From Oceanospirillales bacterium (GTDB taxonomy: Bacteria > Pseudomonadota > Gammaproteobacteria > Xanthomonadales > SZUA-38): a stretch of 38,934 bases of DNA. Below are positions 1 through 38,934 of this stretch, one piece after another (within the stretch, counting starts at the first letter, position 1; every line of letters starts with the position of its first letter). Location: assembly GCA_003233095.1 (NCBI GenBank), contig QIKT01000197.1:1-38934 (forward strand). The letters run 5' to 3'. The position numbers were made by a program, and so were the translations under genes. A model generated the notes under the pieces. It did no database searches. It had not been told where the DNA came from and saw nothing but the letters and a program-made list of their open reading frames with translations.

Positions 1-190
1 CCGGTAAAAATCCGAAGTCCTGTGGTTGTGGGTCGCAAAGCAGTGTGTGTCATAGTCGTGTCTCTGATCCTGGGAATAATCATAGTGACTATTGATCAAC
101 AGCTCGTAAACTACAATGAGGCCTTTTTTTCCCCGATGACAGGGCCAAAAGACAGGCTTGAATTCTTGCTGTTGTGGCACGGGGTCGTTT

Positions 191-325
191 GGGAACCTCT
201 AGAAACCTACTGCGCGGTCCGATTGAGGCGTTGCGCGGTGCTCGGAATCCTCATGTACTGCCAAGTACACTGCGGTTCCTGTGCTCCGTGCGCCTTGTAC
301 TCGAACCGCTCGCTACGGTTTCTAG
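191..325. repeat. Imperfect inverted-repeat segment next to the MITE-like element
   Basis: The segment begins GGGAACCTCTAGAAACC and ends GGTTTCTAG, so CTAGAAACC is repeated inverted at its two ends. Inside, a long imperfect stem folds around GTACTGCCAAGTAC, with the flanking arms GCGCGGTGCTCGGAA and GGTTCCTGTGCTCCGTGCGC partly complementary. ORFs across it (22-336 and 174-419) read through palindromes and are probably non-coding. It abuts the element at 326-486 and has a similar outer end (GGAACCTCT against GGAGCCTCT), so the two may be parts of one composite repeat. No transposase is visible. Confidence 0.5.
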
Positions 326-486
326 GGAGCCTCTGAACAAGTCTGGACGAGTTGGATTGAGATGCGAAATTCGTCCGATCAAGGCGCATGAGCTGAGTCA
401 TAGTGGTGCTATGGCTTAGCTCATGCAACGCCGAGCGGGCGTATTTCACGCTCAAGACAGCCGTTCACGACTTGTTCAGAGGCTCC
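326..486. mobile_element. 161-bp MITE-like element with IS5-type ends
   Basis: The left end GGAGCCTCTGAACAAGTC (326-343) is an exact 18-bp inverted copy of the right end (469-486). The flanking tetranucleotides are CTAG (322-325) and TTAG (487-490). Both fit YTAR, the target used by IS5-group elements, although they are not identical and so are at best a decayed duplication. The interior carries no plausible gene but holds a strong hairpin at 386-426. Short length, perfect terminal repeats and lack of coding capacity fit a non-autonomous element. Assignment to the IS5 family is inference from the ends and flanks. Confidence 0.6.
386..426. repeat. 18-bp stem hairpin inside the MITE-like element
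   Basis: GCATGAGCTGAGTCATAG (386-403) faces CTATGGCTTAGCTCATGC (409-426) across a 5-nt loop. The two non-Watson-Crick positions would be G-U pairs in RNA. GGCG and CGCC just outside extend the stem after a small bulge. Confidence 0.7.
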
Positions 487-513
487 TTAGTGGTTCCCGT
501 TTGTATGGCTATG

Positions 514-684
514 TCATACCGTGGACTGGGTGCGTTGCTTGCCGATCACAGTCCACAACAGGATGTACGCCATCAGGCCGATGGGCCCGACCACCAGACA
601 GAGGCTGAGGATGGGCAGCAAGGCTCCCTTGTGTGAGCGGGAGTGATGATGCCGGGTTTGAATGGGTTCTGGAGGCGCAGCCAT
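514..684 (-). CDS. Possible small single-pass membrane protein
   Basis: This 56-aa frame starts at ATG 684 and has a basic, His-rich N-terminus (HHHSRSHK). A convincing hydrophobic segment follows at about residues 21-47 (LLPILSLCLVVGPIGLMAYI), with a short polar tail. It is divergent from the ASCH gene and ends just before the MITE-like element. The ORF track gives a longer version from TTG 801 that would overlap the ASCH start, which I consider unlikely. No clear Shine-Dalgarno precedes ATG 684 and I recognise no family, so it could be spurious. Confidence 0.35.
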   Translation of the reverse strand: MAAPPEPIQTRHHHSRSHKGALLPILSLCLVVGPIGLMAYILLWTVIGKQRTQSTV

Positions 685-762
685 GCCGTTGACCGCGTCC
701 CGTTGTAAGCATGCTCCGATCTGTCTCAGGGAAAATGAATCCAGTCTGGAGTTCCAAAGCGT

Positions 763-1278
763 ATGAGCATGCCAACGCCTCAATCTGGCTCGATTGAACA
801 ACTCTGGTCGCGATTTTTAAATGCCGCTAAGGCCGATCAGTTGGACTTTAGCGACCGCCCTGACAAGCCCGTTGATGCGGTGCGTTTTGGTGACAATGAG
901 GTCGACGTCAACGAATGCCTGCATTGGGTGGTGATTGGTCAGAAACGTGCGACCTCCCCTTCATTGTGGTCCATCGAGGCTGGTCTGGATCATCACCCTC
1001 AGGTGGGCGATCTGAACGTGGTGATAGACTGGCAGGGAGTGGCCTGCTGTGTCATCCAGACGCAGGCCGTTGAACGTAGACGTTTTGCCGATGTGGATGA
1101 GGCCTACGCCTGGCTGGAGGGTGAGGGCGATCGCAGCCTGGCTTACTGGCAAAGGGTTCACGAGGCGTATTACCGACGCGAACTGGCTGGCACCGGCGTG
1201 GCCTTCGATCCGAAGATGGAGTTGATTCTGGAAACCTTCAGCTGCCTGTGGGTCGATCCAGGCTATGCGAGACGCTGA
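763..1278 (+). CDS. ASCH domain protein (YhfF/DUF437-like)
   Basis: The 171-aa product has the ASCH layout. An N-terminal helix carries SIEQLWSRFLNAA; then comes FGDNEVDVNECLHWVVIGQKRATSPSLWSIE, in which the G-x-K-x-A-T core is typical of the family. A VGDLNVVIDWQGVACCVIQT strand pair and the C-terminal DRSLAYWQRVHEAYYRREL helix follow. ASCH domains have a PUA-like fold and are thought to bind RNA or modified nucleosides; some members hydrolyse N4-acetylcytidine, but I cannot say whether this one does. GGAG lies about 12 nt before ATG. The gene stands alone, divergent from the possible small membrane ORF and convergent with the subtilase. Confidence 0.8.
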   Translation: MSMPTPQSGSIEQLWSRFLNAAKADQLDFSDRPDKPVDAVRFGDNEVDVNECLHWVVIGQKRATSPSLWSIEAGLDHHPQVGDLNVVIDWQGVACCVIQTQAVERRRFADVDEAYAWLEGEGDRSLAYWQRVHEAYYRRELAGTGVAFDPKMELILETFSCLWVDPGYARR

Positions 1279-1329
1279 CCTCTGATCCGCTGCTCAGACG
1301 CAGTCGAATCAGAGATCGCGTTGTTCGGT

Positions 1330-4300
1330 TCAATCCTCGAAACTGTCGCTGAAGATGATCGGTGAGAGGGCACCGCACATGGCGGGTGAACTGGCCTGGG
1401 TCACCTGAACGTCATCGAGGTAAAACCCTTCATCCTGGCTGCCAGGATCAGTCGACATAACCCAGCGTATCTGAACGGTCTGACCGGCAAACGCCGACAG
1501 GTCGGAGCTGAAACTGTTGAAGTCGCCAAGGCTACTGCCATTGAAAGCCCCCTGGGTGGTTACATAGCCGCAGGCATTGATCGGTGGATTGCCAGTCATG
1601 TTGAAGTCACCTGGGTAACCACCAGCTGGCGGAAGGTCGTTCCAGCTGTTGCCGCCATCTGTCGAAATCTCTACAACTACGCCGTCCCAGTCTGGCTCCA
1701 GATCATATCTCGCGGTGTAATCAAGTGATGGCGAGCCTGACTGGAGTTCCAACGGCGGTGTGGTGATTGTGGCACAGGTATTGGGAATGTACTGTGTTGC
1801 AGCATCGGTGGCATTGCGATAACTCAGAACCCCGGTGGCAGCGCGATTGTCAGTGACTGACCAGGGGCCTTGCAGAGTCATCAAGGACAGATTGTCAGCA
1901 CCGTCACTGAAGGTGCCTGCCATGTTGAAATTGCCCACCGGGGTCGCTTTGACGCGTAGATTGCCCGGTGTTTCGGATGCATCGGCAGCGCGAACCACGT
2001 AGTAATAGGTTTGTGAGCTGACACTGGTATCGCTGTAGCTTGTTCCGGCAAATCCGGTTTCAATTCGGTTGGCCATCGACGGGGTGAAGAACGGATCGGT
2101 ATCTCGATAGAGGTTATAGCTGACCGAACCGGCTGGGCAACTGGCGGTCGCTGCTGTCCATGAAACGGTCGTTTCGTAGTCATTACTGCTGGCATCACCG
2201 GCAATCACACTGGTCTGATCGAAATCGGGAGTCAGATTACATGCTGCCGTGGACATGGCCACCGATGCACTGCTACAGGAGGAGGCTTGTCCTTCATTGA
2301 CGTCAGATCTAACGCTACGAATCAGGTAGGAGTAGGTGAAACCCCCAATGACATTGGTATCGGTCAGCGATTCAGTTGTTGTGGTGCCAATCAGGCGAAA
2401 TTCTGTGGCAGACGCCGTGCAGTCGCCGTCTGCCCGGTACACATTGAAGGTACTGATCCCGCCGCGCACAGGAGAGGCAAAAGCAACATCAATTCCAGTG
2501 ATGCCCTGATCTGTTGCCGTCACCGAAGTCGGTGCCGAAATCGTTGCAGGTTCTGCGCTGCCTGTGCTGACCAGCGCATAACCCTGGGAGTCCGAGAAGT
2601 TCTGACCATCTCCGGGAATGGAGCTGCCGTCGACGCTGATCTCATAGGTGCCGGCCAGTGGCGCAGGCAGAATCACCTGTTCGACATTGTTGACCGAGTC
2701 GGCGGTGCCGCCCGTTGACGAAGCGCCTGCTGTGACCACATTGCCCAGCCAAGTCGTATTGGTACCGATATGCCGAACTGTCAGGTCCAGGTTGTTGACC
2801 AGATTGCTCGCAGCCGAAGGGAATGATGGTGGATCGTTCCAGACCAGCGTGACCCGCAGTTCTTCACCGGCGTCGACTGCAGCCTGATAGGTGTCTGACT
2901 CGCCTGTCGCGAGTCCGCCACTGTGAGGCACATCCCAGACGCGTGTATAGCGACTGTCGCCGTCAAAGTAGAGGTTGTTGTCCAGGAATACTCGGCCCCA
3001 GCCGAAGGTCTGACTGGGGACGGCAAAAGACGCGGGAATGGCCGTGCCATTGAGCAGCATCGCTTTCATCAGCGCGCCAGATGGTTGCCGTGTATCGGCT
3101 GGGTTGGCGCTGCCTAGCGGATAGAAACCATCGGTAAAATACTGACGCATCAATGCCGCAGCACCTGCGACTGTTGGTGCTGACATCGACGTGCCACTCT
3201 TGGAACTGGTCTGAGCTGTTTCGACGGTGGCGCTATTGTTGGTATCGCCACGTGCCGAGATGATTGACGAGCCGGGGGCCTGAATATCGGGCTTCAGACG
3301 ACCGTCATCGGTGGGGCCTCTGCTGGAGAATCCGGCAGCAGACAAGCTGTTGCCATGCCCCAACGCACCGACGGTCAGAGCGTTCTTGGCCGTACCTGGA
3401 GCGCCAATGGTATTGCCCCCCGAACCGCTGTTGCCAGCGGAGAACAGCACCAGATGATCTTCGAACTGCCAGGTGAATTGATCAAGCGAAGCCGAGTCGG
3501 CGTTGTAGGCACCGCCTGTTACAGCGCCCCAGCTGTTGGTATGAATGTAGGCACCGCCATTGCGAGCCTGTTCCAGACTCTGGCCCAGATTGGCTATCGA
3601 CAGGCAGCCTGAGGTGTCATTGCCGATATCCTGGAACAGGATCTGGGCATTGGGTGCCATGCCGTCATTATTGTCATAGCCTGGATCGGTCGGTGTAGAC
3701 CGGGTGAGTGTGTCACCGGCAACTGTGCCACTGACGTGTGTACCGTGGAAGCCGTTTGCACTTGTCGTACACACTGCATTGTTGTCGTATGCCGTCGCGC
3801 CTGGTTGAACCCAGTAGGCGACGATCTTTCGATCTGGAAAGGTGGCTGCGATGGATGGTGGCAGTGGCTCCTCGCTGTCGGTCAATTCAACCAGTGGGCC
3901 GCTACCTTGGTCATAGCCCACGAACCAGTCCTCGTTGCGGTCCAGGCCTGAGTCCATCACCGCAACAATCTGGCCGCTACCGATCAGACCCTGATCCCAG
4001 ATGGGCGTATTGGTCGGCGCGCCGGTACTTGCCGCGTTGCGCTGAATGGGCTCGACAGAATCGCTGTTGTTGATGGTTACAGGGATATAGGGCGACAGAA
4101 ATGACACGGCGTTGATGGCAGTGGCCTGCTCGATCAGAGCCGTTGCATTTGTGCGACTGATCCAGAGCTGAATGACGGGTGCATTGGCATAGTTCGAGGC
4201 GTTGATCAGGATGGCCTGAGGCGCTATTTTGCGCAGGGCCAGTGTCAGTGACTGTGTCGTCTCGCCAGGGTAGCCGTTGATTTCGATGCCCAGACCGTTT

Positions 4301-4791
4301 TGTCTGACCTGGTCTTCGCCGGATAGCCGAAATGGCATGACCTGCGCATCCAGATCGAGCAGTGCAGAGGACAGCTTCCACTCCGGTTGAACAGGCCCTG
4401 CAAACCGAATGGCAAGGCTCGAATCGTTGCCAAGAACGGTCAACTGATCCTTGCTGGCTCGTACCAGATAGGCCTGCTTTGGCAGAAAGCCCAGAATCTC
4501 GACGTTCTGATCAATCAACGCCTTGCGATAGTCGGCGGCCAGACCGTCAAACTGAATCACATGGACGTCCGATCCAGTGCTGGATTGGAGCTCGAATTGA
4601 CTGACAGCCAGTCGTTCTTGTGTGGGATCAATGGCTCCGGTACTGAACATCAGCATGGTGGGATCGCTGACCGTTCTGATCGTATCGGGGGTCAACTGTT
4701 GAGCATTGACTGGTTCCAAATTGGCGCTGACAAGTGATGGCATGGCCATCATGCTGATCAGGATGATAGGCAGGCTGGATCTGAAATGCAT
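1330..4791 (-). CDS. Secreted S8 (subtilisin-like) serine protease, multidomain
   Basis: The 1153-aa precursor has a signal peptide ending near PSLVSA. An inhibitor-like prodomain follows at about residues 70-130. The subtilase triad is visible: Asp in VAVMDSGLD (about 278), His in GFHGTHVSGTVAG (about 350) and Ser in SGTSMSAPTVAG (about 534). After the catalytic domain comes a beta-sandwich containing LVNNLDLTVRH, then two fibronectin-III-like repeats (about 750-930). A carbohydrate-binding or MAM-like beta domain ends in FYLDDVQVTQ. The last residues, IIFSDSFED, resemble a conserved short tail seen on many secreted proteins of related gammaproteobacteria. The protein probably degrades extracellular protein. 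It lies 106 bp downstream of the GNAT gene and may have its own promoter. Confidence 0.93.
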   Translation of the reverse strand: MHFRSSLPIILISMMAMPSLVSANLEPVNAQQLTPDTIRTVSDPTMLMFSTGAIDPTQERLAVSQFELQSSTGSDVHVIQFDGLAADYRKALIDQNVEILGFLPKQAYLVRASKDQLTVLGNDSSLAIRFAGPVQPEWKLSSALLDLDAQVMPFRLSGEDQVRQNGLGIEINGYPGETTQSLTLALRKIAPQAILINASNYANAPVIQLWISRTNATALIEQATAINAVSFLSPYIPVTINNSDSVEPIQRNAASTGAPTNTPIWDQGLIGSGQIVAVMDSGLDRNEDWFVGYDQGSGPLVELTDSEEPLPPSIAATFPDRKIVAYWVQPGATAYDNNAVCTTSANGFHGTHVSGTVAGDTLTRSTPTDPGYDNNDGMAPNAQILFQDIGNDTSGCLSIANLGQSLEQARNGGAYIHTNSWGAVTGGAYNADSASLDQFTWQFEDHLVLFSAGNSGSGGNTIGAPGTAKNALTVGALGHGNSLSAAGFSSRGPTDDGRLKPDIQAPGSSIISARGDTNNSATVETAQTSSKSGTSMSAPTVAGAAALMRQYFTDGFYPLGSANPADTRQPSGALMKAMLLNGTAIPASFAVPSQTFGWGRVFLDNNLYFDGDSRYTRVWDVPHSGGLATGESDTYQAAVDAGEELRVTLVWNDPPSFPSAASNLVNNLDLTVRHIGTNTTWLGNVVTAGASSTGGTADSVNNVEQVILPAPLAGTYEISVDGSSIPGDGQNFSDSQGYALVSTGSAEPATISAPTSVTATDQGITGIDVAFASPVRGGISTFNVYRADGDCTASATEFRLIGTTTTESLTDTNVIGGFTYSYLIRSVRSDVNEGQASSCSSASVAMSTAACNLTPDFDQTSVIAGDASSNDYETTVSWTAATASCPAGSVSYNLYRDTDPFFTPSMANRIETGFAGTSYSDTSVSSQTYYYVVRAADASETPGNLRVKATPVGNFNMAGTFSDGADNLSLMTLQGPWSVTDNRAATGVLSYRNATDAATQYIPNTCATITTPPLELQSGSPSLDYTARYDLEPDWDGVVVEISTDGGNSWNDLPPAGGYPGDFNMTGNPPINACGYVTTQGAFNGSSLGDFNSFSSDLSAFAGQTVQIRWVMSTDPGSQDEGFYLDDVQVTQASSPAMCGALSPIIFSDSFED

Positions 4792-4897
4792 GTAAAAACC
4801 TCGGATAATGAGATGGTCAAACCACGTTCCCAGCCACGGAGCATAGTGCAGGTGGTTACGCTGTCAAAATGACTCGCGCACAGCACTGTTGTCACTC

Positions 4898-5874
4898 TCA
4901 GCCCAGGTCGAGACGCTGCAAATCGGGGGCTGGATGGGCTATTTGCCAGATCTGCTCAAACTCGCGTATGCGCTGCCTGACTTCCTGGCGCTGATTGATT
5001 CGAAACGATGCGTCATAGCGATCGCTGAAGTTTCTGAAAATCTCGGTGTGATCATCAATCAGTACCCAGGCTCGCGTATCGCTCTGATGTTCAGGCGAGG
5101 GCATACGACAAAGGATGACACTCTGAAGACGTCGGGCAAGCTGGATCAGCCGATGGCCATTCATCACGGCCTGTTTCGAGTCATGAATAAGGATTCGAAT
5201 GTCGGGTCGAGTGGCGGTTGTTGCGACCCGACGAATCGCACTGACAACGTCATCGGTGTTCATGGCCAACGGGTCGAGGTCTTGAGTCTTGATCAGGATT
5301 CGCCGGTGGGCGTTGTTAAGACATTCGATCAGACCATCACGGTACTCGGACAAACTGCGAGCCTCGTAGATGCCAGAACGAGAGCCCTCGGGAATCGACT
5401 CCGGAAATTCCATTCGTGCCGGGTGCAGGGACGACTGTATTTGATCACTGACGTCCAGTCGCATCCATCGATGCGGGATGCCCACGTCGTCAAACAGCTC
5501 CCCTTCAGGCACGAATCCCTGCTTTGCGTAAAACGGCAATGCATAGTCTTGAGCGGCAAGCCGAAGCGGGGTCATGCGGCGTACGATAGCCTGTTCGATA
5601 CAGCTTCGCAGCAATGCGGCACCGACTCCCCTGCCGCGCCATCTTGATGATACCGCCATGCGTCCGATTCGCCCGTCAGTGGTCAGGCGAGCGGTTCCGA
5701 TGGGTCTGCTCTTGTGATCTCGAGCAAGGAAGTGTGTGGCCGTCTCATCGTCCTGATCCCACTCTTCATGCTCAGGCACCTGCTGTTCAATGATGAATAC
5801 CTTGGTTCGAACCAGTTTGATATCGATTCGATCGTGGGCCCAGGATGCCGGTTCGATGTAGTAATCAGAGATCG

Positions 5875-5878
<4 letters not shown>
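4898..5878 (-). CDS. GNAT acetyltransferase fused to a PLD-like C-terminal domain
   Basis: The 326-aa protein has an N-terminal GNAT domain (about 1-145). It includes the ElaA-like VFIIEQQVPEHEEWDQDD, the acetyl-CoA-binding R-x-x-G-x-G/A segment in SRWRGRGVGAALLRSCIEQA, and ALPFYAKQGFVPEGELF. The remaining 180 residues (SGIYEARSLSEYRDGLIECL ... DIRILIHDSKQAVMNGHRLI ... ADDHTEIFRNF-like) resemble PLD-like DUF7931 modules, but no duplicated HKD motif is present, so phospholipase activity is not supported. The start codon overlaps the roxA stop as ATGA, implying translational coupling. The acetylated substrate cannot be told from sequence. Confidence 0.8.
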
Positions 5879-8407
<2,529 letters not shown>

Positions 8408-8479
8408 CTAATCACAGCGGCTCATAATACAATGCTTCACTTCAAGTTGCCTGTTTTATCTGATCAAGGGAAATCACCA

Positions 8480-9859
8480 ATGACCGACTATCGCATCGAA
8501 CGAGACAGTATGGGTGAACTGAATGTGCCTGCAGACGCACTATATGCCGCACAGACACAGCGCGCCATACAGAATTTTCCCATCAGTGGCTTGAGGATTC
8601 CGCGTCAGATGATTCGAGCGCTGGGTCTGATCAAGGGAGCGGCTGCGGTCGTTCACCGTGATCTGGGCATGCTCGATGAAGAGATGATGATGGCGATTCA
8701 TAATGCCGCCCGTCAGGTGGAGAAAGGGGAGCATGATGATCAATTTCCAATTGACATCTTCCAGACCGGATCAGGCACCAGCTCGAACATGAATGCCAAT
8801 GAGGTCATCGCCACGCTGGCCCGTCGACAGGTTGACAGTGTCCATCCCAATGATCACGTCAACATGGGCCAGAGCAGCAATGATGTGATTCCTACTGCGA
8901 TCCACGTCAGTGGTTGTCTTGCAGTCCGCGAACAGCTGATTCCAGCCTTGGAGCATCTGGCATCGGTCTGTGAACGTCGCGCAGAAGAATTGGGTCAGGA
9001 ACCAAAGACCGGGCGAACCCATCTGATGGATGCCATGCCGGTGACCTTTGGTCAGGAACTGGCCTGTTGGGCGGCTCAGATTCGAAGTGGTATCGATCGC
9101 GTTGAATCGTCCTATCTGCGTCTCTCCAGGCTTCCTCAAGGTGGCACGGCGGTGGGTACCGGAATTAATGCGCATCCTGAACTCGGTGTGCGGATGGCCA
9201 GACAGTTGTCAGAGATGACCGGCATTGATTTCTCATCCAACGATAATCTCTTCGAAAGCATCAGTTCGATGGATGCGGCTGTCGAAATGTCGGGTCAATT
9301 GAAAACGCTGGCCTGCAGCATGATGAAAATTGCCAATGATTTGCGTCTGATGAACAGCGGCCCGTTGGCCGGCATCGGTGAAATTGCATTGCCTGCACTT
9401 CAGCCAGGCAGCAGCATCATGCCTGGCAAGATCAATCCGGTGATTCCCGAGGCAGTTTGCATGGTCTGCGCGCAAGTGATCGGCAATGATTCGGCGATTA
9501 CAGTCGGCGGTCAGTCAGGGTTGTTCCAGCTCAATGTGATGTTGCCGATGATTGGTTACAATCTGGTGCAAAGTATTGAAATATCAGCAAATGCTGCTCG
9601 TGCTCTGGCGGATAGTGCGATCGAGGGTTTCACCGTTAATCGTGATTCGGTGGCTGACGCGCTGGCCCGCAACCCGATTCTGGTCACTGCGTTGAATGCC
9701 GTTATCGGATACGACCTGGGTGCGGCCACCGCCAAAAAAGCGTACAAGGAAGGTCGGCCGATCAAGGAAGTAGCTCTGGAAATGACCGATCTGGATGAAG
9801 CCCAGCTCGATAAATTGCTGGATCCACTGACGCTGACCCGCGGGGGAATTCACAAATAA
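8480..9859 (+). CDS. fumC: Fumarate hydratase class II
   Basis: The track ORF begins at 8372, but AAGGGA lies 8 nt before ATG 8480, and TDYRIERDSMGELNVPADALYAAQTQRA is the expected FumC N-terminus. This gives 459 aa, the normal length. Visible motifs are QTGSGTSSNMNANEVIA, the catalytic GRTHLMDAMPVTFGQE and the signature GSSIMPGKINP at about residue 311. It is the oxygen-stable, iron-independent fumarase of the TCA cycle. A hairpin followed by a T run sits directly after the stop, so the gene is probably monocistronic. Confidence 0.96.
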   Translation: MTDYRIERDSMGELNVPADALYAAQTQRAIQNFPISGLRIPRQMIRALGLIKGAAAVVHRDLGMLDEEMMMAIHNAARQVEKGEHDDQFPIDIFQTGSGTSSNMNANEVIATLARRQVDSVHPNDHVNMGQSSNDVIPTAIHVSGCLAVREQLIPALEHLASVCERRAEELGQEPKTGRTHLMDAMPVTFGQELACWAAQIRSGIDRVESSYLRLSRLPQGGTAVGTGINAHPELGVRMARQLSEMTGIDFSSNDNLFESISSMDAAVEMSGQLKTLACSMMKIANDLRLMNSGPLAGIGEIALPALQPGSSIMPGKINPVIPEAVCMVCAQVIGNDSAITVGGQSGLFQLNVMLPMIGYNLVQSIEISANAARALADSAIEGFTVNRDSVADALARNPILVTALNAVIGYDLGAATAKKAYKEGRPIKEVALEMTDLDEAQLDKLLDPLTLTRGGIHK

Positions 9860-9866
9860 ATGTGAC

Positions 9867-9903
9867 GGTTGTGGGGTTGGGGGTGACAACCTCCACTTTT
9901 TTT
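9867..9903 (+). terminator. Rho-independent terminator after fumC
   Basis: GGTTGT (9867-9872) pairs with ACAACC (9886-9891) around a G-rich loop. A TTTTTTT run at 9897-9903 follows. It lies just after the fumC stop. The stem is short, so termination may be partial. Confidence 0.55.
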
Positions 9904-9942
9904 CGTAGATTAGCGGGCTGACTCTCACAAACGGACGTTAAT

Positions 9943-11343
9943 GTGATCAAATACTCATGGTTGGGGCTGTTGTTGGCGATATTTTGCACATCGCTGCACG
10001 CTCTGGAAATTGTTGAGACTGTTCGTATGGACCCTCAGGATGTCAACACTGGTGTGGTCAACCAGGACATCCAGGCCCTGGCTCGTCGCGCCATTGATGA
10101 GAATTTGCAACTGACCCTGACCGCACCCGAATTCTGGAAAGACAAAGTCATTGCTCAGCTAGAAGAGGGCAGCGGTGATGACACCCTGAATTTCAAATAC
10201 CGCAAAACAGTGATTGAAAACGTCATCATCCGCCTGATTAGCACTGAAGTGGCGGCTAAACCGGCTGCTCCGGCACCTGTCGCCGTAACACCTCGCGTTC
10301 AGACTGACAATACCGAAACGACTGAACTGGCTGATGCAGCCGTCGAAGCAATGATCTCCGAGTCGACTTCCAGGGCCGAAGATGACGCCCGTCAGGTCGC
10401 CCGCGAAGCCGCAGAGAAAGCCGCCAGTGAAATGAGCATGAGTCAGGAAAAACTGGACATGGTGGTCGCTCCAGTGACTGCGGTGCCCTTGTCAAAGCCT
10501 GAGCCTGTCATGCAAGAACCCGTCGCTGAGAAGGACAATGCTTCTGTCGTGCAGACGACAGCGGCTGAAGTCGCTGTCAGTGTTCCTCAGGAGGCTACCA
10601 CCGATACGACTCCGCCTGTGACGCCAGAATCTGTCATCGCACAGGCTGCTCCAGCTGAGGAACCTGCGATTGTCGCCGAGACTGACAACGCCTCACGCGT
10701 CGTGCTGGATACTGATCAGGATCACGTGACCACTCCAGCTACGCTTGGCGTGGCCGACCAGGCCGCCGCTAGGACAAGTCTGGAACGACGCCTGAACAAT
10801 GGCCGCAGCATTGACCGTGATATCGCGGTTGACGAGATCCGTCAGGGTGATGTGCTGTTTGTCACAGACGGCGTCATGGCACTGGTTCGACGCGGAGGGG
10901 CACGTCAGCGCGTTTATTGGGTCAACGGCTCAGTTGACCTGGAGTCGGACGCATTGAATCGGGAGCAGGCAGGCAAGTATTCGGTTTTGTCGACGCTGAA
11001 CATTGCTGGTGAAGATGCTGAGGGGGCGACCGTCACCGAGGTGATCGCGGACGAACCTGAAGAGGTTATTGTCGAGGTGGAAGTGGCCGTTCCAGCCAAT
11101 CAAACTGAGCGCGCCCGAATGGAAGCCTTGTATAACGATGGCAAAATAATCGACGAAGGGCTATCTATCGCCGGACTGCTGCCTGATGACACCCTCTATG
11201 TTGGTAACGGCGAGATCATGGTCTTTCGTCAGGGGCGACTGCGAGCTCGGAAATTCTGGCTGGAAGAGCCGATTGATCTGGAACTCGAAGAGTTGTACAA
11301 CATCGGCACTCGCAAGTATCTCGTCAAGCGTCTCATTCGTTGA
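9943..11343 (+). CDS. Secreted protein of unknown function with duplicated C-terminal domain
   Basis: The GTG start gives a signal peptide (IKYSWLGLLLAIFCTSLHA) and a 466-aa product that I do not recognise. Residues about 20-100 form a compact region (TVRMDPQDVNTGVVNQDIQALARRAIDENL). Residues about 105-275 are a low-complexity Ala/Pro/Glu/Val linker. Two related copies of a domain follow: NNGRSIDRDIAVDEIRQGDVLFVTDG...ARQRVYWVNGSVDLE (about 276-350) and YNDGKIIDEGLSIAGLLPDDTLYVGNG...RARKFWLEEPIDLE (about 386-466). They share order and spacing, indicating an internal duplication. A periplasmic or surface location is inferred from the signal peptide. ACGGAC precedes the start. Confidence 0.75.
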   Translation: MIKYSWLGLLLAIFCTSLHALEIVETVRMDPQDVNTGVVNQDIQALARRAIDENLQLTLTAPEFWKDKVIAQLEEGSGDDTLNFKYRKTVIENVIIRLISTEVAAKPAAPAPVAVTPRVQTDNTETTELADAAVEAMISESTSRAEDDARQVAREAAEKAASEMSMSQEKLDMVVAPVTAVPLSKPEPVMQEPVAEKDNASVVQTTAAEVAVSVPQEATTDTTPPVTPESVIAQAAPAEEPAIVAETDNASRVVLDTDQDHVTTPATLGVADQAAARTSLERRLNNGRSIDRDIAVDEIRQGDVLFVTDGVMALVRRGGARQRVYWVNGSVDLESDALNREQAGKYSVLSTLNIAGEDAEGATVTEVIADEPEEVIVEVEVAVPANQTERARMEALYNDGKIIDEGLSIAGLLPDDTLYVGNGEIMVFRQGRLRARKFWLEEPIDLELEELYNIGTRKYLVKRLIR

Positions 11344-11379
11344 AGCCCCCTGGAAGCCTGTTGAATCTCTAAGGGTTCT

Positions 11380-11487
11380 ATTCCCCGCCGCTTGCGGCGA
11401 ATAAACGCTAAGCAATGCGAAACGAGCGATTTCTTCTAAATACCCCGCCCCTTGGGGCGGGGTATTTAGCGGTGTTATTCGCCTCAA
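11380..11487. repeat. REP/BIME-like double palindrome
   Basis: Two hairpins share a CTTG apex. The first is CGCCGC-TT-GCGGCG (11386-11399). The second is TAAATACCCCGCCCC-TT-GGGGCGGGGTATTTA (11437-11468), a perfect 15-bp stem. Outside them GGCGAATAAACGCTAA and TTAGCGGTGTTATTCGCC are again inverted, so the whole unit can fold as one large branched structure. This organisation fits REP-pair (BIME) repeats mobilised by RAYT transposases. No such gene is in the window. The spacer between the hairpins (ACGAGCGATTTCTTC) is non-palindromic. Confidence 0.65.
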
Positions 11488-11659
11488 AAGATCGAAAAAT
11501 CTGACTCAAATCGACTGTTCCTCGCGACGACCCGTTAAGTCCGACAGGTTGCTAGCCGATGGAGGGTGTTTCTTCATCAATGAGACTTAAGTGGATTGTG
11601 TTGCTGCACAGCAGACATTCCATGATGCTCAGACAGCTCTCGTCTGTGACTCCCCCAAC
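11488..11659. other. Gene-free remainder of the 11.34-11.71 kb gap
   Basis: No ORF with a start signal, RNA gene or clear repeat is seen between the BIME-like element and the terminator hairpin. The sequence is ordinary in composition. Confidence 0.5.
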
Positions 11660-11696
11660 CTATAAAAAGGCCGACAAACTGTCGGCCTTTTTATAG
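11660..11696. terminator. Strong bidirectional terminator
   Basis: CTATAAAAAGGCCGACA-AAC-TGTCGGCCTTTTTATAG forms a perfect 17-bp stem with a 3-nt loop. It has an A tract on the left arm and a T tract on the right. It lies 14 bp past the stop of the ABC permease, so it terminates that minus-strand operon and can stop plus-strand transcription as well. Confidence 0.9.
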
Positions 11697-11710
11697 TGCG
11701 CTTGAAGTCC

Positions 11711-12682
11711 TCAATCCTCGTTGGCGTAGCGCCTCAGATAGATCGCCACACTCAGGAAGACCGCGCCCAGAATCAAGCCATACCACATCCCGGGTTCGGC
11801 GAATTTGTTGATCATGATTGACCAGTCATAAGGAGAGAACAGGGCCTCTCCCTCTTTCATCTGCCCAACAGAGATCCCGTTGATCAGGAATGAGTCATTC
11901 TGAAAGTCGCCTGCAATCGGAATGGTTCCGGACATGAAGCGCTGCCCAATCACAACGGTCAGATTGGGGCCGGTGTTCATCTGCAGCAGATTGCTGATCC
12001 ACAGTTGCAGCAGTGAGACCACGGCGATGGGCAGTGCGAACCAGAGAAATACTTTGCCCTTGGCCCTGGCAGACAACATCATGCAATACGTCCAGAGCGG
12101 AAACAGCCAGAAGGCATTGATGACAAAGGCCACGACATAGCTGAAGAAGTCTCGAATTGGATTGGCCGGATACCAGATGTGAGACCACAGCGACAGACCC
12201 GAGTCAAACAAAAGCACACTGAAGATAACCAGCAAAATCGAGTAGACGACCGTGAAGATGACTGCCCAGATCAACGGGGTCATCAAGCTGCCAGCAACCA
12301 GCTTGGACAGGACTGATTGGGTGTCCGATACTGGCATGGAGCGCCAGAACAGAATGCTGCGGTCCTTGCGATCATCGAGCAGGCTGCCCAGATAGTAAAA
12401 CAGCAACACAAACATCAGGATCATATTCGACAGAGTAGACAGCGCCATGAATCCAATCTGATATCCAATCGATAACTTTTCATGGGACAGTTCGGTCACT
12501 TGCTTGGCGAAATTTTCCAGGATAAAGAAGTCCGGATCAATGCGTCCCTCGGTCACCGAGAGCCAGGTCACGAACAGGATGATTCCGAACAGAAACATGC
12601 CACCCAGGATGAGTGGCAGTCGGCTGAATGCAAATCGGTGTTCCCAATATTCTCGTTTGAGCAATGCGGCAAACGTCTTCAT
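11711..12682 (-). CDS. ABC-2 type transporter permease
   Basis: The 323-aa membrane protein has about six hydrophobic segments. They include LPLILGGMFLFGIILFVTWLS, FMALSTLSNMILMFVLLFYYLGS, VIFTVVYSILLVIFSVLLF, SYVVAFVINAFWLFPLWTY and the C-terminal WYGLILGAVFLSVAIYLRRY. Between the second and third is LDDRKDRSILFWRSMPVSDTQSVLSKL, the coupling segment typical of ABC-2 permeases. It overlaps the ATPase gene by ATGA and is last in the operon. Its substrate is unknown. Related GntR-linked systems respond to envelope stress or peptide antibiotics, but nothing here proves that role. Confidence 0.85.
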   Translation of the reverse strand: MKTFAALLKREYWEHRFAFSRLPLILGGMFLFGIILFVTWLSVTEGRIDPDFFILENFAKQVTELSHEKLSIGYQIGFMALSTLSNMILMFVLLFYYLGSLLDDRKDRSILFWRSMPVSDTQSVLSKLVAGSLMTPLIWAVIFTVVYSILLVIFSVLLFDSGLSLWSHIWYPANPIRDFFSYVVAFVINAFWLFPLWTYCMMLSARAKGKVFLWFALPIAVVSLLQLWISNLLQMNTGPNLTVVIGQRFMSGTIPIAGDFQNDSFLINGISVGQMKEGEALFSPYDWSIMINKFAEPGMWYGLILGAVFLSVAIYLRRYANED

Positions 12683-13536
12683 TCGCCTTCCTCCGTCATT
12701 GTGGCCACGAACAGGTCAGCTACGCTGGGGTGTCGGACCTCACCCAGGGTACTGACTACCGCAGGGTCGGCATTGTCGTACAGACACACCAGCTTTCCGA
12801 AGACATCGCGTTCATGCAGTGGTCCCAATGCTCGAGCCTGTTCAAACTTTTCCGGGGCGACCATGACTTCACAGAAGCGTTGCGCGACATCATCCATCGT
12901 CGCGTCGAGAATGATCTCCCCATCCCGAATGAACATCAAGTCAGTGAGAATATGTTCGATTTCTTCGACCTGGTGGGTGGTGATAATGATGGTTCGCTCT
13001 TCGTCAAAATAGTCATTGAGCAGGTTGGCGTAGAATTTCTTGCGAAACAGAATGTCCAGGCCCAGTGTAGGTTCATCCAGGACCAGCAGTTTGGCGTCGA
13101 TCGCCATGACGATGGCCAGATGCAGTTGCGCGACCATGCCCTTGGAGAGTGTTTTGACCTTGCTGGCGGGTTTGATTTTCGATGAGCTCAGGTAGTAGTC
13201 GAGTTTTTCCCTTGAAAACCTCGGATGAACCGCCTGAACGTATTCGATCACTTCCCGAACTCGTATCCAGCGTGGCAATACAGCCACGTCTGCAATAAAG
13301 CAGACATCCTGCATCAGTTTACCGCGGTCAGCCATGGGATCATTGCCAAGTATCTTCAGGTTACCATCGAAGCGTGTCAGGCCGAGTATGGCTTTCAAAG
13401 CCGTGGTCTTGCCCGCGCCATTGGGACCAATCAGACCGACAATTCTACCGGCTGGAATCTCGAAGCTGACGTCGTTCAACGCGACGTGCTTACCGTATTT
13501 CTTTGACAGATGTTCTGCCTTGACGATCATGGACAT
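12679..13536 (-). CDS. ABC transporter ATP-binding protein
   Basis: The 285-aa ATPase has Walker A GPNGAGKTTALK (about 38), a signature-like LSKGMVAQLHLAIVMAID and Walker B LLVLDEPTLGLD. The H-loop is in ITTHQVEEIEHILTD. The signature LSKGM replaces the usual LSGGQ, as is common in YtrB/BcrA-type exporters. It partners with the downstream permease through an ATGA overlap and lies 30 nt after the GntR regulator. Confidence 0.92.
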   Translation of the reverse strand: MSMIVKAEHLSKKYGKHVALNDVSFEIPAGRIVGLIGPNGAGKTTALKAILGLTRFDGNLKILGNDPMADRGKLMQDVCFIADVAVLPRWIRVREVIEYVQAVHPRFSREKLDYYLSSSKIKPASKVKTLSKGMVAQLHLAIVMAIDAKLLVLDEPTLGLDILFRKKFYANLLNDYFDEERTIIITTHQVEEIEHILTDLMFIRDGEIILDATMDDVAQRFCEVMVAPEKFEQARALGPLHERDVFGKLVCLYDNADPAVVSTLGEVRHPSVADLFVATMTEEGE

Positions 13537-13566
13537 GATGCCCCCCTTGTCTATTGGCCGTGGGTC

Positions 13567-13917
13567 TTACAGGGTGTGTAAAAGGTCGTTTTTGTCGATG
13601 TCGAGACGATGTATCCGTTCGATAATTCTGGGCCATTCTTCGTTCAGAAAGCGATCACGTTCATGACTGAGCAATTTCTGACGGGCTCCTGTGAGTACGA
13701 ACATGCCCAGTCCGCGGCGAGTCTCGACCAGGCTCTGTTCGGCCAGTTCCTGATAGGCCCTGGAGACGGTGATCGGATTGAGCTGGAACTCTGCAGAGAC
13801 TTTCCTGACTGAGGGCAATGGATCGCCCTCGGCCAGAGTACCGTCGAGAATCATGGCGACTGCGTGATCCTTCAACTGCTGATAAATGGGTTGGTTGTTG
13901 TTCCAGTTGGGCTGCAT
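13567..13917 (-). CDS. GntR-family (YtrA subfamily) transcriptional regulator
   Basis: At 116 aa it is the size of the YtrA subfamily: a winged helix-turn-helix with only a short dimerisation tail. Visible motifs are QPIYQQLKDHAVAMILDGTL, then LPSVRKVSAEFQLNPITVSRAYQELAEQSLVETRRGLGMFV, the DNA-binding core. Such regulators sit in and repress the ABC operon they control. It is the second gene of its operon, and a near-perfect palindrome lies upstream of the first gene, a likely operator for this protein. Confidence 0.92.
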   Translation of the reverse strand: MQPNWNNNQPIYQQLKDHAVAMILDGTLAEGDPLPSVRKVSAEFQLNPITVSRAYQELAEQSLVETRRGLGMFVLTGARQKLLSHERDRFLNEEWPRIIERIHRLDIDKNDLLHTL

Positions 13918-13933
13918 CAGTGGATGACCCTCT

Positions 13934-14164
13934 TCAAAACAAGAACAGGTCTTTCAGGCTCACCCGGTCTGCCATCATCGTAGCCGGTTCATCCTGATCG
14001 CTTGACTGAGCCAGCGGTGCAGAGAGGCCTGGCTGCTGTTCTACAAGTTCTGGGCTGACTGGCTTGAAAAACACCACACCGGCCAGCATCAACAACGCCA
14101 GCGTGGCGGTTTGCCAGCCAAGAATGGCCAGAACAGTCTGTATTCGTTGTCGGGTGATGGTCAT
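13934..14164 (-). CDS. Small single-pass membrane protein, first gene of the GntR/ABC operon
   Basis: ATG 14164 is preceded by GGAG at 9-nt spacing and gives 76 aa. The track start at 14227 would place the palindromic operator inside the gene, so I prefer 14164. The product has one transmembrane segment (about 14-34, TATLALLMLAGVVFF) and a polar tail rich in Pro, Gln and Asp. I recognise no family. It lies 16 bp upstream of the GntR gene and is probably co-transcribed and co-regulated with the transporter. Confidence 0.6.
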   Translation of the reverse strand: MTITRQRIQTVLAILGWQTATLALLMLAGVVFFKPVSPELVEQQPGLSAPLAQSSDQDEPATMMADRVSLKDLFLF

Positions 14165-14184
14165 TTCGAGTTCTCCGGCGACAT

Positions 14185-14208
14185 GGTGTTGTAGTGCACT
14201 ATAACACC
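14185..14208. promoter_or_regulatory. Palindromic operator, probable GntR/YtrA site
   Basis: GGTGTTGTAGTG|CACTATAACACC is a 24-bp inverted repeat with 11 of 12 positions paired. It is centred about 33 bp upstream of the first gene of the GntR/ABC operon. On the minus strand it contains TATAGT, a possible -10 hexamer, so bound regulator would block RNA polymerase. No good -35 is seen. Assignment to the operon's own GntR protein is inference from position and symmetry. Confidence 0.7.
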
Positions 14209-14307
14209 GAGTCATCAAGTCCATCACTGCCAGAGGTCATACTTCGAGAAGCAGCGTGGTCTGATAGCGGGCACCGACCTGTCGGTCAGTACCCTGATAG
14301 CATCAGA

Positions 14308-16029
14308 TCAGTGCGCGTTTGGCACGATCAGCCCGAGGTTTTCCAGTTCGAGAATCAGCATTTGCACGGCACGTTCATTCCTGCAGACGCTGGTATCAAT
14401 GGTCAGCTCGGGTGATTGGGGAATTTCATAAGGGTCACTGATGCCGGTGAATTCGGCAATTTTCCCTGCTCTGGCCAACGCATAGAGTCCCTTGCGATCG
14501 CGCTCCTCACAGACTGCAAGCGGTGTGGCCATGTGAACTTCAATGAACGGTCCATACGGTTCGATCATGCTCCGAACAGTCTGCCTGGTGTTCTCATACG
14601 GGGCGATCGGTGCGCAGATAGCCACACCGCCGTGCTTGGTGATCTCGCTGGCGACAAAGCCGATGCGAGTGACATTGATGTCGCGATGTTCGCGCGAAAA
14701 GCCCAGTTCGCTGGACAGATGCTTGCGAACGACATCACCGTCAAGCAAGGTGACGGGGCGATCACCCATTTCCAGAAGTCGAATCATCAGACCGTTGGCA
14801 ATGGTTGATTTACCAGCGCCAGACAAGCCTGTGAAAAAGACGGTAAAGCCGCGCTTTTCGCGTGGTGGAAACGTGCGCCGCAATTCCTCGACCACATCGG
14901 GGTAGGTGAACCACTCCGGAATGTCCAGGTTTTCGCGCAAGCGTCTGCGCAACTCAGTGCCTGAGATGTTGAGGGTTTCTTCATCCTTCTCAACATCATC
15001 CAGAGGCACATATTGGGCGCGCTGTTTGGAGTACACCATCATCTGAAAGGGAACCATGCGTATTCCCAGTTCATCCTGATGCTGGGTCAGCAGCTCCTGA
15101 GCATCATAAGGGCCATAGAACGGGTTGCCGTCCTTATCATCGCCCGGGCCAGCATGATCGCGGCCGACGATCAGATGCGTGCAGCCGTAATTCTTGCGGA
15201 TGATGGCATGCCAGAGTGCTTCTCTGGGACCTGCCATTCGCATGGCCAGGTTCAGAAGAGACAACTCTGTGGTTTGTGAGGGAAACCGTTGCAGTACTTT
15301 CTGATAACAGCGAACTCGCGTCATGTGATCGACATCGCCGGGTCGCGTCAGACCGACGACCGGATGAATCAGCAGATTGGCCGATTCCTGGCGCGCTGCG
15401 CGGAAACTGAGTTCAACGTGCGCACGGTGCATCGGGTTGCGTGTCTGAAACGCCACAATTCGCTCCCAGCCAAGTCGTTCAAAGCGTGCTCTGAGCTCGG
15501 CAGGCGTCAGCCTCAGGGAGCGAAAGTCATAGTGGACGGTTCGTTGCAGTGCTCGAATGCTGCCGCCAAACGCCGTGGTGCCTTGCAATGCCAGGGTCTG
15601 TTTGACGCCAGGGTGGGTCTCATCGAGTGACCCGAAGACTTGTTGCGCTTCATGCTGTCGGTCTGGTTGCCATTGGTCGGTGACATCCAGTACTGCAATC
15701 GGAACGCCTTCCGGATCTCTGAGTGTCAGATGGTCGGTTGAATCCAGCGAATCAATCTGCTCAGCCGTCAAGTCCAACGTAATGGGGATTGGCCAGAGGG
15801 TCTGATCCGACAGGCGCATCTGTGAGACAACGCTGTGGTAGTCCTGCTTGCCCATGAAGCCTGACAGCGGCGAAAAAGAGCCATCAATCAACAGGTCCAG
15901 ATCGCACAGCTGTCTCGGAGTCAGGGTAACCGAGGAATAACCCCCGGCTTCAGTTTTCAGGGCATCACGTTGAGCGTCATCGACCAGCAGGTTCTTCAGG
16001 TCGCCGCCATGGGCTTGTATCAAAGGCAT
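14308..16029 (-). CDS. sat/cysC: Bifunctional sulfate adenylyltransferase / adenylylsulfate kinase
   Basis: The 573-aa protein is a fusion. The N-terminal ATP sulfurylase domain (about 1-390) has LCDLDLLIDGSFSPLSGFM, the nucleotide-binding QTRNPMHRAHVEL and GRDHAGPG. The C-terminal APS kinase domain (about 395-570) has P-loop GLSGAGKST at about 405, LLDGDVVRKHLSSELGFSREHRD and EFTGISDPYEIPQSPEL. Together they convert sulfate and ATP to APS and then PAPS, for sulfate assimilation or sulfation. It appears monocistronic and is divergent from the FKBP gene. Confidence 0.95.
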   Translation of the reverse strand: MPLIQAHGGDLKNLLVDDAQRDALKTEAGGYSSVTLTPRQLCDLDLLIDGSFSPLSGFMGKQDYHSVVSQMRLSDQTLWPIPITLDLTAEQIDSLDSTDHLTLRDPEGVPIAVLDVTDQWQPDRQHEAQQVFGSLDETHPGVKQTLALQGTTAFGGSIRALQRTVHYDFRSLRLTPAELRARFERLGWERIVAFQTRNPMHRAHVELSFRAARQESANLLIHPVVGLTRPGDVDHMTRVRCYQKVLQRFPSQTTELSLLNLAMRMAGPREALWHAIIRKNYGCTHLIVGRDHAGPGDDKDGNPFYGPYDAQELLTQHQDELGIRMVPFQMMVYSKQRAQYVPLDDVEKDEETLNISGTELRRRLRENLDIPEWFTYPDVVEELRRTFPPREKRGFTVFFTGLSGAGKSTIANGLMIRLLEMGDRPVTLLDGDVVRKHLSSELGFSREHRDINVTRIGFVASEITKHGGVAICAPIAPYENTRQTVRSMIEPYGPFIEVHMATPLAVCEERDRKGLYALARAGKIAEFTGISDPYEIPQSPELTIDTSVCRNERAVQMLILELENLGLIVPNAH

Positions 16030-16194
16030 CGATAGGTACTTGTCAGCAGAGTGATCGGCAGGATACGCAGGAATCCATTCAAAGTGAACCCTGTGATCGC
16101 GTTGCGGTCAGAGTTTGCTGGCATGCTGTTAGTGTTTGCAGTTATATCGGCAACGCGCGACAATCGACGTTTTTTGGACGAATCTGGAGAGACC

Positions 16195-16893
16195 ATGAAA
16201 AATAACACCCTGATCAGGCTGGCTTCAGCCACTGCACTCGGCCTGATGCTGGCACAAGCTGCTATCAGCCAGACCGTTAACGACGAAGACGTCGTCAGCT
16301 ATAAACTGGGACATGACATTGGGCTGCGGATCAAGGCACTGGGAGTCGAGGTCAGTGATACACCATTTCTGGCCGGCGTCCGTGCCGCACTCAACGACGA
16401 GCCTTCGGTGTTGACTGAACCACAGAATCAAGCGGCACTGACTGCTATTTCCGAATCCCAGCAGCAGCAGGCAGAAGCACTGCGCCTGGAACTGGCCTCT
16501 GTGGCCGAAAACAACAAGACCGAAGGCGTCGAGTTTTTGGCCAAGAACAAGATGCGCGAAGGCGTGACTGAAACGGCTTCGGGACTGCAATATGAAGTGG
16601 TCGAAATGGGCGATGGACCCAAGCCGGAACCAACCGACACCGTGGAAGTGCACTACCGCGGTGTGCTGTTGAACGGCACCGAGTTCGACAGTTCCTACAA
16701 TCGTGGTGAGCCGATCAGCTTCGCACTGAACGGCGTGATCAAGGGTTGGACCGAAGGTTTGCAACTGATGCCGGTTGGCAGCACGTTTAAATTCTATATT
16801 CCTTCCGGGCTGGCGTATGCGGGCATGAACCGCGATCCCATTACACCCAACTCTACTCTGATTTTTGACATCGAACTGCTCGACATCAATTAA
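16195..16893 (+). CDS. FKBP-type peptidyl-prolyl isomerase, periplasmic
   Basis: I use ATG 16195, preceded by GGAGAG at 5-nt spacing, instead of the track start 16051. The 232-aa product starts with a signal peptide ending near AQAAISQ. An FKBP N-terminal dimerisation domain (about 30-110) contains [14 protein letters not shown] and a Gln-rich helix. The FKBP catalytic domain (about 125-231) includes [50 protein letters not shown]-like residues and the terminal [10 protein letters not shown]. It resembles FkpA/Mip and probably folds envelope proteins. It ends 21 bp from the end of the lasso B1 gene, convergently. Confidence 0.93.
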   Translation: [232 protein letters not shown]

Positions 16894-16904
16894 TCATGCT
16901 GCAG

Positions 16905-16934
16905 CGTCTGCGGGTCAGCTCTGACCTGCAGACG
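16905..16934. terminator. Hairpin between the FKBP gene and the lasso operon
   Basis: CGTCTGCGGGTCAG-CT-CTGACCTGCAGACG pairs over 14 bp with one G-U. It overlaps the B1 stop codon and lies 12 bp past the FKBP stop. No T run follows on either strand, so termination activity is uncertain. Confidence 0.5.
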
Positions 16935-17196
16935 TTCGCATCAGCCCGCGTTCGAGTAATGAATCGACCAGCTTGATCAGATCGGTGTGAATGATCTGGG
17001 TCTCGGCTTCAAACTCTTTGCCTATCTGTTTGACGATCTCTGTTTCGGAGTCGCCACTGAGGATCATTTCGAACATTCTGGTGGCCACCACATTGAGTTG
17101 AAAGTACTGGCCGGATTCCGGCTCTACCAGAACCATTTCTTCGCCCACTCGCTCGGCTAGCAACGTCTCGTTGACTTCCAGTTGTTCCACGTTCAA
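16915..17196 (-). CDS. Lasso peptide B1: PqqD-like precursor-recognition protein (RRE)
   Basis: The 93-aa product has the PqqD/RRE pattern: EEMVLVEPESGQYFQLNVVATRMFEMILSG, then a winged-helix part ending in LIKLVDSLLERGLM. In lasso systems split into B1 and B2, this protein binds the leader peptide and delivers it to the peptidase and cyclase. It starts with TTG (17196-17194), which overlaps the B2 stop as TTGA, so translation is coupled to B2. It is the last gene of the operon. The nearest ATG lies 20 codons downstream and would remove part of the conserved fold. Confidence 0.88.
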   Translation of the reverse strand: MNVEQLEVNETLLAERVGEEMVLVEPESGQYFQLNVVATRMFEMILSGDSETEIVKQIGKEFEAETQIIHTDLIKLVDSLLERGLMRTSAGQS

Positions 17197-17618
17197 GGCG
17201 TTTTCTCCGTGCCAGAAGACTGAGTTGGCTTGAGGGTAATCAGTCGCTCCAGCAAGCTCTCGTCCTGATCCAGTCTCAATGAACCGGCTTGCACCCAGGC
17301 ATGCGCCCTGAATGCAGACGCCGTCCCAGTGGTGGCGTGCACTCCGAGTTTGATGCAGGCATCAATTCCGTCAGAACGAAGTCGTCTGCTTAGCCAGATT
17401 GCCCGCGTCAGACACGTTGACCATGGCATCCACGCGGATCCCATGGACTGATGCAGGCGATGCTGACACTGCGCTTCGGTATGGCTTGACAGTGGCTGCG
17501 TTCTGGCATCTTCTGTGCCTAACAAGTGTTGTGCAACTGGTTGAAAACCTTTCAGTTTCAACTGGATTGAAACACGGGATACCCCAACAGTTCCAGTCAT
17601 TCTATCGATCAGTGTCAT
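17193..17618 (-). CDS. Lasso peptide B2: transglutaminase-like leader peptidase
   Basis: The track ORF starts at 17729 inside the kinase gene, but ATG 17618 forms an ATGA overlap with the kinase stop and gives 141 aa, the usual B2 size. The papain/transglutaminase-like core is visible: Cys in WSTCLTRAIWLSRRLRSDGI, the segment KLGVHATTG, and His in FRAHAWVQAG. The catalytic Asp would follow the strand after AHAWV. The family cuts the leader from the core, here predicted after VTM in the precursor. It sits between the kinase and B1 genes, with overlaps on both sides. Confidence 0.9.
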   Translation of the reverse strand: MTLIDRMTGTVGVSRVSIQLKLKGFQPVAQHLLGTEDARTQPLSSHTEAQCQHRLHQSMGSAWMPWSTCLTRAIWLSRRLRSDGIDACIKLGVHATTGTASAFRAHAWVQAGSLRLDQDESLLERLITLKPTQSSGTEKTP

Positions 17619-18556
17619 AGGCTCAGTATAGTGTCTGCAATGGGCTGAACCAAGCGAGAATCCTCGATCGACTGGATCTTCAGGGAGTGGCATTGGCCGG
17701 ACAGGGTGTCTGCCCAGGCAGCGAAGCACGTCAACTGTGTCGCGGTCTGTTTAGGCGCATAGAGCCGAGCGGTGACGGTATGACGGAGCAAGCTCATGAC
17801 GATCTGTGCGCCAGTCAAAGCGGTGGTTTCAATCGGTTTATGAGAGGGGTCAGCAGCACTGATTCGTTCGAGCACAATGAAGCGAGTGATGCTGTTCGGC
17901 TCAGGCTGGAAATCAAGTTTGCCAGACTCAGGCAGTTTCAGTTGCGGATAGTTTTCCGCACGGAATGCATCATCGGCATGTTCCAGCCAGGCGATGTCAT
18001 CGCCCAATCGTCGCCATCCTGGGGATTGCGACAACCGTGCAGACAGGGTTGATTTCCCCGTCCCGCTTTCGCCGCAAATCAGACATAGCCCTTCGGGAGA
18101 TTCGAGCATCGCAGCATGCAACATCGGCTTGCCTGCTGCCGCCATCGCCATGGGTAACAAGGGCCCGAGTATCAGGGTCATCAACTCGGCAGAAGTGATG
18201 GTCCCTTGAGGGTGGATGCGAATAGTCGCCGGCAAATCGGCTGTGGCATATTCCAGTTCACAGTCGGCGAACTGTGGCAGCCGGAGGCTGATACCATTGC
18301 TGTGATGGGCCCAGTGCAGGGCTCTGTCTGCAGACGCAATCCAGAAGCGATCGCACGACTCGATGCTCGTTGACGTGGGATGCTTCCATGATTTCTTGCC
18401 ACTGGCAGGCAGGCCACACAATGGCGAGGGCGCTTGAACTTCGAATGAGTCAAGCGCTTTGCTGAGTCTGGGTGAGGAAACAATCATGGCCCCAAACCGA
18501 TAGTGGATCGGGGTGTCATCGCGGTGAGTCAAATGGAGGATAACTGACAGAGTCAT
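17615..18556 (-). CDS. HPr-kinase-like lasso peptide tailoring kinase (K)
   Basis: The 313-aa protein has an HPr kinase-type core in its second half: a P-loop in CLICGESGTGKSTLSARL (about 170-187) followed by RRLGDDIAWLE. The N-terminal half (HYRFGAMIVSSPRLSK ... LHWAHHSNGISLRLPQFADCELEYA) matches the extended family found in lasso clusters rather than true HprK, and no PTS genes are nearby. Characterised homologues of the paeninodin type phosphorylate the C-terminal Ser of the precursor. The precursor here ends in Pro, so the acceptor is unclear. The gene lies 22 bp after the precursor stop and overlaps B2 by 4 bp. Confidence 0.85.
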   Translation of the reverse strand: MTLSVILHLTHRDDTPIHYRFGAMIVSSPRLSKALDSFEVQAPSPLCGLPASGKKSWKHPTSTSIESCDRFWIASADRALHWAHHSNGISLRLPQFADCELEYATADLPATIRIHPQGTITSAELMTLILGPLLPMAMAAAGKPMLHAAMLESPEGLCLICGESGTGKSTLSARLSQSPGWRRLGDDIAWLEHADDAFRAENYPQLKLPESGKLDFQPEPNSITRFIVLERISAADPSHKPIETTALTGAQIVMSLLRHTVTARLYAPKQTATQLTCFAAWADTLSGQCHSLKIQSIEDSRLVQPIADTILSL

Positions 18557-18578
18557 CGGTCCATGATCCGTGGTGGTG

Positions 18579-18752
18579 TCAGGGCCTCAAGGAACCCGAG
18601 TTACCGCTTTCACCGACGCCTGGTGTTGGCCCCATGGTCACGTCACGAACGTCTCCACAGTCAAGCACAAGCGGAGTCTGATAGGCCTGCCGAGGAGTGT
18701 TCGGCGAGGTTTCGATGCTGGGTGGATGGTTTCCGGCATGTTCTGGGGTCAT
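18579..18752 (-). CDS. Lasso peptide precursor (A), missing from the ORF track
   Basis: The gap between C and K encodes a 57-aa peptide, from ATG 18752 to TGA 18581-18579. AGGTAGAG precedes the start. The 40-residue leader carries YQTPLVLDCGDVRDVTM, matching the lasso leader rule Y..P.L...G.....T, with Thr at position -2. The predicted core is GPTPGVGESGNSGSLRP: Gly1, then Glu8 as ring acceptor, so an 8-residue ring GPTPGVGE and a 9-residue tail. The core lacks aromatic residues, so Leu15/Arg16 are the only bulky plug candidates. Its position among C, K, B2 and B1 makes the call strong. Ring size and cleavage site are predictions. Confidence 0.9.
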   Translation of the reverse strand: MTPEHAGNHPPSIETSPNTPRQAYQTPLVLDCGDVRDVTMGPTPGVGESGNSGSLRP

Positions 18753-18783
18753 GTTGCTCTACCTGAGGGTCGCTTAACTGCCA

Positions 18784-18812
18784 ATATTAGCCGCTAATTC
18801 ACTGATCCACAA
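18784..18812 (-). promoter_or_regulatory. Possible promoter for the lasso precursor
   Basis: TTGTGG (18812-18807) and TAATAT (18789-18784) are separated by exactly 17 bp, about 31 bp upstream of the precursor ATG and inside the 89-bp gap after the C gene. The match to consensus is moderate (3 of 6 and 4 of 6). A separate promoter would allow more precursor than enzyme, but this is inference. Confidence 0.4.
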
Positions 18813-18841
18813 TTCCAGACTGATCATCTGCCATAAAACCA

Positions 18842-20536
18842 TCAGGCCACGGTCCGAGAATGGCTCAACTGGGATTCGATCCAGTCAGCCTCCAGATAGT
18901 CAGGCCAGCAGGCATGGTCGGCATGCAGAATCTGCTCAGCCCGATGGCGATGCTGTTCGATGCCGTGCATAAAGATCGAGGCGAAGCTTGTCTTGCCGAC
19001 TCGCTGGGTGATCTGCTCAGGGAGACGTTGCTGCATGGCTTGTCTCATCAACCATTTACTCTGGCCTGTCACTGGGTCGGTGAGATAGTGGGCCGGCAAG
19101 CTGAGCATGAAGCGTATCAGTGCAGGATCTCGCAGGGGGTAGTGTTGATTGATTCCCCAGTTGGCATGAATCTGCCGGCCAAGCAGGGCTGAGTCGGCGG
19201 CATTGACACTCAGGCAGGCTTCGAAGCGGTCGGGCTCAGCGAGGGCGTTGAGATACTCCCTTTGGCGCGATTCGAACAACAGTCGATTGGCACCTGGTGT
19301 CAGCCAGGCGGTATGCCGCTGCCTGAATCGTCTGGAGCATCCGTTCAGCGGTAACAGTCTGCGAAGCGAATCCTGCCGACGAAATCCTTTCAAACCATGA
19401 GCCTTGATGCGACTGCGAATGACGGAGGCGATTCCCGGCTGTCGCGCGCGCCACGCGTCTCGCAGATGATAGTGTTGTCCCAGATAGAGGTGGTCGCCGA
19501 AGTCGCCGGTCATCAGGGTATCCATACCATCGTCGAGAACACGACATGCCAACTGATGCCTGAGCACGCGGTAAGGGTCGATGAACGGGGCCTGGAGCGG
19601 TGACTTCATGGCCATGAACGCATCACTGAGTGGCTCAGGTTGCCGAATCGTGACGCGTTCAGTCGCGATGCCGAGATGAGCACGGAGTGCGTCGGTGTAG
19701 CGATGCTCATTACCGGCCGGGAAATCTGCAAAATCCCAGCTGTACGCCACCGCCTTGTCGGTCTGTCTGGAGAGGCTGGCTGCGACAGCGGTCGAATCCA
19801 TGCCGCCACTGACGGCCAGACCGATTTGTCCCGAGCTGCTATTCAGCGACATCATGCTGCGCTCTACCGATTCATCCATCAAGCGGATCAGTTGCTGTTC
19901 AGCATCATTCTGGTTCATCGTGCGGGCTTGAGAGTCCACATGGAACCATTGGAAGCGTTTCATGCGGACCTGCATTGGATTCAGTGTCACCGCATACATG
20001 GGCACCGCTTGCCTGATTTCATTGAAGAATGTGCTTCCGGGTTCGGCGTTTTCCAGACCCAGATGACTGGCAATGCGATGTCGGTTGAGCGTATAGCGGC
20101 GATCATTGCAGTTGAGTAAGCACTGTTCGTCAGAGCTGATCAAAGTCTGTCCTCTCAGTTGCTGATAGAACAGGCTATAAAGGCCACACATCGATCGATA
20201 CAGCGTGGCATGCTGGCCCCGGATTTCAAGCATGGCGAAATGATTGTCATCAGGATTGTTCAGACGGCCTTGTGCATCGAGACAGGCGGACTCAGTCATC
20301 AACACTCTCAGGTGATCAGCCTGTTGGTTCAGATGAACAACTCCAGGGTGCTGATCGGCCAAGCTGGCAACAGGCAGTTCGGATGCCGATTCAGTCAGCA
20401 TGGCCAGACTGGCGCAACGAGTGCTGAGAATAATGGGCTGGCGATCGCTGACTCGAGCCAACATGTGCTGTACCTGTCTCTCGCGAGCCTGGACAGGCGC
20501 ATCCGACACGATAGCGGTCAATGCTCGTACTTTCAT
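18842..20536 (-). CDS. Lasso peptide C: asparagine-synthetase-like macrolactam synthetase
   Basis: The 564-aa protein has the two-domain asparagine synthetase B layout. The N-terminal glutaminase-like domain (about 1-200) lacks the catalytic Cys at position 2 (it starts MKVRALTAIVSD). The C-terminal ATP-pyrophosphatase domain has the PP-loop LAVSGGMDSTAVAASLSRQ at about 242 and HYPLRDPALIRFMLSLPAHYL near the end. Loss of the glutaminase Cys is usual for lasso cyclases, which adenylate an Asp or Glu side chain and join it to the new N-terminal amine. It starts 3 bp after the N gene stop, with the precursor 89 bp downstream. Confidence 0.93.
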   Translation of the reverse strand: MKVRALTAIVSDAPVQARERQVQHMLARVSDRQPIILSTRCASLAMLTESASELPVASLADQHPGVVHLNQQADHLRVLMTESACLDAQGRLNNPDDNHFAMLEIRGQHATLYRSMCGLYSLFYQQLRGQTLISSDEQCLLNCNDRRYTLNRHRIASHLGLENAEPGSTFFNEIRQAVPMYAVTLNPMQVRMKRFQWFHVDSQARTMNQNDAEQQLIRLMDESVERSMMSLNSSSGQIGLAVSGGMDSTAVAASLSRQTDKAVAYSWDFADFPAGNEHRYTDALRAHLGIATERVTIRQPEPLSDAFMAMKSPLQAPFIDPYRVLRHQLACRVLDDGMDTLMTGDFGDHLYLGQHYHLRDAWRARQPGIASVIRSRIKAHGLKGFRRQDSLRRLLPLNGCSRRFRQRHTAWLTPGANRLLFESRQREYLNALAEPDRFEACLSVNAADSALLGRQIHANWGINQHYPLRDPALIRFMLSLPAHYLTDPVTGQSKWLMRQAMQQRLPEQITQRVGKTSFASIFMHGIEQHRHRAEQILHADHACWPDYLEADWIESQLSHSRTVA

Positions 20537-20539
20537 GAC

Positions 20540-21688
20540 TCAGTGATTCACGTTTGGCTTGGGGCCTCGAATCAAGTTCCAGAAACCATTGAGCAGACGT
20601 CTCAGATAAAACCAGGGCAGGGTGATTCGATGGCGGATGCGATAGCGTTGGATCATGTAACGAGCCGGTGGCAGCATCAATTCCAATAGAAAGGCCAGCC
20701 GATCTGGCCATGACTGGACGGACAAGTCCTGTTTCAGTGCTTGCCATCCTCCGACCTCAACGGCGATCTGGTCTCCCGCCGCAACGGCCTGCACGAGTTG
20801 CTGGCGTTGATCAGCATCGATCAGCGGATCGAACCAGCACAGCATGGCATCGGCTTCGTGAAGCAGGGCCTCAGCCAGGCCATGCTCTGAAAACAGCTTG
20901 AGACACTGACTCTGCTGGGTACTGTCGAATTGCTGCCAGATCAGCCACAGATCAATCCACCAGATCATTCGGATGTCCTCATGATGATGGCTGACCCTGT
21001 GGATGACCGCATGGATCATGGCCAGTTCTGGAGGCAGGCAATGGGCTGTTTGAGCCGCTGCTGCAGCGTCAAACAGTGTCTGCTCATTGAGACTCGCAGC
21101 GTACACCTTGCGGTTGGAGACTGACCAGTGAAGATCGACGGCAAGATGACAGCTGCTCGAAAGCGTTCGACCATATTGCTGTTCGGAAAAAACCAGGTCA
21201 GCACCGGTAGACAGGGTTCTGAAGTAGCCACAGCGCTCGAGTAAGGCCATGGCCCTGTCTCGATGGTCGCGACGGACCAGCACATCCACGTCGCCTCTCA
21301 TCCGAAGTCGCGATGCCGGGTACAGCCAGCGCCCCAGTGCCTCGCCCTTGAGCAGTATCCAGTCGATCGATGCCTCGTCAAATTGACGACTCAGGTCGAC
21401 AAATGCCTGTTGTTGCATCAACCATTGAGCCGTGTACACACGGGCTGATTCGGCCACCGGTTTTTGCTGCAGTTCCGAGAGCTGAATCAAGCCTTGTAGT
21501 GACCATTCATGAACCATCAGCGTGATACCATGAAGATCCAGAAATTCGAGCAGATTGTCGCGGTCATTAGAGACTTGACTGTCGATGCACGACTGAACGG
21601 CAGAAATCAAGGACTTATCTGCCCAAATTGTTGAATTTTTGGTAAAATTGTCCAAGAGTGCTTTGATTTCAAACCATTCAGACAACAT
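20540..21688 (-). CDS. Lasso cluster nucleotidyltransferase-family protein (N; PF14907-like)
   Basis: The characteristic NTP_transf_5 motif is clear: DWILLKGEALGRWLYPASRLRMRGDVDVLVRRDHRDRAM, with the G-D-x-D metal-binding residues. HLAVDLHWSVSN and a helical C-terminal half with IHAVIHRVSHHHEDIRMIWWIDLW follow. Such proteins accompany kinases in lasso clusters; in pseudomycoidin the homologue is reported to add sugar to a phosphorylated peptide. The start is uncertain. ATG 21688 gives 382 aa. ATG 21751 adds 21 residues but overlaps the ATG of the divergent gene. It is the first gene of the operon. Confidence 0.82.
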   Translation of the reverse strand: MLSEWFEIKALLDNFTKNSTIWADKSLISAVQSCIDSQVSNDRDNLLEFLDLHGITLMVHEWSLQGLIQLSELQQKPVAESARVYTAQWLMQQQAFVDLSRQFDEASIDWILLKGEALGRWLYPASRLRMRGDVDVLVRRDHRDRAMALLERCGYFRTLSTGADLVFSEQQYGRTLSSSCHLAVDLHWSVSNRKVYAASLNEQTLFDAAAAAQTAHCLPPELAMIHAVIHRVSHHHEDIRMIWWIDLWLIWQQFDSTQQSQCLKLFSEHGLAEALLHEADAMLCWFDPLIDADQRQQLVQAVAAGDQIAVEVGGWQALKQDLSVQSWPDRLAFLLELMLPPARYMIQRYRIRHRITLPWFYLRRLLNGFWNLIRGPKPNVNH

Positions 21689-21749
21689 ACTAGCAGTATC
21701 AGTCAGGGAGTCGGCAGAAATGCGCAGTAAACGGCAAGACGGGACGGTC

Positions 21750-23549
21750 ATGATTCTACGTACAATTTTGTTTGCAGCGCTGTTCAGTGCGGCAACCTCG
21801 GGCATGTCGGCAGAAATCAGGGAAGATATCTCTGACGCCAAGCAGGACGATGTGTCGGCTCGCGACATTACACGTCAACTCGTCGACCGCGGCGAACATC
21901 CTGCCAACGTCGCTCAGGCCGTGTCCGAAATCTACGGCAGCTGCGACGACATTGCCAGCAGCGTTTCAGAAGCTGTCGAAGGCCGCCGGGAATATCTTGA
22001 ATCGGTCGTTTCCTCGGTCTCTGCATTGGGTGAATGCGGTTGCAGTGCAGATTCATTATGGTCACGTACCCGACTGGAGTCGCGACTCAGGTTGCCCTCA
22101 ACCAGACTGCTGGTAGAACTTGATCCGAGCATGGCCTGTGCGGCGGTGGCCGCTGAATCGGCCAGTTACCACTTTGCTGAAGATTCCGGCCTGATTCTTG
22201 AGGCGGCCATGCAAGCGCGTCAACCTCAGTCCATTCCCTACGACTCTTTCGGAACCTTGACCAAGGGCAATCAGGCACCAGCACAAGCTTACAAACGCCA
22301 GTCCTTCTATTGCAGTAACGATCGTGATTTGTCGGATGAATTTGAACAGCAGGATCGATGGATGGCATTTTCTCCGGGTTCTCTGCCGCAGGCTGACTGG
22401 ACGCCGGATTGCGATGAGGATGACGAATATGAATCTGAGGATCGCGATGGAACTGATACCCTTCTGATTACCGAAGTGGCTATGCCGGGTAGCGGCGGTT
22501 CCTACGTAGCACTGTATAACGGCACCGATCAGCCTCAGGATCTCAAGCAGTCCGGTATCAGCTTGTCGGTCTTCTTCAATGGCGCGGCCAAGCCTGGATT
22601 GGTGGTTCCTCTGGAGGGTGTGATCCCGTCTCGAGGCCATTTTGTGGTCGGTGGATCACGCTTTGACGAAAATCAGATTGATCAGGTCGAAAGCGGTTTC
22701 AAGCTCTCACCGAACGACAGTGTCGCGATTACGCCTCCGGTGGTCAGCTATAACTGTGACGGCATTCGATCGGTGTTCGGAGGAGCGCTTCGTGGTGCCG
22801 TGCAGATCGACGATGCTGATGAAAACAGCCATCTTGTGATTCATCCGCGCGAATTGGTCAAGAACAAGGTCGCCCGACAGTTTGGTGCTCTGCAGGGCAA
22901 GACGCCAGGCTACGTGGCCGATGCAGTCGGTCAGGTGCCTCTGGATGAGGACGATCTACCGATTGCGCTGCTCGACAACGCGCTGACTCGACAGACCAAT
23001 CAATGTCAGCCAGACAGCAATGAAACCGATACCTTTGCCGGCAGTTCGAACTGGACCAGCACTGCAGGTGCCAGTCTGGGGAAACCTAACAATCAATGCC
23101 GTAGCAACTGGCATGACGGGGTTCTGATTTCGGAGCTGGCCAACGGTGAAGATCAGCAAGATGCCGTCGAAATCTACAACGGTGGTCAAGGGACAATCGA
23201 TCTCGGTGAGGAAGGCTACTTCCTGGAGATTTATCGTGGTGGCAATGAGCAGCCTGATGAAATTGTCACGCTCGAGGGGAAAATCTCACCTGAGCAGATT
23301 TTCCTCATCGCCAATAATGATGTGGATGACAGCATCCAGGATCTTGCCGATCAATTGACTGACGAAATTGTCCTCGATGATGCGACAGCGGTGTTGCTGG
23401 TTCGTCAGCTGACACCCGGTGGTCGCCAGTGTCGCAATTCCATTGCCGGTCTGCTGACGCTCGAGAACGTCCCGAATGTAGTTTATGTGCCGGGGCCTGA
23501 TCGAACACCCGAGCCTCCCAGAGTCGATCCGATCGCCAGCCCGAATTGA
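21750..23549 (+). CDS. Secreted protein with two lamin-tail (LTD-like) domains
   Basis: ATG 21750 opens a signal peptide (ILRTILFAALFSAATSGMSA), so the track start at 21639 is too long. The 599-aa product has a helical N-terminal region with several Cys (YGSCDD, ECGCSAD) and an acidic linker (DCDEDDEYESEDRDG). Two lamin-tail-like beta domains follow: LLITEVAMPGSGGSYVALYNGT (about 236 on) and LISELANGEDQQDAVEIYNGG (about 457 on). LTD domains occur on secreted bacterial nucleases and surface proteins; no nuclease motif is visible here. The Pro-rich tail lacks the IFxDxFE ending of the subtilase. It is divergent from the lasso operon; a functional link is unproven. Confidence 0.78.
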   Translation: MILRTILFAALFSAATSGMSAEIREDISDAKQDDVSARDITRQLVDRGEHPANVAQAVSEIYGSCDDIASSVSEAVEGRREYLESVVSSVSALGECGCSADSLWSRTRLESRLRLPSTRLLVELDPSMACAAVAAESASYHFAEDSGLILEAAMQARQPQSIPYDSFGTLTKGNQAPAQAYKRQSFYCSNDRDLSDEFEQQDRWMAFSPGSLPQADWTPDCDEDDEYESEDRDGTDTLLITEVAMPGSGGSYVALYNGTDQPQDLKQSGISLSVFFNGAAKPGLVVPLEGVIPSRGHFVVGGSRFDENQIDQVESGFKLSPNDSVAITPPVVSYNCDGIRSVFGGALRGAVQIDDADENSHLVIHPRELVKNKVARQFGALQGKTPGYVADAVGQVPLDEDDLPIALLDNALTRQTNQCQPDSNETDTFAGSSNWTSTAGASLGKPNNQCRSNWHDGVLISELANGEDQQDAVEIYNGGQGTIDLGEEGYFLEIYRGGNEQPDEIVTLEGKISPEQIFLIANNDVDDSIQDLADQLTDEIVLDDATAVLLVRQLTPGGRQCRNSIAGLLTLENVPNVVYVPGPDRTPEPPRVDPIASPN

Positions 23550-23619
23550 GTCGACAGGCTAGTCTGATACGTTGATAGACGGCATAATTCGCCACTGAAT
23601 TCAATTCGGAAACCCATTA

Positions 23620-24975
23620 ATGCGAGTGACTATCTTTGGTACCGGCTATGTCGGACTGGTGACTGGTGCCTGCTTGTCCAACATGGGCAATCAGGTGTTG
23701 TGCATGGACCTGGATCAGACCAAAATTGATGGCCTGAAGCAGGGCGTCATTCCGATCTACGAGCCCGGACTGGATGCGATCGTTCAGGAAACCACTCAAT
23801 CTGGCCACCTCAGATTCACCACTGACGCCGAGGAAGCAGTCGCCTTTGGCGAGATTCAGTTGATCGCAGTGGGTACTCCGCCCGATGAAGATGGCAGTGC
23901 CGATCTTCAACATGTGCTGGCGGTGGCAAACACCATTGGCGAATTGATGAGCGACGACAAGATCGTTGTCGACAAGTCGACTGTGCCGGTCGGCACAGCG
24001 GATCGTGTCCAGCAGACCATTCAAGCTCAGTTGGACAAGCGCGCAGTGAGGGCACATGCTGCGGTGGTCTCAAACCCAGAATTTCTCAAGGAAGGCGCTG
24101 CGGTTGACGACTGTATGCGACCAGATCGAATTATTCTGGGCTCTGATGATGAAGACGCTATTGCGGTCATGAAGGCATTGTATGCGCCGTTCAATCGCAA
24201 TCATGACAAGATCATTGTCATGGATGTTCGATCGGCCGAGCTGACCAAATACGCCGCCAATGCGATGCTTGCAACCAAGATCAGCTTCATGAATGACATG
24301 GCCAACCTGGCCGAGCGAGTGGGTGCTGATATCGAACTGGTTCGCCAGGGCATCGGATCAGATCCTCGAATCGGTTTTTCTTTCATCTATCCGGGCTGCG
24401 GCTATGGCGGCTCCTGTTTCCCCAAAGACGTCAAGGCACTGGTGCGCACGGCTGGTCAGCATGATTACAACATGCGAGTGCTGGATGCCGTCGAGGCCGT
24501 CAATCAGGATCAGAAACATCGACTGTTCGAGCGGATCACGGAGTTTTATCGCGGTTTAGAGCTGTCGAGCAAGACCTTCGCTATCTGGGGGTTATCGTTC
24601 AAGCCCAATACCGACGATATGCGAGATGCGACCAGTATCGAGCTGGTTCGAGCACTCTGTGATGCAGGTGCCAGGGTGTGCGTGTTTGACCCGGAGGCCA
24701 TGGACGAAGCCCGGCATGAATTCTCTGATCTTGACTCTGTGATTTACGCCGAATCCGCTCAGGATGCGGTGTCGGGAGCGGATGCTCTTGCGGTGGTTAC
24801 CGAGTGGAAGTCGTTCTGGAGTCCGGACTTCGAGTTACTGGCCAAGACCCTGACTGATCGCGTCATCTTTGACGGTCGCAATATCTACGATCCAGACGTG
24901 GTTGCCGAGGCAGGCATTGCCTATTACGGGATTGGACGCGGGCTGTCTGTCTCGCGTCCAGTGATGTCTAGCTGA
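23620..24975 (+). CDS. ugd: UDP-glucose 6-dehydrogenase
   Basis: The 451-aa enzyme has the NAD-binding [20 protein letters not shown], the loop [11 protein letters not shown], and catalytic Cys in [18 protein letters not shown] (about 260). The C-terminal UDP-binding domain begins [22 protein letters not shown]. It oxidises UDP-glucose to UDP-glucuronate with two NAD+. GGAAA precedes the start. The stop overlaps the uxs start (TGATG), so the two genes form a pathway operon feeding polysaccharide synthesis. Confidence 0.96.
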
Positions 24976-25958
24976 TGCGCTCGACACTTGAACCGCTGCG
25001 TACACTGGTGACCGGCGGCGCCGGCTTCCTGGGCTCATATCTGTGTGATGCGTTGCTCGCCAAGGGTCACGATGTGGTCTGCGTCGACAATCTGTTTACC
25101 GGAAGCAAGCGAAATATTGTTCATTTGCTCAATCATGAGCGATTCGAATTCATCCGTCATGATGTGACCTTTCCGCTCTATCTGGAAGTAGATGAAATTT
25201 ACAATCTGGCCTGCCCAGCGTCGCCCGTCCACTACCAGCACGATCCGGTCCAGACGACCAAGACCAGCGTGCATGGCGCAATCAACCTGCTGGGTCTTGC
25301 CAAGCGCCTGAACGTACCCATCTTTCAGGCGTCCACGTCTGAAGTGTATGGCGATCCGGCGATCCACCCACAGATCGAGTCCTATTGGGGCAACGTCAAC
25401 CCGATCGGCCCTCGATCCTGCTATGACGAGGGCAAGCGCTGCGCTGAGACCTTGTTCTTCGACTATCACCGTCAGCATCAGCTACAGATCAAGGTGGCCA
25501 GAATTTTCAACACCTATGGTCCGCGCATGCATCCCGACGATGGCCGAGTGGTCTCCAACTTCATTGTTCAGGCGCTTCGCGGAATCGATATCACCATCTA
25601 CGGCGATGGCAGCCAGACTCGTTCCTTCTGCTACGTCAGCGACATGATTGCTGCGTTCACAGCACTGATGGCCACTGATGCTAGCGTCACCGGTCCTGTC
25701 AACGTGGGTAACCCGGGAGAGTTCAGCATTCTTCAGCTGGCTGAGCAGGTGATCGAACTGACCGGCTCCTCGTCGAAAATCGTGCACAAGCCCTTGCCAG
25801 TGGATGATCCGGTGCAGCGCCAACCGGATATCAGCCTGGCACAACAAGTTCTGAACTGGCAGCCCGAAGTCCCTCTGAAAGAAGGGCTGATCGAGACGAT
25901 CGCCTATTTCGATTCCTTGTTGTCCGGTTCAGACTCTGTAGAGAACGGCCAGGAATAA
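24975..25958 (+). CDS. uxs: UDP-glucuronate decarboxylase (UDP-xylose synthase)
   Basis: The 327-aa SDR-family protein has the Rossmann motif [15 protein letters not shown] and the UXS-specific [20 protein letters not shown]. The catalytic Ser and Tyr-x-x-x-Lys are in [11 protein letters not shown] and [32 protein letters not shown] is also family-typical. It converts UDP-glucuronate, the Ugd product, to UDP-xylose. No glycosyltransferase is adjacent, so the final polymer is unknown. Its last 55 nt overlap the PDZ-protein gene on the opposite strand. Confidence 0.94.
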
Positions 25959-27004
25959 ACGCTGGCCTCACGGTTACCGAGGCTGAGACGATCGATCAGG
26001 ATTGTCATGGGCTGTGCATGACGCATCAGCGTTAGCTTGACAGTCTCACCCGCGTCAGTCCGACTCAGGCGCTCCAGTAGCTGGTAGGGTGTGCTCACCG
26101 GTTCGCCATCGACAGTCATCACCACATCACCGGCTTTCAGGGGACTCTGGTTTCGCTCTGAGGACAGTACCAGTACGCCATCTGTGGTATGAAAATATGC
26201 CGCCAGGCCCTCATTCAGAGCCTTCAATTCAAGGCCGGTAACAGGTCGCACGAAACGGAAGGTGTCTGGAAACGGACTGCCTCGGCCACCCGAACTTCGC
26301 AGCACATCAATATTCATCGGTTCGAAACGGCTCAACAAACCTTCAAGTTGCTTAAGGGACTCGTCGGGGACAACATTGAAGCCGGAGGCAAAACTGTCAG
26401 TTTCAGGACGATACACCAGCGGCCGTATCTTTCCATCCAGCAAGCCGACGCTCGGCGTCATCAGGGTCAGTGTCACGAGGGTGTTCATGGGTTCATTGTC
26501 GCGGACGAAATCCAGTTCGCATTGATCTCCGGATTCAGACTGCGCCATGGTCTCGAACAGCGTCGAAATACCGGTCAATGAGGTCAGCGGTGTTCCGTTG
26601 ATCGCAGTGAGCCGATCTCCGACCTGCAGCCCAGCCTGATCGGCAGGCCCGTCCGCTGTCACAGCGGCCAGTCGGATACCTTTTGCATCACTCGCTGGAG
26701 AGAGCACTACTCCCAGCATGGGCCGCTGAGTGTTCAATGAACTGGGGAAAAGCCGGGACGTAAGCGGTTCAACGCGACCCGAGCCGGATAATGGCGACCG
26801 TGATGATTGTTGCTGCGTCTGTTGAATCACCCGCATTGCTTCTTGAGTCGCCCGTAGCTCCCGTTCCAATTGGTCGACGGTTTGCTGGAGTGCATTCAGG
26901 TCAGTTGACTCATCAGCCCATGTCACACTGCTCGATAGCAGCGCAGCGATCAGGATCAACCGCATAGCGTCATGCAGCACTTGTAAAGAGTATCGTGTGA
27001 TCAT
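25904..27004 (-). CDS. Secreted protein with coiled coil and two PDZ domains
   Basis: ATG 27004 has AGGAG at 9-nt spacing. The 366-aa product has a signal peptide ending near SSVTWA and a short coiled coil ([22 protein letters not shown]). PDZ1 contains LGVVLSP...[17 protein letters not shown] (about 95-180). PDZ2 contains [28 protein letters not shown] (about 260-345). There is no protease domain, so it is an adaptor or sensor rather than a DegS/DegP enzyme. It is the third gene of an ECF sigma operon, 12 bp after the anti-sigma candidate, suggesting a role in sensing envelope state. Confidence 0.8.
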
Positions 27005-27016
27005 CGAGAGTGTCTC

Positions 27017-27556
27017 CTAAAGTTCGTAATAAGACGGTTCATTCGAGCCAGAGATTGACACTGTGTCAGTGACATTCTCGCTGAGATTGGCGGCCGCAGC
27101 TTGTGCCTGCAAGTTCAGCAGATCCAGCAGTGTGGCCGCTCTATGCTGCTCAAGGATGAGTCGATCCTCATCACGCGTGGCCTGCAGCAAGGTTTGACCG
27201 ATCGTTTCAAGCTGCTGCTGCAAGTGGTTCTCGATCAGCAAATCTTCGATCCGATAGAGCGATTCCGGCGCGACCAGCGCGTCAATCTGTACGACCAGTT
27301 TTTGGTTATAGCCTTGCCAGCGATCAATGGCTGCGGCATGGCTGTCCTTGGGCTTGAGTGTCATCATCAGAAGCAAACCTGCAGCAACACAGACAGAAGC
27401 CGCCATGGCCAGTCGCATCGTCCAGGGCTGTCTTGGTCTGCCTTGGTTGGGCTGTGGGGTGTTCAGTTGCAGTTGAATGTCTTGCCACAGCTGCTCGGGC
27501 GGCGACTGCCAGTCATTCTCTGCATAGCGGGGTCCATCACAAAGGGGTCGGTTCAT
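27017..27556 (-). CDS. Probable membrane-bound anti-sigma factor
   Basis: The 179-aa protein has a cytoplasmic N-terminus of about 48 residues (ENDWQSPPEQLWQDIQLQL), one transmembrane segment (LAMAASVCVAAGLLLMMTL, about 49-67) and a helical, Gln/Leu-rich periplasmic part. It lacks the zinc-binding HxxxCxxC motif. The gene starts 1 bp after the ECF sigma gene stop, which is the main reason for the anti-sigma call. I do not recognise a specific family. Confidence 0.65.
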   Translation of the reverse strand: MNRPLCDGPRYAENDWQSPPEQLWQDIQLQLNTPQPNQGRPRQPWTMRLAMAASVCVAAGLLLMMTLKPKDSHAAAIDRWQGYNQKLVVQIDALVAPESLYRIEDLLIENHLQQQLETIGQTLLQATRDEDRLILEQHRAATLLDLLNLQAQAAAANLSENVTDTVSISGSNEPSYYEL

Positions 27557-27557
27557 G

Positions 27558-28169
27558 TCAATACTCTGTCATCAGTTCGTGGCTGCTCTGTCCGTCCTGC
27601 AAGAGTCGTGATTCCAGAGACTCTCGCATGCGTTGTCGAGCGCGTAGCAGGGTGGTTTTCGAAAAGCTCAGGCTCCGATTGAACTGCGTGGCAATGTCCT
27701 GATGGGGGATTCCTTCAACATCATGCATCCAGACGACTGTTCGAGCGGTGGGTCCGAGTGTCTGATAGGCCAACAGGAGCTCAGACTGGCGAGACTCGGT
27801 GAGTTCGACAGATGGCTGTGGATCGACATGGTATTCAGCAAGACTCTGGCTGCTGCTGTCCATCCGCTGCATGTCTCGCTGACGCACACGCAGGCGGTCC
27901 AGAATCGTGTTCAGGGCAATCCGACGGACCCAGGCCCAGAAGGGGGACTTGCCGAGAAATTGATGTGACTGCTCAAATACCTTGATAAAGGTGTCTTGTG
28001 TGCAATCCATGGCATCGGATCGCGACTGGGTCATTCGCAACGCCATCGTGAAGATACGGGTGCAATAGGCGTGATAAATCTGCTCTCGAGCCTTCGAATC
28101 GCCTTGTCGCAGGCGTCGGAGCAAGGACTCCTCTAGCGGAACATCAGACCAGTGTATCGGTGTTGTCAT
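27558..28169 (-). CDS. ECF (RpoE-like) sigma-70 factor
   Basis: The 203-aa protein has region 2 (HAYCTRIFTMALRMTQSRSDAMDCTQDTFIKVFEQSHQF) with the WAWVRRIALNTILDRLR core-binding and -10 helix. Region 4 (LGPTARTVVWMHDVEGIPHQDIATQFNRSLSFSKTTLLRARQRMRESL) contacts the -35. Order, length and the Asp-Ala-x-Asp-x-x-Gln-Asp-x-Phe motif are typical of the ECF family. It heads an operon with the anti-sigma candidate and the PDZ protein. No clear autoregulated -35/-10 could be assigned in the 108 bp upstream. Confidence 0.92.
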   Translation of the reverse strand: MTTPIHWSDVPLEESLLRRLRQGDSKAREQIYHAYCTRIFTMALRMTQSRSDAMDCTQDTFIKVFEQSHQFLGKSPFWAWVRRIALNTILDRLRVRQRDMQRMDSSSQSLAEYHVDPQPSVELTESRQSELLLAYQTLGPTARTVVWMHDVEGIPHQDIATQFNRSLSFSKTTLLRARQRMRESLESRLLQDGQSSHELMTEY

Positions 28170-28277
28170 GCTGTGAAGACGTCGCAGCGTCAGATAAGGT
28201 CACATCAATCGACCGCTGACTAGTCGACATGGTTCCTCGTGACACCTAGGCAGAGGCCTCGATGAACGGTGAAGTGC

Positions 28278-28727
28278 TCAAGAACTGATGACAGACAACC
28301 TCAGTGTTTCCAGCTCTCTCTGGCTGATGCCGATGGCGTTGGCCACTCGGTTGATCAGGTGACCTTCCAGCGTGTGCAGTTCACCATCTGCGTAGGCTGT
28401 TGCCCACAAATCAGAGATCAGTTTGAGTTTCTGGTCCTGTGTCGCATGGTCATTGATGAGGCTGGTGTAGATTCGAATCGATACCGAACATTCAGTCTCT
28501 TCGGTCACGCTCTGAATCAACTGCCGAGTCTCGTCCTGATTCAGCTTGAAGGAAGTGCGAATGGTGTCTGCCAGTGACTGGCGTTCTTCCTGCTTGATTT
28601 CGAAGTCGGCCCGGACCATTTCCATCAGCAGCGCGCCGGTGGCAAGACGCATCTGATGCTCGACGTCCTCAGGTAGAGCAGGGCGTTTGGCATCCAGTTT
28701 CGAGCGAATGAGTTCCCAGAGTTTCAA
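28278..28727 (-). CDS. TerB-like tellurite-resistance-domain protein
   Basis: The 149-aa all-helical protein shows the TerB/DUF pattern: TGALLMEMVRADFEIKQEERQSLADTIRTSF, then LISDLWATAYADGELHTLEGHLINRVANAIGIS. The two acidic segments (ADFEIKQEE and ADGELHTLE) are the likely metal-binding sites of the family. It is cytoplasmic with no signal peptide. Its biological role is unknown, and no ter operon is nearby. Confidence 0.8.
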   Translation of the reverse strand: MKLWELIRSKLDAKRPALPEDVEHQMRLATGALLMEMVRADFEIKQEERQSLADTIRTSFKLNQDETRQLIQSVTEETECSVSIRIYTSLINDHATQDQKLKLISDLWATAYADGELHTLEGHLINRVANAIGISQRELETLRLSVISS

Positions 28728-28796
28728 CGGTGTGATGCCGGTGCGAAGGTGGCGCCAAACTATCAGTCAGCGCCAGAACGGTCAACCGTTATGCGA

Positions 28797-30278
28797 TTAG
28801 CGTTTGCCTCTCAAGGCCCCGAGAATTCCACGTAACAGAGACTTTCCGAACGATTGAGCAGCACTGCGTGCGATCGAACCAGCGGCCTTTTCCCACTCTG
28901 ATTTACGAGCTCGCCCACTGCGTGTTCGAGTGCTGCTTCCAGAGCCTGATCGTGATGTTGGGGGTGGTTTGTCCTCGGCTTCTTGCTGAGCACGTCGTGC
29001 GGCTCGTGCCTGAAGCCTTTCATACGCCGAGTCGCGATCGATGGTGTGATCATAAACATCACTGATCGGGCTGTTGGCTCGAACAGCGGATCGTGTCGCT
29101 TCGTCTATGGGTCCCATGCGAGAGCGAGGTGGGCAAATCAGACAATGGTCGGCCATGCTCGGGATGCCCTTGCCAATCAGCGTCGAGACCAGGGCTTCGC
29201 CGACACCCATTGATGTCAGAGTGTCCCGAATATCGAGATCGGGATTTTGTACAAATGTTTCGGCTACCAGCCGAAGTGCTTTCTGGTCTTTCGGTGTGAA
29301 GGCACGCAAGGCATGCTGAACTCGATTGCCCAACTGGCCCAGAACCTCATCGGGGATGTCCTGAGGGTTCTGAGTGACAAAGTAGATGCCAACACCCTTG
29401 GAGCGAATCAGTCGAACCACTCGCTCAATCTGGTCCTGGAATGATGTGCTGGCATCATCAAACAACAGATGTGCTTCATCAAAGAAAAAGACCAGCTCTG
29501 GGGTGTCCTGGTCACCCACTTCAGGTAAATCTTCGAATAGTTCAGCCAGCAGCCAGAGTAGAAACGTCGAGTAGAGTCTCGGATTCTGGATTAACTCTCG
29601 GGCATCCAGCAGATTGATGATGCCGCGTCCATTCTCATCACGGCGCATCAGGTCCGACAAGGACAGTGCTGGTTCAGCGAACAGCTGGTCGCCACGGGCA
29701 TTTTTCAGAACCAGCAGCTTTCGCTGGATAGCACCAATGGATGCGGTGGTCACTCGTCCATACTCGATCGAAATCTGCTGTCGGTTTTTGCCGGTGAAAT
29801 TCAACAGTGCATGCAGATCCTTGTAATCGAGCAGCAACAGGCCCTCCTCATCAGCGACACTGAAGGCGACGTTGAGGACGCCTTCCTGAGTCTCGTTGAG
29901 GTTCAGCATGCGAGCTAACAGCTGCGGGCCGATCTCGGAGATGGTGGTTCTCAGAGGGTGTCCGGATTTCTGGTAGAGGTCCCAGAACACCACCGGCGAG
30001 GCTTCATGCCTGTAGTCGTTCAGTTCGAGAGTATCGACTCGCTTCTGAATGCCTTTTGAAGGATCAGAAGCCACTGCCAGCCCGGACAGATCGCCTTTCA
30101 CGTCGGCCAGAAAAACAGGCACACCCATTCGTGAGAAACCTTCCGCAAGCACTTGAAGTGTCACGGTTTTACCCGTTCCTGTTGCACCAGTTATCAAGCC
30201 GTGACGGTTGGCGTATTTGCCGAGTATGACGGCAGGAGAGTCTCCTGCGCCAAAAAAGAGTGACGGTTGTTCAGTCAT
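28797..30278 (-). CDS. HerA-like ATPase, DUF853 family (YjgR-like)
   Basis: The 493-aa protein has Walker A in HGLITGATGTGKTVTLQVLAEGF (about 30) and VFLADVKGDLSGLA. Walker B is in ELVFFFDEAHLLFDDA (about 262), with an Arg-finger-type segment after GVGIYFVTQNPQDIPDEVLGQLGNR. The C-terminus is basic and low-complexity (RSGSGSSTRTRSGRARKSEWEKAAGS). This is the DUF853 helicase/translocase-like family of unknown cellular role. No NurA nuclease partner is adjacent. Confidence 0.88.
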   Translation of the reverse strand: MTEQPSLFFGAGDSPAVILGKYANRHGLITGATGTGKTVTLQVLAEGFSRMGVPVFLADVKGDLSGLAVASDPSKGIQKRVDTLELNDYRHEASPVVFWDLYQKSGHPLRTTISEIGPQLLARMLNLNETQEGVLNVAFSVADEEGLLLLDYKDLHALLNFTGKNRQQISIEYGRVTTASIGAIQRKLLVLKNARGDQLFAEPALSLSDLMRRDENGRGIINLLDARELIQNPRLYSTFLLWLLAELFEDLPEVGDQDTPELVFFFDEAHLLFDDASTSFQDQIERVVRLIRSKGVGIYFVTQNPQDIPDEVLGQLGNRVQHALRAFTPKDQKALRLVAETFVQNPDLDIRDTLTSMGVGEALVSTLIGKGIPSMADHCLICPPRSRMGPIDEATRSAVRANSPISDVYDHTIDRDSAYERLQARAARRAQQEAEDKPPPTSRSGSGSSTRTRSGRARKSEWEKAAGSIARSAAQSFGKSLLRGILGALRGKR

Positions 30279-30322
30279 CTGATCCAGAGGTCCTTGTCTG
30301 CATTGTGGATGAGTCGCAAGGC

Positions 30323-30907
30323 TTATTTGAACAGGCTGCCCAGCAGACCGCCGCCTTTTTTCATCAGATCGCTCAGATCGACGTCGCCATCATTGTCGCT
30401 ATCCAGCAGGCTTTCGACGAGACCAAATCCGGCGCTTTTTTGCTTCAATTGAGTGCGTTCCTGATTGAGGATTGAATCAAGAGCATCAGGCTTCTGCTTG
30501 TTGACCTTGCCGACGGCGCCCATGACCAGTGGTCCAAGGGTGGCCATCAGCTTGGTGACCGTAGCCATGTCCAGACCTGAGTTACTGCTCAACTGGCGCT
30601 CAACGTTTTGTTGTCGGCCTGAGAACAGGTGCCCCAACAAGCGTTGGTCCCCATCACTGGGTCCCTTGTCAAAAAATTGACCCAGTTGATCCAGAACTGA
30701 TCCGTCGTGGTCTTTTTCGATTGCACGTCTCAAGCCTTCGGCCTGTTCGGGCTGTCGAGAGTTTTTCATGACCTGTCCAAGAATCATGGGCAATGCGACT
30801 TCGACGGCTGCACTGACTTGCCCTGAATCTGCACCCAGTCTGGCTGCCAACTTGCCCAGTTCGTTCCCTCCCAATTGGCTCTTCAGCAGATTGATAATGT
30901 CGCTCAT
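30323..30907 (-). CDS. DUF937 (YidB-like) protein
   Basis: The 194-aa protein contains KLAARLGADSGQVSAAVEVALPMILGQVMKNSRQPEQAEGLRRAI and LLGHLFSGRQQNVERQLSSNSGLD, the DUF937 pattern. The C-terminus has a calcium-binding-like DSDNDGDVDLSDL loop and a Gly-rich end (KKGGGLLGSLFK). Its function is not established. It is divergent from the M48 gene across 126 bp. Confidence 0.85.
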   Translation of the reverse strand: MSDIINLLKSQLGGNELGKLAARLGADSGQVSAAVEVALPMILGQVMKNSRQPEQAEGLRRAIEKDHDGSVLDQLGQFFDKGPSDGDQRLLGHLFSGRQQNVERQLSSNSGLDMATVTKLMATLGPLVMGAVGKVNKQKPDALDSILNQERTQLKQKSAGFGLVESLLDSDNDGDVDLSDLMKKGGGLLGSLFK

Positions 30908-31033
30908 GACGTCTCCCCGTTAATTGATGGGCACATTATGCCTTAATCTATGCAACTGGATGCACAGACAGTCGCTGCAGACACGATTGTTTTCAATTAT
31001 GATGCCGATGAGACTCTCATCGGGAACGAGACT

Positions 31034-32602
31034 ATGCGCAAACTGCAGGCTGGACTGATTCGCCATGCTCCACGAACCTTGATCGGACTGCTCGTTCTGG
31101 GCTTCATATCGGCTTGCGCGACTAATCCGGTTACCGGGAAACGAGAGCTCGGTTTGGTGTCTGAACAGCAAGAACGTCAGATTGGTGCTCAAAGCTATGC
31201 GCCCAGTATTCAGATGCAGGGTGGCAGCTATGATGTGGATCCAGAGCTGTCGGCGTATGTCAATCAGGTCGGTCAACGACTGGCTCAACACAGTGATCGA
31301 CCGCTCGACTACGAGTTTGTGGTTCTGAACAATTCGGTTCCCAATGCCTGGGCGTTGCCGGGTGGCAAGATTGCCATCAATCGAGGTCTGTTGATGGAAC
31401 TGAATTCAGAGTCTGAGTTGGCCGCGGTTCTTGGTCATGAAATTACCCATGCGGCGGCACGTCATGGCGCCAAAGGCATGGAACGGGGGTTGCTGCTTCA
31501 GGGCGCCATCGTGGCCACTGCCGTGGCCACTCGAGACAGCGACTACTCGCAGTATGCGGTTGGGGGCGCCTCGGTGGCCGCACAATTGCTGAACCAACGT
31601 TATGGCCGAAATGCCGAGCTCGAATCGGACTACTACGGCATGCAGTACATGGCCGAAGCAGGCTACAACCCACAAGGGGCAGTTGATTTGCAGGAAACTT
31701 TCCTTCGCCTCTCAGAAGGTCGCCGCAGCGATTGGCTCAGTGGTTTGTTTGCGTCCCATCCGCCTTCTGCAGAACGGGTCGCTGCCAATCAGCAAACCGC
31801 CGCTGAGTTGAGCCGGAATGGTGAACGCGGGGTCGAGGAATATCAGCGTGCGATGGCTTATCTGACCCGCATGAAACCGGCTTATGATCAGTATGATGAT
31901 GCGCGCAAATTGCTGGCCGACTCCAAGCCCAGGGAGGCAGTAACACTGATCAATCAGGCCATTCGCACTGAACCCAAAGAAGCACTGTTTCATGGGTTTT
32001 TGGGCGATCTGGAGTTCGCGCGTGGAGATTACAACAAAGCCACTCAGCACTATTCACGTGCGCTGGACCTGAATGATCAGTATTTTAAATTCTATCTGGG
32101 TCGCGGTGAATCGTATCGCAATCTGAACAAGCCGGAGTTGGCAAAACGTGATCTGGAAAAAAGTCGTGAACTGTTGCCTACCGCTGATGCAATGACCTCG
32201 TTGGGCCTGATTGCAGAAGGCCAGGGCCAGACCGATCAGGCGCTCGCCTATTATCAGGTGGCGAGCGAATCAAAAACACCCGCAGGCAGCATGGCCACTA
32301 CACACCTGGTGAGTCTGGACTTGCCGCTCAATCCGCAAAAATACATCGCCATCACCAAGGGTCTGGATCAGAGTGGCCGGGTCTATCTCGAATTCATGAA
32401 CCAGACACCCGTTGCGATGATGGGCATTGAAGTCGAATTTGCCTGGATAGATGTCAACAGCAAGCAACGGGTCGAGAAGCGTCGCTATGCGCAGCCGGTA
32501 GACCCTGGAGCTCGCGGCTTGATCATGCTCGGCGGTGATCCCTATTCATCGGCCTACAATTCCCTTCAGTATCGCATCAGCAAGGCTGCAGTGGCGCGTT
32601 AG
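31034..32602 (+). CDS. M48-family metalloprotease lipoprotein with TPR repeats (BepA-like)
   Basis: ATG 31034 gives a lipoprotein signal with lipobox ISAC (LLVLGFISACATNPVTGKRELGLVSEQQE); the track start at 30950 is upstream of it. The 522-aa product has the zinc motif HEITH in LGHEITHAAARHG (about 135-139) and the third ligand region AELESDYYGMQYMAEAGYNP. The C-terminal half has TPRs (KEALFHGFLGDLEFARGDYNKATQHYSRALDL). BepA-type proteins degrade or assist misassembled outer-membrane proteins. No Asp/Asn follows the lipobox Cys to suggest inner-membrane retention. Confidence 0.9.
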   Translation: MRKLQAGLIRHAPRTLIGLLVLGFISACATNPVTGKRELGLVSEQQERQIGAQSYAPSIQMQGGSYDVDPELSAYVNQVGQRLAQHSDRPLDYEFVVLNNSVPNAWALPGGKIAINRGLLMELNSESELAAVLGHEITHAAARHGAKGMERGLLLQGAIVATAVATRDSDYSQYAVGGASVAAQLLNQRYGRNAELESDYYGMQYMAEAGYNPQGAVDLQETFLRLSEGRRSDWLSGLFASHPPSAERVAANQQTAAELSRNGERGVEEYQRAMAYLTRMKPAYDQYDDARKLLADSKPREAVTLINQAIRTEPKEALFHGFLGDLEFARGDYNKATQHYSRALDLNDQYFKFYLGRGESYRNLNKPELAKRDLEKSRELLPTADAMTSLGLIAEGQGQTDQALAYYQVASESKTPAGSMATTHLVSLDLPLNPQKYIAITKGLDQSGRVYLEFMNQTPVAMMGIEVEFAWIDVNSKQRVEKRRYAQPVDPGARGLIMLGGDPYSSAYNSLQYRISKAAVAR

Positions 32603-32793
32603 TGTACCCCGCTGTTATTCCTTTGACCTTCAGAGCGCGTCTGAGGCGACAGTGCAAGGCGCGACCCGTGGTGAATAACCAAGCTCTTGGCAAGGATGCT
32701 GCCATTGTCGGCGAGACCAGCCTTGCGGCTAACCGCTATCCGCCTCGCTGAATGTGAATGGTATAACGGCGGTGCGCACCAGCAGTGCGCTTC
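32603..32793. other. Convergent intergenic region with a hairpin
   Basis: The 191-bp gap between the M48 and MltD stops holds one clear hairpin: GCGCAC (32774-32779) against GTGCGC (32785-32790), loop CAGCA, just past the MltD stop. No T run follows it. Nothing else is recognisable. Confidence 0.45.
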
Positions 32794-34299
32794 TCAGCAG
32801 CTGGGGACCTTGATGCTTTTGCCGGCTCGGAGTGTGTAGCGTGGGCCGGCAATATTATTCATGCTGGCCAGTTCTTTCATGCTGACGCAGCGATAGCGTC
32901 GGGCGATGCCGCTCATGGTGTCACCACTCCTGATGCGATAGGGCGCGACATCGGGTTTGTCTTCATAGGCAGCGACATGCATGGCTTCACTGCTGATTCT
33001 GATCTGTTCGTCGCTGCAGCGTTGAGCATAGTCGTCGACGATCTGTCGGGTTGCCCGAATACTGTTCCCAACATCGATGCGTTCACCGGCCTTGATGCCG
33101 GGATTGAGGTTTCTCAGAGTCCGAAACCAGCCACCTGCCAATCGATCATTGCCCAGGCATATGGTCAATTCACCCAGCGAGGCGGGGTGCTGCAAGGTCA
33201 GATCTGCCGATTGTGCCTGTTGATCATCAAACGCCAGTTTATAGTCGGCAGCATGATCGAATAGCCAGGCAGCAGCCAGCACATCGGGTACGTATTTGCG
33301 CGTATCCCGGGGCAGCGCATAGTAGAAATTCGATGACCAGAAATCGGCTTGATTGTGCTGTCGATTGAGTCGCTTCAGGCGATTCTCTCCGGCATTGTAT
33401 GCGGCCAGAGTCTTGGTCAGATCCTGCCCAAGTGCCTGATACTGCTCGACCAGATAGGCTGCTGCAGCACGGCCTGCCAACTCGGGGTTGAGACGATCAT
33501 CATATCCGCTCTGATTGCCCAAACCGAAGCGTGAGCCGGTGGCTCGCATGAACTGCATGGGTCCGGCCGCTCCAGCACTTGAATAGGAATGAACCCGGCC
33601 GCCCGACTCGGTCGCCATGATGCCAAACAGCAGGCTTTCCGGCAGCCCCCGCTCCTCGAATGCAGGCCACATCTGGGCTCTGAGATGGCGGTAGTTCTCA
33701 TGCGTATTCATCAAATGAGGTCGATTCCAGGTCAACCAGTTATTCATGGACTCCAGAACCTGCTGTCGGTCAAGCCAGCTGCCATCGATGCTCATATCGA
33801 CCTGATTCCCGGTTTGTAGGGATGAGGTCAGTTGATCAGTCGCAGGCGGTTCGTCGAATGTGTCGTTGAGCGGCTCAATTCCTTCGGCACTGGCAGGGCG
33901 ATTGGCGCCTAGAAACAGTTCCTGCTGAGCGATAACAATAGATTGATAGGCAGCGAACAGATGATTGTAATCACAATCTTCCAGCAGCCTGCAGGCCAGA
34001 GCCAACTCATCAAGTGATTGCATGCTGGTCTGAATATCCTGCTCTCCAGGTGTCTGAGAGCCAGCCTCCAGACCATCCAGGTCCGACTGTATTTGTGTCA
34101 CAAGGGCATCGATTCTCTGATGGTATTCAGCCGCCCTCAGCGTCGGTTGAGGCTGAGTTAGTGTCGAGGGGGCGTCCGAAGGCGGAGAATCATTGGCAGG
34201 ACGATCGTCAGATCGATTCAAGCCGGGGAAGGTATTGCACGCACTCAACAGAAACAGCGAGGCAATGATCAGCCAGCGTCTTGGAAATGGATTGAACAC
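32794..34299 (-). CDS. mltD: Membrane-bound lytic murein transglycosylase with LysM (MltD-type)
   Basis: I choose GTG 34299: AGGAG lies 10 nt upstream of it, whereas the track's TTG 34308 is 1 nt from that SD. The product of about 501 aa has a lipobox LSAC (IIASLFLLSACNTF). A Pro/Ser linker follows, then the SLT goose-lysozyme fold with catalytic Glu in GIMATESGGRVHSYSSAGAAGPMQFM (about 231). A central region with LAAYNAGENRLKRL comes next. One LysM ends the protein (YRIRSGDTMSGIARRYRCVSMKELASMN). It cleaves peptidoglycan to 1,6-anhydro products at the outer membrane. Confidence 0.92.
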   Translation of the reverse strand: MFNPFPRRWLIIASLFLLSACNTFPGLNRSDDRPANDSPPSDAPSTLTQPQPTLRAAEYHQRIDALVTQIQSDLDGLEAGSQTPGEQDIQTSMQSLDELALACRLLEDCDYNHLFAAYQSIVIAQQELFLGANRPASAEGIEPLNDTFDEPPATDQLTSSLQTGNQVDMSIDGSWLDRQQVLESMNNWLTWNRPHLMNTHENYRHLRAQMWPAFEERGLPESLLFGIMATESGGRVHSYSSAGAAGPMQFMRATGSRFGLGNQSGYDDRLNPELAGRAAAAYLVEQYQALGQDLTKTLAAYNAGENRLKRLNRQHNQADFWSSNFYYALPRDTRKYVPDVLAAAWLFDHAADYKLAFDDQQAQSADLTLQHPASLGELTICLGNDRLAGGWFRTLRNLNPGIKAGERIDVGNSIRATRQIVDDYAQRCSDEQIRISSEAMHVAAYEDKPDVAPYRIRSGDTMSGIARRYRCVSMKELASMNNIAGPRYTLRAGKSIKVPSC

Positions 34300-34397
34300 G
34301 TTGAACAAGCTCCTAGATTCGTGAACGGAAAAGGGTGGGTGTCTAGAGATTCTGCGACATGGATTGTTCTGCCGTCATGCTGAACTGACCGTGATCA

Positions 34398-37300
34398 TCA
34401 CGAGTCGTTCAGTTGCAACAAGTCAATCAACGGGCTTGGGCTGTGTATTGCGCTACCCTGGATGTAATCAATTTCCAGGTGACTCAACACATCAATGATT
34501 TCCTGGCTTTCCACATGCTCGGCAATGGTTTCTTTGCCCATGTAATGAGAGATTTCATTGATGGTCTTGACCAGGCCCAGATCGACTGAACTGGTCGTGA
34601 CTTCCTTGATGAACGATCCATCGATCTTGATGTAATCGACCGGTAGAAACTTCAGATATGAAAAGGAGGACAGCCCGGTACCGAAGTCGTCGAGAGAAAA
34701 GCGACAGCCGATTTTCTTCAACTCTTTGAGAAAGCCACTGCACTGTGACAGATTGTTGATGGCGGCTGTTTCAGTGATCTCAAAGCAGATTCTGGACGGT
34801 GGTATGTCGACTTTTTCGAATTGCTGCTTGATATAAGGCACAAATCCAGGGCGGTTGATCGTTTTACCGGAAATATTGATCGCCAATCTGGATATCTGTT
34901 GCTTGATGGGGCTGGATTCAAGCATTCTGAGCGCATTGGCAATGACCCATTCGTCCAGAAAATGAATTCGACCATAGGCTTCTGCCACGGCGATGAACTT
35001 GTCCGGTGGAATCATCTCACCCTTTGAATCGCGCATCCGGCAGAGAATTTCGTATTGCCGACGCGTTCCTTCATCGGAGTTCAGTGACTTGATCTGCTGG
35101 CCATATAACTCGATCCGGTTCTGTTCGAGGACATCATCGATCTCGAGCACCCAGGATTCGGTTTCGTCCAGAATTTTCTGATCATTCTTGCCGTTAGTAC
35201 TGATGATCACCTGATCGCGACCATTCTGTTTGGCAGTGCGAAGCGAGGTCTCCAATTGATTGAGTACCGTGCCAATGCTATCGGAATTTCGATTGATCTG
35301 CGTCAGCCCGAGGCTTGCGGTTACTTTCAGATTGCTGTTCTTGCGCCGATTGTGAATGTTGGCAATGGCCTGTCGGATACTGTCTGCGGTTTCCTCGCCC
35401 TGTTTGACATCGGTCGAGGGCATCAGAACGGCAAATTCATCGGCATTCAGTCGGGCGACAATGGACTGTTCGCTGACCTGCTTCTCAATGCTCCGAGAGA
35501 CATCCTGGAGCAATTGGTCGCCGGTTTCCTGGCCATAGATGTTATTGATGACTCGGAAATGATCGAGGTTGACCAGCACGGCTGTATGCACCGTATGCAT
35601 CAGCTTCGATTCACCGATCTTGAGTCTCAGCAGACGACTGAATTCCTTGCGGTTGTAGGTGCCGGTCAATTCATCGTGAGTGGCCTGGTGAGCAATCTGA
35701 CCGTGCAATTTGTTGACCATGCCATGCCATGAACGATCGACCAGCGACTGGTCCTGAGCATCAATCATCACCGCTCGATCGGTTTCGAAGTCATGGGCCA
35801 ACTCAGTCAGGCTGCGTTCGACCACCTTGCGCCCGTTGCGGTTGACAAACACATACTGCGATCTGTCTTCACTGACCCAGGCCAGGCGAATCGGTCGTGC
35901 TTGCCCGGAAGAGTCAGGATACATCAGCCACATGTTGGTATCGATGGATTTGGCCACGTCCAACCAGTGACTCTGTTCCTGGGTCAGGTCTCGGTTTTCA
36001 TCGATTCGGTCGTCATTGAAGACCGGCTCATAGGCCACATGAGGAACGTCGGACTCCGGTTCGATGAGCGCCTCATCCAGATCTTCGATCAGACGGGCGC
36101 ACTGTTTTGGCGCAATGTTGTTGTCGTGCAGTCGTTCGCGAATTCGTTCAAGTAGATCGGTTCGATCTGCCTCAGAGATGATGTTGCCCTGATTATCCTG
36201 ACCGAGATGGTCATCCAACTCGTCAATGACCGACAACAAGCCCTGATATTCACCATCGTCGTCACCGCGAACAATGGCTAAATCCATGAGTTCCCGCCAG
36301 CCCAGGTTCAGAAGCTGATCGATCAATTCGGGAATTTCACGTCCTGTAAATCGCTGGTCCAACGACTGATGAACCTCTTTACGGGCATTCGACAGTCGTT
36401 GCTGACCTTCACACATGTCGATGACGCGCCTGAGCTGCGTGACACGTTGACGCCGTTGGCGACTGAGCAGGGTGTTGAGTCGATCAGCGGATTCACTGAA
36501 CAATGACTGATCCGGTGTGTCCAGGTTCTTGAGCCGGTCAACAATGTCGCTGATCTGCGAGATCAGTCGCTGATCATTGGGACTCATATCATCACTGGAA
36601 TCAAAGCTGGAGTCGCCCAGGTTGTCGACCACTGCCCGGGCAGCATTATGCTCGTCGGTAAACAGTGGCTGTTGCTCCAGCAACACCTTGAGTAACTGAA
36701 CATCGAGCTGCCCGATCCATTTTCGAGATTGATCATCCAGTGCATCATCATTCTGAATGGTGTCGACCAGTTGCTCGGCGACGCCGATGATCTGTTCATG
36801 TTCTTGCTGGATGCGCATGGCTTCCTGACTGCCAAATCGCATGCACAACGCATCATCAATCCGCTGTCTCAGCGGCTTTGCCGCGGATTCGGATTCGGAT
36901 TCGTTGATCTGAAGGTCTGACAGTGCGGCATTCAGATCATTGAGTTGCAACATGGGGCCTGTGTATTCAGCAGATGTCGAGAGGCCTTCATTGGCATGCT
37001 GGGTCTGGCTACCCTGTCTGAGCAATTCCAGAAGGTCGATCACCTTGGCCGTGGCATCGGCCGGTATTCTGGGGCGTTGCTCGCTCTGGGCCATGCCATT
37101 TTCACCTGAGTCCGATGACGGAGACGTTACAGGCGACGACGACGACAACCCGATATTCGATTGCGCTGTCGATTCAGCCTGTTCGGAACGAGCTGGCTCG
37201 ACCTCGTTCGAGGGCTCAGAGGTCACCGGTGCTGATCGACGCTGCGAGACCTGATGCGGCGTCAAGACAATATTGGGCAGGATATCGGCTTCGGCCAGCG

Positions 37301-38264
37301 TGCCATTGATGCCCTTGTACAAACTGCTGATATGTTTGTTCAGATGACTGCTGAAGGTCTTCCAGATCAACTGATTGGCGTCATGGCCAAACTCATGCGC
37401 GACCATGGCCTGGGTCAGGTAATGGTGAAATACCATAGGGTCGAGCGGATTGTTCGAGCTTTCAATGATCTGGCCGGCGACAATCCCCAATCGTGTTTCC
37501 AGCTCCATCAGAGTCTGATGGTTGCGGTTGTGAATCGCGGAGATGAATTCGGAAAAAGACAACCATTCTTCAAATTGCTCATCATCCACCAGGGCGAGCA
37601 ATTTGCCCTGATCCTCCTGATGTTGCTGTTGCGCACTCTGGACGTGTCTGAAATGGCTGAAATGACTGGATATCTCTGCCAGAAAAGTGTCCAGGATCGC
37701 AGCCTGATGATTGTGCAAGGTGCTCAGCGCGTCGAAATAGAGGGTCTGCTTGCCCGGGTCTCGAGAGTCACTGGCCGCATCGAGCATGCGATGCTTGATT
37801 TCCTCAAACGCTTCTCCCAGGTAGCGACTGAAAAAACTGACGGTGCGTCGATTGACCTTGTCGATGAGTTGGCTGCGTTCGGGTTCATCAATGTGCAACT
37901 GGGCCTGAGATGAGTCGAAACCCTGCTGCTCGGCGACCTGATTGAGCTGGCTGCTGAGTTGGTCATGCAAGGCATCAAAGGCCACGGCAAAACCGAGTTG
38001 GGTGGAACGAATGATCCGACCTGGATATTGTTGAATTGTCTTGTCGATCGACATCTGGATGCCGATGGTCACCTGGTCTCCCGCCTGCAGACGACGCGCT
38101 ATTGGGTGATCGGCGGGCTGAGTGCGATCAACCATGGTGACATAAACGCCACCTGGACTGTGGTTGTTGATCAGTACTGGAATATCTCCAGACTGCGAGA
38201 TCTGCAGCCAGGCTGTATGACGCACTGAATATCGAATATGCCTGCGCTGGTTCTGTGTCGTCAT
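34398..38264 (-). CDS. PilZ-DUF1631-GGDEF-EAL multidomain protein
   Basis: ATG 38264, preceded by AGG at about 7 nt, places a PilZ domain at the very N-terminus (RRHIRYSVRHTAWL ... NHSPGGVYVTM), whereas the track start adds 20 atypical residues. The 1288-aa product continues with a long helical DUF1631 region (about 115-790). A GGDEF domain follows in which the active-site motif is NADEF (VARLNADEFAVLMP, about 941). An EAL domain with YEILCR, DDFGTGLSSFSYLKFLPVDYIKIDG and AEHVES ends it. The degenerate GGDEF argues against cyclase activity; the EAL keeps most acidic residues and could hydrolyse or sense c-di-GMP. Acidic Ser-Glu repeats occur near residue 450. Confidence 0.9.
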   Translation of the reverse strand: MTTQNQRRHIRYSVRHTAWLQISQSGDIPVLINNHSPGGVYVTMVDRTQPADHPIARRLQAGDQVTIGIQMSIDKTIQQYPGRIIRSTQLGFAVAFDALHDQLSSQLNQVAEQQGFDSSQAQLHIDEPERSQLIDKVNRRTVSFFSRYLGEAFEEIKHRMLDAASDSRDPGKQTLYFDALSTLHNHQAAILDTFLAEISSHFSHFRHVQSAQQQHQEDQGKLLALVDDEQFEEWLSFSEFISAIHNRNHQTLMELETRLGIVAGQIIESSNNPLDPMVFHHYLTQAMVAHEFGHDANQLIWKTFSSHLNKHISSLYKGINGTLAEADILPNIVLTPHQVSQRRSAPVTSEPSNEVEPARSEQAESTAQSNIGLSSSSPVTSPSSDSGENGMAQSEQRPRIPADATAKVIDLLELLRQGSQTQHANEGLSTSAEYTGPMLQLNDLNAALSDLQINESESESAAKPLRQRIDDALCMRFGSQEAMRIQQEHEQIIGVAEQLVDTIQNDDALDDQSRKWIGQLDVQLLKVLLEQQPLFTDEHNAARAVVDNLGDSSFDSSDDMSPNDQRLISQISDIVDRLKNLDTPDQSLFSESADRLNTLLSRQRRQRVTQLRRVIDMCEGQQRLSNARKEVHQSLDQRFTGREIPELIDQLLNLGWRELMDLAIVRGDDDGEYQGLLSVIDELDDHLGQDNQGNIISEADRTDLLERIRERLHDNNIAPKQCARLIEDLDEALIEPESDVPHVAYEPVFNDDRIDENRDLTQEQSHWLDVAKSIDTNMWLMYPDSSGQARPIRLAWVSEDRSQYVFVNRNGRKVVERSLTELAHDFETDRAVMIDAQDQSLVDRSWHGMVNKLHGQIAHQATHDELTGTYNRKEFSRLLRLKIGESKLMHTVHTAVLVNLDHFRVINNIYGQETGDQLLQDVSRSIEKQVSEQSIVARLNADEFAVLMPSTDVKQGEETADSIRQAIANIHNRRKNSNLKVTASLGLTQINRNSDSIGTVLNQLETSLRTAKQNGRDQVIISTNGKNDQKILDETESWVLEIDDVLEQNRIELYGQQIKSLNSDEGTRRQYEILCRMRDSKGEMIPPDKFIAVAEAYGRIHFLDEWVIANALRMLESSPIKQQISRLAINISGKTINRPGFVPYIKQQFEKVDIPPSRICFEITETAAINNLSQCSGFLKELKKIGCRFSLDDFGTGLSSFSYLKFLPVDYIKIDGSFIKEVTTSSVDLGLVKTINEISHYMGKETIAEHVESQEIIDVLSHLEIDYIQGSAIHSPSPLIDLLQLNDS

Positions 38265-38466
38265 CAAATCGCCTGGTGTTTGGCTGTGGTTGTCTGGACC
38301 CAACCTTCGATCATGGTAGCGCATTTGTACCCGGATGCGGAACCCGTGGATGAAAATTGCAACACATCAACCTTCTGTCCCAACAGCGCTGTTAACAAGC
38401 CGTTGAACTGAACCTCGACACGTTGTGTCATATACTCACCGATCAAATGACTGTTTGGATGGACCA

Positions 38467-38934
38467 ATGACTCTTCCACTAGACCCGCAACCCGAATCAC
38501 TCACCCCGGTTCTCGCCGGACTGTCTCGATTGTTCAGTGTCTGGATCAGCGTCTTGTTGATTGGACTCAGTTCAGTGGTGCAAGCCGAAGCTCCACAGGA
38601 CAGCTACTTGCAAGGTCTGTCCAAAGTGGGCGGGGTTTATATCGGGCCGCAGCCTGATGCCAGTGCCTTGGAAGGGTTCAAGGCAGATGGTATCCAGACG
38701 GTCATCAATTTTCGCACAGCGGAGGAAATGGCCGAGTTAGCCTTTGACCCTGAGCAAATACTGGCAGCAGATGGGATTCGCTATCACCTGATCCCTACCG
38801 GCGGCGAACAGACGCCCATCGGACCTGATCAGCTACGCCAACTTGATGCCCTGATGAGCACTGTCGAGGGGCCTGTCGTGATGCATTGCCGCAGTGGCTA
38901 TCGTGCCGGAGTCGTGTTGGCAGCCTGGCTGCAC
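38467..38934 (+). CDS. Secreted protein tyrosine/dual-specificity phosphatase-like protein, 3' truncated by the window
   Basis: It is not in the ORF track because it runs off the end; I translated it by hand. 156 codons are visible. A hydrophobic signal-like segment (LFSVWISVLLIGLSSVVQA) is followed by VGGVYIGPQPDASALEGFKADGIQTVINF and the phosphatase signature HCRSGYRAG, matching the H-C-x-x-G-x-R loop. This is the DUF442/beta-lactamase-hydrolase-like phosphatase type. It is divergent from the PilZ-DUF1631-GGDEF-EAL gene. Its C-terminus is unseen. Confidence 0.8.
   Translation, partial: MTLPLDPQPESLTPVLAGLSRLFSVWISVLLIGLSSVVQAEAPQDSYLQGLSKVGGVYIGPQPDASALEGFKADGIQTVINFRTAEEMAELAFDPEQILAADGIRYHLIPTGGEQTPIGPDQLRQLDALMSTVEGPVVMHCRSGYRAGVVLAAWLH

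Follow-up and report, generated by a model that had tools for sequence, protein, structure and literature searches.

The window analysed here, an entire contig of 38,934 nucleotides from a 2.89 Mb genome in 232 contigs, carries six consecutive minus-strand genes (N-C-A-K-B2-B1, positions 16915-21688) that almost certainly constitute a lasso peptide cluster, and whose 17-residue product is predicted, by analogy with a characterised system, to be phosphorylated at ring residue Thr3. The producer is an uncultured relative of Lysobacter. Lasso systems with a kinase of this kind are already known, and this operon adds a member. The six genes lie in identical order at one common chromosomal site in all three other genomes of the family that were searched (G001, G002 and G003), an arrangement that is more than chance, and the core peptide is near-frozen there over diverged enzymes, a rare handle on the use of a lasso peptide to its own producer.

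A six-gene lasso peptide operon

An earlier note on this DNA had described at this location what looked like a complete lasso cluster, in which two tailoring genes, for a kinase and a nucleotidyltransferase, join B1, B2, C and a precursor. All six genes were found there, and family searches, the leader register and conserved synteny support the description. The overlaps of 4 bp that it had given for K/B2 and B2/B1, and the 3-bp gap between N and C, agree with the gene coordinates; C and A are separated by 89 bp, and A and K by 22 bp. In operon order, the features are:

20540..21688, minus strand: N, nucleotidyltransferase-like, first gene of the operon (PF14907, 1.1e-27)
18842..20536, minus strand: C, lasso cyclase, asparagine-synthetase-like (PF00733, 1.2e-30; NF033535, 3.1e-28, below cut-off; SGGMDS ATP loop)
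18579..18752, minus strand: A, lasso precursor of 57 aa (NF033521, 16 bits; leader register; position shared with the three family relatives)
18582..18632, minus strand: predicted core GPTPGVGESGNSGSLRP, numbered from the leader register and aligned with two relatives
17615..18556, minus strand: K, HprK/PEPCK-type P-loop kinase, predicted precursor kinase (PF13671, TIGR04352, motif residues, fold model)
17193..17618, minus strand: B2, leader protease, transglutaminase-like (NF033537, 8.2e-13; PF13471, 4.1e-14)
16915..17196, minus strand: B1, PqqD-like leader-binding protein, TTG start (PF05402, 7.9e-14)

The family assignments of B1, B2 and C, for which the note had proposed an HMM check, hold. 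In C, which reaches 107.8 bits with PF00733 (cut-off 21), residue 243 marks the ATP loop; matches to the curated lasso cyclase models stay below their cut-offs, and a phmmer search against PDB sequences returned no match at E 0.001. B2 scores 48.9 bits with the lasso_biosyn_B2 model NF033537 (cut-off 33), and its residues C69 and H106 are invariant among three aligned homologues. B1 is above the cut-off of the PqqD family, and below those of the lasso-specific PqqD models. For N, the ATG at 21688 is one option for the start, as the frame stays open to an ATG at 21868, within a divergent gene. That gene (21639-23549) encodes a lamin-tail-domain protein, which the three relatives lack at this position.

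Scans for promoters (3 hits vs 2.9 in shuffles) and terminators (7 vs 4.7) showed no excess over shuffled sequence, and thus no promoter is claimed. The other PF13471 match in the same genome (C39, a 500-aa frame) was considered as a second lasso locus and set aside, as BLASTP shows no counterpart of the window's six proteins in its vicinity.

Precursor and predicted core

The leader register of A places Tyr(-17) at Y24, Pro(-14) at P27 and Thr(-2) at T39, with Val replacing Leu at -12. The 17-residue core begins with Gly1 (G41), has Thr3, Glu8 (E48) and Ser9, and ends in Pro. A macrolactam between Gly1 and Glu8, giving an 8-residue ring, is very probable, and the product would be threaded. 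Taken by itself, A falls narrowly short of a lasso leader call, because its 16 bits with NF033521 lie under the cut-off of 19, perhaps owing to the Val at -12; two of the three other family precursors are below the cut-off too, and the third scores 18.8. The possibility that A is a chance open reading frame was discarded, as it occupies the same place in all three relatives and its last 25 codons differ from theirs by 12-14 synonymous and 3-4 non-synonymous changes.

The earlier note had also pointed to the central position of the precursor, between cyclase and kinase, as unusual. The position is correct, but the order is normal in this lineage, being that of all three other family genomes, and C-A-K-B2-B1 recurs elsewhere in the order, in other families (L030, L031 and L034).

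The kinase

K scores above the cut-off of PF13671 (5.9e-7) and below those of TIGR04352 (1.2e-7) and PF07475 (0.2); it is below the cut-off of every HprK model, and far from any curated kinase model. Its residues H147, G162, G165, G167, K168, S169, D186 and D187 make up the full H-G-G-G-K-S-D-D motif of BsfK, the kinase of the bsf system described below. The best Foldseek matches of a K model (mean pLDDT 58.3) were PEP carboxykinases (E 8.7e-5) and HPr kinases (1.6e-3), and VIA gave Z values of 10.1 against a PEPCK and 7.4 against HprK; the models of K and N, built from three sequences each and with mean pLDDT around 58, support the broad fold only. We consider it probable that K phosphorylates the precursor.

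In the kinase tree, the K of the window is a long branch apart from its three family relatives and joins L030 with a support of 88/63, whereas in the cyclase tree the four family members form one group (99/97); we take the placement of K as unsure. A further branch of the kinase tree (94/95) has the kinases of the order on one side and four kinases with Ser-ending precursors on the other.

Cores and kinases across the order, class and phylum

A combined leader and core pattern matches 23 of the 398 genomes of the order, among them all four of the window's family. As this wide pattern itself requires S/T-like codons at core positions 3 and 9, its 19 distinct cores are no evidence for those positions. 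For these we relied on precursors found by their leader beside cyclases of the order (the window, L023-L025, L028-L035 and L037, with L028 and L035 chosen by eye via a looser leader pattern), all 13 of which have Ser or Thr at position 3, Asp or Glu at position 8 and Ser at position 9, and none of which ends in Ser. Regarding the remaining cyclase matches, 2 of 19 (L019 and L020) were left out, L036 is a contig end, and no precursor adjoins the cyclase in L026 and L027. A kinase gene accompanies nine of the 13 (the window, L023, L024, L025, L030, L031, L034, L035 and L037); its absence from L029 and L033 says little, since these contigs are under 7.5 kb.

In one family of the order, precursor, K and B2 form a group beside which neither cyclase nor B1 was detected (L068, L070, L072-L077; L026, L027). 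The cyclase of that family lies at a separate place in at least two of the genomes (G010 and G028) and groups with the cyclases of the window's family (98/95).

A match to the lasso B2 model is present in 14 genomes out of 321 for the class and in 45 out of 398 for the phylum. Three precursors in kinase-bearing clusters from this set end in Ser (L145, L146 and L153); in two further clusters outside the order, L096 and L105, the core as read by eye lacks both Ser/Thr3 and a terminal Ser, and in the rest of these kinase-bearing clusters no precursor was recognised. According to reviews, lasso kinases act on a C-terminal Ser, and the bsf study is the only one in which we found a ring residue shown as the target; among open-licence papers, none was found that links ring phosphorylation to lasso clusters of this order. 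In the order-wide set of cores, position 3 always bears a hydroxyl and the last residue is never Ser, which suggests that ring phosphorylation is common in the order and provides ready substrates for testing it.

Predicted site of phosphorylation

The closest known system is the bsf cluster of Bradymonas sediminis FA350 (BsfA, B1, B2, C, D, K and N). Its published description reports that BsfK acts on Ser3 while the leader is still attached to the precursor and accepts Thr3, that BsfB1 speeds up BsfK, that the ring of BsfA is closed at Asp8 and its C-terminus is Asp, and that the S10A and T11A changes leave phosphorylation intact (PMC10368454). According to those authors, earlier lasso phosphates were all on C-terminal Ser, where BsfA is not modifiable (PMC10368454); the same argument extends to A of the window, as its core ends in Pro.

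Compared with the published description of BsfA and BsfK, the window shares the gene set A, B1, B2, C, K and N, the 8-residue ring from Gly1, a hydroxyl at core position 3, the lack of a terminal Ser and the kinase motif residues. The leader registers appear to coincide at Tyr(-17) and Pro(-14). On the other hand, the window has Thr instead of Ile at -2, Val instead of Leu at -12, Thr3 instead of Ser3 and Glu8 instead of Asp8, and it has no adjacent D transporter. Among the traits by which we define the bsf type are a core with Ser or Thr as its third residue and with a residue other than Ser at its end; the window has both, as Thr3 and the C-terminal Pro. Ile or Val at -2, which is a Bradymonadales trait, stands outside that definition.

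Given the action of BsfK on Ser3 or Thr3 in a precursor with no C-terminal Ser to modify, Thr3 is predicted as the target of K; by this analogy it is the best-supported site, and we favour it moderately. Conservation alone does not separate it from Ser9, as these two are the only hydroxyl residues of the core that are invariant across the four family genomes. K might thus target Ser9, just outside the ring, the rest of the pathway being unchanged: among the 13 leader-found cores this position is always Ser and never Thr, while position 3 varies between the two. We judge this unlikely, because the one characterised ring-type kinase, BsfK, picked residue 3 and passed over the hydroxyls at 10 and 11 (PMC10368454), and because Ser9 may serve the fold beside the isopeptide acid. 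Neither residue need be kept for K, since both Ser3 and Ser9 are retained in L032, where a search of 5 kb found no K.

The kinases of paeninodin (padeA-K) and of SyanA/K from Sphingobium yanoikuyae are likewise HPr-kinase-like and act on the precursor, but they need a C-terminal Ser, and their gene order differs from that of the window. Pseudomycoidin (psmA-K-N), from a Firmicute, has both K and N; its phosphate sits on the C-terminal Ser, and PsmN places one or two hexoses on this phosphoserine in vivo, whether it transfers them itself or acts indirectly (PMC9266682, PMC8498205). A pathway of this type, in which K would phosphorylate the C-terminal residue and N add hexoses there, would account for the same pair of K and N, but is very improbable here: phosphorylation of a terminal Ser as in paeninodin is ruled out by the C-terminal Pro, so that the sequence contradicts the terminal-residue reading unless the C-terminal tail is trimmed first. 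Moreover, none of the 13 cores of the order ends in Ser, and the Ser-ending precursors pair with kinases outside the group of the window. The phosphate or hexose adducts that the earlier note had proposed to look for by mass spectrometry are therefore expected on Thr3 of the ring and not at the C-terminus. The calculated [M+H]+ is 1550.756 for the cyclised core, 1630.722 with a single phosphate and 1792.775 with phosphate plus one hexose.

The nucleotidyltransferase and the proposed pathway

The acidic residues of N, in GDVD and DLHW, are invariant among three aligned homologues, and its low-confidence model (mean pLDDT 57.7) matches the pol-beta-type nucleotidyltransferases MenT1 and ANT(2''). 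N is present in all four family genomes, but the majority of the other loci of the order that have a kinase showed no N, which indicates that such clusters can dispense with it. That N acts on the phosphate installed by K is plausible, if a little short of probable, and the group attached would be nucleotidyl- or sugar-derived. The bsf authors assign no function to BsfN, and no product of their cluster was seen in vivo (PMC10368454).

The proposed pathway builds on genes, gene order, catalytic residues, leader register and core read directly from the window; its phosphorylation site and order of steps are modelled on BsfK/BsfB1 and PsmN. B1 would bind the leader through YxxPx[LV] and Thr(-2), and K, aided by B1, would phosphorylate Thr3 on the still-linear precursor. 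B2 would then remove the leader, cutting just past Thr(-2) so that the core starts at Gly1, and C would activate Glu8 and link it to Gly1 around the tail, yielding a lasso of 17 residues, eight of them in the ring. Finally, the phosphate would receive its nucleotidyl- or sugar-derived group from N. As a whole, this scheme of one lasso peptide with a Thr3 phosphate, a Glu8 ring and an addition by N is reasonably likely.

Alternatively, K and N could be inactive or otherwise employed, with a host molecule or the product of N as target, for example, and the mature peptide would be an unmodified lasso. The failure of K to reach the cut-off of any HprK model and the patchy occurrence of N outside the family point in this direction. 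Against it, K retains every residue for nucleotide binding and catalysis, and these are under constraint; dN/dS for K is 0.30 between two relatives (G001 and G003), and its gene lies between A and B2, overlapping the latter by 4 bp. We hold this alternative to be improbable, and the modified lasso peptide described above is the reading that we retain.

Inheritance and conservation of the core

An initial scan of genome contigs with the cyclase found no relative. In the four family genomes, the operon has common neighbours: a convergent FKBP isomerase downstream, followed by a GntR-like regulator, an ABC ATPase and a permease, and Ugd and Uxs upstream. Extra genes for an ATP-sulfurylase/APS kinase and the lamin-tail-domain protein occur at this site in the window only. 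As gene order and neighbours are the same in all four genomes and the cyclases form a supported group, the operon is vertically inherited at one site in the family.

The lasso enzymes of the window share only 27-37% pairwise identity with those of the three relatives, compared to 53-75% for the neighbours FKBP, ABC ATPase, Ugd, Uxs and PurB (Ugd of G003 left out); the ABC permease, at 35-37%, has diverged as much as the lasso enzymes. The core, on the other hand, is identical to that of the window at 13 of 17 positions in G002 and 15 of 17 in G001 and G003. Between G001 and G003, dN/dS is 0.17-0.31 for the five enzymes (for C from the last 1700 bases only, its start being inflated) and 0.012-0.073 for six neighbours, values from a single pair with high dS (up to 1.14) in which the dS of the enzymes exceeds that of some neighbours, so that uneven divergence or recombination is a possible alternative explanation of the gap. 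The last 25 precursor codons of the same pair show eight synonymous differences and no others.

A near-frozen core amid diverged enzymes suggests a conserved role and not an arms race. A broader reading, speculative and on balance doubtful, would be that the lasso peptide is fixed in the lineage and passed on vertically, carries a phosphothreonine, perhaps a phosphosugar, in its ring, and serves some conserved physiological purpose (signal, envelope- or EPS-linked) instead of warfare, while its maturation enzymes drift unusually fast and its site stays beside UDP-sugar genes.

Those genes, for a UDP-glucose dehydrogenase and a UDP-glucuronate decarboxylase-like protein (23620-25958), adjoin the operon in each of the four family genomes, and could supply sugar nucleotides to N or merely be part of a polysaccharide locus. 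Likewise found near the operon in all four, the GntR-like regulator (labelled by sequence reading), ABC ATPase and permease genes (11711-13917, on one strand) are a candidate for export or self-protection. Farther away in the window, a large secreted-looking protein (1330-4791) resembles, by eye, a subtilisin-type protease.

Follow-up and report, generated by a model that had tools for sequence, protein, structure and literature searches.

A lasso peptide cluster with an HprK-like kinase and a precursor without C-terminal serine: core Thr3 as the most likely phosphate acceptor

The window, that is the whole analysed stretch of 38,934 nucleotides (contig QIKT01000197.1, assembly GCA_003233095.1), carries an intact lasso peptide gene cluster with an HprK-like kinase (K) and a precursor that does not end in serine. 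The most likely phosphate acceptor is Thr3 of the core, within the future ring and modified before cyclisation, as suggested by core conservation, by the kinase clades and by the precedents of BsfK and LppK. As a whole we consider fairly probable a scheme for a class II lasso peptide with a predicted G1-E8 ring, in which K phosphorylates Thr3, B2 cleaves, C closes the ring and N probably modifies the phosphate.

The gene cluster

The cluster lies on the minus strand in the order N-C-A-K-B2-B1, its genes close together or overlapping in one run. B1 (16915..17196) is a discrete RRE of the PqqD family. B2 (17193..17618) is the leader peptidase (Transglut_core3; PF13471, lasso_biosyn_B2), with conserved Cys68 and His105 (numbering of the aligned 140-aa stretch) and an ATG overlapping the K stop. 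C (18842..20536) is the lasso cyclase of the asparagine synthase family (Asn_synthase) with the ATP motif SGGMDS. The genes required of a class II lasso cluster are thus all present: the RRE, a Transglut_core3 protein with Cys and His, and an Asn synthetase-like cyclase.

The N gene (20540..21868) encodes an NTP_transf_5 protein (PF14907, E 1.6e-27), the sole match to this family in the window genome, with the GDVDVLV motif and its DxD intact and D193 and D195 invariant. At its annotated length N runs into the beginning of a divergent ORF of 636 aa (21639-23549, plus strand); its true start is probably Met40, near 21751, because the relatives begin at a methionine aligned with it. Beside the lasso cluster, at 23620-25958 on the plus strand, are found a UDP-glucose dehydrogenase gene and an epimerase/UDP-xylose-synthase-like gene, and likewise in three relatives. 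They were considered as a donor supply for N and rejected: FKBP, GntR/ABC and purB neighbours are common to these genomes as well, which makes the adjacency a matter of ordinary chromosomal synteny, and a donor role would be only a guess.

The precursor and its missing C-terminal serine

Gene A (18579..18752, minus strand) encodes a precursor of 57 amino acids, MTPEHAGNHPPSIETSPNTPRQAYQTPLVLDCGDVRDVTMGPTPGVGESGNSGSLRP, composed of a leader (residues 1-40) and a core (residues 41-57), GPTPGVGESGNSGSLRP; leader motif and core are kept in the relatives. The leader carries Y(-17)xxP(-14)xV(-12) at residues 24-29 (18666..18683, minus strand), the expected B1/RRE binding motif, and T(-2), followed by G1 and, as the acid for the ring, E8. 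The residues Y24, P27, V29, T39, G41 and E48 thereby give the class II pattern of YxxPx[L/V], T(-2), G1 and an acid at 7-9. The NCBIfam lasso_leader_L3 match to residues 24-41 is weak and below cut-off (E 0.0089). One precursor of the A type is present in the window genome, in which no second precursor was found.

Precursor A ends in proline and therefore lacks the C-terminal serine on which the PadeK, ThcoK, SyanK and PsmK kinases act. With the precursor alignment as query, 20 loci were found in bacterial and archaeal genomes, and of 399 genomes sampled from the same order 41 had matches in a profile search; no relatives of the precursor were found in viral contigs. The 38 distinct related cores come from Lysobacterales, Arenicella and Acidobacteria, and none of them ends in Ser, which bears out the sequence-only reading on this point. 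Three relatives share the gene order of the window; their cores, GPTPGVGESGNPTNFRP and GPTPGVGESGNPGTLRP, end in ...NPTNFRP or ...NPGTLRP. Since these also end in RP, the absence of the serine is real. Over 19 codons spanning the cleavage site, the window and locus L021 differ in 11 codons, all of them synonymously, which indicates strong purifying selection on the reading frame, while identity is only about 24% for K and about 34% for C and N; the peptide is therefore under much tighter constraint than its enzymes. A frameshift or assembly error that created the RP end of a product truly ending in Ser is rejected on these relatives' cores and codons, no point having been found in its favour, and its probability is negligible. 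Family members ending in Ser together with a frameshift, which the earlier reading had named as the finding that would overturn it, were looked for and not found.

The kinase

K is an intact ORF of 313 amino acids (17615..18556, minus strand) with H147, the P-loop GESGTGKS (162-169) and D186/D187. The catalytic residues of lasso kinases, H147, K168, D186 and D187, are thus retained; over 28 kinases H147, K168 and D187 are invariant and D186 nearly so. Matches to family models are weak (HprK_rel_A, 1.2e-7) or below cut-off (Pfam Hpr_kinase_C, 11.6 against 33.3 bits), K alone matches solved structures weakly, and plasmids gave one weak match. The AlphaFold2 model (pLDDT 84) has its best Foldseek matches to PEPCK (E 1e-6); the TM-scores are modest, owing to differences between the chains in length and N-terminal part. 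A 28-row K profile matches HPrK and PEPCK chains, and the fold is that of an HprK/PEPCK-type P-loop kinase.

It could be argued that K is decayed or repurposed, leaving precursor A unphosphorylated or acting on some other substrate: it evolves fast, sits on a long branch, has at best 28% identity to any relative, and two genomes keep T3/S9 precursors without a strong K match. Against this stand the intact catalytic histidine, P-loop lysine and both aspartates, the position of K in the operon between A and B2 with overlap of the latter, the lack of a second precursor in the window genome, and the retention of K in Arenicella genomes with a split cluster. We regard a decayed or repurposed K as quite unlikely. 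In Arenicella C and A are found at L042-L049, L051 and L053, with K, N and B1 far off at L073-L079; B2 was not recognised at either locus. That the second locus keeps K, N and B1 ties K to this precursor family, and the persistence of K and N although unlinked supports a dedicated role. A strong K was present in 12 of the 13 genomes searched for an unlinked copy. The assemblies of G407 and G1175 (L192), both with T3/S9 precursors, gave no strong K, which may be due to assembly gaps.

The acceptor hydroxyl

Core Thr3 (codon ACA, 18624..18626, minus strand) is the proposed phosphate acceptor, and S or T at this residue is a feature of BsfK/LppK-type systems. Position 3 is Ser in 28 and Thr in 10 of the 38 distinct cores, so that a hydroxyl is kept while the residue changes; the same holds for all 18 distinct cores chosen without a core pattern. 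Ser9 (codon AGC, 18606..18608, minus strand), adjoining the ring acid Glu8, is likewise present in 38 of 38, and positions 12 and 14 vary. Among twelve more divergent cores S/T3 is retained in nine and Ser9 in three, an even-handed comparison since both positions were in the search profile, though one made on related and not independent rows. For several divergent cores with S/T3 only, K is in the same locus (L157, L161, L194, L278, L279).

The sequence-only reading had implied a site other than a C-terminal serine, correctly so, as K cannot use one here; its list of Ser9, Ser12 and Ser14 omitted Thr3, and of the three only Ser9 stands as a live rival. Phosphorylation of Ser9, immediately after the ring-forming Glu8, in place of Thr3 is favoured by a serine never replaced by threonine in the 38 cores and encoded by both Ser codon families (AGY and TCG), i.e. 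selection holds Ser itself at this position; some HprK-like kinases are Ser-specific, LppK rejecting Thr (PMC13381572), and L285 keeps S9 next to an Ile at position 3 with K nearby. Within the window-type group Ser9 is as invariant as position 3, and further points against Thr3 are L204 (A3) and L281 (G3), both, as L285, with K nearby, and several Acidobacteria clusters with K that have neither S/T3 nor S9. On the other side, nine of the twelve divergent relatives have lost Ser9, K being in the locus of several, as against nine retaining S/T3; in both cases where a non-C-terminal site has been mapped for this enzyme type it is residue 3; the hydroxyl residues tested in BsfA were 2, 3, 10 and 11, so residue 9 is not used there; and cyclisation by itself can account for a fixed residue next to the ring acid. 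On balance Ser9 appears an unlikely site. Removal of the last three residues, LRP, as also proposed earlier, would leave Ser14 as a C-terminal serine of the kind read by known kinases (PMC9266682), and Ser12 or Ser14 might be used internally. Neither fits the three nearest relatives, with P/P/P at position 12 and N/T/T at position 14; moreover the conserved part of the core is the LRP/FRP ending itself, and a dedicated carboxypeptidase gene was not seen in the cluster. Conservation thus rules against these sites, and we give them very little probability. Thr3 is the best-supported acceptor in view of the core conservation, the divergent cores and the residue-3 precedents of BsfK and LppK.

Kinase clades and precursor types

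Kinases with identifiable precursors were gathered by way of the B2 family, which was surveyed in 399 genomes of the phylum and in 247 of the Acidobacteria-side phylum. In a 59-row kinase tree a set of 19 rows (98/95) contains the window K and has S/T3 precursors only, two of these rows being less surely matched to their precursors, and most kinases with C-terminal-Ser precursors form a separate clade; proteobacterial kinases of the latter type are in a clade other than that of the window K. In a 72-row tree the window set has 31 members (SH-aLRT 99), and all precursors assigned to it have S/T3 and none a C-terminal Ser. Precursor labels are far more clustered on the kinase tree than in shuffles. 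A tree with the window K forced into the C-terminal-Ser clade was not rejected (p-AU 0.064 and 0.125), owing to the long branch of this kinase, and holding all S/T3 kinases as one clade was neither supported nor rejected (p-AU 0.38).

The rule that a K without C-terminal Ser goes with S/T3 was tried outside the window clade and fails there, at L165, L171, L182, L204, L206, L213, L218-L220, L233, L236 and L281. Many K clusters outside the clade have neither a C-terminal Ser nor S/T3, and acceptors are therefore more varied than either rule. The L204 precursor (10653-10844) has the same leader type (GDLRTLTLGG), an adjoining K and Ala at core position 3. In Acidobacteria-side K clusters at L189 (2741-2926), L193 (2753-2938) and L195 (3403-3660) the precursors end in a conserved Ser-Arg (RLSR, RFSR, RVSR), whose penultimate Ser is a possible acceptor; the kinases of these clusters form their own clade. 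Sets of B1-B2-K-N at L143, L144, L146, L152 and L156 lack both a cyclase within about 5.5 kb and a recognised lasso precursor; their products may be linear phosphopeptides resembling those of the LPP family.

Comparison with known systems and proposed mechanism

The closest parallels are found in kinases which act away from the C-terminus. Experiments on BsfK showed phosphorylation of Ser3 in a lasso core that ends in Asp, with Thr3 also accepted (PMC10368454). The bsf cluster of Bradymonas sediminis (BsfK, BsfA, BsfN; PMC10368454) has, like the window, discrete B1 and B2, C, an HprK-like K and an N gene, and by its published description a precursor without C-terminal Ser, a ring from G1 to acid-8 and a kinase with conserved H/K/DD. 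By analogy with the bsf kinase, which acts on ring residue 3 and accepts Thr, Thr3 is proposed for the window, where Thr is the natural residue. Differences are the leader residue Ile(-2) as against Thr(-2), the adjoining ABC transporter gene and the core of 21 aa ending in Asp. For LppK, experiments placed the phosphate on S3 in a linear core, and S3T was rejected (PMC13381572). The linear polyphosphorylated peptides (LPP; LppK, LppN; PMC13381572) share with the window the HprK-like kinase, a discrete RRE and an NTP-transferase, and carry phosphate on core residue 3, the position proposed here; unlike the window they have no cyclase, a linear product and a signal-peptidase-like leader protease, and LppK refuses Thr3. 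In what the review PMC9266682 describes of the paeninodin type (PadeK, ThcoK, SyanK), K is likewise beside the B genes with the same catalytic His-Lys-Asp-Asp, and the acceptor is, unlike here, the C-terminal Ser. Pseudomycoidin (PsmK, PsmN) also comes from a lasso cluster with K and a PF14907-type N, and in the accounts given in PMC9266682 and PMC8498205 its C-terminal Ser, a residue missing from the window peptide, carries phosphate and hexoses.

To the genes, motifs, S/T3 conservation and kinase clades observed, the favoured scheme adds a kinase activity, a site, an order of steps and a role of N modelled on BsfK, LppK and PsmN-type precedents. K would use ATP to phosphorylate the Thr3 hydroxyl of the linear, leader-bearing precursor, B1 probably holding the leader for K as in bsf. 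B2 would then cut after T(-2)-M(-1) to release the leader, and C would close the predicted G1-E8 ring; as closure follows phosphorylation, the phosphate would end up on the macrolactam ring and not on the tail. N would then probably modify the phosphate, possibly by adding a sugar as PsmN does; the connection to N drawn in the sequence-only reading is to this extent a reasonable proposal.

Significance

The tailoring outcome had been called unexplored from the sequence alone, which is too strong, since papers of 2023 and 2026 describe kinases acting off the C-terminus. For a lasso cluster, a kinase with no C-terminal Ser as acceptor was already on record in 2023, and it is out of date to assume such a Ser. 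The novelty lies in the family, which is broad and strongly conserved and has S/T3 as its natural residue, Thr in the window; no mention of its core sequences was found in the literature searched. The finding corrects the common annotation rule by which a lasso kinase means a C-terminal Ser, and offers a testable sequence rule that pairs one kinase clade with S/T at core residue 3 and another with a C-terminal Ser. More speculatively, and with doubtful prospects at present, the product could be a ring-phosphoglycosylated lasso, its Thr3 phosphate in the macrolactam ring capped by N with a sugar or a nucleotide. In that case the near-invariant peptide would be vertically inherited, not a bacteriocin, and common to Lysobacterales, Arenicella and Acidobacteria. 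In the widespread lasso family defined by the analysis, conservation is far higher in the core than in the enzymes, a sign that the peptide has a conserved role.
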